A stretch of 48,265 bases of DNA. Source: Archaeoglobales archaeon. GTDB taxonomy: Archaea; Halobacteriota; Archaeoglobi; Archaeoglobales; Archaeoglobaceae. The notes beneath the pieces are model-generated. The model saw only the letters and a list, made by a program, of their open reading frames with translations. It was not told the origin of the DNA and made no database searches. Within the stretch, counting starts at the first letter, position 1; the number at the start of each line of letters is the position of its first letter. A program made the position numbers and the translations under genes. The stretch lies in NCBI GenBank assembly GCA_030055595.1, contig JASFYH010000012.1, positions 1 to 48,265 of the forward strand, given 5' to 3'. Shown piece after piece: positions 1-48,265 of the stretch.

Positions 1-534
1 GTTGCAGAAGGCAAATAGAGCATTTCCATCGGTTAGTAAATAGTTTAGGGTTCCATTGTAGCTTTCAAGTAATGTCTTGGTTGCCAACTTAACCGCTGGA
101 TAAATTCCCCTGAATCTACCTCTTCTCAGATATTCAACAATTTTGTCGATCATGAAAGAGAAAGCCATTGCGGAGTCAGTATTACTTTCAACTTTGCTCG
201 GGTAGTTTATCGGCAGATCGCCGTTGTGGGCGAATAGCCATTCTCTGTTGAGAAATCCAAAACGAAAAGAGTGGCAGTTTTTCTCACAGACTTCACCTCT
301 TGTTGCAAGTCTCAAATGTGCCAATATCACATTGCTTCTCGCATTTTCTACTGCTTTTCTGAAAATCTCGCTTGAGTTCGGATCTTTTGTAGATTTTTTG
401 ACCACCGCTTTGCCATCTTCGTAGTATCCGATTCCCCATCCATGCCAGTAACGGGTATGATACCTTGCAAACAATGGCAGGCTAAAAGTCCTCCTATCTT
501 TACTGTTACAGCTTAAAGCGAAAAGCTCACACAT
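1..534 (-). CDS. Class II glutamine amidotransferase (partial, C-terminus off the left edge)
   Basis: A minus-strand reading frame starts at the ATG at 534-532 and stays open to base 1 (178 codons). The protein begins MCELFAL, so Cys2 becomes the N-terminal nucleophile of class II (Ntn) amidotransferases once Met is removed. Further family signatures follow: HLRLATRGEV around residue 72, then LFAHNGDL near residue 100 (the HNG substrate-binding turn), then ESNTDSAMAF (the S/T-D-S/T turn). This fits the GATase_4/YafJ-type stand-alone glutaminase domain, which hydrolyses glutamine to glutamate plus ammonia. The acceptor substrate cannot be told. It lies 31 nt downstream of the beta-CASP nuclease gene on the same strand, so it may be the last gene of that run. 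Confidence 0.85.
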   Translation of the reverse strand, partial: MCELFALSCNSKDRRTFSLPLFARYHTRYWHGWGIGYYEDGKAVVKKSTKDPNSSEIFRKAVENARSNVILAHLRLATRGEVCEKNCHSFRFGFLNREWLFAHNGDLPINYPSKVESNTDSAMAFSFMIDKIVEYLRRGRFRGIYPAVKLATKTLLESYNGTLNYLLTDGNALFAFCN

Positions 535-565
535 AACCTAAACCCCCAGAAAACCAATAATTAGC

Positions 566-2101
566 TCATCCACATTTGAAGCTTTCTCCATTACCCATCA
601 CCTTCACGTTTTCAAAATTCTCAACGAACCATTCTGCATTCTCAGTGTGCACGGGAATCAGCACTTCAGGATCGATCTCGTCAACGATCCATATCAGGTC
701 TTCTTTTGAAGCGTGTCCAGAAGCGTGATAGCCCTTAACGAACTCTGGTTTCAGTTTACCTCCCTCGTTGACAATTTCAAAGCCAAAAATCTCGAAATTG
801 AAGGCTTTAAGCCAGTTTTGAAGCCTTAGAAAATCAAACTCCTGTTCTTCACTGTGGGCTTCGCTGGAAGAGTAAATATAAATGCCCCCACTGGGCTTTA
901 TGTCGAGGAGATGCTTCATGTCGTAGAAGGAGAAGCAGAGAATGTAGCTTTCGGGAACTCTGTTTATCTCCACAGGATCGAAATAAGCGTTCCCCCAATT
1001 CTTCATCACAACTTCCGTTTCCCATTTGTCTCTCCTCTCTTTCAGCTCTTTATAGATCCCAACTCCTTCCATTCTGCAAATGCGATCCGTTAATTCCAGA
1101 GCATATAGCATGTAAGCGTCTTTGGCTGTGACTACGAGCTGTCTTCCTGTTTTATCCGCTATTTCTTTGAACATCTCAAGTCTTTCGATGTTCCTCGGAG
1201 AGAAGTCAGCTATCACCAAACCCTTAGCATGCTCAACCGCTTTAAGACAGTTCTCGAAAACCTCCTTTTCCGTAACGTTGTAATCTCCCCTTCCCGCTCT
1301 CGTGCCCTCGACAATGAGCACACTCGCATTCTTCGCCTCGTTCACAAACCTCTTTGTTTCACTCTCTTTTCTACCGTGGAGCCTTATGTCGCCCGTGTAT
1401 GCGATCGCAATATTGCCATAGAGAATGTAGCCCAGAGAACCGTAGACAGAATGATCGACCTCGAAGGCTTTGATCTGGGAGGGAAGATCTTTTTCTTCGA
1501 GACAGCAAATATTTCCCGCTTCAATTCCTTTCCCGGATTCCTGTCCGGGGCGTAAGCATAGGAATTCTTCAAGATCTTTGTTGATCTCTTCTGTGCAAAC
1601 AAAGTCTCTGCCCAAGTAAGGCTGTTTTTTGTTTTGAATAGCTTTTAAAACTCTTTCGTCTTCGCAACGCTCTCTAAGTGAGTAGTAAGGGATTTCGCTA
1701 CCTCCTGTTTGCTTTCCGGAATCTCTCATAGCTTTTAGAATTGCAAGAGAGGCTGGAGAAGCAACGATCGGAATGCTTTCATGAAGATAAGCGACGTTAC
1801 CAAAGTGATCAAGATGTGCATGGCTTATAAGCACCGCTTCAACTTTCAACTTCGGATAGGACGAAAGATCGACGTCTGAAGGGATCAGATCGCTCCTATA
1901 AACGTTAAGTCTTGGAATCAGCCCTAAATGGAGGGCATCATGGATCCCTCTTACGCTCCTTTCCCTTAGAAACTCCTCAAAGTATTTGCTGTGCTTCGCA
2001 AAGTTCATTCCAAAGTCGAGAAAAAATCCTCTGCCATTTTCTTCAACATAGATCTTGTTCCCCCCAATTGTGTCAGCACCGTCAAAGATCGTTATCTTCA
2101 T
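566..2101 (-). CDS. Beta-CASP metallo-beta-lactamase ribonuclease, RNase J-like
   Basis: This 511-aa MBL-fold protein carries the full nuclease set: HAHLDH at residues 94-99, a metal-binding His in VDHSVYGSLGY (about 218), and YTGDIRLHG with Asp239. It also has the beta-CASP elements: VEGT (266-268, motif A), SGHA (His463, motif B) and IPVH (His485, motif C). The arrangement is that of RNase J/CPSF-type enzymes acting on RNA or DNA 5' ends. An insertion of about 60-80 residues after residue 120 separates it from ordinary archaeal RNase J. The start is supported by a GGAG about 6 nt upstream. It lies 49 nt downstream of the CARF-wHTH regulator in the same direction, so co-transcription is likely. 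Assignment to the fold is firm; the exact substrate is inference. Confidence 0.82.
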   Translation of the reverse strand: MKITIFDGADTIGGNKIYVEENGRGFFLDFGMNFAKHSKYFEEFLRERSVRGIHDALHLGLIPRLNVYRSDLIPSDVDLSSYPKLKVEAVLISHAHLDHFGNVAYLHESIPIVASPASLAILKAMRDSGKQTGGSEIPYYSLRERCEDERVLKAIQNKKQPYLGRDFVCTEEINKDLEEFLCLRPGQESGKGIEAGNICCLEEKDLPSQIKAFEVDHSVYGSLGYILYGNIAIAYTGDIRLHGRKESETKRFVNEAKNASVLIVEGTRAGRGDYNVTEKEVFENCLKAVEHAKGLVIADFSPRNIERLEMFKEIADKTGRQLVVTAKDAYMLYALELTDRICRMEGVGIYKELKERRDKWETEVVMKNWGNAYFDPVEINRVPESYILCFSFYDMKHLLDIKPSGGIYIYSSSEAHSEEQEFDFLRLQNWLKAFNFEIFGFEIVNEGGKLKPEFVKGYHASGHASKEDLIWIVDEIDPEVLIPVHTENAEWFVENFENVKVMGNGESFKCG

Positions 2102-2150
2102 TTTCTCTCCTCCAAGTCCCGTAGACTGCTCAAACTCGAGTAAAAGGCTC

Positions 2151-2882
2151 TTAAATTGTTAAATGATCTCTGAACCTTTGGAACATTGTTGCTTGCGATC
2201 TCACCTCAACGAGAATTTTTCCAAGCTCTGTTAGGACGATTCTAACATTTCTCCCGACTTTCTCTCTTTTGAGTAATCCTTGAGTTTCGAGTTTTGAAAT
2301 CAAATGGCTTAGCCTCGATCTTTCGCTAAAGAAAATCCTTGAATTCCTGTCTATGCTCGGATTTAGCTTCAAGATCAGCTCATCGAGTGAATTGACGCCA
2401 CTCTCAATCGTTGATAAAACTCTGAATTGCTCTTCGCTGGGAAAATCGATCGGAAGTGTTGGAATCTCGATGATCTGCTCAACACCGATCTCCTCGAAGT
2501 TCTCATCGTATTTTGGAATTGAAGTAAATATTTTGCAATTTGCAACACAACCAGCTATGTAGCCCGCTATGGCAAGGGTGCGAAGCGAGCCCGAGGCGTT
2601 AATAACGACCCCCCTTCCCGAAGCTTTTTCAGCTCTTATGATCCTGAGAAGTTGCATCACCGCCCTTATAACGTCTCTCTTGTTTATATGTTGTATTTCA
2701 ACTTCAAAATTTCTTTTAAGTTCATTTCTCAGCTCTTCTGCAACTCTCTTTACCTTCTCCTCACCAGAAATGTTCTCTTCGCCGACAAAAAGGATGATCT
2801 TGTTTGTAGGTAAATTAAAGGCGGTTATTGATTCAAGGATCTTTTCTTTGTGGTGTCCACTGAAGACGAGCTGGGTGATCAT
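2151..2882 (-). CDS. CARF-like domain plus winged-helix regulator (Csa3-like/HFX_2341-type)
   Basis: This is a 243-aa protein. Residues 1-140 look like a Rossmann-type CARF domain: an opening beta strand with FSGHHKE (7-13), a helix, the strand IILFVGEE, and then the nucleotide-pocket strand-loop-helix VVINASGSLRTLAIAGYIAG (92-111), which corresponds to the NxxGGTR-type segment of Csa3. Residues 150-243 form a winged helix (ERSRLSHLISKLETQGLLKR, then a wing with a beta hairpin). Such proteins couple a ligand, often cyclic oligoadenylate in CRISPR settings, to transcription. No cas gene or CRISPR array is in the window, so the ligand is unknown. The gene has its own promoter at 2905-2928, which is nearly identical to that of the FtsZ-like gene. 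Confidence 0.75.
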   Translation of the reverse strand: MITQLVFSGHHKEKILESITAFNLPTNKIILFVGEENISGEEKVKRVAEELRNELKRNFEVEIQHINKRDVIRAVMQLLRIIRAEKASGRGVVINASGSLRTLAIAGYIAGCVANCKIFTSIPKYDENFEEIGVEQIIEIPTLPIDFPSEEQFRVLSTIESGVNSLDELILKLNPSIDRNSRIFFSERSRLSHLISKLETQGLLKREKVGRNVRIVLTELGKILVEVRSQATMFQRFRDHLTI

Positions 2883-2904
2883 GGTAATTGCTGGTGGTTA
2901 CTAT

Positions 2905-2928
2905 GCTTAAATTTTTCTGTCAATTGAA
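2905..2928 (-). promoter_or_regulatory. Promoter of the CARF-wHTH gene with TCAATTGA palindrome
   Basis: Read on the minus strand there is a TTCAATTGA element (contains the perfect 8-bp palindrome TCAATTGA) followed 4 nt later by AAAAATTTAAG, a BRE/TATA-like box centred about 29 nt before the ATG at 2882. The same arrangement, with 21 of 23 bases identical, occurs at 4463-4486. A palindrome just upstream of TATA is a usual place for an activator site or for an autoregulator. Binding by the CARF-wHTH protein itself is inference. Confidence 0.7.
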
Positions 2929-2952
2929 ATAAACATGCTATATATGCCATTC

Positions 2953-3543
2953 CTAATCAATCGGTTTCTCGTATTCAATGCCATTTCTCTCCAGATATTC
3001 GAGTAAAATCTTGCTTGGATAGACAATTAGAAGCTTCTCTCCCCTCAGGATGACTATTGTTTGGCGCCATTCGTTCTCTATTATGAGTGCAATCTTTGAA
3101 ATGGCTAAAATTTGCTGTTTATTTAGCTTATCAAGATCAATGAAAATTCCGTTAAAGATCTCCTTTACTTTATCCGCAAGTTCGCGATAGGATCCGTAAT
3201 AACTTTCTGGATACCTTGCAGAGTAGATCTGGATCCTTATAATCTTTCTTTCTTTGTCGATCTCGTAGCCCATATCGTATAATAGGTAAGGTGTGATTTC
3301 CACATCTATTTCCCATCCTTCAGGCGGATCAATTAGTCCTCTTAGCTCTCTTTTTATTCTCTCTTTTTCTTCTTTCGAAAATTTTCCTCGAGCTAATTCC
3401 GATCTTAGAGGTTCATCCAGAAGAGTCTTTACCATTTCAGCAAATTTTTCCCAAGGAATGTCTTCTCTATCAATCAGATACCTCAGCTCTTGTTTTATTC
3501 TCTTTGCCAATTCACTCCTCTCTTTATTGCAAAGATCTTCCAT
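2953..3543 (-). CDS. Conserved-looking hypothetical protein, partner of the FtsZ-like gene
   Basis: I do not recognise this 196-aa soluble protein. The N-terminal third (1-75) is strongly charged and helical (Lys/Arg/Glu-rich, possibly a short helical bundle). The rest looks alpha/beta, with GWEIDVEITPYLLYDMGYEID and strands such as TIVILRGEKLLIVYP near the C-terminus. There is no signal peptide, membrane helix or cysteine motif. It begins 4 nt after the FtsZ-like gene. Its perfect Shine-Dalgarno sequence GGAGGTGAT forms the last codons of that gene, so the two are translationally coupled and probably work together. Confidence 0.7.
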   Translation of the reverse strand: MEDLCNKERSELAKRIKQELRYLIDREDIPWEKFAEMVKTLLDEPLRSELARGKFSKEEKERIKRELRGLIDPPEGWEIDVEITPYLLYDMGYEIDKERKIIRIQIYSARYPESYYGSYRELADKVKEIFNGIFIDLDKLNKQQILAISKIALIIENEWRQTIVILRGEKLLIVYPSKILLEYLERNGIEYEKPID

Positions 3544-3547
3544 AAAA

Positions 3548-4426
3548 TCACCTCCAATACCTTTCGATCTCGGGTTCTATCCCGAAGGCAACTCCAAACA
3601 CTCTTTCCCCCTCATTTTCGCGAAAACTCAGAAAAACATTGAAATCGGGCTTTAAAGAATAAACCGCGGACTCTGCTTCGCTCTTTTTTCCTGTTTCGAA
3701 ATGCAAAAAAAGCGAATTCGCTGAAGATATGTCCACATTAAATAGGGGGCGAGAAAGGCAACTCTCTAACGCCTCGAAGCAGGATTTTCCTTCTCCGAAG
3801 AGCATTGTTGATGTCCCTCCGGAACTTAGCAGTTTTAAAAAGCTGTCAGCGTCGAATTCTGCAATAGGTGACGTGATCGCATTAGCCATCGCAGTGATCG
3901 TTGTTGCAATGATCCCTTCAGGCACTTTAAGTGCCTCGCGCGTAGGCATATTTGGAGGGCAATTCCTGAATAACCAGTCGTTCTCCATAAGTATGAGCGT
4001 GTCGCACATTTTTCGCAGAATTTCAAGAAATTGAAGAGCCATGTTATACCTTTTTCTCTCAACCGCGAAAGGTATCACGGCTAAGCAAACAACAGTTGCG
4101 AAATTGCGGGCAATGTTTGCGATGAGGGTGGTCGCTACCGTTCCAGTTCTACCACCGAGCCCACAGCAAAGGAATATGAGATCATATTCTTCCAAGGAAG
4201 CGAAAAAGTCTCGAGATGTTCCACTAAGGATCTGCAAGACATGATCCCTTTTTATACTGATTACTGGATCCTCAATTAGAATTTTTCTTTTTGCTTTTGT
4301 CATTTCTAAGCAATTTCTGTCGGAGTCCAAAACGAATGTTTTTTCTTGGGTCTTCATTTCTGAAATTTTGCTGATCAATCTACCACCATAGCCTCCGAGA
4401 CCGATTAAGAGAACTTTGGGACTCAT
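3548..4426 (-). CDS. Divergent FtsZ/tubulin-superfamily GTPase (FtsZ-like)
   Basis: The 292-aa protein follows the FtsZ fold order. GLGGYGGRL (9-17) is the first glycine loop. FLCCGLGGRTGT (85-96) matches the tubulin signature GGGTGTG, here changed to GLGGRTGT. VIPFAVERKRYNMA (117-130) is the FtsZ PFxxEGxxR helix region, and CDTLILMENDWLF (141-153) corresponds to the D-x-L-I-v-I-p-N-D strand. SPIAEFDADSF (186-196) lies at the T7 synergy loop, and LLSSGGTSTMLFGEG (199-213) matches the following SxGG-M-G strand. It is about 70-100 residues shorter than cell-division FtsZ, ends without a C-terminal tail, and has an altered T7 loop. It is therefore not the canonical ftsZ but may belong to the archaeal FtsZ-like (FtsZl) lineages. 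Role in membrane remodelling or a cytoskeleton is inference. Confidence 0.82.
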   Translation of the reverse strand: MSPKVLLIGLGGYGGRLISKISEMKTQEKTFVLDSDRNCLEMTKAKRKILIEDPVISIKRDHVLQILSGTSRDFFASLEEYDLIFLCCGLGGRTGTVATTLIANIARNFATVVCLAVIPFAVERKRYNMALQFLEILRKMCDTLILMENDWLFRNCPPNMPTREALKVPEGIIATTITAMANAITSPIAEFDADSFLKLLSSGGTSTMLFGEGKSCFEALESCLSRPLFNVDISSANSLFLHFETGKKSEAESAVYSLKPDFNVFLSFRENEGERVFGVAFGIEPEIERYWR

Positions 4427-4462
4427 ATTAGCTACCCCTTATGAGTAATTTGTATAACATAT

Positions 4463-4486
4463 ACTTAAATTTTTCGCTCAATTGAA
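4463..4486 (-). promoter_or_regulatory. Promoter of the FtsZ-like operon, twin of the CARF promoter
   Basis: On the minus strand TTCAATTGA is followed by GCG and AAAAATTTAAGTATATG, a strong BRE/TATA combination about 40 nt before the ATG at 4426. That leaves a short leader with a weak GGGG Shine-Dalgarno sequence. The element matches 2905-2928 at 21 of 23 positions with identical spacing between palindrome and TATA box. This suggests that one factor controls both transcripts. Confidence 0.7.
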
Positions 4487-4503
4487 CAAAAAATTCAAAT
4501 ACT

Positions 4504-4525
4504 ATAACTCTGAAATAACTCTGAA
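4504..4525. repeat. Tandem 11-bp direct repeat
   Basis: The unit ATAACTCTGAA occurs twice back to back (4504-4514 and 4515-4525), just upstream of the FtsZ-like promoter and next to the decayed gene. It could be a slippage product. No function is claimed. Confidence 0.6.
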
Positions 4526-4549
4526 ATTTTACATTTGAAGCCATAGTAA

Positions 4550-4887
4550 GGGCGAATAACTTCACCTTTGCTATTAGCCTCTTCTAATAATACTAAAGAG
4601 AATGAAAAAATACCAAGAATCGCTATTCCAATGAAAATCGAGAAAGTGAGCAAAGATCTTGCATCAATTGCCTTCAGGGTTTATGTGAAAAAGCTCTAAT
4701 TCCGAATAACGACTACAGGAACGGGCTGAGTTATGTGAGTGTGCTTGAGAAGAGCTGGCTTGAGAAATACTACGCTTATCTTCTGGCTCTCCTGATCCTT
4801 ATTCTAATAATCGCTATGAGGGTGAAGAAGATACACCAATTGTTTCCTTCACGAGAATTTTGCTCTCTTGAGTTTGAGGTTTTTTGA
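4550..4887 (+). pseudogene. Remnant of the C-terminal end of a membrane-anchored extracellular protein (frameshifted)
   Basis: A plus-strand frame open from 4550 reads IPRIAIPMKIEKVSKDLASI and then FRVYVKKL before a stop near 4700. Sliding by one base near 4687 gives the frame EKALIPNNDYRNGLSYVSV, then LEKSWLEKYYAYLLALLILI and AMRVKK up to a stop at 4885-4887. The second part is a typical membrane-proximal region, one transmembrane helix and a basic cytoplasmic end. There is no start codon with a promoter and no N-terminal region. I read it as the 3' end of a surface protein of the C-terminally anchored kind, broken by deletion and a one-base frameshift. Its end is antisense to the tail of the histidine kinase gene. 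Confidence 0.55.
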
Positions 4888-5851
4888 ATTTCAGCAAAAA
4901 AGCGGATCTTTCGGGATTTACAAGTTCGATCTCACCTTCGAGGCTCTTTATGAGCTGTTTTACGATAAACAAGCCAAGTCCGCTACCGCCTGTTGTGAAG
5001 CCTTTTGTGAAGAGCTTAGGAGCGATCTCCTTCGGTATCCCCGTGCCGTTATCTTCCAGAAGGATTTCAACATTTTCTTCATCACTCGAAATTTTCACTC
5101 TTACCTCAGTGGCTTTCCCATGCTTAACCGCATTTCCGATAAGGTTATCAAAAATATTGTATATGCCTTCATTCGCCAAGACTTTTGCTTCAGTTTCTCC
5201 ATCAATTATGATCCTAACCCCGTATCTCTTGGCGACTTCTTCGAGAATACTTTTCAGGTTATAGGGATCTCTCTTAATCTCCATCGTGGATTCAAGCTCT
5301 TTCATCTTTCTAACAAGATCAATTCCAATATTCACCGCATTTTTAGCTTTTTCAAGTCGTTCTAAGTTGAATTCCTCTTCAAAAAGCTCCAAATAAGAGT
5401 AAATCCTCGTGAAAATGTTTAAAATATCGTGTCTTAGCATGCTGTTGAGAAGCCTGAGGTATTCGTTGAGCTCCTCAATTCTCTTCTGTAAAGCAACTCT
5501 GTCGGAGACGTCAGTGTATACAAGCAGACAGTATGGTTTTCCTCTCAGATCCACAAACCTCGATCGAGCTTCAATCCAGTGCATGTGTCTATAGGCATCA
5601 AGAGATCTTATAATTAAAGGCGGATCTGCGATCTTTTTTCTTTCTACAAAAGTCGTAACAACCAGTTCCACAAGCTTTGTATAGTCTTCCGGAACGAAAT
5701 ATTTATGGGGATTATTCAGCATTTCATCGTAATCCAATCCACTTGATTCTCCCAGAATTTTGTTCACATATATAACTCTCCCTAAATTATTAACTATAAC
5801 CACTGCGGAGGGAAGTTCATCTACTACAGTTTTCCAATCTATTTCCTCCAT
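4814..5851 (-). CDS. PAS-domain sensor histidine kinase
   Basis: The 345-aa protein has no membrane segment. A PAS domain spans about 1-118 (LPSAVVIVNNLGRVIYVN start; PAC end at LLVYTDVSDR). Next comes a dimerisation helix with the phospho-acceptor His141 in SMLRHDILNIF, the H-box style common in Archaeoglobales kinases. The HATPase domain shows the N box (NIFDNLIGNAVKHG), G1 (EDNGTGIP) and G2 (TGGSGLGLFIVKQ). It is thus a cytoplasmic sensor kinase. No response regulator is encoded nearby, so it is an orphan. The last 20 or so residues after FLLKFKK are unusual and overlap the antisense remnant at 4550-4887, so they may be an extension created by gene decay. Confidence 0.9.
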   Translation of the reverse strand: MEEIDWKTVVDELPSAVVIVNNLGRVIYVNKILGESSGLDYDEMLNNPHKYFVPEDYTKLVELVVTTFVERKKIADPPLIIRSLDAYRHMHWIEARSRFVDLRGKPYCLLVYTDVSDRVALQKRIEELNEYLRLLNSMLRHDILNIFTRIYSYLELFEEEFNLERLEKAKNAVNIGIDLVRKMKELESTMEIKRDPYNLKSILEEVAKRYGVRIIIDGETEAKVLANEGIYNIFDNLIGNAVKHGKATEVRVKISSDEENVEILLEDNGTGIPKEIAPKLFTKGFTTGGSGLGLFIVKQLIKSLEGEIELVNPERSAFLLKFKKPQTQESKILVKETIGVSSSPS

Positions 5852-6040
5852 GATAATAAGTATTATGGAAGTAATTAAAAATTTTTTGATCGGAGACTTA
5901 TATAATTATATAATTTATGAATTGCCAGAGCGATTTATCGGTAGAACGAGTGTGGACATTAAGGCGAATGGGGTTATACGGGATCTCTTTAAGAAGTCAG
6001 ATCAGCTTGAAAGTATATATCACTCAAATGCTACTTCAAA
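5852..6040. promoter_or_regulatory. Divergent promoter region with AT-rich palindrome
   Basis: No convincing gene is seen in this gap between the kinase (minus) and the HTH/Zn-ribbon gene (plus). It contains a 16-bp perfect palindrome, two copies of TTATATAA at 5898-5913, and an inverted repeat ATAATA-AG-TATTAT at 5853-5866 touching the kinase start. At 6009-6021 the box AAAGTATATATC is centred about 25 nt before the GTG/ATG at 6041/6044, indicating a leaderless transcript for the downstream gene. Confidence 0.55.
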
Positions 6041-6334
6041 GTGATGAGGCTCGAAGAAATAATCTCATTGCTTGAAAAACAGCCAATGAGTGTAAAAGAG
6101 ATCTGCATCGCTTTACAGCTTGATCCCTCGCAAGAAAAGAGTGTGATTGAGGCAATAAAGAGAGCTTCGAGAGTGCTAAAGAGAAAAGGCAAACAAGTGC
6201 TCATGGAACCGCCAAAGTGCAAGAAATGTGGCTTCGAATTCGAAAATCCAGATCCAGGCAGATGTCCGAATTGCAAAAGCGAATGGATCTCTCCAGCGAG
6301 GTTTTATGTTCAAAAAATTGGTGAAAAAGCTTAA
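6041..6334 (+). CDS. HTH plus zinc-ribbon transcriptional regulator (COG3357 type)
   Basis: The 97-aa protein has an N-terminal helix-turn-helix (EIISLLEKQPMSVKEICIAL, residues 6-25) and a C-terminal zinc ribbon with Cys60, Cys63, Cys75 and Cys78 (CKKCGFEF and CPNCKSEW). This matches the archaeal family of predicted regulators that fuse an HTH to a Zn ribbon. The start is GTG 6041 or ATG 6044; the TATA box at 6009-6021 places the transcript start at that point, so the mRNA is leaderless. It heads a plus-strand run with the small ORF and the cobalamin adenosyltransferase. Target genes are unknown. Confidence 0.85.
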   Translation: MMRLEEIISLLEKQPMSVKEICIALQLDPSQEKSVIEAIKRASRVLKRKGKQVLMEPPKCKKCGFEFENPDPGRCPNCKSEWISPARFYVQKIGEKA

Positions 6335-6357
6335 AAGATCTTTTGAGCATTTCTTTT

Positions 6358-6489
6358 ATGAACGATCTGGAAAAAGCGAAGCTTTTGGGTGTATTTCAGG
6401 CAATAGCATTTGCATTTCTCCCAAGCCATTTTGAGACAAAAATGGTAGATAGTCCTAAAAAGATGCGTGATTTGACTATTGAATTTTAA
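6358..6489 (+). CDS. Small 43-aa ORF, hypothetical
   Basis: An ATG at 6358 opens a 43-codon frame ending in TAA at 6487-6489. The product starts MNDLEKAKLLGVFQAIAFAF and ends KKMRDLTIEF, with an amphipathic helix and a charged tail. A TATA-like AGCTTAAAAG at about 6327-6336 lies about 25 nt before the ATG, so a leaderless mRNA is plausible. It sits in a 214-nt gap between the HTH/Zn-ribbon gene and the cobalamin adenosyltransferase, in the same direction as both. I recognise no family. The regular start spacing and protein-like composition are the only support. Confidence 0.5.
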   Translation: MNDLEKAKLLGVFQAIAFAFLPSHFETKMVDSPKKMRDLTIEF

Positions 6490-6548
6490 AGAAAAGATTT
6501 TTAGCATTCGAAATCAAAGATCTGCAGTAATTGAGGAAGTGATCTGGG

Positions 6549-7031
6549 ATGAATTTTGGTGAAACCAGAACTTTGAGCGGGAAAGCCTTCAAAGATTCCG
6601 CAGTTGTGGAGTGCATTGGAACTCTGGATGAAGCAAATGCATTCATAGGGCTTGCAAAGGTTTTTTCAAGGAATAGAGAGGTCAAAGAAATTTTAAGTGA
6701 TCTCCAAAAGAGACTTTTCAGGATCTGCGAGGAATTTGCGGGAGGCAGAAAGGTAGAGAGGTCTGAGATTGAGTGGATTGAGTTGCAAATCAAAAAAATC
6801 GAAGAAGAGGTTCCAAAGATAAGAAGCTTTGTGATCCTCGAAAAAGATCAACCGACCGCTTTGCTAAGTGTTGCAAGAACCGTTGTAAGAAGAGCGGAAA
6901 GAAGAGCTCTTACTCTCTACAGGAACGGACTCGTTTCAGAACAAGCGGTTGAGTGGTTAAACAAGCTTAGCTATCTGCTTTATCTCTTAACGCTAAAGGA
7001 GGGTGAGCAATTCGAGGAGGTGCACTTCTGA
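6549..7031 (+). CDS. ATP:cob(I)alamin adenosyltransferase, PduO type
   Basis: The 160-aa protein converts cob(I)alamin and ATP to adenosylcobalamin. The PduO-type signatures are present: GETRTLSGKAFKDS at the N-terminus (ATP-binding loop), GTLDEANAFIG (the VDELNS-like segment), ARTVVRRAERR (Arg-rich catalytic helix) and LNKLSYLLYLL near the C-terminus. The length fits a single-domain trimeric enzyme, although the N-terminus is a few residues shorter than usual. A GTGATC Shine-Dalgarno sequence 6 nt before the ATG supports the start. The nuclease gene follows after 3 nt, with its Shine-Dalgarno sequence inside this gene, so they form one transcript. Confidence 0.88.
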   Translation: MNFGETRTLSGKAFKDSAVVECIGTLDEANAFIGLAKVFSRNREVKEILSDLQKRLFRICEEFAGGRKVERSEIEWIELQIKKIEEEVPKIRSFVILEKDQPTALLSVARTVVRRAERRALTLYRNGLVSEQAVEWLNKLSYLLYLLTLKEGEQFEEVHF

Positions 7032-7034
7032 GCT

Positions 7035-7829
7035 ATGCTTGTCAAGAAAAGAGACGGTAGGCTTGAGGAGTTCGATGAAGAAAAATTGATTCGAACTTTG
7101 ATCCGTGCGGGTCTTAGTGAAGAGAAAGCAAAAAGGGTTGCTGAAGAAGTTAAGGCTCATATTTACGAGGGAATCGAGACAGACAAAATTCTCGAAATTG
7201 CTCTTGAGATCGTCGGCAGATATTCCAAGCGGGTTTCAGCGACCTATGGGCTAAAGTCTTCACTTCTTCGCTTAGGTCCCGCGGGCTACAGATTTGAGAA
7301 GTTCGTTTCAGCCCTTTTAAGAGCATACGGCTACGAAACTGTGACGAATCAGCTAATTGAGGGCAAATGTGCACTCCACGAGATCGACGTTATTGCGATA
7401 AAGAAGAAGAGGTTCCTTATAGAGTGCAAGTTCCACAACATCTCAGTTTACACTGGGCTAAAAGACGTCCTTTACTCTTATGCCCGCTTTCTTGACATAG
7501 TCGAAGCTGGAAAAGAGTTCGACGCTATTTGGCTTTTCACAAACACTAAGTTCTCAAGCGAGGCGATAAGATATGCCAAATGTAGGGGTCTGCTATTGAC
7601 TGGTTGGAGATATCCAGAGAATGAGGGCATAGAATTTATGCTTGAGTCCAAGAAGCTTTATCCGATCACCGTTTTGAGCCTGAAGGACTTTGAGATCGAA
7701 CAATTGCTTAAAGAGGGTTTGGCGTTCTGTAGCGATCTTGTGGAGAATCCAAAAAAGGTAAGGGAGATCCTTGGCAAAAGAGGGGAAAGCGTATTGGAAG
7801 AAGCAAGGATCGTTCAAGAAGGGATTTAG
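7035..7829 (+). CDS. ATP-cone domain fused to restriction-endonuclease-like nuclease
   Basis: The 264-aa protein begins with an ATP-cone (residues 1-80: VKKRDGRLEEFDEEKLIRTL, the nucleotide-sensing module of NrdR and class I/III ribonucleotide reductases). Residues 85-190 form a PD-(D/E)xK fold: Glu88 in RFEKFVSALL, Asp118 in HEIDVIAI, then Glu130 and Lys132 in FLIECKF, so all catalytic residues are present. The fusion suggests a nuclease gated by ATP/dATP. GGAGGTG upstream supports the start. The 3' end overlaps the convergent presenilin gene by 4 nt. DNA cleavage is expected from the family; the biological target is unknown. Confidence 0.8.
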   Translation: MLVKKRDGRLEEFDEEKLIRTLIRAGLSEEKAKRVAEEVKAHIYEGIETDKILEIALEIVGRYSKRVSATYGLKSSLLRLGPAGYRFEKFVSALLRAYGYETVTNQLIEGKCALHEIDVIAIKKKRFLIECKFHNISVYTGLKDVLYSYARFLDIVEAGKEFDAIWLFTNTKFSSEAIRYAKCRGLLLTGWRYPENEGIEFMLESKKLYPITVLSLKDFEIEQLLKEGLAFCSDLVENPKKVREILGKRGESVLEEARIVQEGI

Positions 7830-8599
7830 TGGATCATTGTGGCTAAAAGAAATCCTATTATAGCCCCAGAATTTATGAAAGGCAATCCCGCATGTGCCCC
7901 CTTCTTCTTCTCGATCAGGAATAAAAGTAAACAAAGCCCAAGAAGTCCTCCCAGAATTGTAAATAGGGCGGTTAACTTTATAAAGGAGATCTCAGGTGAA
8001 CTGGTAAACTTCTGAGCGGAAACCGCAAGGATTGCTGGGATTACAACGTCTCCGACACCCATCAGCATTTTATCGTTTCCCTTTGGAATTATGAATACCA
8101 TTGGAGCGTTGATCCTCGTCACAGAGTCCGCAAGGCTTAGCATGTGCTTTGTTTTGTATACAGAGACAGCATCGTATACTGCAAGGATTGCAAGCAGAAC
8201 GATCACAGGAAGAGGCTCAAGGCTTATTCCGAACATAGCGGATATTCCAACAGAGAGCAAGAAAGCGGATATGTTCACTAAGAGCCAGTGAGGTTTTTTT
8301 ATGAGCATTAGGGTAATAAGAATTGCGACGAATAGAGCCAAGATCTGAAGGAAAGGTATTAGGACGTAGAATATGGAGATTAGCGTCAAAAAGTAGATCA
8401 GTCCCGCTAAAAAATGCTGAGATCTCGCAAGCAAAAGAACAAGAGCGGTGAATAGGAGTATGAGCACAAAATAGATAAGAGAATTCGAAACGTCTTCTGG
8501 GTTCTCGAAAACAACCATTCCCGCAGACTCATAGTCTTGGATGGAGAAGACCGCTAAAAGATTTGCAAATAGAAAGATTATAGCAAAAAGAAACCTCAA
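7826..8599 (-). CDS. Presenilin/signal-peptide-peptidase family intramembrane aspartyl protease
   Basis: The 257-aa protein is almost entirely hydrophobic, with about nine membrane helices. The two catalytic aspartates are in VYDAVSVY (Asp143, the YD motif) and GVGDVVIP (Asp184, the GxGD motif). The third element, usually PAL, is replaced near the C-terminus by LPF in AGLPFINSGAIIG. This is the archaeal A22-type fold, which cleaves substrates inside the membrane. It overlaps the upstream PINc-ATPase gene by 4 nt (ATGA) and must be co-transcribed with it. Natural substrates are unknown. Confidence 0.88.
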   Translation of the reverse strand: MRFLFAIIFLFANLLAVFSIQDYESAGMVVFENPEDVSNSLIYFVLILLFTALVLLLARSQHFLAGLIYFLTLISIFYVLIPFLQILALFVAILITLMLIKKPHWLLVNISAFLLSVGISAMFGISLEPLPVIVLLAILAVYDAVSVYKTKHMLSLADSVTRINAPMVFIIPKGNDKMLMGVGDVVIPAILAVSAQKFTSSPEISFIKLTALFTILGGLLGLCLLLFLIEKKKGAHAGLPFINSGAIIGFLLATMIH

Positions 8600-10401
8600 T
8601 CAACCACCTTTAATTTTAGCTTTGCATTTCTCGCTTTTGCAATTTTCAAGCCTCTTCCCGCTTCTTTATCCTTCCTCACTTTTATGAGTCCCTTGCCACT
8701 CACAAGAGCGGAGAATAAATATTCGTCATCCGCATAGACTTCGACGGTCCTTCCTTCAAGTCCCTCAGCATAGATTATGTAGTGCTTGTCTGTCTCCTCA
8801 ATTCTCGGCTCCGCAAGCTCTTGTTCCTTTGGGACTATGTCAATTGATACCTTTAGCTCTTCCTCAAGTCTCTTAATTCTTTTTCCCTTCTTTCCGAGGA
8901 TCTTTGGAATCTTGGTTTCCGGAACTTTCACTATTGCCTTCCTTCCTGAAACGATCACCTCAAAGTCGTCGAGGATCTCAGAGAACCTGCTCTCCACAGC
9001 CTTCTTCAGCCTCTCGTCGCTCTCTACAGGCATAACTACTACTTGCTCGCCAAACGTGTAGATCTCAAACTCGACCTTTTTGCTCTCAAAATCTTTCACT
9101 TCTATAACTGGTCTCGCAAGATCCGCTTCAAACATCCCTGAAGGAACCTTAACGGTAAAATCAAGCTCGTATACCTTTGAGATCACTCCCGCCTCTATGA
9201 AGATCACCGTGTCCACAACCTGCGGAATTACCCCAAGCTCAACTCTGCCGATCATCCTCTGCACCGCATCAATTGCCCTCGTTGCATGTGTAACGCCGAT
9301 CATTCCAACTCCCGCAAGTCTCATGTCCGCAAAAACCTGAAAATCGGAAGTTCTGCGTAGTTCATCGTATATTGTGTAGTCTGGACGAACAAGGAGCAGA
9401 ATGTCTGAAGTTAAAGCCATGTCTCCTTCAAGAGGGGCATACTGCGTGATCTCGTCTCGAACCATCAGATCTCTTGGACTTTCCATTGTCTTTACAACGT
9501 AGCCGTGCTCAAGCAAGTAGTTGGCAACACTCGCTGCAAATGTCGATTTTCCCGCCCCAGGTGGACCAGCGATTAGAATTCCACGCTGTCTCTCCACGAT
9601 CCTCTTCTTTAGCTCCTCGCTGACGCCATATTCCTCTATGCTAACCTTTGCTATCGGTCTGACCGCTGTTATCTCAAGTCTGTCAGAGAAGGGTCTTTCA
9701 GCAATCGCAATTCTCACATCCCGAAGCTGAACAACTGTCGCCCCCTTTCGCTCGATTTCAATACTGCTCTCCTCGTCTTGCTTTGCCGCCTCAATGATCT
9801 CGTCCGCAATCCCTGAAAGTTCCTCATAGCTCATAGGTTTATCGCTTAGCTTTACAAGCTTTAAAGCTCCGATCTTTCCTCTTTTTGCAAAGGGTGGCAC
9901 ACCTTCGCGAAGATGAACGCTTGCGGTGTCTGGAGTGAAGAAGGTCATTATTTTCGTTTCTTCTGGCTTGATCATTTTTGGCTTAACGTAGATCGTCTCA
10001 ATTCCCTTAGCCTTTGCTATTAGTCCCTGAACTCGATCAGAAGTTACCAGAATCGCATTATGGGCTTTTGCTATGTCTCTTATCATGTTGTCGATCTCTC
10101 CACCCTTCGCAAGCTTTATTTCATCAATGCCTGGTCTTCTTCCCGCAAATTCGACCATTATGTTCTTATTCTTTGCGATCTGAACGATCTTTTCAATTTC
10201 CGCAAGTCCTCTAAACCCGCTTATGCGTCCAAAATTTGCCTGAGCTTCAAGCTCTGCAATTACCGCTTCTGGAATTATGATCTCGTCGATCTGTTCTGCG
10301 ATTACCACACCAGTAAAGGGAAATTCTTCTAATTTCTCCTCTTCAAGTATTTTTGAAATTCCGCCAGAAACAATTATGCTCGTGTCAGGAACGATCCTCA
10401 T
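8596..10401 (-). CDS. PINc/VapC-type ATPase with KH domain
   Basis: The 601-aa protein joins three parts. A PIN domain spans 1-140, with acidic residues Asp6, Glu48/Glu50, Asp104 and Asp122. A type II/IV secretion-like P-loop ATPase spans about 165-470, with Walker A GPPGAGKST at 279-287 and the acidic segment RPDYTIYDELRRTSDF. A KH-like RNA-binding domain spans 480-545 with IPKILGKKGKRIKRLEEEL (GxxG), followed by a short basic tail. This is a widely conserved archaeal protein of unknown exact function, probably RNA-related. It lies 3 nt after hisI and overlaps the presenilin gene. Confidence 0.9.
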   Translation of the reverse strand: MRIVPDTSIIVSGGISKILEEEKLEEFPFTGVVIAEQIDEIIIPEAVIAELEAQANFGRISGFRGLAEIEKIVQIAKNKNIMVEFAGRRPGIDEIKLAKGGEIDNMIRDIAKAHNAILVTSDRVQGLIAKAKGIETIYVKPKMIKPEETKIMTFFTPDTASVHLREGVPPFAKRGKIGALKLVKLSDKPMSYEELSGIADEIIEAAKQDEESSIEIERKGATVVQLRDVRIAIAERPFSDRLEITAVRPIAKVSIEEYGVSEELKKRIVERQRGILIAGPPGAGKSTFAASVANYLLEHGYVVKTMESPRDLMVRDEITQYAPLEGDMALTSDILLLVRPDYTIYDELRRTSDFQVFADMRLAGVGMIGVTHATRAIDAVQRMIGRVELGVIPQVVDTVIFIEAGVISKVYELDFTVKVPSGMFEADLARPVIEVKDFESKKVEFEIYTFGEQVVVMPVESDERLKKAVESRFSEILDDFEVIVSGRKAIVKVPETKIPKILGKKGKRIKRLEEELKVSIDIVPKEQELAEPRIEETDKHYIIYAEGLEGRTVEVYADDEYLFSALVSGKGLIKVRKDKEAGRGLKIAKARNAKLKLKVVD

Positions 10402-10403
10402 AT

Positions 10404-10724
10404 TCAGACCTCCTCAAGCTTTTTAAAGAAACAGCTCCTATTTCCAGTGTGGCAAGCATTTCCCTTCTGCTCGACTAAATACAGCAACGCATCGCAATCA
10501 CAATCAACCCTTATTTCAACTAATTTTTGAGTATTCCCACTGCTCCCGCCCTTCATCCAGAGCTCGTTCCTGCTTCTGCTCCAGTAGTGGGCAAAACCTG
10601 TTTCAAGACTTTTTCGAATTGCAGTCTCATTAGCGTAAGCGAGCATGAGCACTTCCTTTGTGTGCACATCCTGTGCAATCACGGGGATCAAGCCATCCTT
10701 AAACTTGAGCTTTGAGAGATCCAT
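10404..10724 (-). CDS. hisI: Phosphoribosyl-AMP cyclohydrolase
   Basis: The 106-aa enzyme opens the adenine ring of phosphoribosyl-AMP, the third step of histidine synthesis. It shows the family metal sites DCDCD (residues 74-78 region) and CHTGNRSCF at the C-terminus, and [20 protein letters not shown] in the centre. It is the stand-alone form without the HisE pyrophosphatase domain, as in other euryarchaea. TATA-like CTTTTAAGATC about 25 nt upstream indicates a leaderless start at 10724. No other his genes are in the window. Confidence 0.95.
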
Positions 10725-10762
10725 ATAATAAAGCTCTTTGTGATCTTAAAAGTCTTTACCTC

Positions 10763-11623
10763 TCAAAAAGATTTCGAGAACTTACTTCGAATTTTGCAGA
10801 AAGAACAAATATCGCCACTCGCAATTTCACCACAGATCGAGCAATATCTCGTCTCTGAGGGCTTCTTAACTTCAACCGTAAGACCTCTGACGAAATTCTT
10901 CACGAACCCCGGCTTTTTTAGTTCAATATCGTAAACGATTTCCTTCCAATCAGGCTTCGGGGCATAGAGACATTCGCCAGACTTAAAAGGGAGCTTCTTG
11001 AGGATTGCATAGAGCATGTTCTCTTTCTCGCTAATCTCGAACAAAGGTCTCGCCCTTGCAACAACCTTGGCATCAAAAGGCTCTATTCTCGGCAAAAGCT
11101 TTTCAGCAAAAGCCTGCTGATTACCCGCGATGTTTTTAAGATAAAACGAAGCAATGTCCTCTGCGGTGTGCCCTGTTGCAACAACATCGAAGCCATTCTC
11201 TCTTGCAAATCTATTCATGATGTATCTCTTTGCGGTTCCACAGACGGAACAAACCCTTCCCCTTGCCTGAGGGATCGTGAAACCGTAATCTTTTAGCTCA
11301 ACAATGTTAAGCCTCACTTTGAGAAGATCTGATAGCTCCTCGACTTTTTGTTTTGAATCTCTTGAGTAATCACCAATTCCCAAGTCGATGTAGAGCATTT
11401 CAAACTCAAAGCCAATTTCTTTCAGAACAGAAGCCATTGCAGAGCTGTCCTTGCCACCAGAGACTGCCAGAAGAATTTGCTCTTCCTTACTAAGAATTTT
11501 ATATTTTTTTATCGATCTTTCAACAAGCCTTTTGTAGAATTCAACGTAGCAATCCGCACATAAGGAGATCCTGTAGGCTCTAAGATTTGCTACCGCCTTT
11601 TTACCGCATTTCTTGCATTTCAT
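10763..11623 (-). CDS. TtuA/NcsA-family tRNA 2-thiouridine synthetase (TIGR00269 type)
   Basis: The 286-aa PP-loop enzyme adenylates a tRNA uridine for sulfur insertion. It has an N-terminal zinc ribbon (Cys3, Cys6, Cys22, Cys25), the PP-loop SGGKDS (55-60), the cysteines VCSVC (125 and 128) that with a third Cys in GECLYAP would bind a [4Fe-4S] cluster, and a C-terminal zinc ribbon (CSICGE and CSFC). It overlaps the site-2 protease gene by 4 nt. Whether it acts at tRNA position 54 (TtuA) or 34 (NcsA) cannot be decided from sequence alone. Confidence 0.9.
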   Translation of the reverse strand: MKCKKCGKKAVANLRAYRISLCADCYVEFYKRLVERSIKKYKILSKEEQILLAVSGGKDSSAMASVLKEIGFEFEMLYIDLGIGDYSRDSKQKVEELSDLLKVRLNIVELKDYGFTIPQARGRVCSVCGTAKRYIMNRFARENGFDVVATGHTAEDIASFYLKNIAGNQQAFAEKLLPRIEPFDAKVVARARPLFEISEKENMLYAILKKLPFKSGECLYAPKPDWKEIVYDIELKKPGFVKNFVRGLTVEVKKPSETRYCSICGEIASGDICSFCKIRSKFSKSF

Positions 11624-13101
11624 AGTCCTAAAAGTCTTAAGTTTGGAATTAGGACCATCATTGCTAAGGAGAAGAAAATGAAAACCGCAAAGAACTTTGC
11701 AATTTGCATCGAAACTCTTTCCGCTTTATCTCCAAACCTCCTCGAAAGCATTCCTGAGAATGTCTCATGAAAGACTCTGCCTCCATCAAGTGGTATTGCT
11801 GGAAGGCAGTTAAAAAGTCCAACCCAGAAATTGATCCAAGCGATCCAGTATAGGGAATTAAGGAGCCAGAAAACGTATGGGGGATTATCGAAGAAGTTCT
11901 CCATTCCAGTAAACCCTTGGAAGGTAAAAGGCAGAGAGATTACCAAGAGCCATCCAACTGGATCTTTTAGGGAAGCGGGAATACTTTTAAGGTTCTTTAA
12001 GATCTCGTTGGAGTTGTAAAAGTTAAGTCCTCCGATGCACTCTAACTGGCTCACGTAAACACCCATAAAAGCTCTCCCGTTCTTATCTGCAAGCGTCAGA
12101 TTGAAGATCTTGAATTCTTTTAGTTCGCTGTCGTAAACCTCTACTGAAATGCTTTGTCCGGGCTTCTTTTTCTGCATTTCTCTGTTGAAATCCATGGGAC
12201 TGCTAACGAGAACATCATCGATCTTTGTAATCATCATGCCTCCTTTTATGCCCGCAATTTCTGCTGGAAAAGTTCTGTTTTCCTCTTTATAAAGTCCAGA
12301 AAGCTTTACTCCCCTGACTCCCAAAAAAGTCATTAAATGTTCTCCTGACTCATTTTTGAGGGTAAGAGTGTTCATTTGATAGGGTTTGACCAAATCACTA
12401 ATTCCGTCCTTTACCGCTACACCATTTACCTCTAAGACTTGCCCAATGGATTTCCCGCTGTCATCGACAACGCTGTTCGTCGGATTTAGGAGCGATAAGC
12501 CGTTAAAGAATGCTATAAATGCCAAAAAAGCAACAATGAAGTTGCTGATCACACCAATAGAAAAAACTCTTATTCTTGAGATTCTTCTTGTTTTTTTGTC
12601 AAATAGCTCTGTCTCGTCTGGCTCTGCAAAGGCTCCTATAGGCACCAAGGCAAGTATAATCCCAAGAGACTTCACCTTAATTCCTTCAACTCTACATAGA
12701 ACCGCATGGCTTACTTCATGCACAACAAGAGTTACAAGCAAGCCGATAAGTCCCCAGATTAGCGGGATAAATGGATTAACTCCCGGAATGAGCAAAGCTG
12801 CTTGCGGACTCGTCAGTTCAGAGGGTTCTGGAGGATATATTACCATTATGTAGTCCGCAATTATTACAAGTGCAACCATGAAAGCCATGCCAAAGAAGAC
12901 CGCGGGTAAGCCAAGATCCGCTATTAACTTCCAGAATCTCTTTGCCTTCGAGATTTTTTCAATCGTATTTAGCCCTTTGCTAGTTCTTAGCATCAAAATG
13001 GGTCCATAGTTTTTCATCCCGAACTTCTGGAGAGTTCCAGTTTTGTTTAGAACTTCAAGAAATGTCCAGTAGATCAGAAATAGAAGCAGTAACCAGAGCA
13101 T
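11620..13101 (-). CDS. Site-2 protease family membrane metalloprotease with PDZ domain
   Basis: The 493-aa membrane protein has an N-terminal helix, HEVSH at 128-132 (zinc-binding HExxH) inside a membrane helix, and LDGGRVF at 438-444 supplying the third zinc ligand Asp439. Between the two catalytic parts lies a periplasmic-side PDZ-like region (EIAGIKGGMMITKIDDVLVS). This is the archaeal S2P architecture for regulated intramembrane proteolysis. It follows the S27e gene by 34 nt on the same strand and overlaps the thiouridine synthetase gene. Substrate is unknown. Confidence 0.9.
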   Translation of the reverse strand: MLWLLLLFLIYWTFLEVLNKTGTLQKFGMKNYGPILMLRTSKGLNTIEKISKAKRFWKLIADLGLPAVFFGMAFMVALVIIADYIMVIYPPEPSELTSPQAALLIPGVNPFIPLIWGLIGLLVTLVVHEVSHAVLCRVEGIKVKSLGIILALVPIGAFAEPDETELFDKKTRRISRIRVFSIGVISNFIVAFLAFIAFFNGLSLLNPTNSVVDDSGKSIGQVLEVNGVAVKDGISDLVKPYQMNTLTLKNESGEHLMTFLGVRGVKLSGLYKEENRTFPAEIAGIKGGMMITKIDDVLVSSPMDFNREMQKKKPGQSISVEVYDSELKEFKIFNLTLADKNGRAFMGVYVSQLECIGGLNFYNSNEILKNLKSIPASLKDPVGWLLVISLPFTFQGFTGMENFFDNPPYVFWLLNSLYWIAWINFWVGLFNCLPAIPLDGGRVFHETFSGMLSRRFGDKAERVSMQIAKFFAVFIFFSLAMMVLIPNLRLLGL

Positions 13102-13135
13102 TAGAGTTTGCTAATTTGAAAGAATAAAAAGCTTT

Positions 13136-13309
13136 TCAAGTGTATTCCTTAATAACTTCTGCCAGTATTTCTCCCTTTCCGCTTGATGGTTTTGCAATAG
13201 TCCTGCCACAGATTAGGCACTTCACAACTGTTGAAGGATGGTCGAAAATGATCTGCTCGTGCTCGCAGTCGGGGCATTTTACTCGGACAAATTTGCTCTT
13301 CTTAGGCAT
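13136..13309 (-). CDS. rps27e: 30S ribosomal protein S27e
   Basis: The 57-aa zinc-ribbon ribosomal protein reads MPKKSKFVRVKCPDCEHEQ, then CLICGRTIAKPSSGKGEI. The four zinc cysteines are Cys12, Cys15, Cys31 and Cys34. It starts 4 nt after the L44e gene, with the Shine-Dalgarno sequence GAGGTGAT made of the last L44e codons. The L44e-S27e pair is a standard archaeal arrangement. Confidence 0.95.
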   Translation of the reverse strand: MPKKSKFVRVKCPDCEHEQIIFDHPSTVVKCLICGRTIAKPSSGKGEILAEVIKEYT

Positions 13310-13313
13310 TAAA

Positions 13314-13595
13314 TCACCTCTCTATAAACTCGAACCTCTTAGCCCTCCATGTTGGTCTTGTGTGAGCCTTCTTGCAAACTGTGCATCTGAACCTTATGTT
13401 TACTCTCTTTGTTGGCTTGTCTCCGCCGGGAACTTTGCTGAACTTGCCTAAATTACCGACTTTACCCCTTCTTCTCTTCTGCCTATTGATCCATTTAAGC
13501 TGGCTCGGTCTACCCTTGCCAACTTTCTCAACCTCGTGAAGAGTGTGCTTCCTGCAAACTCTGCAATAGGTCATAACCTTCTTTGGATACTTCAT
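13314..13595 (-). CDS. rpl44e: 50S ribosomal protein L44e
   Basis: The 93-aa large-subunit protein begins [18 protein letters not shown] and carries a zinc site formed by Cys11, Cys14 and the pair in [11 protein letters not shown]. The basic centre ([19 protein letters not shown]) contacts 23S rRNA. It overlaps the GINS gene by 4 nt upstream and is coupled to S27e downstream, forming a GINS15-L44e-S27e run that links replication and translation genes, a typical archaeal gene order. Confidence 0.96.
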
Positions 13596-14098
13596 CCTTT
13601 CACCTCGATCCTTTCAGCAACTCCACTTTTTATGAGCACTTCAGCATTCTCCGCTGGTAGAGTAGCGACATCTTCCCTTCTCAATTTATATCTTTTTCCA
13701 TCCACTCCAAGGATTTCCACATCTTTTTTAATTCTGACAAGAACTTTCTCCAACTTTTCTGTTTTCTTCTCAAAAACCTTCCTACGGAATTCGGTTATAA
13801 CTTCAACAAGAGTTCTAAAAAATTCTCTCTCCAAGGAACTCATATTTTCCTCATTCAAACCAACTTCCTGTCCGCAAACTTCAGCCCATGCTGCGTTTAT
13901 GATCTTTCCAGTTCGAAGCTCAAAGATCTTTTTCTGCAAGCGTTTTAAGGCTCTGATTTCGTCCTCCACTCTCTCGTTATCCTCTTTAAGCGTTTCAAGT
14001 TCCTCGATCCTCTTTCTTATTCTCTCATATAGATCTTCGTCAATTTTTGCCAATTGGGATCTGTTTTTTTCAATGATCGTAAGCAGTTCTTCAATCAT
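13592..14098 (-). CDS. DNA replication factor GINS, Gins15/Gins51 subunit
   Basis: The 168-aa protein has a helical A domain (residues 1-110: [17 protein letters not shown], then [12 protein letters not shown] matching the LFexRxxKI signature) followed by the small beta B domain at the C-terminus ([20 protein letters not shown] and [20 protein letters not shown]). The A-then-B order is that of Gins15/51, part of the CMG helicase with MCM and GAN/Cdc45. A TATA-like TGTTTAAAGC about 25 nt upstream suggests its own promoter. It overlaps the L44e gene by 4 nt. Confidence 0.88.
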
Positions 14099-14122
14099 CG
14101 GAATGAGTGGGCATGAAAAGCT

Positions 14123-14809
14123 TTAAACATTACTTAAATTCGACGACTTGAATATTTCATATATTAAAATACCACTTGCAACAGATAAATTCAGCGAACC
14201 AACCTTTCCACGCCCGGGGATCTTTACGATCTGGTCACATAATTTCTTTACTCCCGCGGAGATCCCTCTGTCTTCGCCACCAACCACAATCGCAACTGGA
14301 GGACTTAATGAAACCTCTCTAAGATCCTTTCCGTCCAGATCAGCACCAATAACGAGGAAACCGATCTCCTTAAGCTTTTTTAATGGCTTCACAAGATTAT
14401 CTTCGCTTGCGATTTTAACATGGAACACCGCCCCCATCGAAGCTCTAACGACTCCTTCAGTTATTTGAACCGCTCTCCTCCTCTTTATGACAACTCCAGC
14501 ACAGCCAAAGAATTCAGCAGTTCGAATGCATGCTCCCAAATTCTGCGGATCGTTAACATTGTCAAGCACGAGTATAAAACTATTTTCCGCAATAGCCTTT
14601 TTTGCGATCGTTTCGAGACTTGTATATTTTACAGGGCTAACTTCCGCACAGATCTTCTCTGGAACCCTTGCTCTGTAAACAGGGATCTTCATTTTTCTTG
14701 CAATCTCCACGATCTCCATGATCTTGGGATTCTCTGAGTTATAGTAGATCTTACTAACCCTTCCAGACTTCAACGCTTCCAAAACACTGTTCGCACCGCA
14801 GATCCTCAT
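14123..14809 (-). CDS. SPOUT (TrmH/RlmB-type) rRNA 2'-O-methyltransferase
   Basis: The 228-aa protein starts MRICGANSVLEALKSG, the usual RlmB/TrmH N-terminal substrate-binding domain. The SPOUT motifs follow: DNVNDPQNLGACIRTAEFFG (motif 1, Asn/Arg), VVGGEDRGIS (motif 2) and IPGRGKVGSLNLSVASGILI (motif 3, trefoil knot). It would methylate a ribose in rRNA or tRNA using S-adenosylmethionine. The frame continues upstream to a TTG at 14899, but I chose the ATG at 14809. It has the Shine-Dalgarno AAGTGAT 3 nt upstream, matches the family start, and the extra 30 codons coincide with the H/ACA RNA at 14822-14880. Confidence 0.87.
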   Translation of the reverse strand: MRICGANSVLEALKSGRVSKIYYNSENPKIMEIVEIARKMKIPVYRARVPEKICAEVSPVKYTSLETIAKKAIAENSFILVLDNVNDPQNLGACIRTAEFFGCAGVVIKRRRAVQITEGVVRASMGAVFHVKIASEDNLVKPLKKLKEIGFLVIGADLDGKDLREVSLSPPVAIVVGGEDRGISAGVKKLCDQIVKIPGRGKVGSLNLSVASGILIYEIFKSSNLSNV

Positions 14810-14821
14810 AAAATCACTTAC

Positions 14822-14880
14822 TGTCGCTCCACCAACCGACCCGAGATCATGCTTTTCACTCGGGTGTGAGAGGTGGAGCA
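14822..14880 (-). ncRNA. H/ACA guide RNA (predicted pseudouridylation of 23S rRNA)
   Basis: The minus strand folds as a one-hairpin archaeal H/ACA RNA. The lower stem pairs UGCUCCACC (14880-14872) with GGUGGAGCG (14833-14825), and ACA follows at once (14824-14822). The internal pocket has left arm UCUCAC (14871-14866) and right arm CGGUU (14838-14834). The upper stem is ACCCGAG/CUCGGGU, and the loop has U-U, G-A and A-G pairs (UGA...GAU), an L7Ae-type K-loop. From pocket top to ACA there are 14 nt, as the family requires. The arms pair with GACCG-UC-GUGAGA (one G-U pair), which I recall as the conserved archaeal 23S sequence near the peptidyl transferase centre, modifying its U. The TATA-like box at 14898-14909 is 25 nt before the 5' end. 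Confidence 0.88.
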
Positions 14881-14897
14881 GATCCATTTCTATTAAC

Positions 14898-14928
14898 AAC
14901 TTAAAAAACTTTGTGGCATATTTAAAAA
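14898..14928. promoter_or_regulatory. Divergent promoter region for the H/ACA-methyltransferase transcript and the MBL gene
   Basis: ATATTTAAAAA at 14918-14928 is a TATA box about 27 nt before the ATG at 14951 on the plus strand, so the MBL mRNA would be leaderless; read on the minus strand it is TTTTTAAATAT. A second minus-strand box, GTTTTTTAAGTTG (about 14898-14910), lies about 25 nt before 14880, exactly where the H/ACA hairpin begins. Which of the two serves the minus transcript is not decided. Confidence 0.6.
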
Positions 14929-14950
14929 CCGCCCCAATCTTTGAGACGGT

Positions 14951-15856
14951 ATGGAAATTGAAACATTAGCACTTGAAATTCCATTTGCGAAACCAGATCT
15001 TGTTTACGTTTACTTCATAGACTCTGAGATCATGATCGACGGTGGTTTTTGTTCTCAAGAGCATGCGGACAAAATTTCAGAGTTCGAGCCAAAGGGAGTT
15101 CTTATAACCCATCATCATGTTGATCATGTCGGCTATCTGTTCTTTTCAGAGATCGAGAGTTATTTGCATCCCATAGAGAGAAGACTAATTGAAATTTACG
15201 AAAAACCTCAGATCTTCTTAGAGAGGCAATACCAGATCTGCAGGAAATTCGGAATTCCAATAGAATATCCAAAAACTCTTGAAATTTTATCATCGCTGAA
15301 ATTAAATATTCTTTCAAAGATCTCAGAGTTAAAAGAGCAAAACTTCGGTTTTAAGCCCATACATGTCCCCGGGCACACTCCCGGACACACGTGTTTCTAT
15401 AGAGACAATGCATTATTTTCAGGCGATGCAATTCTTAGTGAGACAACACCGAATCTTGGGCTATATCTTGATTATCCATACGGGGTCGAGGACTATTTGA
15501 GAGCGCTAAGAGAGCTCAGAAAGTTGGAGATCGAGGTGATCTATCCCGCACATGAAAAGAGGATCTATGATGTTGTAGAAAGGATCGACAGTTTAATAGA
15601 GCACTATACTCAAAGAACAATTGAAGTGCTCGAGATTTTGGATTATAAGCCAATGCTTGCTGAGGATGTAGCTAAAGAGATCGAATGGGCTGAAGGGAGG
15701 TATGAAGATCTAAACCCGTTTGATCGCTATCTCGCACTTCTCGAAACACTTTCATATCTTAGATCTTTGGAGAAGAAAGGATTTGTTAAATCCACTGGCA
15801 ATCCCACGGTTTTTTTGAAGATCAGGTCTTTTCACTGCCAAAAAGAAGAGATCTAA
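14951..15856 (+). CDS. MBL-fold hydrolase with C-terminal winged-helix domain
   Basis: The 301-aa protein has THHHVDHVG at 53-61 (zinc motif HxHxDH = His54, His56, Asp58, His59), HVPGHTPGHTCFY near 137-149 and FSGDAIL just after, all typical of glyoxalase II-like hydrolases, and AHEKR near 198. Residues 215-300 form a small winged-helix region (MLAEDVAKEIEWAEGRYEDL, then LRSLEKKGFVKSTGNPTVF), as in the LACTB2/BLACT-WH group. The substrate is probably a thioester or a phosphoester but is not known. Leaderless start from the TATA box at 14918. Its last 35 nt overlap the end of the convergent sensor gene. Confidence 0.85.
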   Translation: MEIETLALEIPFAKPDLVYVYFIDSEIMIDGGFCSQEHADKISEFEPKGVLITHHHVDHVGYLFFSEIESYLHPIERRLIEIYEKPQIFLERQYQICRKFGIPIEYPKTLEILSSLKLNILSKISELKEQNFGFKPIHVPGHTPGHTCFYRDNALFSGDAILSETTPNLGLYLDYPYGVEDYLRALRELRKLEIEVIYPAHEKRIYDVVERIDSLIEHYTQRTIEVLEILDYKPMLAEDVAKEIEWAEGRYEDLNPFDRYLALLETLSYLRSLEKKGFVKSTGNPTVFLKIRSFHCQKEEI

Positions 15857-17621
15857 GTCTTTCAGATTCGATCCAGGCTTTTTCAATGTCTTTCAGTAGC
15901 TCTATGACGGTGTCGATACCTTCCATAGCTTTTTCAATAGCTTCGTCTCCTACTTCACTGCGAAGCTCACAAAACGCTCTTGCAACTGTTAACGGATTTC
16001 TGATCCTGTCAACTAAGTAGGCAATCACCATTATATCCTTTTCGAGCTGTTCAAGCAATTTCTTCCTTTCAGTAATATCTCTCGCTATACCATGTATCGC
16101 AACGATCTTTTCGTCCTTGATCACTGGATGAGCGACGATCTCTAACCAGATCTCTCTTCCATCTTTCGCTCTGCAAAGAAGTTCATAAGGCATTGTGGGC
16201 TTTTTGCTCGTCAAGATCTCGTTTATTTTCTCCTTTACATATTCGTGATGTCTTGGATCAACGACATCCCAAACAGTTATTCCGGAGCCTCTTTCATAAC
16301 CGAACAATTCTAAACCCTTTCTATTCACATCTATGAAATTTCCTTTCAGATCTTGGATAAACATAAGATCGTTTGCGTTCTCCCAAAGATATCGATATTG
16401 CTCCAAAGCTTCTTTCAATTGAGCTTCCGCCCTTTTTTTCTCCGTAATGTTCCTAAAAAATTCCACAAACATCTTCAAATTACCCTTTTCATCAAAAACT
16501 GGGTAGCTGAAGAGTTCCAAATATTCAACTTCAGAACCTTTAGCTCCGGGAACTATTGCATTTTCGACTTTTCTTGAACTTATCGATCTGATCGTTGGAC
16601 ACTCTTTACAAGGTTCATTTCGTCCATGGTAGGCTTCATAGCATTTCTTTCCAAGGAGTGGCATACTTTTCGCATACCACTTTTCCATTGTGTTGTTAAC
16701 TGCAATGATCTCCATTTTGTCATTTAAAACACTTATTCCGTCCTGAATAGTGTTAAAGATCGTTTTGAGAAATCTTTCATTTTCAGCAATTTTCTCACTC
16801 CTCTTTTTAACTTCTCTGCCTAAGATCACATTGCCGATGAACAAAACCGTAGCTATGATCCCTCCTAAGGCGATTAAATGATAGCCCCATGTGGGTAAGA
16901 CTACCGCTTTTACACCAAACCATTTATCAAGTGAGCGGTAGTAAGCAGAATTGCTGTCCGCTTTCATTTCTGCCAAGTGTTTGTCGATGATCGAGAGCAA
17001 TTCTCTGTTTTTTGAGGCGAACTTCAGGCTTATAGGAGAGAAGATTATATTTGTAGTTTCTAAACCGTATTCTTTAGCATAAAGAGAGCCATATATTCTT
17101 GAAACTACTCCAACGTCTGCATAGCCAGATCTAACCGCTTCGAGAACCTGCTTATAATCCCCCTCTATTTCCAGTATTTCGCAATTCAGCTCGAAATCCC
17201 TTGAGATCTTCTTAAAACTTTCAGTGTATATATCTCTGCTAACTCCCGCAACTTTCAAATTGTGAAGCTCCAAGATCGAATCATACCTTTGCTTTGAAAC
17301 GATTACACCCCAATTTGAGATGAGTGTTTCGTTCGTGAAACTAAAAATTCTTGCTCTTTCTTCAGAGTAAGCTATTGCAGTCATCAAGTCTATTTGACCA
17401 TTTTCAAGCTTTTTTAGCAGATTCGGAAATGTATCATAATCGTAGATCATTCTCCAGCCTTCTTTTCTCGCTATTTCCTCGATTAGATCTATGTAGATCC
17501 CCTCATAGTTCTCTCCCTTTTTGCTTACAAGCGGTGGATTGTCGTAGACACCGACGATCACTTCCATTCCAAGGGTTGTGGGTATTAATGTTAGGAGGAG
17601 GATCAGGTTGACAAATTTCAT
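15822..17621 (-). CDS. Membrane sensor: solute-binding domain, two PAS domains, degenerate kinase end
   Basis: The 599-aa protein has a signal peptide (1-18), an extracellular family-3 solute-binding domain (about 19-240; VGVYDNPPLVSK, NGQIDLMTAIAYSEERARIF, VRSGYADVGVVSRIYG), one membrane helix (about 247-268), and two cytoplasmic PAS domains (about 285-395 and 405-520). The C-terminal 78 residues resemble a histidine-kinase dimerisation helix, but the H box reads LVDRIRNPLTVA where a His is expected, and the ATPase domain is absent. It cannot autophosphorylate as it stands and probably signals through a partner. It convergently overlaps the MBL gene by 35 nt. Confidence 0.85.
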   Translation of the reverse strand: MKFVNLILLLTLIPTTLGMEVIVGVYDNPPLVSKKGENYEGIYIDLIEEIARKEGWRMIYDYDTFPNLLKKLENGQIDLMTAIAYSEERARIFSFTNETLISNWGVIVSKQRYDSILELHNLKVAGVSRDIYTESFKKISRDFELNCEILEIEGDYKQVLEAVRSGYADVGVVSRIYGSLYAKEYGLETTNIIFSPISLKFASKNRELLSIIDKHLAEMKADSNSAYYRSLDKWFGVKAVVLPTWGYHLIALGGIIATVLFIGNVILGREVKKRSEKIAENERFLKTIFNTIQDGISVLNDKMEIIAVNNTMEKWYAKSMPLLGKKCYEAYHGRNEPCKECPTIRSISSRKVENAIVPGAKGSEVEYLELFSYPVFDEKGNLKMFVEFFRNITEKKRAEAQLKEALEQYRYLWENANDLMFIQDLKGNFIDVNRKGLELFGYERGSGITVWDVVDPRHHEYVKEKINEILTSKKPTMPYELLCRAKDGREIWLEIVAHPVIKDEKIVAIHGIARDITERKKLLEQLEKDIMVIAYLVDRIRNPLTVARAFCELRSEVGDEAIEKAMEGIDTVIELLKDIEKAWIESERLRSLLFGSEKT

Positions 17622-17678
17622 CGGAGATAATTTTTATAGTTGATCCTATTTATTTTTTATCAGGGCGATCAAAATCGG

Positions 17679-18365
17679 TTAAAGGAAATTCAAACTTAAG
17701 ATCTCAGATAGCTTCGCAAGACTATTCTGATCAGCTATGGCAATCAGAATAGAAGCCTTACCGTTTCTTTCTAAAAATAGGAGTTCAGAATAGAAGATCT
17801 TGTCGTTTTGGACCTCAAAATAGTCTTTCACTTTGAGCTCGCTATATCGATCTTCCGGTATGAAGCTTGCTTTGCTCTTTTCAAAAAATTTTCTAAACTT
17901 TTCAAATTCTTTATTTGCCAACTCTATTGAGGGATAATAAAAGAAGGCAATACCCACGCCATCAGCTTTTATAGAATACACAGATCTGTAATTTTCAGGT
18001 TTTTCAAAAGTCCATTCTTCGATCCGGATCTCCTTTATAGAGCTGAAATTCAGCCTTTGAGCAGCAAAATTCTTTGGCCAGTGCTCCGCTGGACCGAAGT
18101 CAAACGCTAAAAGTATCCCTGGCAGGTATAATGCAAAGATCAAGGAGAATGAACCGAATAGTGCAAAAGTTAAAACTGAATAAAGTTGAACTTTTTTGGA
18201 TCTTCTTGATATATATAACACAACTCCTAATGGAAGAAGAAATGCGGTAAGGATCGCCAACAAGAACTCGTTGGTTAGGGCTAATAGATCATAGAGTATG
18301 AGGAAAAAAATGAAAAATAATGGCGAGAACAAGCCTATAAAGGCTGAGACAACTACTTTCCTCAT
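17679..18365 (-). CDS. Membrane protein with extracytoplasmic domain, unknown function
   Basis: This 228-aa protein is not recognised. Three hydrophobic helices occupy residues 5-95 (for example LLAILTAFLLPLGVVLYISRR with a basic end, then a third helix). The remaining 130 residues are a soluble alpha/beta domain, with IRIEEWTFEKPENYRSVYSI and a helix ANKEFEKFRKFFEKSK, probably facing outside. The start overlaps the stop of the C39-like peptidase gene (ATGA, 18362-18365), so the two are translationally coupled and may act together at the cell surface. Confidence 0.7.
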   Translation of the reverse strand: MRKVVVSAFIGLFSPLFFIFFLILYDLLALTNEFLLAILTAFLLPLGVVLYISRRSKKVQLYSVLTFALFGSFSLIFALYLPGILLAFDFGPAEHWPKNFAAQRLNFSSIKEIRIEEWTFEKPENYRSVYSIKADGVGIAFFYYPSIELANKEFEKFRKFFEKSKASFIPEDRYSELKVKDYFEVQNDKIFYSELLFLERNGKASILIAIADQNSLAKLSEILSLNFL

Positions 18366-19411
18366 CTTGGTATCACCTTGTGTGCATTAGCTCCGAACCA
18401 GCTACCAAAGGCAATGTAATGAACCGAAGTGTCCCAAGTATTGTAAAGAGATATGAATTTGTTGTTGGAACTGTCTATTAAGTAACCTATGACTGTAACG
18501 CTATGCCAAGTATATTCATTATGCAGAACGAAGGTCAGAACAAAAGGTCTATAAGAGTTTATTTCGCTCAAAACGGTGTCCCATGTTACCCACCAAACGT
18601 CTGAAGCCCAATTTCCATAACCGTATTTGTTGCAAACTTTATTTATTCCTCCCGAAACTTGCCATTGGGGGGTGTATCCGTTGTTCCAAGTTCCCATAGC
18701 ATCAGCTAATTCATCGATAAGTTTATTTTGGTAGTCATTAGGGAAATTTGGATAACCTTTTTGGTCCCAGTATCCCAGTACCATCGCAGAGGCCGTAGGC
18801 GTACAACCTCTCTTCCACAGTAGTGCAGGAACACCTTTGATCATTATTTCGTAGTAGGTAATTATTTGATTTGCCGAACTCTCATAAGCCTTCCAGATCG
18901 TTTCAGCCTCCAATGCTCTCCGCTCTAATCTTCTTTTAACCTCTTCGTTTTTCAAAATATCTTTAGATCCTGCTTTAAGTGCACTTAAATTGACCTCTCT
19001 ACCAAAAATATCGCTACACTTGGCCCCTTTTTTAAATAAATAAATTGTCCCGCCGAGGTAGTAATGCCTATCTGGCTCTATTCCCGTCTCTTTAGCTATC
19101 ATTGTAGGAGATTTTCCTTTTGAAAATTCAAGTATTGGGTAATTCGTTCTTTTTGCTGAGACCACTATATAGCCTATATACTTTCCGTCCTTTGTCAGCT
19201 CTAATATGTAAGCATTCACACTTTCATCCAGATCGTAAAGCTCCAAAATTTTTCCTATCGTAGCGTTTTTCCATTCATTGAATTCTTGGATCTCCGAAAT
19301 TTTTTGAACGAATTTCATTGCTATGTCCGTGTTAGCACTGTTTTTTGCCATCACAGGGCTTACTGCACAAATAAAAATAACTAACACCAAAAAGGTATAG
19401 CGTGCTTTCAT
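18362..19411 (-). CDS. Secreted C39-like (papain-fold) cysteine peptidase
   Basis: The 349-aa protein starts with a signal peptide (1-22, cleaved near VMA-KN). Residues 30-130 resemble a propeptide-like domain (KFVQKISEIQEFNEWKNATI; YIGYIVVSA). The catalytic half has Cys203 in RGCTPTASAMVLGYWD, His303 in TWHSVTVIGY and Asn324 in LYNTWD, the order of C39/C10-like thiol peptidases. It would act outside the membrane. A TATA box GAATTATATAG about 26 nt before the ATG indicates a leaderless mRNA. It is the first gene of a two-gene unit with the membrane protein. Substrates are unknown. Confidence 0.8.
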   Translation of the reverse strand: MKARYTFLVLVIFICAVSPVMAKNSANTDIAMKFVQKISEIQEFNEWKNATIGKILELYDLDESVNAYILELTKDGKYIGYIVVSAKRTNYPILEFSKGKSPTMIAKETGIEPDRHYYLGGTIYLFKKGAKCSDIFGREVNLSALKAGSKDILKNEEVKRRLERRALEAETIWKAYESSANQIITYYEIMIKGVPALLWKRGCTPTASAMVLGYWDQKGYPNFPNDYQNKLIDELADAMGTWNNGYTPQWQVSGGINKVCNKYGYGNWASDVWWVTWDTVLSEINSYRPFVLTFVLHNEYTWHSVTVIGYLIDSSNNKFISLYNTWDTSVHYIAFGSWFGANAHKVIPR

Positions 19412-19484
19412 CGAACAAATGTCATAAGAATAACTATATAATTCTTTTGCTATTCGTTAGTGTATGTTATATCAATCTGCCCAA

Positions 19485-19497
19485 GATTTTAAAAGTC
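19485..19497 (+). promoter_or_regulatory. TATA box of the glutaredoxin gene
   Basis: GATTTTAAAAGTC is centred about 24 nt before the ATG at 19515. This places the transcript start at the ATG and argues against the upstream in-frame start at 19464, which lies before the promoter. Confidence 0.6.
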
Positions 19498-19514
19498 CCG
19501 ATCAGATCTTAGGT

Positions 19515-19763
19515 ATGGCCGACATTACCCTCTACGGACTCACCACTTGTCCGCATTGTAAGAGAACTCTGGAGTATTTGAAAACCGCAAAAGCGGAAGT
19601 TGAAGTCGTCTGGGTTGATAAGCTTGAAGGCGAAGAGAGGAAAAAGGTCATCGATAAGATCTACAGCATTTCAAAAAGCTACTCAGTTCCCTTGATCGTA
19701 AAGGGGGAAAGATGGGTCTTGGGGTTTAACAGAGATAAATTGGATGAATTACTAAGAAGCTAA
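19515..19763 (+). CDS. Glutaredoxin-like thioredoxin-fold protein
   Basis: The 82-aa protein starts MADITLYGLTTCPHCKRTLEYL, with the redox site CPHC at residues 12-15, the cis-Pro turn in SYSVPLIVKG and the helix GFNRDKLDELL at the end. It is a NrdH/glutaredoxin-type disulfide reductase that acts on cytoplasmic thiols. The frame is open from 19464, but the TATA box at 19485-19497 and the family start favour 19515. It stands alone, divergent from the peptidase gene, with the DUF2117 gene 41 nt downstream. Confidence 0.88.
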   Translation: MADITLYGLTTCPHCKRTLEYLKTAKAEVEVVWVDKLEGEERKKVIDKIYSISKSYSVPLIVKGERWVLGFNRDKLDELLRS

Positions 19764-19804
19764 AAAGCAAAAAAATAAAATCAATTCCACTCAAAGATTT
19801 TGGA

Positions 19805-20863
19805 ATGAAGATCTGTTTGCTCGTTCACGGAGCGGAAGCATTTTACTCTGGGGCAATTTCGGAGCTACTTGAGCGATTAAAGCATTTTGGAGAAACCGAG
19901 ATTTTCGTCACAGGCACTATGGCTAAAACCGCTTCGCTTGACGTGGATTTTAACGTTAAGGTTTGGAATGGGACTCCATCTGAGCTTTTAAAAGCATTGG
20001 AGCGAGAATTTGACCTTTTTCTGCTCTTAAGTTATTCAAAAAGTCCTAAAAGTGGTTATGCATTCGGAGAGATCGTTTTCAAAAGAAGTGGAGTCAAGAA
20101 GCCTTTCCTGCAGTTGGAGCTCTGCAATAAAACCGCAGTTGCATGGAATTGCGAAGCAAAGATTGCTGAAAGTTTTGGATTTAGAATTTTTCAGCCTATG
20201 AGCTTTGATAACGTCTGGAGAGAGAATGAAAGAACTTATAGAAGAATTTTAGCCGTGGAGCCGGGGGAATTTCTGCTTGTTGGAGGAATTGTTGTAGGCA
20301 AAGTGAGGGATAATGAAGTGCTTTTGGTTGCTGAAAATAGAGAAATAGTTGAATTGCGTGGAGTTGAAATTAAAGAGCATGGCTTGGAAAAGCTTAGAAG
20401 GATCTATCAAGGAATTGACTTGGAAAAGATCAAGATCTGCTCTCTAAAGGGGTTTAAGACAAAAGAAGCGGAATTTAAAGGTAAAAGGGGCACTGGAGTG
20501 GCTTTTATTGATCATTCTGGCGATATGGTTTACAGATTTGCTGGCAATTGCGAGGGGGCGGTTTGCATTGGAGACGACACGACTGCGATTTCAAGCGAGA
20601 TCCTCTTCAGGTTTGGAACCCCAGTTTTGGGGATCGTGGACGGAGATAGGGATTTTATTTCACAGGTCAAAAACATTCATTCTGACTCTGAGATCTTTGT
20701 CACTAAGCATGACGATCTTGCGGGAAAGATCATTTTCGAGGAAGTATTTTGCGAAAAAGAGATCTTAGAGGAAAATTTCACCAGCTTGAAAGACAAAATT
20801 GCCAAAATTTTACAATCAAAGGATTTGCTCTTGTCGAGAAAGGCAATGGAGGATTTTATCTAA
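19805..20863 (+). CDS. DUF2117 domain-containing protein
   Basis: The 352-aa archaeal protein begins MKICLLVHGAEAFYSGAISE and looks like two Rossmann-type halves joined at about residue 150. Gly-rich turns occur in EPGEFLLVGGIVVGKV and FAGNCEGAVCIGDDTTAISS, and the end has FGTPVLGIVDGDRDFISQ, a possible nucleotide or metal site (GDDT, DGDRD). I place it in DUF2117, a family found mainly in methanogens and Archaeoglobales and without known function. It follows the glutaredoxin gene by 41 nt. A T7 run at 20932-20938 may end the transcript. Confidence 0.7.
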   Translation: MKICLLVHGAEAFYSGAISELLERLKHFGETEIFVTGTMAKTASLDVDFNVKVWNGTPSELLKALEREFDLFLLLSYSKSPKSGYAFGEIVFKRSGVKKPFLQLELCNKTAVAWNCEAKIAESFGFRIFQPMSFDNVWRENERTYRRILAVEPGEFLLVGGIVVGKVRDNEVLLVAENREIVELRGVEIKEHGLEKLRRIYQGIDLEKIKICSLKGFKTKEAEFKGKRGTGVAFIDHSGDMVYRFAGNCEGAVCIGDDTTAISSEILFRFGTPVLGIVDGDRDFISQVKNIHSDSEIFVTKHDDLAGKIIFEEVFCEKEILEENFTSLKDKIAKILQSKDLLLSRKAMEDFI

Positions 20864-21043
20864 GTCAAGCAATTTTGTTCTAACGAAATTCTGCGAAAAA
20901 GCGACTAATGGCTTATTAGAACCCCATACAATTTTTTTATGCTAAAAATCAACTTTGGAATATTGCATTTCGCTTTTAATGGGATTAGAGTAAAAATTCA
21001 CCGCTCACAGCCCAAAACTTCGCTTAAGCTGAAATTAAAAAAT
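20864..21043 (+). terminator. Intergenic stretch with T-run terminator and long inverted repeat
   Basis: No gene is seen here. GTTCTAA (20877-20883) and TTAGAAC (20916-20922) form an inverted repeat with a 32-nt loop, followed by a run of seven T at 20932-20938, a plausible archaeal terminator for the DUF2117 gene. The rest up to the operator at 21044 is A+T-rich without recognised motifs. Confidence 0.4.
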
Positions 21044-21062
21044 TCTTGATTTCAAATCAAGA
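21044..21062 (+). promoter_or_regulatory. Perfect 19-bp palindrome, predicted operator of the RiPP cassette
   Basis: TCTTGATTT-C-AAATCAAGA has 9-bp arms around one central base. It ends 8 nt before the BRE/TATA element, the position expected for an activator or a repressor contacting the promoter. The cognate regulator is not in the immediate neighbourhood. Confidence 0.65.
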
Positions 21063-21070
21063 TAATTAGA

Positions 21071-21083
21071 AAAGCTTATATAC
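21071..21083 (+). promoter_or_regulatory. BRE/TATA box of the precursor-peptide gene
   Basis: AAAAGC (BRE-like) followed by TTATATA at 21077-21083 is close to the archaeal consensus. Its centre is 24 nt before the ATG at 21104, so transcription should begin at or next to the start codon (leaderless). It is among the strongest-looking promoters in the window. Confidence 0.75.
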
Positions 21084-21103
21084 TGCTTTGTTAAACGAAT
21101 AAC

Positions 21104-21184
21104 ATGGCGGTTGCTTTCCAATTTGAGTGCGAAGTCGGAGGAGGGCTTACCCATTACATAATGGGAGAGGATTCCCCATTTTAA
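21104..21184 (+). CDS. Predicted RiPP precursor peptide, 26 aa
   Basis: The ATG at 21104 opens a 26-codon frame ending in TAA at 21182-21184. The peptide begins MAVAFQFECEV, continues GGGLTHY and ends IMGEDSPF, with a single Cys9, a GGG stretch and Thr-His-Tyr. It lies directly under a strong TATA box and operator palindrome, and 18 nt before the radical SAM/SPASM gene. That layout is typical of radical-SAM-modified peptides. It recalls the short CbpA-type peptides paired with CbpB radical SAM enzymes, but I could not confirm that match. Too short for normal gene calling. The modification site and role are unknown. Confidence 0.72.
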   Translation: MAVAFQFECEVGGGLTHYIMGEDSPF

Positions 21185-21202
21185 TTTTTTTGAGGTGTTT
21201 TT

Positions 21203-22456
21203 ATGGCGTTGCAAACCACTAAGATCGATGACTTCTCCCTTGTTATTGATCCTGAGACTAATTTTTGGAGTATTTATGACTCTGAAATTCCCGAAGAAAT
21301 TCTAAGACTTTATGATCAGCAGAGAGAAGAGCTAAAGGAAAAAATGCAAAGATACCGTTTTGAAGTCAATTTCAACACCGTCTATGTTAATCCAACTGAA
21401 AGGTGCAACGCAAACTGCCCCTATTGCTATATACCTGAGAAGCTCAGGAAAAAGGGAGAGCAAATGAGTCCAAATGAGCTTGAGTCTTTTGTCGAAAGAA
21501 TCGCGGAGCTTGGAATAAAGAACGTGATCTTTCATGGTGCGGAGCCCCTTTTAATGAAAGATAAGCTCTTTGAATTAATTGAAAACAATCCAGAAATGAG
21601 CTTCGGAATTCAGACAAACGGATTTCTGCTAACTGAAGAAGATGCGGATTTTTTGAGGCAAAAGAACGTCAACGTCGGGATCTCTTTTGATTCCCCTGAG
21701 AGGGAAATTGAAGATTTTTTGAGAGGCAAAGGGCATTTTGACAAGGCAAACGAGATCATAGACTGGTTTTCTGGTTATCGAAAATTCAACGTTATTACAA
21801 CAATAACAAAGTTTAACTACTCTCAGCTAAGCGATCTGATCTCTCTCCTTGCAGGAAAGGTTAGAGTTGTTTTAATGAACCCTGTAAGGGGAACAAGTGA
21901 AGGCGGTAGGAAGCTAAGAGCTGATCCGAAGGAGGCGAGTGCTGAATTTATAAAGGCGGTCGAAAGGGCGATCTGGCACACGAAGAACGGAAGAAGAATC
22001 GTAATTGGAGACTTCGCAAACATTGTCCTTGGGATCGTTGCACCTTACTCAAGGGTGCTTCAGTGCGATATTTCGCCGTGCGGCGGAGGAAGGAGATTTT
22101 TCGCTTTGACTCCAGAGGGAATTTTCCCTTGTAGTGAGTTTGTTGGAATTGAAGAATTCAAAATACCAATTGAGGCTTTGAAAGACCCTATTGAGCTAAG
22201 CAAGAGCTTAGGAGCTATTAGAGTCAGGACTGTTGAGAGAATTAAGGAATGCAGAGACTGCATTTACAGAAACGTCTGCGGAAGTCCTTGTCCAGCGGAG
22301 GTTTACGCCGAAAAGGGCACTCTTTTCAGCAAAAGCCCATACTGCGAGTTCTACAAGGCTTTGATAGAGCATGCGTTTCGTGTAATAAGGCGTGGAGACG
22401 TTGAGAGCGTTGTAGAGCTTGGAAAGATGAAGAAGGTTTACGAGATCAGGATTTAA
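21203..22456 (+). CDS. Radical SAM/SPASM peptide-modifying enzyme
   Basis: The 417-aa enzyme has the radical SAM cluster motif CNANCPYC (Cys68, Cys72, Cys75) and the SAM-binding GAEPLL (about residues 114-119, GGEP-like). The C-terminal SPASM domain has cysteines in CDISPCGGG, GIFPCSEF, CRDCIYRNVCGSPC and YCEFYKA for auxiliary [4Fe-4S] clusters, as in sactipeptide, quinohemoprotein and mycofactocin maturases. The first 55 residues may be a peptide-recognition region. GAGGTG 7 nt before the ATG supports the start. It follows the 26-aa peptide gene by 18 nt and is its likely modifying enzyme. No transporter or protease gene is adjacent. The 3' end overlaps the convergent glpK gene by 11 nt. Confidence 0.88.
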   Translation: MALQTTKIDDFSLVIDPETNFWSIYDSEIPEEILRLYDQQREELKEKMQRYRFEVNFNTVYVNPTERCNANCPYCYIPEKLRKKGEQMSPNELESFVERIAELGIKNVIFHGAEPLLMKDKLFELIENNPEMSFGIQTNGFLLTEEDADFLRQKNVNVGISFDSPEREIEDFLRGKGHFDKANEIIDWFSGYRKFNVITTITKFNYSQLSDLISLLAGKVRVVLMNPVRGTSEGGRKLRADPKEASAEFIKAVERAIWHTKNGRRIVIGDFANIVLGIVAPYSRVLQCDISPCGGGRRFFALTPEGIFPCSEFVGIEEFKIPIEALKDPIELSKSLGAIRVRTVERIKECRDCIYRNVCGSPCPAEVYAEKGTLFSKSPYCEFYKALIEHAFRVIRRGDVESVVELGKMKKVYEIRI

Positions 22457-23915
22457 ATCTCGAAATTATTTTTTCTGAAAATTTTATCAATTCCCTCCAA
22501 TTTTCAAACTCTCGCTTTAAGTCCTCCTTTGGCTCAAACTCCTGAGCGGTTTCAGCGCAAACCCGTTTCCACTTTCCAAGAGCTCTTCCCGCAATGAGAT
22601 ATGAGCCAAAAAGTGCACCATTTAGATTTGAACTTCTTTTAACCTTCAATCCAGTGACGTTTGCAATGCACTGTAGCAGAAAATCGTTTGAACTCATCTC
22701 TCCATCTGATCTGATCGAATCCAATTTTTCCACTTTTTTCATTAGCTCCACTATTTCTGCGATTCTGAATGCTATCGACTCAAGCAAAGCCCTGATCAGA
22801 TCTTCTTTTCGCATGCTGTTTGTGAGCCCATAAAGGAGCCCGGGAATTGCTTTGTAGTGTGGCGTTCCAAGACCAACGAATGATGGAACAAGGTAAAGGC
22901 AGTTCTTAGAGCAGAATGCAAGCTCGGAAGTTTCCTTTACGTCTTTAACGATTCCGAGCTCTTTAAAAAGCTCAACCGCGGAGCCACTGTAGTATAGCAT
23001 ACCTTCAAGCATGAACCTCTTCTCCCCCTTAAGCTTCCAGGCGATTAGGGGCAAAAGCTTCGGAAAAACTTCAGCCTCTTCACCAACGTTAAGATCCACA
23101 AAGCTTCCAGTTCCATTTGTAACTTTAAGCTCTCCTCTTTCCCAACAGCCCAGGGAGTATAGCGAAGCGGATTGATCCGCTATGACGCCTGTTATGGGCA
23201 CATTTCTGTATTCTCCAAAAACTTGATCGCTTTCAACAACCTTTGGCAAAAGTTCTTCCTCGATTTCAACGAGTTCCATGATCGTTTTGCTCCATTCAAG
23301 TTTGAACGGATCAAACAACGCAGTCGCTCCCGCATTTGAATAGTCTGTTAAATGCTCGCCAGTCAGCTTATAGATCAGCCAGCTGTCTATAGTGCCCGTT
23401 TTAAGCTTGTAATTTTCGGGTTTCTTTATCTGATCGAGAAGCCAGCGAAGTTTAACGCTGGAATGAGTTGGGTTGAATGAAAAGTCCGCAACTGACATCA
23501 ACCACTTTGCAGTCCTTTTCTTCTTTATAGCAGGAATAATGCTCGCTGAATTCTGAACGAGCTTTCCGAGGACTTTTCCAATTCTGATCTTCAAATTACT
23601 ATTCAGTCTAATTGCAACCTCGAGAGCTCTGGAGTCCTGCCAGCCAATTGCTGGAAAAACCGCCTTGCCAGTTTTTTCATCCCATAAAACGATCGTAGCC
23701 CTTTGATTAGTTATACCTATTGCCTCAACTCCATATTTGTCGATTGCATAGTCCGCCATTGTCCTGGCTTTTCTTGCAAGGTCCTCAACATCGATTTCCA
23801 CCCATCCAGGATATGGGCAATTCTTTACAATTGGCTCCTTTCTGAGCTCTAAAAGCTTATCATCGTAAACAGCGAGCTTAATATTCGTAGTTCCAGCGTC
23901 GATGACCGCAATCAT
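22446..23915 (-). CDS. glpK: FGGY-family kinase, probable glycerol kinase
   Basis: The 489-aa protein has the FGGY fold: phosphate-1 loop VIDAGTTNIKLAVYD at the N-terminus, AIGITNQRATIVLWDEKTG (glycerol-kinase-like NQRET segment), PAIGWQDSRA, GVIADQSASLYSLGC and the C-terminal SDGEMSSNDFLLQ adenosine-binding turn. It should phosphorylate glycerol or a related polyol. The next two genes upstream, GlpC-like and an FAD oxidase, fit oxidation of the resulting glycerol phosphate. Identity to GlpK is probable but other FGGY substrates (xylulose, ribulose) cannot be excluded. It overlaps the GlpC-like gene by one base. Confidence 0.78.
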   Translation of the reverse strand: MIAVIDAGTTNIKLAVYDDKLLELRKEPIVKNCPYPGWVEIDVEDLARKARTMADYAIDKYGVEAIGITNQRATIVLWDEKTGKAVFPAIGWQDSRALEVAIRLNSNLKIRIGKVLGKLVQNSASIIPAIKKKRTAKWLMSVADFSFNPTHSSVKLRWLLDQIKKPENYKLKTGTIDSWLIYKLTGEHLTDYSNAGATALFDPFKLEWSKTIMELVEIEEELLPKVVESDQVFGEYRNVPITGVIADQSASLYSLGCWERGELKVTNGTGSFVDLNVGEEAEVFPKLLPLIAWKLKGEKRFMLEGMLYYSGSAVELFKELGIVKDVKETSELAFCSKNCLYLVPSFVGLGTPHYKAIPGLLYGLTNSMRKEDLIRALLESIAFRIAEIVELMKKVEKLDSIRSDGEMSSNDFLLQCIANVTGLKVKRSSNLNGALFGSYLIAGRALGKWKRVCAETAQEFEPKEDLKREFENWRELIKFSEKIISRFKS

Positions 23916-24889
23916 TAGAGCACCTCCAGAACAATTTCAACGAGATCTTTAGCATTCAAAGCTTTTTTGCATGCGGGACAGGCGGTTATTATCTCGGATT
24001 CGAATTGTTTTCTTCTTCTTTCAGCTATTTTTTCCGCATTCTCAGGATATAGCAGTCTGTAAACTCCGCCGTATCCACAGCATGCTGTCTGTCTGCCACT
24101 AAAAGCGGGTTCGATGAGCTCAAATCCACATGCCTTTAGGAATTCCCTTGGTTCTTCAACCAACCCCAACTTTCTTGCCATAATGCAGGGGTCATGGTAT
24201 GAAATGCTTCCACCAATCTTTAATGGCTTCATAACGCTGAACATGTGTTCCGCTTTTATTCCAAGCCCCTTCATTGTGTAAACGCAGTGCGGACAGTTGC
24301 TTATCACCATCTCATATTGCGAAGCAACTTTTTTCAACTTTGAGAAGTGTTCAGAATACCTTTTGTCGCCCAACTCGAAGTAGGGCATTCCACAGCAAAT
24401 TATGTCCGAATTGACTGCGAAATCGATTCCAATCTTTTCGAGATATTCCAAAGTCGGCTCAAAAAGCTTGGCTTCGAATGTTCTGCAACCAGGGAAGTAT
24501 AAAATTCTTCCCTCTCTTTCATCGATCTTCTTTGAGATTTTTGAAAGCCATGAATCGATTTTTTCGGCATACTTTCCGCTCCTAAGATTTCTCAGATTGT
24601 CATTAACGCTTATTTCCATTTTGCAGTTTTCTTTGCACGCATCGCACGGAAGACAGTGATATATTGCCTCATTTCCACCAAAATAAGCAATTCTTGACTT
24701 TACGGAAGGTGAAACTGTAAGTCTTTTCTCTGCATCAAAAACAGGACATGCGTATAAACACATGTTCGGGCAGAGCATGCATTTAACGATATCGTCACCA
24801 CTGCCAAGCTTTGTGATGACTTTTGCAAGTCTAAGTTTTGTTTTTAAGTCCGTTTTTTCAAGAATTCGCATCAAGAATTTTGGATTCAT
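23915..24889 (-). CDS. GlpC/HdrD-like iron-sulfur oxidoreductase subunit
   Basis: The 324-aa protein has two [4Fe-4S] ferredoxin motifs (Cys37, 40, 44, 48 in CMLCPNMCLYACPV; Cys79, 82, 85, 89 in CLPCDACKENC) and two CCG domains (FPGCRTFEAKL with ICCGMPYFELGD, and HDPCIMARKLG with ACCGYGGVYRLLYP), as in GlpC and HdrD. It would pass electrons from the FAD subunit encoded just upstream (4-nt overlap) to the membrane quinone pool. No membrane anchor is seen in the subunit. GATC is rare in this gene (two sites) and absent upstream of 24528. Confidence 0.87.
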   Translation of the reverse strand: MNPKFLMRILEKTDLKTKLRLAKVITKLGSGDDIVKCMLCPNMCLYACPVFDAEKRLTVSPSVKSRIAYFGGNEAIYHCLPCDACKENCKMEISVNDNLRNLRSGKYAEKIDSWLSKISKKIDEREGRILYFPGCRTFEAKLFEPTLEYLEKIGIDFAVNSDIICCGMPYFELGDKRYSEHFSKLKKVASQYEMVISNCPHCVYTMKGLGIKAEHMFSVMKPLKIGGSISYHDPCIMARKLGLVEEPREFLKACGFELIEPAFSGRQTACCGYGGVYRLLYPENAEKIAERRRKQFESEIITACPACKKALNAKDLVEIVLEVL

Positions 24890-26220
24890 GGAAAAACACC
24901 TCTGTTCATTATGTTGTTTTTATCAACAAGAAGCTTGAGTTCTTTTAGGAAACTAAGATAGCTCCCGAACTCATCCCTTAGCCAAGCCTTTCTAAGCCTT
25001 CCAATCCCATGGTGGTGCGTAATATTGCCTCCATTTTGCAGAGAAGCGGTTATGGCTTTTTGCCAGACCTCTCTGTAATATTCCTCAGGTTCTGAAGGAA
25101 AGCCAGCAAAGGTGAAGTAAAAACAGAGCCCACTGTCGTAGAAATGCGATGCATGTGCTGATGCGGTCACAGTTCCTTCAACGCTCCTGATAGCTTCGAT
25201 TACTGCTTTGTAAAGCTTGGAAGCGGAATTCCAGAAACAAGATACCTCAATTGTGTCAAAAATAAAGCCAAGAATCCCAATTTTCGAAATATCTGAGACA
25301 TCAAATCTCTTCTCAAGCCATAAATCCGCATAGCCTTCGACTTCAATGCCTGAAGAGATTTCTTTTGCCTTTTCAGCCTGTTTTTTTGCATTCTCTCCTT
25401 CAAAAATCAAAATAAGACTGAAAGACTCGCTGTCAAAGTATCTAAGTGTTTCTTCGTCGTCAAAAATCCGCATGAGCGCTGGCTTTAACTTTAAAAACTT
25501 TTTTGCATCTTCAAGAGCTGATTCGATGCTATTGTATTCAAAGGATAGCTTCACAACTTCTTTGGGCAATTCAAAAATTTTCATCGTGACTTCTGCAATA
25601 ACTCCCAACAAGCCCTCACTGCCGACAAAAAGCTTTTTTAAATCAATTCCCGCTCTTCTCGGTGTCTTTCTTTCTTCAAGTATTTCTCCATTTGGGAGCA
25701 CAACCTTTAGCGAAACCAGAAGATTCTCAATGTTGCCGTAGCCTGTGGAGAATTGACCGCTTGAAGCAGTTGCAACCCATCCGCCGACAGTTGAGCAAAA
25801 AAGACTCTGTGGGATATGCCTGAGACTGAAACCCCTGTGGTTAAGCAGTTTTTCCAGCCTACCGCCAATAACACCCGCTCCAGCGGTTACGAGCATGTTC
25901 TCTTCGTCAATCTCAACCCAGTCCAATGCGAGCGTTGAAAGTGCAATTCCCCCCTCGTAAGGCGTTGCAGAATCTATGACCCCACTTGCCCCGCCAAAGA
26001 CGTAAACTGGAACTTTAAGTTCGTTGGCAATTTTTAAAACCTTTGAAACCTCCTCTACAGACTTCGGAAATACGACAACTTCGGGAAGTGCTGGAGTAGC
26101 TTTTTTTAGAATCTTTAGCTGGTGAAGTGGATTAAAGTCCTTGCAATATGCTATTAAATCCTCATAGTCCGTGGAGAAGGCAATTTTTTCGTTTCTAAGT
26201 CTTTCAATTACCCCGAGCAT
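24886..26220 (-). CDS. FAD-linked oxidase (GlcD/alkyl-DHAP-synthase family)
   Basis: The 444-aa protein has the FAD_binding_4 (PCMH) domain in residues 35-230: PEVVVFPKSVEEVSKVLKIA, VFGGASGVIDSATP, HIPQSLFCSTVGGWVATASS and LFVGSEGLLGVIAEVTMKI. The C-terminal FAD-oxidase domain ends with HHHGIGRLRKAWL (His-rich substrate site). It belongs with D-lactate/glycolate/alkyl-DHAP enzymes. With the GlpC-like protein and a glycerol kinase in one array, glycerol phosphate or a hydroxy acid is a likely substrate (inference). The whole gene has no GATC site. Confidence 0.85.
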   Translation of the reverse strand: MLGVIERLRNEKIAFSTDYEDLIAYCKDFNPLHQLKILKKATPALPEVVVFPKSVEEVSKVLKIANELKVPVYVFGGASGVIDSATPYEGGIALSTLALDWVEIDEENMLVTAGAGVIGGRLEKLLNHRGFSLRHIPQSLFCSTVGGWVATASSGQFSTGYGNIENLLVSLKVVLPNGEILEERKTPRRAGIDLKKLFVGSEGLLGVIAEVTMKIFELPKEVVKLSFEYNSIESALEDAKKFLKLKPALMRIFDDEETLRYFDSESFSLILIFEGENAKKQAEKAKEISSGIEVEGYADLWLEKRFDVSDISKIGILGFIFDTIEVSCFWNSASKLYKAVIEAIRSVEGTVTASAHASHFYDSGLCFYFTFAGFPSEPEEYYREVWQKAITASLQNGGNITHHHGIGRLRKAWLRDEFGSYLSFLKELKLLVDKNNIMNRGVFP

Positions 26221-26240
26221 GATTTTATTTTTGAGTTTAA

Positions 26241-26597
26241 TTAATAAGCTTTCCGCTGAAGCTTCCTTAATAAGTAAGCAACAAAAAATAAAAACGAGCT
26301 CATAAGGAGCAACCAGTATCCTGCGAGATACTCAGGCGAGTGCATCTTCGAAAAGCTCAGGAAAAGGAAAAAGCATAGCATTAAAGACCCTGCAATTAAA
26401 TTAAATCTTGCTTTATATAGCCCAATAATGGCTGACAGGAATGCCAGAAAGACAGCAAGTCTCAAGTAAGGGTTCATTGCGAAGTCAAGTAAGGTCATTT
26501 GCCTGAATTCGATGCTCATCACTGGCAAGAATAGCGTTGAAGTCAAGATTATGATAGCAATCAACGTTATAACTTTTGGAGCATCAATCTTTACCAT
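26241..26597 (-). CDS. Small four-helix membrane protein, unknown function
   Basis: The 118-aa protein has four hydrophobic helices (about 10-25, 42-58, 66-83 and 92-112) and ends with the basic YLLRKLQRKAY, probably cytoplasmic. No motif or family is recognised. It overlaps the alpha/beta hydrolase gene by 14 nt and is 20 nt from the FAD oxidase gene, so it is part of the same transcript. Confidence 0.6.
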   Translation of the reverse strand: MVKIDAPKVITLIAIIILTSTLFLPVMSIEFRQMTLLDFAMNPYLRLAVFLAFLSAIIGLYKARFNLIAGSLMLCFFLFLSFSKMHSPEYLAGYWLLLMSSFLFFVAYLLRKLQRKAY

Positions 26598-27339
26598 AGG
26601 AATTTTTTACCAAGCCAATAAAGTTTCTGAGCTCAGCATTGAAATCTTCGGGATTTTCGAGCATAACCATGTGTCCAGCGTTTTTTATAATCCTTACCTC
26701 AGCCCCATATTGTGTGAAGAACTGCGAATACTTCACAGGCGTTAGAAAATCGTTCTCTCCGACGATTGCAAGCGTTGGAACATCGAATTTTATATTTCCA
26801 GCCTTATAGTCTTCGAGAAGGTCGAATTCATTGCAAAGCATTAAATCTTTTAGCAAAATTTCAGCTCTTGCTTCAAATAACTTGGCGAACAGCTCAACAA
26901 ACTCTTTTCTGTGAAAAGCCATGTCAGCCATGAATTTTGCAGTTTCTGAAGGCATTTCCTTCAAACCTTCAAGGACTTTGGGAAGCACCCGTAATCTCGC
27001 TCCTGTTCCAACGAGAACGAGAGCAAGAACGGTCTCTCTATGGTTCAGAAATATTTTTTGAGCAATTGCTCCGCCAAGGCTGTGACCAACAACAATTCCC
27101 TTTCCTGAAACAATCTTTATCGTTTCAGCAACAAAATAGGCGTAGTCATCGATGGTGCGGATTTCAGCATTTCCGCTTAGCCCATGATTGGGCAAGTCAA
27201 TTGCATAGCCACCAATTTCTTCTAATTGCTTTGTCCATATCTCAGCATCACCACCAGAGCCGTGAATGTAAAATATGGGCACATCGGAGCCTTTTAAAAC
27301 CGATATTTTTGTATTGCCAACCAAAAGCTTGAGCCTCAT
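26584..27339 (-). CDS. Alpha/beta hydrolase
   Basis: The 251-aa protein is a single-domain alpha/beta hydrolase. It has the oxyanion turn [10 protein letters not shown] (26-35), the nucleophile elbow VGHSLGG with Ser87, an acidic residue in [12 protein letters not shown], and the catalytic His in [11 protein letters not shown]. It could be an esterase, a thioesterase or a C-C hydrolase; the sequence does not tell. It overlaps gatA by 4 nt. The gene lacks GATC, like its neighbours on both sides. Confidence 0.88.
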
Positions 27340-28679
27340 TTTGCCTCCAATTTCTTTGCAAAACTGATTAGCTTACTCTCTTCAAAGTAGTTCCCTATGA
27401 CCTGCATTCCAACCGGAAGACCCTTAATGAAGCCCAAAGGAATGTTCAAAGCTGGAAGTCCAGCAAGGTTGACTGGAACAGTGTTTACGTCCATTTTATA
27501 CATTGTAAGCGGGTCCTTGAGTTCTCCAATTCTGAAAGGCAGGGTTGGCATCGTAGGCGAAACAAGAACGTCGAATTTTGCGAATGCATTTCTGAAATCC
27601 TCAATGATAAGTGTTCTTGCCTTCAAAGCCTTAAGGTAGTATTTTCCATAATAGCCTGCTGAGAGAGCATAGCTTCCAAGCATGATTCTGCGTTTCACTT
27701 CCTCGCCGAAACCCTCTGCACGAACTCTCGAGAAGTAATCGCTCCAAGAAGTTAGTTCTGGAACGCTGAAGCCGTAGCGAACACCATCGTATCTTGCGAG
27801 ATTTGATGAAGCCTCGCTCATTGCAATTATGTAGTAGGCAGACAAGGCGTATTTGAGCGATGGAAGCTCAATTTCTTCGTATTCAAAGCCATTTAGTGCG
27901 TCAAAAAACCTGTCCATAATCTGCTCTTCAGCGGACATGTTTTTAACAACCCCAATCCTTAGATTCTCGACTTCTCTGAATTCAAAGCTTCTCCCCGCAT
28001 TTGTTGAATCCCTTTCGTCCTTTCCCGCAATCACTTCGAGAAGCAGAATGAGGTCTTCAATGCTATTTGCCATCGGTCCAATTTGTTCAAGCGAATTCGC
28101 GTAGGGAATTAATCCAAATCTTGAAACAAGTCCATATGTTGGCTTGAGCCCGTAAACACCGCAAAAGCTTGCAGGACATCTTATGCTACCTCCAGTGTCG
28201 CTACCCAAAGCTAAAACTGCCTCATCATTAGCAAGAACCGCAGAGCTTCCGCCACTGCTACCACCAGCAACCCTGTTGAGGTCGTAGGGATTTCTAACGA
28301 CTCCAAAGTAGGAAGTTTCGGTAGTAGTCCCCATCCCGAATTCATCCATGTTGGTTTTACCAATTATTATCGCCCCTTCCGCCTTGAGCCTTTCAACAAC
28401 ATGGGCATCGAAAACTGGAACGTAATTGGACAGCATTTTTGAAGCACAGGTGGTTCTTATCCCCTTAGTGGTTATGTTATCCTTTACCGCAACAGGCACT
28501 CCGGCGAGTCGGCCCTTAATCTTGCTCTTATCGTATTCTTCAGCTTTCTGCAAGCTTTTGTCCTTGCAAACCGTGATATAGGCATTTAGTTTGCTTTTCT
28601 CAATTCTCTCAAGCATTTTGCTAATTGCTTCAAGGCATCCATTCTCTTCGACAAGCTTTCGCCATTCAGCAAGCTTCAC
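27336..28679 (-). CDS. gatA: Aspartyl/glutamyl-tRNA amidotransferase subunit A
   Basis: The 447-aa amidase supplies ammonia from glutamine for the conversion of Asp-tRNA(Asn) or Glu-tRNA(Gln). The amidase triad is Lys66 ([11 protein letters not shown]), Ser141 ([10 protein letters not shown], cis-Ser) and Ser165 (GSDTGGSIR). Other family segments include [15 protein letters not shown] and [20 protein letters not shown]. The amidase signature and length fit GatA. It overlaps gatC by 4 nt. gatB is not in the window. The gene contains no GATC, in contrast to gatC on its upstream side. Confidence 0.93.
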
Positions 28680-28957
28680 TCAACCACCTTTGGTCCTACA
28701 AAGTATCCTTCCTCCTTTCTTGGTGCATTTTTCAAAGCAGAGTCCTGATCAAGTCCCTTCTTGGCTAAATCTTCTCTAAAAACGTTTCTAATCTCGAGAA
28801 CGTGGAATGTTGGCTTCACTTCTTCGCTTATCTCGTCAAGGATATTGAAGTAGCTTAAAATGTCTTCGAATTCCTTTCGAAATTTTTCCGCCTCATTTTC
28901 GGAGATCATGAGCTTTGCAAGGCGTGAGACATGGTAAACGTCCTCTACTGAAACCAT
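28676..28957 (-). CDS. gatC: Aspartyl/glutamyl-tRNA amidotransferase subunit C
   Basis: The 93-aa chaperone-like subunit wraps around GatA and GatB. It has the two N-terminal helices ([32 protein letters not shown]) and the extended belt ([30 protein letters not shown]) typical of GatC. A TATA-like sequence about 27 nt upstream (ATATTTATTTAA on the minus strand) suggests that it heads the seven-gene array that ends with glpK. GATC sites occur at 28747 and 28904. Confidence 0.93.
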
Positions 28958-29033
28958 GTGATTGGAAAGGCAGAAGGTTAAATAAATATTGCTTTAAACT
29001 CGAAGCGGTAGAGAGAGCTTTAAAAGATAATTT

Positions 29034-29486
29034 TCAAACAAGTTTGGAATCAAGCTTCTCTTTGATCGCTATTTCATGCAATTTTTTGTCTGCGGTGTAA
29101 AAAAGATCGGCTTTAGAAACCCGAGCGGACACGAGCTGGAGAGCATCAGCCTGATAAACATGGTATTTTTCCATCAAATCCCAAGACTGGACGATTATTG
29201 AATTAAAAAGATTTACGAGTTCTATAAGCCTTAGCTTTTTCATTCTTAGTAGTTCCGCGAGAAAATTGTTCCTTGCAATTTCATAATCCTTCTCATCGAG
29301 AGCTCCGATTCTTTTAGCTCTGTCAAGCACGCCCAAAACTTCGCCAACGTTCCAAATGCTGAATGAAATTTTTGAAATTCCTTTATAGGCTTCCCGGTAG
29401 ATTTCAGAGACGATGTCGCTATTCTCTTCTTCGATGTATCTCTTGACTATTGCACTACTGTCCAAGTAGTATCTGGTCTCTTTCAT
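29034..29486 (-). CDS. vapC: VapC toxin, PIN-domain ribonuclease
   Basis: The 150-aa PIN protein has the acidic metal-binding set Asp9 (YLDSSAIVKRY), Glu49 (NVGEVLG), Asp114 (YQADALQLVSA) and Asp133 (FYTADKKLHEIA), all intact. It should be an Mg2+-dependent endoribonuclease held inactive by VapB. The start lies inside the 3' end of vapB (32-nt overlap), the usual VapBC order. Confidence 0.9.
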   Translation of the reverse strand: MKETRYYLDSSAIVKRYIEEENSDIVSEIYREAYKGISKISFSIWNVGEVLGVLDRAKRIGALDEKDYEIARNNFLAELLRMKKLRLIELVNLFNSIIVQSWDLMEKYHVYQADALQLVSARVSKADLFYTADKKLHEIAIKEKLDSKLV

Positions 29487-29721
29487 CTCTCATCTCCCTT
29501 ACAAGCTTGCTTAAAGCACTCTTTGCTTTTATCGGTCTGAAATCAATTTCAGAATCCAATGAGATTAAACTTTCGAGCTTTTTTTCAACGCCCAATAAAA
29601 TTTTTTCCGCAATTAGTTCTTCTATCAGATCGCTCAAATCTTTATTTTCCTCATAAGCCCTTCTTTTCAAATTCTGCCATAGTTCAGAATCGACGTATAC
29701 GCTTGTTTTTACTCTCCCCAT
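29455..29721 (-). CDS. vapB: VapB antitoxin, ribbon-helix-helix type
   Basis: The 88-aa protein starts MGRVKTSVYVDSELWQNLKR, the beta strand and first helix of a ribbon-helix-helix fold, followed by ENKDLSDLIEELIAEKIL (second helix). The acidic and charged C-terminal half would bind and block VapC. A TATA-overlapping inverted repeat at 29742-29755 about 27 nt upstream is a likely autoregulatory site. Confidence 0.87.
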   Translation of the reverse strand: MGRVKTSVYVDSELWQNLKRRAYEENKDLSDLIEELIAEKILLGVEKKLESLISLDSEIDFRPIKAKSALSKLVREMRDERDQILLGQ

Positions 29722-29741
29722 AGCTTAATTACTCCTTGAAA

Positions 29742-29755
29742 GATATAAGTATATC
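29742..29755 (-). promoter_or_regulatory. Operator/TATA of vapBC: GATATA-AG-TATATC
   Basis: A perfect inverted repeat (6-bp arms, 2-bp spacer) is itself the TATA region of the vapB gene, centred about 27 nt before its ATG at 29721. Binding of VapB there would block transcription factors directly. Binding is inference from the layout. Confidence 0.55.
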
Positions 29756-29764
29756 GGTAAAAAC

Positions 29765-30997
29765 TTACTTAGGCTTATACCTCAGAATTCCCGCAATCCC
29801 ACCGAATGCCCTCAAAAGGACTTCTCCTTCTTCAGTCTCCGTGGACAAAAACTCAACCTTCGTGTTCATTCTCTCAGCAATTCCCGAAAGCTCAAGGACC
29901 ACATCAATTCTCTCGACTTCTTCCATTTCAACTCCATCCTTTTCGCATATCTGCCTTGAAACTGCCTTATCCTTTAAGGTCACAACCTTCTCTTCTCCGC
30001 ACGTTGGGCATCGGTAGCGAACTCTCTCAAGGCGGAGATCTTCTGAAAACAGCAAAGTATCCACAGCACCAAGTTCCAAATACTTCCTTATCTCTTCTTC
30101 GCCATAAACCGCAAGCCCGTCTCTCGAGATCTCGTATAGGAAGCGACTCATCAGACTTTTCTCCCGCACAAGATCCACTTCGGAGAGCAGATCCTTAGCT
30201 TTATCAACAAGCTCGTAAAGTCCGCTCTCGCTCGTGTAGCCAACGTCGAAAAGCCCGAGCACCTTTCTTTGCAGTTCGTGATGCAGATATTCGCCTTGGT
30301 AGAATTCATCCTTAGTTGGCGAAGGACCGCCGATCAGAATTCCTACAAGCTTGTCCTTGTGGGGTAAGAATGCGTTGCTTGCCATGTCTCCAACTTTTTT
30401 GTAGAATTCGTGAATTGCGATCTCTCTGAGTCTTTCAAAGCGAACACTACTCTGCCCGCCCTGTCTGTGCTTTCCCGGCACCATCGAAGTGTCGTAGTCA
30501 AGGACATCGATTCTTCTACCTCTTAGCAGTCCGATCGTAGCCTCCCTTCGGTCGATTACTATGAGCCCGTAGAGTTTCTTCTCTCTGAGCATCTCCTTTA
30601 AAGGTTCCAAAAAGAATTTTGCATCGCAATGATACTTGTAAAGTGGCACTGGCTCCGGAGGTTCGATGATCTCGGTTATGTGCTTTTCCTTGCCGTCGAT
30701 GGTGACAAGACCGCTCAGTATTACCATTCCATGCTCTGGGGGTTTTCTGTATAGCTTCAATCTATTGAGGATTGCCTCAAGCCCTGTGATCACGTTAGTC
30801 CTCGTTTGCTTTGACTTGATGTTCGAAGCTTGGCTAAGTTCTTCTCTAAGCTGATTTGCAATGTCCGCTATGTTCTTGTCTGGCGGGATGTAAAGAGTTA
30901 TAAGCTCAGTTCCCTTACCACGATAGCTATCAAGCTCTTCGAGCTTCCTTCTGAACTCATACATCAACTTTTTTGACATGCTCTCCTCCTCTGCCAC
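29765..30997 (-). CDS. prf1: Peptide chain release factor aRF1
   Basis: The 410-aa class I release factor reads all three stop codons. NIKS at 59-62 (codon recognition) and GGQ at 180-182 in HRQGGQSSVRFERLRE (peptidyl-tRNA hydrolysis) are intact. Domain 3 has a zinc-ribbon-like RCPTCGEEKVVTLKDK with Cys residues. The ATG at 30979 (Met7) is an alternative start. It overlaps uppS by 34 nt and ends the run lysS-rSAM-DUF2551-uppS-prf1. Confidence 0.96.
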   Translation of the reverse strand: MAEEESMSKKLMYEFRRKLEELDSYRGKGTELITLYIPPDKNIADIANQLREELSQASNIKSKQTRTNVITGLEAILNRLKLYRKPPEHGMVILSGLVTIDGKEKHITEIIEPPEPVPLYKYHCDAKFFLEPLKEMLREKKLYGLIVIDRREATIGLLRGRRIDVLDYDTSMVPGKHRQGGQSSVRFERLREIAIHEFYKKVGDMASNAFLPHKDKLVGILIGGPSPTKDEFYQGEYLHHELQRKVLGLFDVGYTSESGLYELVDKAKDLLSEVDLVREKSLMSRFLYEISRDGLAVYGEEEIRKYLELGAVDTLLFSEDLRLERVRYRCPTCGEEKVVTLKDKAVSRQICEKDGVEMEEVERIDVVLELSGIAERMNTKVEFLSTETEEGEVLLRAFGGIAGILRYKPK

Positions 30998-31728
30998 TCT
31001 CTTATAGCTCTTAAAAGGTCTATTTTCCTAAACTCTGGCCAATAAACATCACAGAAGTAAGCCACGCTGTTTGCGGTCTGCCACGGCAGAAAATTCGAAA
31101 GCCTCTGCTCTCCACCACTCCTTATGACTATGTCAACCTTTGAATAGAGCTCGTGGCTATTGTATAGACTTTCGTTAACAATTCTCTCGTCAATTTCTTC
31201 GGGCATCAGCTCCCCCTTCTTTACCCTTTCCAAGATCTTCTTCGTTGCATCTATTAACTCTTGCCTGCCACCGTAAGCGACAGCCACGTTCAGATAACAC
31301 TTATCGTGCTTTTCAGTGGCTTTTTCGACTTCTTCAATCAGTTTTTGAATTTCGTTTGGTAACAGCTCTCTTCTGCCGACAATTTTTATCCTAACTTTCC
31401 TTTCGAACGTCTTTTTATCGTTAAGCAATCTTTTCAGCTCTCTCTCAAAGATCTGAAAGATATTCTTTTTCTCAATCTCACTTCTACTGAAATTCTCGGT
31501 TGAGAATGCGTAAAGAGTCAACATCTTGATTCCGAGCTCCCAGCACCATTCAAGAACTTCTTCAGCCTTTTTTGATCCAAACTCATGACCCATTAGCTCC
31601 ATTAACCCCCTCTTTTTGGCAAATCTTCGATTTCCATCCATTATAATCGCTATGTGTCTCGGTAGTTCTTTCGTTGAGACCGTTCTCAGCAGTTTCTTTT
31701 CGTAGATCTTATAGATCGGCTTCAACAA
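30964..31728 (-). CDS. uppS: Polyprenyl (undecaprenyl-type) diphosphate synthase
   Basis: The 254-aa cis-prenyltransferase extends geranylgeranyl diphosphate to a long-chain lipid carrier (dolichol type) for glycan transfer. The signature IAIIMDGNRRFAKKRGL carries the Mg-binding Asp31, with GHEFGSKKAEEVLEWC, FSTENFSRSEIE and RSGGEQRLSNFLPWQ following. Its product would be the carrier used by the glycosylation locus at 42057-48265. It overlaps prf1 downstream and DUF2551 upstream (20 nt). Confidence 0.94.
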   Translation of the reverse strand: MLKPIYKIYEKKLLRTVSTKELPRHIAIIMDGNRRFAKKRGLMELMGHEFGSKKAEEVLEWCWELGIKMLTLYAFSTENFSRSEIEKKNIFQIFERELKRLLNDKKTFERKVRIKIVGRRELLPNEIQKLIEEVEKATEKHDKCYLNVAVAYGGRQELIDATKKILERVKKGELMPEEIDERIVNESLYNSHELYSKVDIVIRSGGEQRLSNFLPWQTANSVAYFCDVYWPEFRKIDLLRAIREWQRRRACQKS

Positions 31729-31999
31729 TCTCCCTCACCAATTCAATATATTCCTTCTTCAGATAATATCTTTTTTTACCCCCTGCTTCACTTTTGATAA
31801 TTCCAATTCGGGAGCCGATAATTCCGATCATAGCTGAAACGCCTTTTTGGTTTACTTCATAGCCTTTACCTCTCAGGAGCTCGTGAATTTCAGAAGTGGT
31901 GTATTTTCCACCTTGAAGTAAGATTAAAAGCAATTCTCTCCTAATACCAGTTTTATCTTTTTCCAGATACGCCTTTACTCTCTCAGCTACTTCTTTCAT
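31709..31999 (-). CDS. DUF2551 winged-helix protein
   Basis: The 96-aa protein is a predicted winged helix (RELLLILLQGGKYTTSEIHE, then VNQKGVSAMIGIIGSRIGII and the wing GGKKRYYL). It matches the archaeal DUF2551 family of small helix-turn-helix proteins. DNA binding is likely, targets unknown. It lies 2 nt after the radical SAM gene and overlaps uppS by 20 nt, so it is embedded in a translation/lipid-carrier operon. Confidence 0.75.
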   Translation of the reverse strand: MKEVAERVKAYLEKDKTGIRRELLLILLQGGKYTTSEIHELLRGKGYEVNQKGVSAMIGIIGSRIGIIKSEAGGKKRYYLKKEYIELVREIVEADL

Positions 32000-32001
32000 A
32001 C

Positions 32002-32988
32002 CTAAACCCGTGAGACTTCAATTAGAGTTCTCTTCACCGTCGGATATCTTTCCACAAGATAAACTTTACAACCTTCAGATATTAAAGCTTCTCTAAGTTT
32101 CTCATTTTCCGCAAGTTCTACGGAGGTTTCTATGCAATCTTCGAAAACTGAAAAATCAAAGCCAGAATTTTTGAGCAATTTCTTGGCTTTATCTAATTCT
32201 CCCTCAATCCTACAGCAAAGCAGAGTTCCATCTCTCGTGACAAGGTAAAAGTCGGGATGATTCATAGCCATTCTTATGAGCCTTCTGCGGAACTGTGCTC
32301 GATCTTTGAATCTTGCACTGCAGTAATGGAATTTATTGGCTTTTTCGAATTTCTTAACAATCTCAGGACAATTCACATAATAGTCCTCTATTTTAAATCC
32401 CCTATCCCCAAGCTTACTCCAGTTTGTTTCACTTGCTTCAAGCTGGTTTAGATTCAAAAAAGCGTCATTTCTATTTGCAATCTCCACGATTTTTGGCTCA
32501 AACTTTATTGCGGGTATCTCAAAGCCCGCTTCAATGCCTATTTTTTTCGCAAACTTTATAGAATCCTCATAAAGCTCTGGATTTTTTAATTCTGGAGGAT
32601 GAAATCTGATCTCATCAACTTTTAACTTTTTAAGCACTTCTTCTTTTGCGGGAATCGATGTGTAGAGATGGATGTGAAGTCCAAGCCTATTTGAGAGCTT
32701 GGTGAACTCTAAGACTCTTTCAAGCTTCAAAAGTGGTTCTCCGCCAGTAATAGCTACCCCTTCCGCACTCATAAGCTCGACTTCAGCAATGAAATCATCA
32801 AAGCTCTTAAATTCTCTTTCGTTCGCAAAAATAACGTCTTTACCAAATCTCTCTCTCGAAATTGGACAATAAAAACAGGAATTTCTGCACATTCCCGTGA
32901 TAAAAAGAACGAGTTTAGCTCCACGTCTGCAAAGCTTACACCCTTCTGGCAAATAGCTGTAGTAGCTTCCCGCTTCAATACGCTTCAT
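32002..32988 (-). CDS. Radical SAM protein related to PFL-activating enzyme (COG2108 type)
   Basis: The 328-aa protein has Cys17 and Cys20 (an N-terminal pair CKLC), then the radical SAM motif CRNSCFYC (Cys34, 38, 41) and AITGGEPLL for SAM binding. The pattern fits the archaeal family annotated as related to pyruvate formate-lyase activase, whose substrate is unknown. No glycyl-radical enzyme is nearby. It overlaps lysS by 14 nt and precedes DUF2551 by 2 nt, so it may act on a component of translation, such as tRNA or a factor (inference). Confidence 0.83.
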   Translation of the reverse strand: MKRIEAGSYYSYLPEGCKLCRRGAKLVLFITGMCRNSCFYCPISRERFGKDVIFANEREFKSFDDFIAEVELMSAEGVAITGGEPLLKLERVLEFTKLSNRLGLHIHLYTSIPAKEEVLKKLKVDEIRFHPPELKNPELYEDSIKFAKKIGIEAGFEIPAIKFEPKIVEIANRNDAFLNLNQLEASETNWSKLGDRGFKIEDYYVNCPEIVKKFEKANKFHYCSARFKDRAQFRRRLIRMAMNHPDFYLVTRDGTLLCCRIEGELDKAKKLLKNSGFDFSVFEDCIETSVELAENEKLREALISEGCKVYLVERYPTVKRTLIEVSRV

Positions 32989-34465
32989 GGAACCTCTTTT
33001 TCACCCACTCAACGCCAAGGGATTTTATAAAGTAGCCAACTCTCGGTCCCTGCTCTTTGCCAACGAGGATCTTATAAATTGCCTTGAAGGCTTTGTTTGC
33101 GTCAATTCCAATCTCTTTTGCCACTTCGTAAACGAGTGTGTGGATCTCTTCTGGATTCATGCTCTCTTTCAGCTTTTCAGAGTATTTTTCAATGAAAATC
33201 TTCTCTTGATCGCTTAGCTCGACTTTTCCACTTATAATTTCAAACTTCAAGTTACTTGGAGCATACTTTTCAAGCCAAACCTTGCAATAATTCAAACGCC
33301 TTTCAATGTCTTCAACCGCATCAAATCTACTATATCCGCTTCTTTCAAGGACTTCAAGAGCTTTTTCTGGATCCCAATTTGCAATTTGCCCAACAACGAT
33401 CAGATGTCTGAACGGCACATTGGAGTATTTTACTTCCTTCACAAGGCTAAGCTGAACACTCCGATCTTTCTCGACGATCTTCTCTTCAAACTCATCAATA
33501 ACTTCAAGCAATCCAAAGCCTGGATCGAAGTCGATGTGTCTCTCTGGCTTCACCCTGATTATAATATACCTGACGATCTCTGGCGGGATTGCCTCAATGA
33601 ATTCCCTAACTGGAATAACGATCCCCTTAGAGCTCTTCATCGCTCCCTTGCCCTTAAGGTGGATCCACTCGTATGGGACTGGATATGGTGGGGGATAGTC
33701 AAAGATCTCCTTTGCAAGTCTTTTACCAGTATCATAGCTACCGCCAGCTGCAGCATGATCCTTGCCAAAAGGCTCACAAGTGATCTTCAGTATTTTCCAC
33801 CTTGAAACCCAATCAAGACGCCAGCTTAGCTTTCCACCACCCTTATAGCGAACTTTGCCAGAATTTCCACATTTGCATGAGTAATAGATCCATTTGTCAT
33901 CGAATCCTGTGACTTCAGTGGAATTAATTCTGCCACAGCTCTCGCAGAGGGGCATGAAAGGATACCAGTCCTCTTCGAGCTCTCTTCCAGTGACTTCTCG
34001 AATAATTTGGGCTATTCTGTCTTTTTCTTGCAGAGAAGTCTTTATTGCGGACTCGTAAAGCCCCTCTTTATACATTTCACTTGCCCTTTTAACTTCAACG
34101 GGTATTCCAAGAATTTCGAGAGACTCCAAGAAAGGTTGTAGAAAATGTTCTGAATAACTTTTATGGCATCCTGAGGGATCTGGAATGTTGCAAAGTGGCA
34201 TTCCAACGTATTCCGTGTATTTTTCGGGCAAGAATGGATATCTTCGTCTCAGTGGGTCCATATCGTCAGCTATATAGATCATCTCTGCTTTACCACCCGC
34301 ATCAATTAAAGCTCTCCTAACAGCGTCTGCGGTTACCATTTCCCTTAAATTGCCTAAATGAATGTGTCCAGAAGGAGAAATTCCAGTAGCTATTCTGTGA
34401 GAGCTTGAAATTTCAATGAGTTCTGAAGCTATCACGTCCGCCCAGTGCATAATTTTGCGTTGCAC
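32975..34465 (-). CDS. lysS: Lysyl-tRNA synthetase, class I
   Basis: The 496-aa enzyme is the archaeal class I LysRS. The HIGH motif appears as HIHLG (34-38) within TGISPSGHIHLGNLREMV and the KMSKS loop as KGAMKSSKG. A zinc-binding pair CESCGR and CKCGN is in the insertion domain, and the C-terminal half has the alpha-helix cage. Class I LysRS instead of class II is typical of most euryarchaea. It is the first gene of the run that extends to prf1. TATA-like sequence lies about 25 nt before the start (TTTTTAAATTTG on the minus strand reading). Confidence 0.95.
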   Translation of the reverse strand: MQRKIMHWADVIASELIEISSSHRIATGISPSGHIHLGNLREMVTADAVRRALIDAGGKAEMIYIADDMDPLRRRYPFLPEKYTEYVGMPLCNIPDPSGCHKSYSEHFLQPFLESLEILGIPVEVKRASEMYKEGLYESAIKTSLQEKDRIAQIIREVTGRELEEDWYPFMPLCESCGRINSTEVTGFDDKWIYYSCKCGNSGKVRYKGGGKLSWRLDWVSRWKILKITCEPFGKDHAAAGGSYDTGKRLAKEIFDYPPPYPVPYEWIHLKGKGAMKSSKGIVIPVREFIEAIPPEIVRYIIIRVKPERHIDFDPGFGLLEVIDEFEEKIVEKDRSVQLSLVKEVKYSNVPFRHLIVVGQIANWDPEKALEVLERSGYSRFDAVEDIERRLNYCKVWLEKYAPSNLKFEIISGKVELSDQEKIFIEKYSEKLKESMNPEEIHTLVYEVAKEIGIDANKAFKAIYKILVGKEQGPRVGYFIKSLGVEWVKKRFHEAY

Positions 34466-34501
34466 AACTGCTTTTTAAATTTGCTAAGTTCGAAAAAAAC
34501 A

Positions 34502-35227
34502 TTAAAGAATGAAACTTATTGCGAGAAAAAGAACATCTCCAAGGAAGACAGCTGTTATGTAGCCAAAAGTAATAAAGATAATGAAGGGCAATGCGGGAGT
34601 TGCCCAGACTTTTTGCAATCCAGATTTTTTCAGCCTTGCTATGATCTCTTCATTCGGTTCAACCGCTCTTCTAACCCTCTTGAGTTCTCCTTTTTCGTCT
34701 ACAAATTCAAATAGATTGTGGAAGCCAATTTTTTCAACTGGGATCTTGTAGCCTGCGATGTAATAAAGCGGATTTTTAATAAAACCTCTGGGACCCTCTC
34801 TTGAAAGATTTCTGAAAAGTAAACCGAACATAAGGAACGGTGCAAATATTACGGAATTTGCAAGAACTGAAAAGGAAAAGATTCCAAAGCCATTGTTAAT
34901 AACTGGAAATGCTCCGAGATCTGGATAAAACGGAAATATGACCGCAAGACACATCAGAGCTTTTGCATCCGCTCCACCGTAGGCATTCATGCGATACAAG
35001 ACATAAGAAAAGGAGATCATAAACACAGCGCCAATAAAAGCGAAAATTATTAACAATTGCTCCCGAAGCGCAGTTTCATAGACTTGAAAGGCTGTGATCG
35101 GGATCGTAAATATGAGCATGAACTTCCAGACCTTGTTGGGGATAATTCTGCTCTTTAGATCCAGTTTACAGGCGTATATAAGAAAGCAGAGAACGATTAT
35201 GATTTTAACGAGTTCTAAAAAGTTCAT
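34502..35227 (-). CDS. Archaeal prepilin peptidase (A24 family)
   Basis: The protein is a membrane aspartyl peptidase that cleaves class III signal peptides of archaellins and pilins. Numbered from the ATG at 35227, it has Asp23 in CKLDLKSRIIPN and Asp87 in GGADAKALM, the two catalytic residues of PibD/FlaK/EppA, and about six helices. A frame extends to 35272, but the first 15 codons lie inside the hom gene and lack a Shine-Dalgarno sequence, while MNFLELVKIIIVL is the natural first helix. No pilin gene is in the window, so its target is elsewhere. Confidence 0.83.
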   Translation of the reverse strand: MNFLELVKIIIVLCFLIYACKLDLKSRIIPNKVWKFMLIFTIPITAFQVYETALREQLLIIFAFIGAVFMISFSYVLYRMNAYGGADAKALMCLAVIFPFYPDLGAFPVINNGFGIFSFSVLANSVIFAPFLMFGLLFRNLSREGPRGFIKNPLYYIAGYKIPVEKIGFHNLFEFVDEKGELKRVRRAVEPNEEIIARLKKSGLQKVWATPALPFIIFITFGYITAVFLGDVLFLAISFIL

Positions 35228-36176
35228 AAAGATCTGAAAGGATTGCGGTTGCAGTTTCGAACTTTCCCGCACCTCTTCCAGCGACGAAGATGTCCCCGGC
35301 GGTGTCTGTTTTGATCATAGCAGCGTTCATAGTTCCCTTTATTGCTAATGGGCTGTTTAATGGCACAAGTCTTGGAGATACCTTCAAGCTTCTTTTACTT
35401 GCTTCGGCGATCAGTCTGATCGTGTATCCCTTCGCCATAGCAACACTAAAAGCTTGGGGGGTTATGTTATTTATTCCAGTGATCTCTATGTCCTCAAACT
35501 TAGCTGGAATTCCGATCGTGTTTGCCAAGATCACAAGCTTAATTCCCGCGTCAATCCCTTCAACATCCGCTTTTGGATTTGCCTCAGCAATACCCATTTC
35601 CTGAGCCTCGCTAAGTATTTGGTTATAGGGTAGTTTTTCTTCTTCCATTCTCGTCAGAATGTAGTTGCAGGTTCCATTCAGAATTCCTCTAACGCCTAAA
35701 ATGTCGCATAAAGCCAAATAACTGTTTAGAAGCCTTATAATTGGCATTACACCGCCTACAGTGGCTTCATACATTAGCTTTGCATTTTTCTTTTCTGCAA
35801 GCTTCATTAAACCGTTGAAATCTACTGCTATACTCTTATTGCTGGTTATAACATTCGCTCCCTTATTTAATGCGGTCTTCATATAGGCAATTCCGCTTTC
35901 GTCCAGCCTTGTTGTTGTGACCTCGATCATCACGTCGTAATCCTCGTTTTCAGCGATCTCAATCGCATTTCTGTTATTGGGGAGCCTTCCAGTTCTCTTT
36001 CTGAACTCGATGACCTCTTCTAAACTGAATTCTCCAGAGATCGAACCCGTTAGATCCGCTATGGCTACCACTTTAAACTCTCCAACTTTCTTTTCGATCT
36101 CTTTTTTCTTGCTTACCAGAAGCTCTGCAACACCCTGTCCAACCGTTCCGAATCCAATAATAGCTATTTTGATCAT
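35205..36176 (-). CDS. hom: Homoserine dehydrogenase
   Basis: The 323-aa enzyme reduces aspartate semialdehyde to homoserine for threonine and methionine synthesis. It has the NAD(P) loop IGFGTVGQGVAELL, the catalytic region GGVMPIIRLL with NGTCNYILTRMEEEK, and the dimer/active-site segment ADVEGIDAGIKLVILANTIG. It lacks a C-terminal ACT domain; this is supplied by the separate gene just upstream, which overlaps it by 4 nt. The combination is the usual archaeal threonine-regulated arrangement. Confidence 0.94.
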   Translation of the reverse strand: MIKIAIIGFGTVGQGVAELLVSKKKEIEKKVGEFKVVAIADLTGSISGEFSLEEVIEFRKRTGRLPNNRNAIEIAENEDYDVMIEVTTTRLDESGIAYMKTALNKGANVITSNKSIAVDFNGLMKLAEKKNAKLMYEATVGGVMPIIRLLNSYLALCDILGVRGILNGTCNYILTRMEEEKLPYNQILSEAQEMGIAEANPKADVEGIDAGIKLVILANTIGIPAKFEDIEITGINNITPQAFSVAMAKGYTIRLIAEASKRSLKVSPRLVPLNSPLAIKGTMNAAMIKTDTAGDIFVAGRGAGKFETATAILSDLYELFRTR

Positions 36177-36673
36177 ATCTCATCGTTTATTGGCTCTATT
36201 ACCATGATCTTCTTCTCTTGGCAGATCTCCTTAACTCTCTCAAGCGCCCTTTCTAAAGCTTCTTCGCTTTTTGCGGTGATCGTGATCATAGCAGTGGAGG
36301 GCTCATTTAGTTCCGGCATGGTAACGTTCAGCTCAACGCATTCAGCATCGCTGTTGTCCACTCTTTTGATCGTATCGCTCAGATCAGTGTGGATCACATG
36401 TCCGATCAGCAGAAGGGAGATCACTGCGGTTCTTAGCTTTCCAAATCTCCTAACCAAGACTTCTTTCTGAAGTTCTTCGATGATCTTTTCAGCTTTTTTT
36501 GATTCCGCTCTGAAGGAGATCTCCACTGGAATTCTGTTTAAAGGTGTCTTCTTCCCTCTTTGGTGAAATATACCAACGATGTTTCCACCATTCCTTGCAA
36601 TCGGCTCAAGAACCTTTAAAAGCTGTCCCGGTTTATCTTCGAGCTCAACGATCAGCGTAAACAGCTCACTCAT
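36173..36673 (-). CDS. ACT-domain protein, predicted regulator of homoserine dehydrogenase
   Basis: The 166-aa protein contains an N-terminal ACT domain ([20 protein letters not shown] and [20 protein letters not shown]) and a second ACT-like half ([20 protein letters not shown]). This matches the COG2061 ACT protein often encoded beside hom, thought to bind an amino acid and regulate HSD. It overlaps hom by 4 nt and ilvE by 8 nt, so it is translated together with both. Confidence 0.85.
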
Positions 36674-37541
36674 AGATCGGAGTCCCCTCAGTCTTTGTCA
36701 CTTTTTCGAACTCTTCCATGATCCGCTTTGTAATTTTGCCCGGCTTACCATCTCCTATAATTCTGCCGTCGATCTCAACGATCGGGGCAACTTCTGCGGC
36801 GGTGCCAGTGACGAATACTTCGTCTGCGGTGTATAGATCGTAAAGACCAAGATTTGCTTCGGAGAAGGGAATTCCAAGGCGATTTATGATCTCTATGACT
36901 ACGTCTCTTGTAATCCCGCGAAGGTTGTTGATCGTTGGGGGAGTAGTGATCTTGCTTTTCTTAACAACAAAGATGTTGTCACCACTTCCTTCTGAAATGT
37001 AGCCGTTTCTGTCCAAAAAGATCGCCTCGTCACCACCCTTTACATTTGCCTCGATCTTTGCAAGAACGTTGTTAAGATAGTTCAGCGATTTTATGTTTGG
37101 CGGAAGAGCATCAAAGGAATTTCTTCGAATAGCCACAGTTATCGCCTTCAGCCCTTTTGAGTAAAGATCCCCGTAGAGCTTACCCCAAGGCTTTGTTATT
37201 ACAATAACCGTTGGTTTTTTGCATTTCCTCGGATCCAAGCCGAGATCTCCAATCCCTCGAGAGACAATAGGTCTTATGTAGGCATCTCTAAGATTGTTCC
37301 TTCTCAGTGTCTCTATTATGATCCTCTCAAACTCTTCCTTGCTCAGCGGGATCTCAAGGTTTATGGCTTTCGCCGAGTCATAAAGCCTGTCTATATGCTC
37401 TCTAAGCCTGAAAACTTTGCCGTCGTAAGCTCTTATGCCTTCGAAAACTCCGTCGCCATATAGAAAGCCATGATCGAAGACGCTTATCTTTGCTTCGCTC
37501 TCTGAGACGAACTTACCGTCCAAGTATATCAGCAACTCCAT
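36666..37541 (-). CDS. ilvE: Branched-chain amino acid aminotransferase
   Basis: The 291-aa class IV PLP enzyme has the lysine in [18 protein letters not shown] (Lys151), the [18 protein letters not shown] substrate segment, and the C-terminal glycine-rich [14 protein letters not shown]. It transfers amino groups to the branched-chain 2-oxo acids, linked to threonine-derived isoleucine made through hom. TATA-like TTTTTAAGCTC lies about 26 nt before the ATG, so the mRNA is leaderless and begins the ilvE-ACT-hom operon. Confidence 0.93.
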
Positions 37542-37621
37542 CAGTTCTCGGTTGCCCTGAGCTTAAAAATTATTTCCATTATGAGTTATAGCCTCGGAAA
37601 ATTTTATAAAAATAAGTTTTT

Positions 37622-38749
37622 TTATCTTTGATCCAAAGGAACAAACTTTCTCTCTAATTCTCCAATGTATTTTGCCCTTGGTCTTATTAGTTTGTTGTTC
37701 TCGTATTGCTCTATAATGTGGGCAAGCCACCCACTAATTCTCCCCATAGCAAAGATGTTCACGAATAGATCGTCAGGAATGCCGAGATTTGCATAAACGC
37801 TTGCGGAGTAGAAATCGACATTCGGGAGCAGTTTCTTGTATTTATATGCGTTCTCAGCTATTGCCTCGCTGATCTCAAACCAGATCGGATTTCCAGTCTT
37901 CGACAATTCCATCGCAAGCTCCTTTAGGATTAAAGCTCTTGGATCGATTACGTGCTTGTAAATTCTATGCCCAAAGCCCATCAGTTTATCTCCTTTTTCG
38001 AGCTTCTTTTTTACATATTCTTCAGCTCTCCTTGGAGTTGCAACTTCTCTAAGCATTTTCATGACTTCCTGTGCCGCTCCGCCGTGCAGAGGACCCATGA
38101 GGGTTCCAGTAGCAGCGACAACGCACGCATACATGTCTGCGAGCGTTGAAGCTGCAACCCTTGCTGCGAATGTCGACGCATTGAGCTCGTGCTCCGCATG
38201 AAGAATCAGATCCGCATCGAGAGCCCTTTCTGCAATCTTTGAAGGTTCAAGTCCGTTCATCATATAAAGAAAGTTTCCCGCATGGCTCAATTCAAGTGTT
38301 GGCGGAATTAGATTTTTTCCAAGCCTTATTCTGTGATAATAGGCGACTATTGTCGGGAACTTGGCGATCAGATTCTTCGCCTTCTCAATATTCTCTTCTT
38401 TTGTCTTAAGATCCTTTGCTCTGTCAAGAGAACCAAGATAGCTTGTTGCGGTTCTCAAGACGACCATTGGGTGAGTGTATTGCGGAAGATGGGTTAACAA
38501 TCCAATGATCTGCGGTGGTAACTCTCTTCTTTCAGCCAGCTCAATCTTGAAGTCCTGTAGCTCATATTTCTTCGGCAGTTCTCCATAAAGCAACAAATAG
38601 GCAACTTCTTCGTAAGTAGCGTTCTTCGCAAGATCTCTAATATCGTAACCCCTGTATTCAAGAATTGCCTTATCCTCTATTAACTCTATTCTCGAGATCT
38701 TGCTTTCGCAAGCGATCACGTCTTTCAACCCATCCAATACTTCGATCAT
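37622..38749 (-). CDS. gltA: Citrate synthase
   Basis: The 375-aa enzyme condenses acetyl-CoA and oxaloacetate. Catalytic histidines are in HAEHELNAST, GPLHGGA and GFGHRIYK, and the Asp in VDFYSASVYANLG. The length and order fit archaeal type I-like dimeric citrate synthase. The frame also offers a GTG at 38755, but the Shine-Dalgarno GGAGGT (38756-38761) is well spaced for the ATG at 38749. It follows the AMP phosphorylase gene closely and is coupled to it. Confidence 0.92.
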   Translation of the reverse strand: MIEVLDGLKDVIACESKISRIELIEDKAILEYRGYDIRDLAKNATYEEVAYLLLYGELPKKYELQDFKIELAERRELPPQIIGLLTHLPQYTHPMVVLRTATSYLGSLDRAKDLKTKEENIEKAKNLIAKFPTIVAYYHRIRLGKNLIPPTLELSHAGNFLYMMNGLEPSKIAERALDADLILHAEHELNASTFAARVAASTLADMYACVVAATGTLMGPLHGGAAQEVMKMLREVATPRRAEEYVKKKLEKGDKLMGFGHRIYKHVIDPRALILKELAMELSKTGNPIWFEISEAIAENAYKYKKLLPNVDFYSASVYANLGIPDDLFVNIFAMGRISGWLAHIIEQYENNKLIRPRAKYIGELERKFVPLDQR

Positions 38750-38760
38750 TTCCACACCTC

Positions 38761-40269
38761 CTATCTCGATTTACCGTATACTTCCAATATCATACCTGAA
38801 ACTAAGATCGGAGCTTCTGCTCGAGCAACCTCTATTGCGTTGTCGAGCTTCCATTCTTTCTCAGCGTAGATCGTCAAAAGCGGATCTCCCGCTTTTACAA
38901 CCTCCCCCCTCTTTTTGTGAATGTAAACTCCCGCCCCTTTGTCCTTTGGAGCACCCGCAGATCTTGCTATTTTGACTATCGCCTTGTTATTCACCGCCAC
39001 GACCGCCCCTTCGAACTTCGAAGTAAGAGTAAAAGTCTTGTCACCGATGGCTATTTCATCAGCTTTGATCTTCTCATCTCCTCCTTGGGCTGATATGATC
39101 TCCTTGAACTTCTCAAGCGTTTTGCCACTTTCGAAGAGCTTCTTAGCGTAGCTGTAGCCGTCGCTTGCAATTCCGGACATCTCAAATAAGATCCCAGAGA
39201 GTCCAATAGATTTTTCGAGCAGACTTGCTGAACCTCTTCGATCTTCCATTGCCTTCAAAGCTTCCCTTGCTTCTAAAGCGGGACCAACCGCTCTGCCAAT
39301 TGGCTGACCTCCATAAGTTAGGGCACAGACGACGTTAAGCCCAAGTCTTTTTCCAAGCTCGATAAAATCGTTTGCAAGAGCTCTTGCCCTCTCACCGCTT
39401 TCGATCTTTGCCCCCTCACCATACGGAATATCGATCACCACGTGCCTTGCCCCTATTGCCCCTTTCTTCGCCATTACGCTTGCAAGTAGTTGTGGGCGAG
39501 GATCTATTGAGAGCGGGTGTTCAACCCTTATGATCCGATCGTCTGCGGGAGCTATGTTCGTAGCCCCACCCCAGGCTATAACACCGCCCACTTTCTCCGT
39601 GATCTCTCTAATTTCATCAATGCTAAGGTTAACATCAGCAAGCACTTCCATTGTGTCTGCGGTGCCACTTGCAGAAGTGATCGCTCTGCTTGCGGTCTTA
39701 GGGATCAAAAGACCCGCTGAAGCAACAAGCGGGACAGCGATCAGATGGAACTCGTTACTCGGAAGCCCACCAATGCTCTGAATATTGACGACAATACCTC
39801 TTTCGAAAGTGATCTTTTCACCATTTTCAACCATCGCTTCCGTCATCCACTGGATCTCCTCATCGCTCATTCCCACGATCTCGTTTGCAAGTGTGAAAGC
39901 GGAGATCTCAAGATCGTTGAGAACGTTTTTTGAGATGTCTTGAACGATGCTTTTGATCTCCACAACAGAGTATTTTCCCCCCTCAAGCTTTTTTCTTATG
40001 AATTCAACAGATCTTGGTCTTGAAACCGGATAAACTTCTGCAAGACATTTCTCGTCAATTCTGCAAGCTTCAGCGGTGAATGAGCACACTCCAACTTCCC
40101 CGGGTTCCAACAGATCCGTGAAATCCGCTTCCGCGACAAAAGAATTTTTTCCTACAATTACTTTTACCCTATCTCCTGGAAGGAGCCCAAGATCTTCTGC
40201 ATCGTTTTGATTGAGCACGACGCTGAGTTTTTCGCTTCGTAGCGGGACAACTCTGACCTTAAACTTCAT
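38761..40269 (-). CDS. deoA: AMP phosphorylase
   Basis: The 502-aa protein is the archaeal AMP phosphorylase of the thymidine-phosphorylase superfamily, which makes ribose-1,5-bisphosphate from AMP. Next steps are ribose-1,5-bisphosphate isomerase and type III RuBisCO. It has an N-terminal AbrB-like extension (VRVVPLRSEKLSVVLNQND), SIGGLPSNEFHLIAVPLVAS (phosphate site), AITSASGTADTMEVLADV and the C-terminal KKRGEVVKAGDPLLTIYAE. The frame also opens with TTG at 40278, but the ATG at 40269 fits family starts and lies about 27 nt after a TATA-like AATTAATATC. Confidence 0.93.
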   Translation of the reverse strand: MKFKVRVVPLRSEKLSVVLNQNDAEDLGLLPGDRVKVIVGKNSFVAEADFTDLLEPGEVGVCSFTAEACRIDEKCLAEVYPVSRPRSVEFIRKKLEGGKYSVVEIKSIVQDISKNVLNDLEISAFTLANEIVGMSDEEIQWMTEAMVENGEKITFERGIVVNIQSIGGLPSNEFHLIAVPLVASAGLLIPKTASRAITSASGTADTMEVLADVNLSIDEIREITEKVGGVIAWGGATNIAPADDRIIRVEHPLSIDPRPQLLASVMAKKGAIGARHVVIDIPYGEGAKIESGERARALANDFIELGKRLGLNVVCALTYGGQPIGRAVGPALEAREALKAMEDRRGSASLLEKSIGLSGILFEMSGIASDGYSYAKKLFESGKTLEKFKEIISAQGGDEKIKADEIAIGDKTFTLTSKFEGAVVAVNNKAIVKIARSAGAPKDKGAGVYIHKKRGEVVKAGDPLLTIYAEKEWKLDNAIEVARAEAPILVSGMILEVYGKSR

Positions 40270-40399
40270 TAAGAACAAAAAAGTTCTGAAGAGATATTAA
40301 TTTTTCCAAACTTACATGATGAGTTTACAATTAGATTTGGATTTTTCTAAATTTTTTGCAATCCGAAGAACTTTTTAACGTCTCAGGAAGGAGAAGATC

Positions 40400-41290
40400 A
40401 TGCGAATTGGAGTTCAGCTACCGAACGGTTTGAAAAGGAGAGCATTTGAGATCTGCGATAAACTTGGTTCTGATGTAATTTTAAGCGGAGAGAGCTGTTT
40501 TGGTGCCTGTGACGTCGATTTAAACCTTTTGGCAGACGTAGATGTTTTGTATCACTATGCTCATACAAAAATTGTAAAATTGGGCAATGTTATTTATGTT
40601 CCATATTTTATTGATTTTGATTTAGAAAAAGTTGCGGAGAGTGTTAGAAAGATCCCAGAAAGAGAGATCGCTCTAATCTCCACCGCACAATTTTGTCATA
40701 AACTTTTCGAGTTGAAGAAAATGCTTCAGAATTTTGGATTCGAAGTTGAACTTAAAAAAGGTGGAGATAGAGTGGAATACCCGGGACAAGTCTTGGGCTG
40801 TAATTACTCTGTATTGAGAGATTCTAAGGCAAAGGCAGTGGTATTTATTGGAGATGGATTGTTTCATGCAATTGGAGCTTCTTTTTACTCTGGAAAAAAG
40901 GTTTATGCGGTCAATCCGAGGAACTTTGAGTTGATCGAAACAGATTCGAGCGACTTTCTTAGGACGAGAGCTATACAAGTTTCTAAATGTGTAGGATTGG
41001 ACAAAGTCGGAATGATCGTTTCAACAAAACCCGGACAGAAAAGGCTCAGTTTAGCTGAGAATCTGAAAAAGAAAGCGATAGAAAGGGGATTCAAAGTTCT
41101 TATCGTTTACATGGGCGATATAACTCCAGAAAAGCTTATGAATTTGCCTTTTGATTTCTATGTAAACACCGCATGCCCGAGGATCACCTATGATGACTAC
41201 AAGAGATTTGAAAAGCCCATTATTTCGCCGAATGAGTTCGAATACCTTCTGAAGCTCAGAGAAGATCTGGGACTTGATGAAATAGAGTAA
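40400..41290 (+). CDS. dph2: Diphthamide biosynthesis protein Dph2 (archaeal radical enzyme)
   Basis: The 296-aa enzyme transfers the 3-amino-3-carboxypropyl group from SAM to the target His of elongation factor 2 through a noncanonical radical. Three cysteines that bind its [4Fe-4S] cluster are seen in GESCFGACDVD (Cys33 or Cys37), GQVLGCNYS and VNTACPRITYDDY. It has a GGAG Shine-Dalgarno and ACTTTTTAACG TATA box upstream. The target eEF2 is not in the window. Confidence 0.92.
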   Translation: MRIGVQLPNGLKRRAFEICDKLGSDVILSGESCFGACDVDLNLLADVDVLYHYAHTKIVKLGNVIYVPYFIDFDLEKVAESVRKIPEREIALISTAQFCHKLFELKKMLQNFGFEVELKKGGDRVEYPGQVLGCNYSVLRDSKAKAVVFIGDGLFHAIGASFYSGKKVYAVNPRNFELIETDSSDFLRTRAIQVSKCVGLDKVGMIVSTKPGQKRLSLAENLKKKAIERGFKVLIVYMGDITPEKLMNLPFDFYVNTACPRITYDDYKRFEKPIISPNEFEYLLKLREDLGLDEIE

Positions 41291-41327
41291 TGCAAGGGTT
41301 TATTATACTCGAAGAGAAAGATCAGCG

Positions 41328-41996
41328 ATGAATATAATTGAACTCATAGATGTCTACAAGATCTACCGAACGGATTTCTACGAAGTTCATGCCCTGAACG
41401 GTGTGACGATGGAAGTAGAAATGGGGGAATTCGTAGCGGTAATGGGTCCCTCTGGGAGCGGAAAGAGCACACTTTTGCACTTGATTGGATGCCTTGACAA
41501 GCCCACAAAGGGGGAAGTGGTCATAAATGGCAAGGAGACTTCAAAACTAAGCGATGGAGAACTAACAAAGCTTCGAAGAGATAGTATAGGTTTTATATTC
41601 CAACAATATAACCTTGTTCCAACACTGGCAGCTCTGGAAAACGTTGAACTTCCAATGATCTTCAAGGGGATCTCTAAAGTAGAGCGAAGAAAGAGAGCGA
41701 TGGAGCTACTGAAACAGATGGGCATCGAAGATATTGCAGATCGGAAGCCAAAAGAAATCAGTGGAGGACAACAACAGAGAGTTGCGATTGCAAGAGCTTT
41801 GGCGAATTCTCCAGCAATACTTCTATGCGATGAACCAACGGGAAACTTGGACAGTAAAACCGGGAGACAGGTGATGGATCTGATCAAAAAGATGAACAAA
41901 GAACATGGCGTTACGGTGATCCTTGTAACTCACGATCTATCCTTGGCAGATTATGCGGATCGGATCGTAAAGATCAGAGATGGGAGAATAGAGTAG
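41328..41996 (+). CDS. ABC transporter ATP-binding protein, LolD/MacB type
   Basis: The 222-aa ATPase has Walker A GPSGSGKST (40-48), the Q loop FIFQQYNLVPTLAALENVEL, signature ISGGQQQRVAIARALANSP and Walker B LLCDEPTGNLD. These are the features of LolD/MacB/FtsE-type ABC-2 extruders. Its permease partner is not found next to it: Dph2 precedes (37 nt) and a glycosyltransferase follows (60 nt). The permease must be elsewhere or absent, so the substrate remains unknown. Confidence 0.93.
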   Translation: MNIIELIDVYKIYRTDFYEVHALNGVTMEVEMGEFVAVMGPSGSGKSTLLHLIGCLDKPTKGEVVINGKETSKLSDGELTKLRRDSIGFIFQQYNLVPTLAALENVELPMIFKGISKVERRKRAMELLKQMGIEDIADRKPKEISGGQQQRVAIARALANSPAILLCDEPTGNLDSKTGRQVMDLIKKMNKEHGVTVILVTHDLSLADYADRIVKIRDGRIE

Positions 41997-42056
41997 ACGG
42001 GAGTTTAGTTATAGTTGTTGTGAAAGAGTTAAAAACATCTTGTTTTACAGTTCTCT

Positions 42057-43136
42057 GTGGAAATTGTATACGTTTACGATGCGGTATTCCCATGGGTAAA
42101 GGGGGGAGTTGAGAAGAGGATTTATGAGGTTGGTAGAAGACTTGTTAAAGAAGGTTTTCGAGTTAAATGGCTTTGTGTAGGTTGGTGGGGAAAAGAAAAG
42201 GAGAATTTGGACGGAATAGAACTAATACCAGTTTGTAAGGCTTTAAAACTTTATTCTGGAGATAGGAGAAGTATAAGATCCGCATTTATTTTTGCTATGA
42301 GTTTGCTTAAGAAAGCAAGAATAAAGGCAGATCTGATCGATTGCCAAGTTTTTCCGTATCTTTCTGTTTTCCCTTTTGTTAGAAGAAAAGATCTTGTTCT
42401 AACTTGGCATGAATTTTGGGGGAATTACTGGGATGATTACTTGGGGAAAATTGGCTTTTTTGGAAAATATATAGAGAAAATCGTTGCTTCTTTGGATAGA
42501 AAAATGATAGCGGTTTCCGAGACAACTGCAAGGGCTGTTAGAGGCTTGGGCGTTAAAGAAGTAGAGGTCATACCGAATGGGATCGACTTCAATTTTATTT
42601 CGAGCGTTGAAGAGGTTGAGGCTGAGAACGACATTGTATTTGCTGGCAGACTCATCAAGGAAAAGGGTGTGGATTTGTTGATCGAGGCTATGAGATCTCT
42701 TCCAGATCACAGTTGTCTTATAGTTGGTGATGGACCGGAAAGAGAAACTCTTGAAAGCTCCGCTCCAGAAAACGTCAAATTTTTGAATTTTCTTGGGTAT
42801 AGAGAACTTATTGCGACGCTAAAAAGTTCCAAAGTCTTTGTTATTCCTTCAAGAAGAGAGGGCTTTGGCATTACCGCTCTTGAAGCAAATGCATGCGGTT
42901 TACCCGTTGTAACAGTTGATTATCCAATGAATGCTGTTGTGGAGATAGCTGAAAAAACAGGGTTTGTGGCGAAGCCAAATGCCATGGATCTTGCGGAGAA
43001 GATCGAGATCGCGATCAGATCGAGGAACAAAATGAAGGAGAAATGTATAAATTATGCAAGGAATTTTGATTGGGATGTGATTGCAAAGAGGCTGGTAGAG
43101 TTTTATGATCAGTGTTATTCTTCCAACAAAGAATGA
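42057..43136 (+). CDS. Glycosyltransferase family 4
   Basis: The 359-aa GT-B enzyme starts with VYVYDAVFPWVKGGVEKRIY (N-terminal Rossmann half, acceptor site) and has VIPNGIDFNFI, IVFAGRLIKEKGVDLLIEAM (donor half), and the EGFGITALEANACGLPVVTV signature (E-x7-E, nucleotide-sugar binding). The start is a GTG at 42057, about 24 nt after a TATA-like GTTAAAAACATC, so leaderless. It adds a sugar to a lipid-linked or protein glycan. It overlaps the next gene by 32 nt and opens the glycosylation locus. Confidence 0.88.
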   Translation: MEIVYVYDAVFPWVKGGVEKRIYEVGRRLVKEGFRVKWLCVGWWGKEKENLDGIELIPVCKALKLYSGDRRSIRSAFIFAMSLLKKARIKADLIDCQVFPYLSVFPFVRRKDLVLTWHEFWGNYWDDYLGKIGFFGKYIEKIVASLDRKMIAVSETTARAVRGLGVKEVEVIPNGIDFNFISSVEEVEAENDIVFAGRLIKEKGVDLLIEAMRSLPDHSCLIVGDGPERETLESSAPENVKFLNFLGYRELIATLKSSKVFVIPSRREGFGITALEANACGLPVVTVDYPMNAVVEIAEKTGFVAKPNAMDLAEKIEIAIRSRNKMKEKCINYARNFDWDVIAKRLVEFYDQCYSSNKE

Positions 43137-44199
43137 AGAGATGGCGATCGGGGAGATCGTAGAAAGATGTAGAAAGATCGGGGTAGGGGAGATCATAGTC
43201 ATTGACAACTCATCTGATAGGACTCCAGAAATAGCTGAGGATCTTGGATGCAGAGTGATAAGAGGAGTTGAAGGCTACGGAAATGCATACCTTGAGGGAT
43301 TAAAGCACGTGAGAGGGGAAATAGTTGTAATGATGGATGCGGATGGTAGCTATGATCCCATGGAGATCCCAAAGCTGATCGAGCCAATTTTAAAAGGTGA
43401 AGCGGAAGTAGTCATTGGTAGCAGGTTTAAGGGAAAGATCCTCCCAAAGGCTATGCGGTGGCATCATAAGTATATAGGAAATCCTTTGTTAACCAAATTA
43501 ACGAATTTTCTCTTCAAAACGAATTTTAGCGATGTGCACTGTGGATTTAGAGCTATAAAAAGGGATGCGATTACGAAGCTCGATCTGAAATGCCCAGGAA
43601 TGGAGTTCGCTACAGAGTTCGTTATTAAGGCGGTAACGAGCGGGCTCAAGATTTCGGAGAAACCGATAACTTATCATCCTAGAAGGGGCGGAAGCAAGCT
43701 GAGATCCTTTAGGGATGGATGGAGACATCTGAGACTAATTCTTGCAACCTCTCCGGGCTACGTGTTTTTAGCCCCTTCGATTGCTCTCTGTTTTCTCGGG
43801 CTTTCTTTAATTCTTTTTGTTGTTCTCTTTGAACCCATAAGGACTCACACTTTGATTCTTGGAGCACTCTTAATTCAGATCGGTATTCAAACCTTCTTCT
43901 TTGGAATCTCTGGTAAGCTTTATTCGAAGCAGATCGGTTTCAGAAAGGAAGACAGATTAACGAGCTTTTTTGCAAGTTACTCAGAAATTGAGAAAATAAT
44001 GTTTTTTGGATTTGTAGTTTTTCTCTTAGGTATTTTAATTGGTTATAAAGTCGTTTCTGAATGGTTAAAAGTCGGATTCGGATCGCTAAGTGAATTAAAC
44101 GGAGCGGTTCTTTCCATGCTCCTCATATTTGCGGGAATTCAGCTCATTCTTAGTGCACTATTTTTGAGTATATTCCTGCTGAATGAAAAGGAAAAATAA
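43105..44199 (+). CDS. Glycosyltransferase family 2, dolichyl-phosphate sugar synthase type
   Basis: The 364-aa protein has an N-terminal GT-A domain (ISVILPTKNEEMAIGEIVER, VVMMDADGSYDPMEIPKLIE with the DxD site, VIGSRFKGKILPKAM) followed by four hydrophobic helices in the last 140 residues. That resembles dolichyl-phosphate mannose/glucose synthases, which load the polyprenyl carrier with one sugar at the membrane. It overlaps the GT4 gene by 32 nt and precedes AglB by 8 nt. Confidence 0.88.
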   Translation: MISVILPTKNEEMAIGEIVERCRKIGVGEIIVIDNSSDRTPEIAEDLGCRVIRGVEGYGNAYLEGLKHVRGEIVVMMDADGSYDPMEIPKLIEPILKGEAEVVIGSRFKGKILPKAMRWHHKYIGNPLLTKLTNFLFKTNFSDVHCGFRAIKRDAITKLDLKCPGMEFATEFVIKAVTSGLKISEKPITYHPRRGGSKLRSFRDGWRHLRLILATSPGYVFLAPSIALCFLGLSLILFVVLFEPIRTHTLILGALLIQIGIQTFFFGISGKLYSKQIGFRKEDRLTSFFASYSEIEKIMFFGFVVFLLGILIGYKVVSEWLKVGFGSLSELNGAVLSMLLIFAGIQLILSALFLSIFLLNEKEK

Positions 44200-44207
44200 T
44201 ATTAGCA

Positions 44208-45995
44208 GTGAGTCGTTATTGGTGTATGGATAAAAAGGTGCTACTACTCTTGGTTCTCCTTTTTGCTTTTGTCTTGCGGATGCAGAACTTTGCAGAAGTT
44301 TTTGATTCTCAGATCTACTACTATGAATACGATCCATACTACCATATGAGGCTTGTTGAGGTAATTGTGGAAAAAGGATCTCGTCCGAATTATGATTACT
44401 ATCTTAACTATCCTTATGGGATGAGAGTAGACTGGTTGCCTCTTTTTGACTACATCTTAGCTGTCCCTGGGGTCATTTTTGGCTTCCAAAGCTCAGAAAT
44501 TTTCGCAGTTTTTTTGCCGGTAATTCTTGGAGTTTTATCAGTATTTCTTATTTATTTAATTAGTCTTGAATTGGTAAAAAATCAGAAGTTTGCACTTTTT
44601 TCCGCTTTTATCTATACGGTAATTCCTATCTCTGTTTGGAGAAGTATTCTTGGATTTCCAGACCATCATAGCTGGGTTGTTTTTCTACTTTTGCTCTCAT
44701 TTTACCTCCTTCTAAAACCTGGGTTCTGGAAGATCTTATCGGGGATTCCAATGCTACTTATGGCTTTTTCATGGCTTGGGACTCCAATCTATGCAGCAAT
44801 CTTGGCGATTTCAGCTTTACTAAGTTTCAAAGAGAGAGAGCTAAGGTTAATTGCGATCTCAAATGCTATTCCGCTGTTCTCGTTTATCCAACAACCTTAC
44901 ATTGCCTTTTCTTTCTTAATTTTAGCTCTATTTCTATTCCTTGGCAGTTTTGTTAAGTCTTATGAGACAAAAATAAAAAATGCAACGATCTACTATACTC
45001 TCTCTTCTCTCTTTTGCGTATTACTCGTCTACTTTCTGCCGATCAGGACTTTTGATTTCCTTAGAGCGGGAATTAACTATATCTTTGGTGTTGACATTTA
45101 TCTTCCTACGATCAGTGAAGCGGGTCAATTCCAGATCTTGGATTTAATAGGCTCTGCGGGGCATATCTTCTTTATTTTGGCTTTTATTTCGATTTTCTTA
45201 TTTAAAAACAGGTTTTTAATTTCGATTTTTATTCTATCTCTATTTCTTTCCTTAATGCAGGTTAGGTTCACCGAGATCCTTGCTATTCCCGTTGCTTTTC
45301 TATCCGCTTATACATTCTGTATAATTTTAGATCGGGTTGAATATCCGATTTTTGAAAAAGTCGAAGAAAAGAAAAGAAGAAAGGAGAAATTTAAAAAGAA
45401 AAAAGAGAAGAAAGAGAAGGAGATCGTTAGCACAAAAGATCATTTGGTTGTTGCGGTGTTTATTTGCATTCTTGCAATCCCATGTATTTCAATGGCAATC
45501 GTTCCCTTTGAGTTAACCAGAGATTGGAAAGAGGCACTTACTTGGATGAAAGAGAATCTTGAAAATCAAGATTATCTAAACCCCTATGAGAAACCTGAAT
45601 ATGCGATTTTGAGCTGGTGGGACTACGGAAACTGGATCCTCTACCTTTCAAAGAAGGCTGTTGTTTGCAACAATTTCCAAGCGGGGGCGGAGGATGCTGC
45701 GAAGTTTTTCGTAGCGGAAAGTGAAGAAGAGGCTATGAAGCTCATTGAGAAGAGAGGAGTGAAATATTTAATCACGGTAGACGAGCTAACAGTTCGGGAA
45801 AACAAGAAGACTAAGTTCTCTGCAGTAATGCAGATCGCAGGTCTCAATCCAAGCTTGATGACAAATAAAGAAATAGAAGAATATTTTAACAAAACGATCC
45901 TTTACAAACTCCATTTTGAAAATGCGAAAAATCTTACCCATTTTAGACTTTTGAGAGACTTTGGGAGGGTTAAGATCTTTGAGGTTTTGAATTAG
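44208..45995 (+). CDS. aglB: Oligosaccharyltransferase AglB, short (AglB-S) type
   Basis: The 595-aa integral membrane enzyme moves a lipid-linked oligosaccharide to Asn in N-x-S/T sites. Motifs: first acidic site EYDPYYH (Asp42), second acidic site FPDHHSW (150-156), TISE (301-304) in an external loop, and WWDYG at 470-474. About ten to twelve membrane helices occupy the first 435 residues. A cytoplasmic loop of about 20 nearly all Lys/Glu residues (385-405) is unusual. The C-terminal globular domain is only about 150 residues, as in the short Archaeoglobus AglB forms. The start could be GTG 44208 or the ATG at 44226 (Met7), which begins MDKKVLLLL. Confidence 0.92.
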   Translation: MSRYWCMDKKVLLLLVLLFAFVLRMQNFAEVFDSQIYYYEYDPYYHMRLVEVIVEKGSRPNYDYYLNYPYGMRVDWLPLFDYILAVPGVIFGFQSSEIFAVFLPVILGVLSVFLIYLISLELVKNQKFALFSAFIYTVIPISVWRSILGFPDHHSWVVFLLLLSFYLLLKPGFWKILSGIPMLLMAFSWLGTPIYAAILAISALLSFKERELRLIAISNAIPLFSFIQQPYIAFSFLILALFLFLGSFVKSYETKIKNATIYYTLSSLFCVLLVYFLPIRTFDFLRAGINYIFGVDIYLPTISEAGQFQILDLIGSAGHIFFILAFISIFLFKNRFLISIFILSLFLSLMQVRFTEILAIPVAFLSAYTFCIILDRVEYPIFEKVEEKKRRKEKFKKKKEKKEKEIVSTKDHLVVAVFICILAIPCISMAIVPFELTRDWKEALTWMKENLENQDYLNPYEKPEYAILSWWDYGNWILYLSKKAVVCNNFQAGAEDAAKFFVAESEEEAMKLIEKRGVKYLITVDELTVRENKKTKFSAVMQIAGLNPSLMTNKEIEEYFNKTILYKLHFENAKNLTHFRLLRDFGRVKIFEVLN

Positions 45996-46019
45996 GTGTG
46001 AGTTAAAGGAAAGCCCCCT

Positions 46020-46736
46020 TTATCCGATGTAAGCTTTTATCACCTCTTCTGGGCTTCCTATGGCTTTTACACTTCCATTTTCTAAAAGCATAGATCTTTT
46101 GCAAAGCTCTTTGATAAGATTTGGAGAATGCGAGACAAGAATGATTGTAGTTCCATTCTCGTTTAACTCTTTGATCCTTTCAATGCACCTCTTTTGAAAA
46201 CTTATATCTCCAACAGCCAAAACTTCATCAATCAGAAGTATTTCCGGCTCAGTCGCTACAGCGGTTGCAAAAGCAAGTCTTGCATACATTCCAGAGGAGA
46301 AATTCTTGAGCTTCATATTTCTGAACTTTTCAAGCTCCGCAAATTTGAAGATCTCATCTATCTTGCTCCTGATCTCGCTTCTCTTAAATCCCATGATCAC
46401 GCCATAGAGGTAAGCGTTCTCCTTTGCTGTTAGCTCAGGATCGAATCCGACTCCGAGCTCAAGGATAGGCGTTATTTTTCCTCTCACGTAAACTTTACCC
46501 TCGTCAGGATATAGAATGCCAGCAATGATCTTCAGTAGAGTTGACTTTCCAGAACCATTTGGACCAATTATGCCTAAGATCTCTCCATTTTCAACCTTAA
46601 AGCTCACGTCTTTCAAAGCCCAGAATTCTGTAAACTCTCTTTTTCCTTTGATAAAAGCCAAAATTTCTTCAAAGAGAGTTGTTCTTTTTTCCGTAGGGAG
46701 CCTAAATTTTTTTGAAACTCTTTCCACTTCGATCAT
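46020..46736 (-). CDS. Polysaccharide exporter ATP-binding subunit (Wzt/TagH type)
   Basis: The 238-aa ATPase has GPNGSGKST (58-66), FSSGMYARLAFATAVATEPE (signature) and ILLIDEVLAVGDISFQKRCI (Walker B and D loop), the hallmarks of the O-antigen/teichoic-acid export family. It carries no extra C-terminal carbohydrate-binding domain. It overlaps the permease gene by 4 nt and is convergent with AglB. It powers the export of a lipid-linked polysaccharide to the outer face of the membrane. Confidence 0.92.
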   Translation of the reverse strand: MIEVERVSKKFRLPTEKRTTLFEEILAFIKGKREFTEFWALKDVSFKVENGEILGIIGPNGSGKSTLLKIIAGILYPDEGKVYVRGKITPILELGVGFDPELTAKENAYLYGVIMGFKRSEIRSKIDEIFKFAELEKFRNMKLKNFSSGMYARLAFATAVATEPEILLIDEVLAVGDISFQKRCIERIKELNENGTTIILVSHSPNLIKELCKRSMLLENGSVKAIGSPEEVIKAYIG

Positions 46737-47491
46737 AGAATCTCCCCAAATCTCGTTTGAAGTTTTTTGAATGCAGTATAGCCCGCTAAAAACATTAAGA
46801 AGGAACTTGCAATCGCGTAAATAAGAAAACTGATCTCTATGGAATTGTAAATCATAACTCCGCGATACAGTTCAATTATTGCTGTAATCGGATTAAGCAT
46901 GTAAATTTGGCGAAGTTCTTCCGGGATTACCGAGATTGGGTAGACAATTGGAGAAGCGAAGAATAGAACGTTTGTCAAGACTTCCCAGATCTGGTTGAGA
47001 TCTCTAAAATAGACCATAGTTGCGGAGAGGAGCAAATTCAATCCATAGACAAATATTGTGTAGATCACATGGAGAAAGGGTAGGAAGAGTAGCCAAAAGC
47101 CAATTTTGGCTCCGAGAAATAAAACTATTGGAATTAGGATCAGAAGTTCAATGAATGAACTTATCGCATATGAGATCGTAGTTGCGAATGGGAGAAACTC
47201 TCTATTGAGGTTCGTCTTTGTTATAAGGTGGGACTTTCCAAGGATCGAGTTTATACCTACAGAAGTTGCAACCGAGAAAAATCGGAAAACAAAGACACCT
47301 ACAAGAACGTAGATCGCAAAATTCTCCACAAAGGCAAAGATATTTCTGAAAACGAAATATAAAACCAAAGCCAGTAGAAACGGAGCCAAAAGACTCCATA
47401 GCACACCCAGCGCTGCCCCTCTATATCTCAATTTGAATTCATACTTCGTCAGAGTTAAGATCAAATCCCTTTTTTGAATGAAGCCAAACAT
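46733..47491 (-). CDS. Polysaccharide exporter permease subunit (Wzm type, ABC-2)
   Basis: The 252-aa protein has about six membrane helices. The N-terminus KRDLILTLTKYEFKLRYRGA followed by LGVLWSLLAPFLLALVLYFV is characteristic of ABC-2 polysaccharide permeases such as Wzm/TagG, as are IWEVLTNVLFFASPIVYPIS and YMLNPITAIIELYRGVMIY. It is the channel partner of the downstream Wzt-type ATPase. It overlaps the end of the glycosyltransferase gene by 53 nt. Confidence 0.92.
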   Translation of the reverse strand: MFGFIQKRDLILTLTKYEFKLRYRGAALGVLWSLLAPFLLALVLYFVFRNIFAFVENFAIYVLVGVFVFRFFSVATSVGINSILGKSHLITKTNLNREFLPFATTISYAISSFIELLILIPIVLFLGAKIGFWLLFLPFLHVIYTIFVYGLNLLLSATMVYFRDLNQIWEVLTNVLFFASPIVYPISVIPEELRQIYMLNPITAIIELYRGVMIYNSIEISFLIYAIASSFLMFLAGYTAFKKLQTRFGEIL

Positions 47492-48265
47492 TCCTCAACA
47501 CCTTCCAGCCAAATCCCTCTATGTAGTCCTCAAATCTTTCAAATCTTCTCCTTTTCTGCAATTCTCTTCGCTTTTTTAAAACTTTTCTAATCTCTTTTAA
47601 GGCATCGACTTTAGCACTTAAAATTGAAAATTTACCTTTAGCAACAAAAAAGCCTATGGATGTTAGGTTTCTTAGTATAAAAAATGGAAATTCTTTAATC
47701 AAAACCCTCGTTGGCACGTTTTTAAGAATGCTCCAAACCCAGTTTCTGCTGTTGTAGTAAACTGAGAAGTCCGACATAAAACCTGTCGAGGCTGAATGCA
47801 AATGGTAAGCTAACGCTTTTGGCACGTATCGAATTTTCCAGCCAAAGAGCAAGGCTCTTAGGCTTAGATCTACATCGTCGTTATACATGAAGTAATCTTC
47901 ATCGAATAAACCGATATCTTCAAAGAGCTTTCTTCTGTAAAAAGCTGCAGCTCCGCAAGCTCCCGCAACATAAACTTCGTCGTCGTATTGCCCTGAGTCT
48001 TTTTCAAACCATCCACGCTCCATCACAGCAAACCCGCGGTATATAACATGTCCAGCGGAGTTTATGAGACCATTTGGATACAAGATCTTGCTTGCAAAAA
48101 TTCCAGCTCTCTCGTCTTTACTTGCCAATAACATCTGCTCAAGCCAGTCCTCTTTTATGAACGCATCGTTGTTGATCAAAGCAATGAATTCCGAATTTGT
48201 AGTTTCGATGCCAAAATTCACAGCCTTGATGTATCCAAGGTTCTCTCTGTTTTTAATCAACTCTA
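47439..48265 (-). CDS. Glycosyltransferase family 2 (partial, N-terminus beyond the right edge)
   Basis: The visible 275 or so residues read ELIKNRENLGYIKAVNFGIE at the edge, then NNDAFIKEDWLEQML (DxD-like NND), GACGAAAFYRRKLFEDIGLF and NDDVDLSLRALLFGWKI (catalytic ED/ND motif). A C-terminal helical part follows. This is a GT-A fold rhamnosyl/galactofuranosyl-type polymer glycosyltransferase. The reading frame is open at the right end, so the true start is off the window. It is the first visible gene of the operon GT2-Wzm-Wzt. Confidence 0.87.
   Translation of the reverse strand, partial: ELIKNRENLGYIKAVNFGIETTNSEFIALINNDAFIKEDWLEQMLLASKDERAGIFASKILYPNGLINSAGHVIYRGFAVMERGWFEKDSGQYDDEVYVAGACGAAAFYRRKLFEDIGLFDEDYFMYNDDVDLSLRALLFGWKIRYVPKALAYHLHSASTGFMSDFSVYYNSRNWVWSILKNVPTRVLIKEFPFFILRNLTSIGFFVAKGKFSILSAKVDALKEIRKVLKKRRELQKRRRFERFEDYIEGFGWKVLRNVWLHSKKGFDLNSDEV

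Follow-up and report, generated by a model that had tools for sequence, protein, structure and literature searches.

The window, a 48,265-nt stretch of DNA from an Archaeoglobales archaeon (contig JASFYH010000012.1 of assembly GCA_030055595.1), contained a 59-nt hairpin RNA on its minus strand, followed in the same direction by genes for an RlmB-like methyltransferase, GINS51, ribosomal protein L44e and an M50 peptidase (Table 1). The ATG of the methyltransferase lay 12 nt behind the ACA box of the RNA. From this codon, the protein scored 213.2 bits against the RlmB model TIGR00186, above the equivalog cut-off of 160.15, and both SpoU domains (catalytic and substrate-binding) were present. In bacteria, RlmB methylates G2251. 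On the other side of the RNA, a TATA-like atatttaaaa was found within 14918-14951. Its distance of about 28 nt from the first codon of the divergent metallo-beta-lactamase-fold gene suggests a leaderless transcript for this gene, back to back with the predicted guide RNA promoter.

Table 1. Features of the guide RNA locus, in window coordinates.
Feature	Position	Strand	Basis
H/ACA guide RNA, Pab91 ortholog (most likely Afu-46)	14822..14880	minus	fold, Rfam match, covariation, target
Lower stem, 5' strand UGCUCCACC, 9 nt	14872..14880	minus	sequence and covariation
Pocket 5' guide arm UCUCAC, 6 nt; partner GUGAGA of 23S	14866..14871	minus	sequence, 23S site, duplex energy
K-loop UGAAAAGCAUGAU, 13 nt; U-U, G-A and A-G pairs; predicted L7Ae site	14846..14858	minus	sequence, invariant columns
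Pocket 3' guide arm CGGUU, 5 nt; partner GACCG of 23S	14834..14838	minus	sequence, duplex
Lower stem, 3' strand GGUGGAGCG, 9 nt	14825..14833	minus	sequence and covariation
ACA box	14822..14824	minus	invariant in 35 sequences
Shine-Dalgarno-like GUGAUU, between ACA and start codon	14812..14817	minus	6-bp duplex with 16S 3' end
BRE/TATA element CCACAAAGTTTTT, predicted promoter of RNA and operon	14904..14916	minus	de novo motif, score 12.0; starts 36 nt upstream of RNA
RlmB-like SpoU/TrmH 2'-O-methyltransferase, ATG at 14809 (MRICG...)	14123..14809	minus	profiles; start fixed by relatives
GINS51 (Sld5/Gins51_C), downstream operon gene	13592..14098	minus	domains, conserved order
Ribosomal protein L44e, downstream operon gene	13314..13595	minus	domains, conserved order
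PDZ-domain M50 peptidase, following gene	11620..13101	minus	domains, order conserved in relatives
Divergent metallo-beta-lactamase-fold gene	14951..15856	plus	domains; adjoins RNA also in G054

Read from the minus strand (14880 to 14822), the RNA had the order UGCUCCACC-UCUCAC-ACCCGAG-UGAAAAGCAUGAU-CUCGGGU-CGGUU-GGUGGAGCG-ACA. It thus combined a hairpin, a pocket and an ACA box; the 7-bp upper stem (ACCCGAG/CUCGGGU) was capped by the U-U, G-A and A-G pairs of a K-loop with tandem G-A, the pocket was complementary to rRNA with U-N left unpaired, and the ACA box lay 14 nt from the pocket/upper stem. Productive archaeal H/ACA folds have a 10-layer GA stem, a 3' arm of 5 or 6 and a lower stem of 9, with the ACA at a distance of 14-15 nt (PMC4652768), and the window RNA had this 10/5/9 fold with a 6/5 pocket. 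Its folding energy was -28.0 kcal/mol, compared with -16.9 +/- 2.9 kcal/mol in shuffled sequences (z = -3.9), and none of 200 shuffles folded as well. The 5' arm formed 6 bp with its 23S partner (UCUCAC:GUGAGA, -6.6 kcal/mol) and the 3' arm formed 5 bp (CGGUU:GACCG), one of them U-G.

Homologues of the RNA were found by BLASTN in 43 of the 59 Archaeoglobi genomes. Further copies, in G020, G021, G022 and G032, were detected with a covariance model based on 35 distinct sequences of the RNA. No copy was detected outside Archaeoglobi when the model was run on a 295-genome sample of the phylum, under stricter filters that make this weak evidence of absence. Among the 35 distinct homologues, 97.5% of stem cells were paired, compared with 90.9% in shuffles; 9 of the 16 pairs had changes on both sides (4.3 in shuffles), amounting to 40 such cells. 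None of 500 shuffles matched the paired fraction, the number of double-changed pairs or the number of double-changed cells, and the signal was lost when the partner strand was slid. The UGA...UGA columns of the K-loop were invariant across the 35 aligned sequences, and L7Ae is predicted to bind there. The first-pass annotation had proposed an H/ACA RNA from the sequence and had named a lack of compensatory changes in the stems of related genomes among the findings that would refute it. These changes were found, and structure, stem covariation and family match (below) agreed; as far as comparative sequence analysis goes, the hairpin is confirmed as a real archaeal H/ACA guide RNA. The alternative that it is a chance or terminator-like structure is contradicted by the family match, the target match and the covariation, and can be set aside. 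Two departures were seen within the class: in the six genomes of genus g3 (G009-G014) no copy was found and the 23S target was present in at least three, the RNA being either lost or too diverged; in the g8 genomes (L032, L033) the 5' arm was UCCCAC, with an internal mismatch to an unchanged 23S site and a duplex of -1.8 vs -6.6 kcal/mol.

The window RNA had no Rfam match at gathering threshold. When an E-value threshold was used, Pab91 (RF02795) aligned with it end to end at 46.2 bits (E = 5.5e-8); the gathering cut-off of this family is 71, and the RNA is consequently not filed under it. The covariance-model search that the first-pass annotation had proposed therefore returned a specific family, below that family's own cut-off. 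Both RNAs have the 10/5/9 fold, the 6/5 pocket, the arms UCUCAC/CGGUY (identical except at the final position of the 3' arm) and the target sequence in common. They differ in their stem sequences, in the loop, which is 2 nt longer in the window RNA, and in the position of the window RNA as the likely leader of a gene. Because pocket, fold and target agree, we regard the two as orthologs. In P. abyssi 23S rRNA, Pab91 is the guide for psi2685, which lies in the peptidyl transferase region (PMC6138745; PMC4652768).

The 23S site complementary to the pocket is GACCG-U-C-GUGAGA. This site (GACCGTCGTGAGA) was present exactly in 30 of the 59 genomes, as a single copy in all of these but one, and lay within 23S sequence in every case inspected. 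No 23S was detectable in the window's own assembly (RF02540 search); the nearest relatives that have one, G052 and G053, both carried the site. The target U corresponds to U2593 of E. coli, position 2685 of P. abyssi and position 2639 of A. fulgidus. The earlier proposal of a target at the E. coli 2593 equivalent, which would have failed had the 23S rRNA lacked the matching sequence, was thus borne out in the relatives. A sequence perfectly complementary to the two guide arms, AACCGTGGTGAGA, was also found in the window's own genome (G000:C11:131301-131313; L001 1501-1513). It lay in protein-coding open frames and was rejected as a 23S target; by our estimate about 0.4 such matches are expected by chance, and this one is probably a chance match.

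The same uridine has already been assigned a guide in A. fulgidus. Genome G001, which we take to be that of A. fulgidus, had a copy of the RNA at 413564-413622 that likewise matched Pab91, and the target U was position 2644 of its 23S, counted from the model start. Among 26 numbering offsets (-10 to +15), only +5 placed a U at each of the five published positions of A. fulgidus 23S (1364, 1970, 2601, 2639 and 2878), and with this offset L2639 was exactly the target U of the RNA family. The pseudouridine L2639 is published and assigned to Afu-46. Position 2685 of P. abyssi minus 2639 of A. fulgidus is 46 nt, the same gap as for 2016 and 1970, another published equivalent pair. Because L2639 coincides with the target U under the only consistent numbering, the RNA is most likely Afu-46 of A. 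fulgidus. The G001 copy has no adjacent methyltransferase gene. The first-pass annotation was right about the guide RNA, but neither the RNA nor its target is new, and the guide is a long-known one.

The order RNA, methyltransferase, GINS51, L44e, M50 peptidase was shared by the window's own genome (G000), G053, G052 and G046. The proposed pairing of guide and methyltransferase gene is thus real as an adjacency, but it is restricted to these four genomes of one genus; across the class the neighbours of the RNA vary widely, and elsewhere it stands without the methyltransferase gene. In G048 the operon had no RNA in front and the RNA was on another contig. In G054 the RNA had the divergent metallo-beta-lactamase gene beside it, and a search of that genome turned up no methyltransferase. 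Since G048 and G054 show them apart, the RNA and the operon are two separable units that were joined here. The linked arrangement has been kept although the methyltransferase has diverged to 69% identity. The methyltransferase tree grouped the four linked genomes and G048 at 100/99 and did not settle the order of G046 and G048; the linkage possibly arose once with G048 outside, or was lost in G048.

A BRE/TATA motif, CCGCAAAGCTTAA, was learned only from the upstream regions of 39 unlinked RNA homologues, where it almost always lay some 36 nt ahead of the RNA (median score 10.6). The same motif preceded the RNA in all four linked genomes, with scores of 7.5-12.0. By contrast, the motif scan found no BRE/TATA before the start of the linked methyltransferase gene (best score -1.7; shuffled median 0.4), whereas the methyltransferase gene of G048, which has no RNA in front, had a motif at -37 with a score of 6.65. 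A shared promoter is suggested by this pattern, with a single motif before the RNA, none before the linked methyltransferase and one in G048. As the first-pass annotation had noticed, a Shine-Dalgarno sequence follows the ACA box; a 6-bp duplex with the 16S 3' end was found in all four linked genomes (-4.8 to -7.7 kcal/mol), compared with a median of -0.3 in the flanks of unlinked RNAs, only 2 of 39 of which reached -3 or lower. On the simplest reading, the operon would have lost its own promoter and would now use that of the guide gene, with a Shine-Dalgarno site because its mRNA now begins with a leader. The suggestion of the first-pass annotation that guide and enzyme may share a transcript is indirectly supported, by the single promoter motif and the conserved Shine-Dalgarno site.

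The best explanation overall, to which we give a probability of about 0.8, is that a Pab91-type guide provides the promoter that drives the operon and that the guide forms the leader of the mRNA, likely as one transcript. The RNA would assemble with L7Ae, Cbf5, Nop10 and Gar1 into an RNP; the window's own genome has genes for Cbf5, Nop10 and L7Ae. The pocket would pair with GACCG and GUGAGA, and the U between them would be converted to pseudouridine. The operon would be read from the guide RNA promoter with the guide as the front end of the mRNA, and the methyltransferase would be translated from its ATG through the Shine-Dalgarno site just behind the ACA. A free 59-nt guide would require cleavage or termination just behind the ACA; presumably part of the transcripts would yield it by 3' trimming or by cleavage behind the RNP, and uncut transcripts would go to translation.

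The leader hairpin might in addition act as a cis-regulator, with L7Ae, or the complete RNP, assembling on the mRNA during its synthesis, covering the Shine-Dalgarno site, repressing the methyltransferase and coupling the amount of enzyme to the supply of RNP or rRNA. Such a role is plausible: L7Ae is a repressor of its own and other mRNAs, acting on K-turns in their leaders (PMC5539422), and overlap of a C/D sRNA with a 5' end reduces expression of the downstream gene (PMC7994747). The Shine-Dalgarno site began about 4 nt behind the ACA in all four linked genomes, and the locus resembles the L7Ae-repressed leaders in having a K-turn-type element in the leader, adjoining the Shine-Dalgarno site. 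It differs from them in that the element is a whole H/ACA guide conserved for another purpose. Against regulation, the linked RNAs had no features beyond those of their free-standing orthologs, the Shine-Dalgarno site being the only specific gain, and most genomes have the RNA without the gene, which means that its main role must be something other than regulation. We consider such cis-regulation unlikely. More improbable is the extended form, in which a fully functional guide doubles as leader, the guide for pseudouridine 2593 and a 2'-O-methylation enzyme acting on the same rRNA region come from a single transcript, and RNP assembly sets translation of the enzyme (and L44e). Regulatory coupling between guide and operon is, in general, speculative.

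A second alternative is neutral adjacency, in which the guide terminates after the ACA and the operon has an unrecognised promoter. The varied neighbours of the RNA across the class would fit such an accident, as would G049, where a tRNA-Lys gene lies behind the RNA instead. However, there was no BRE/TATA in front of the linked methyltransferase, the 12-nt spacer had at most four T in a row (runs were shorter in two of the four linked genomes), a Shine-Dalgarno site was present in each of them, and the arrangement outlasted the divergence of the protein. Simple adjacency is accordingly improbable. The operon may nevertheless be driven by a promoter that is weak or of an unusual type, or GINS51 and L44e may be served by one within the methyltransferase gene.

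The ORF list extended the methyltransferase frame 30 codons upstream, to a TTG at 14899, and a third alternative is that translation runs through the hairpin in this frame and the enzyme carries an N-terminal extension of 24-30 residues, possibly from a leaderless start. Each of the four linked genomes had the frame open; G052, G046 and G053 also had an in-frame ATG at -1, overlapping the first bases of the RNA. The window, however, has CTG in place of that ATG, and two of the three frames through the RNA are open anyway. Orthologs without the RNA start at the codon equivalent to 14809, alignments to the family profiles start at residue 3 of the short protein, and the Shine-Dalgarno site precedes the inner ATG in all four genomes. 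Because RNA-free relatives share the start codon and the RNA itself has open frames, the extension is best regarded as an artefact and was rejected, a translated leader being very improbable. The first-pass annotation had reached the same start, and a likely misannotated start codon is thereby corrected.

The preferred reading, a guide RNA serving as leader, has known parallels among C/D guides. Guide RNAs of this class overlap the 5' ends of ORFs in about 7% of those surveyed (PMC7994747), and C/D box sRNA genes that overlap or abut ORF 5' ends were described by Tripp et al. 2017, as summarized in PMC7994747. These cases resemble the locus in the window in having guide and mRNA on one transcript (predicted here) and a start codon that lies inside the guide or directly follows it; they differ in class and mostly have no promoter of their own. 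In the window, the predicted promoter comes from an H/ACA guide, which is paired with an rRNA methyltransferase operon. A non-exhaustive literature search found no description of an H/ACA guide at the start of a gene, and we regard the arrangement as a modest variant, since C/D guides at gene starts are known. It is a natural case in which a guide-RNA gene apparently provides the promoter for an operon that includes essential genes, while a sister species has the operon without the guide. It also raises the testable questions of how an archaeal H/ACA RNA embedded in an mRNA acquires its 3' end, and whether RNP assembly on the leader controls translation.

A different fusion was observed in G049, a genome in the same genus. 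The ortholog there (L103; G049:C29:23475-23534 minus) was followed 4 nt later, on the same strand, by tRNA-Lys(CTT) (L103 1498-1571 minus). In this case RNase P is the likely maker of the guide 3' end, and the fusion to tRNA-Lys offers a parallel case for tolerance of guide-RNA fusions.
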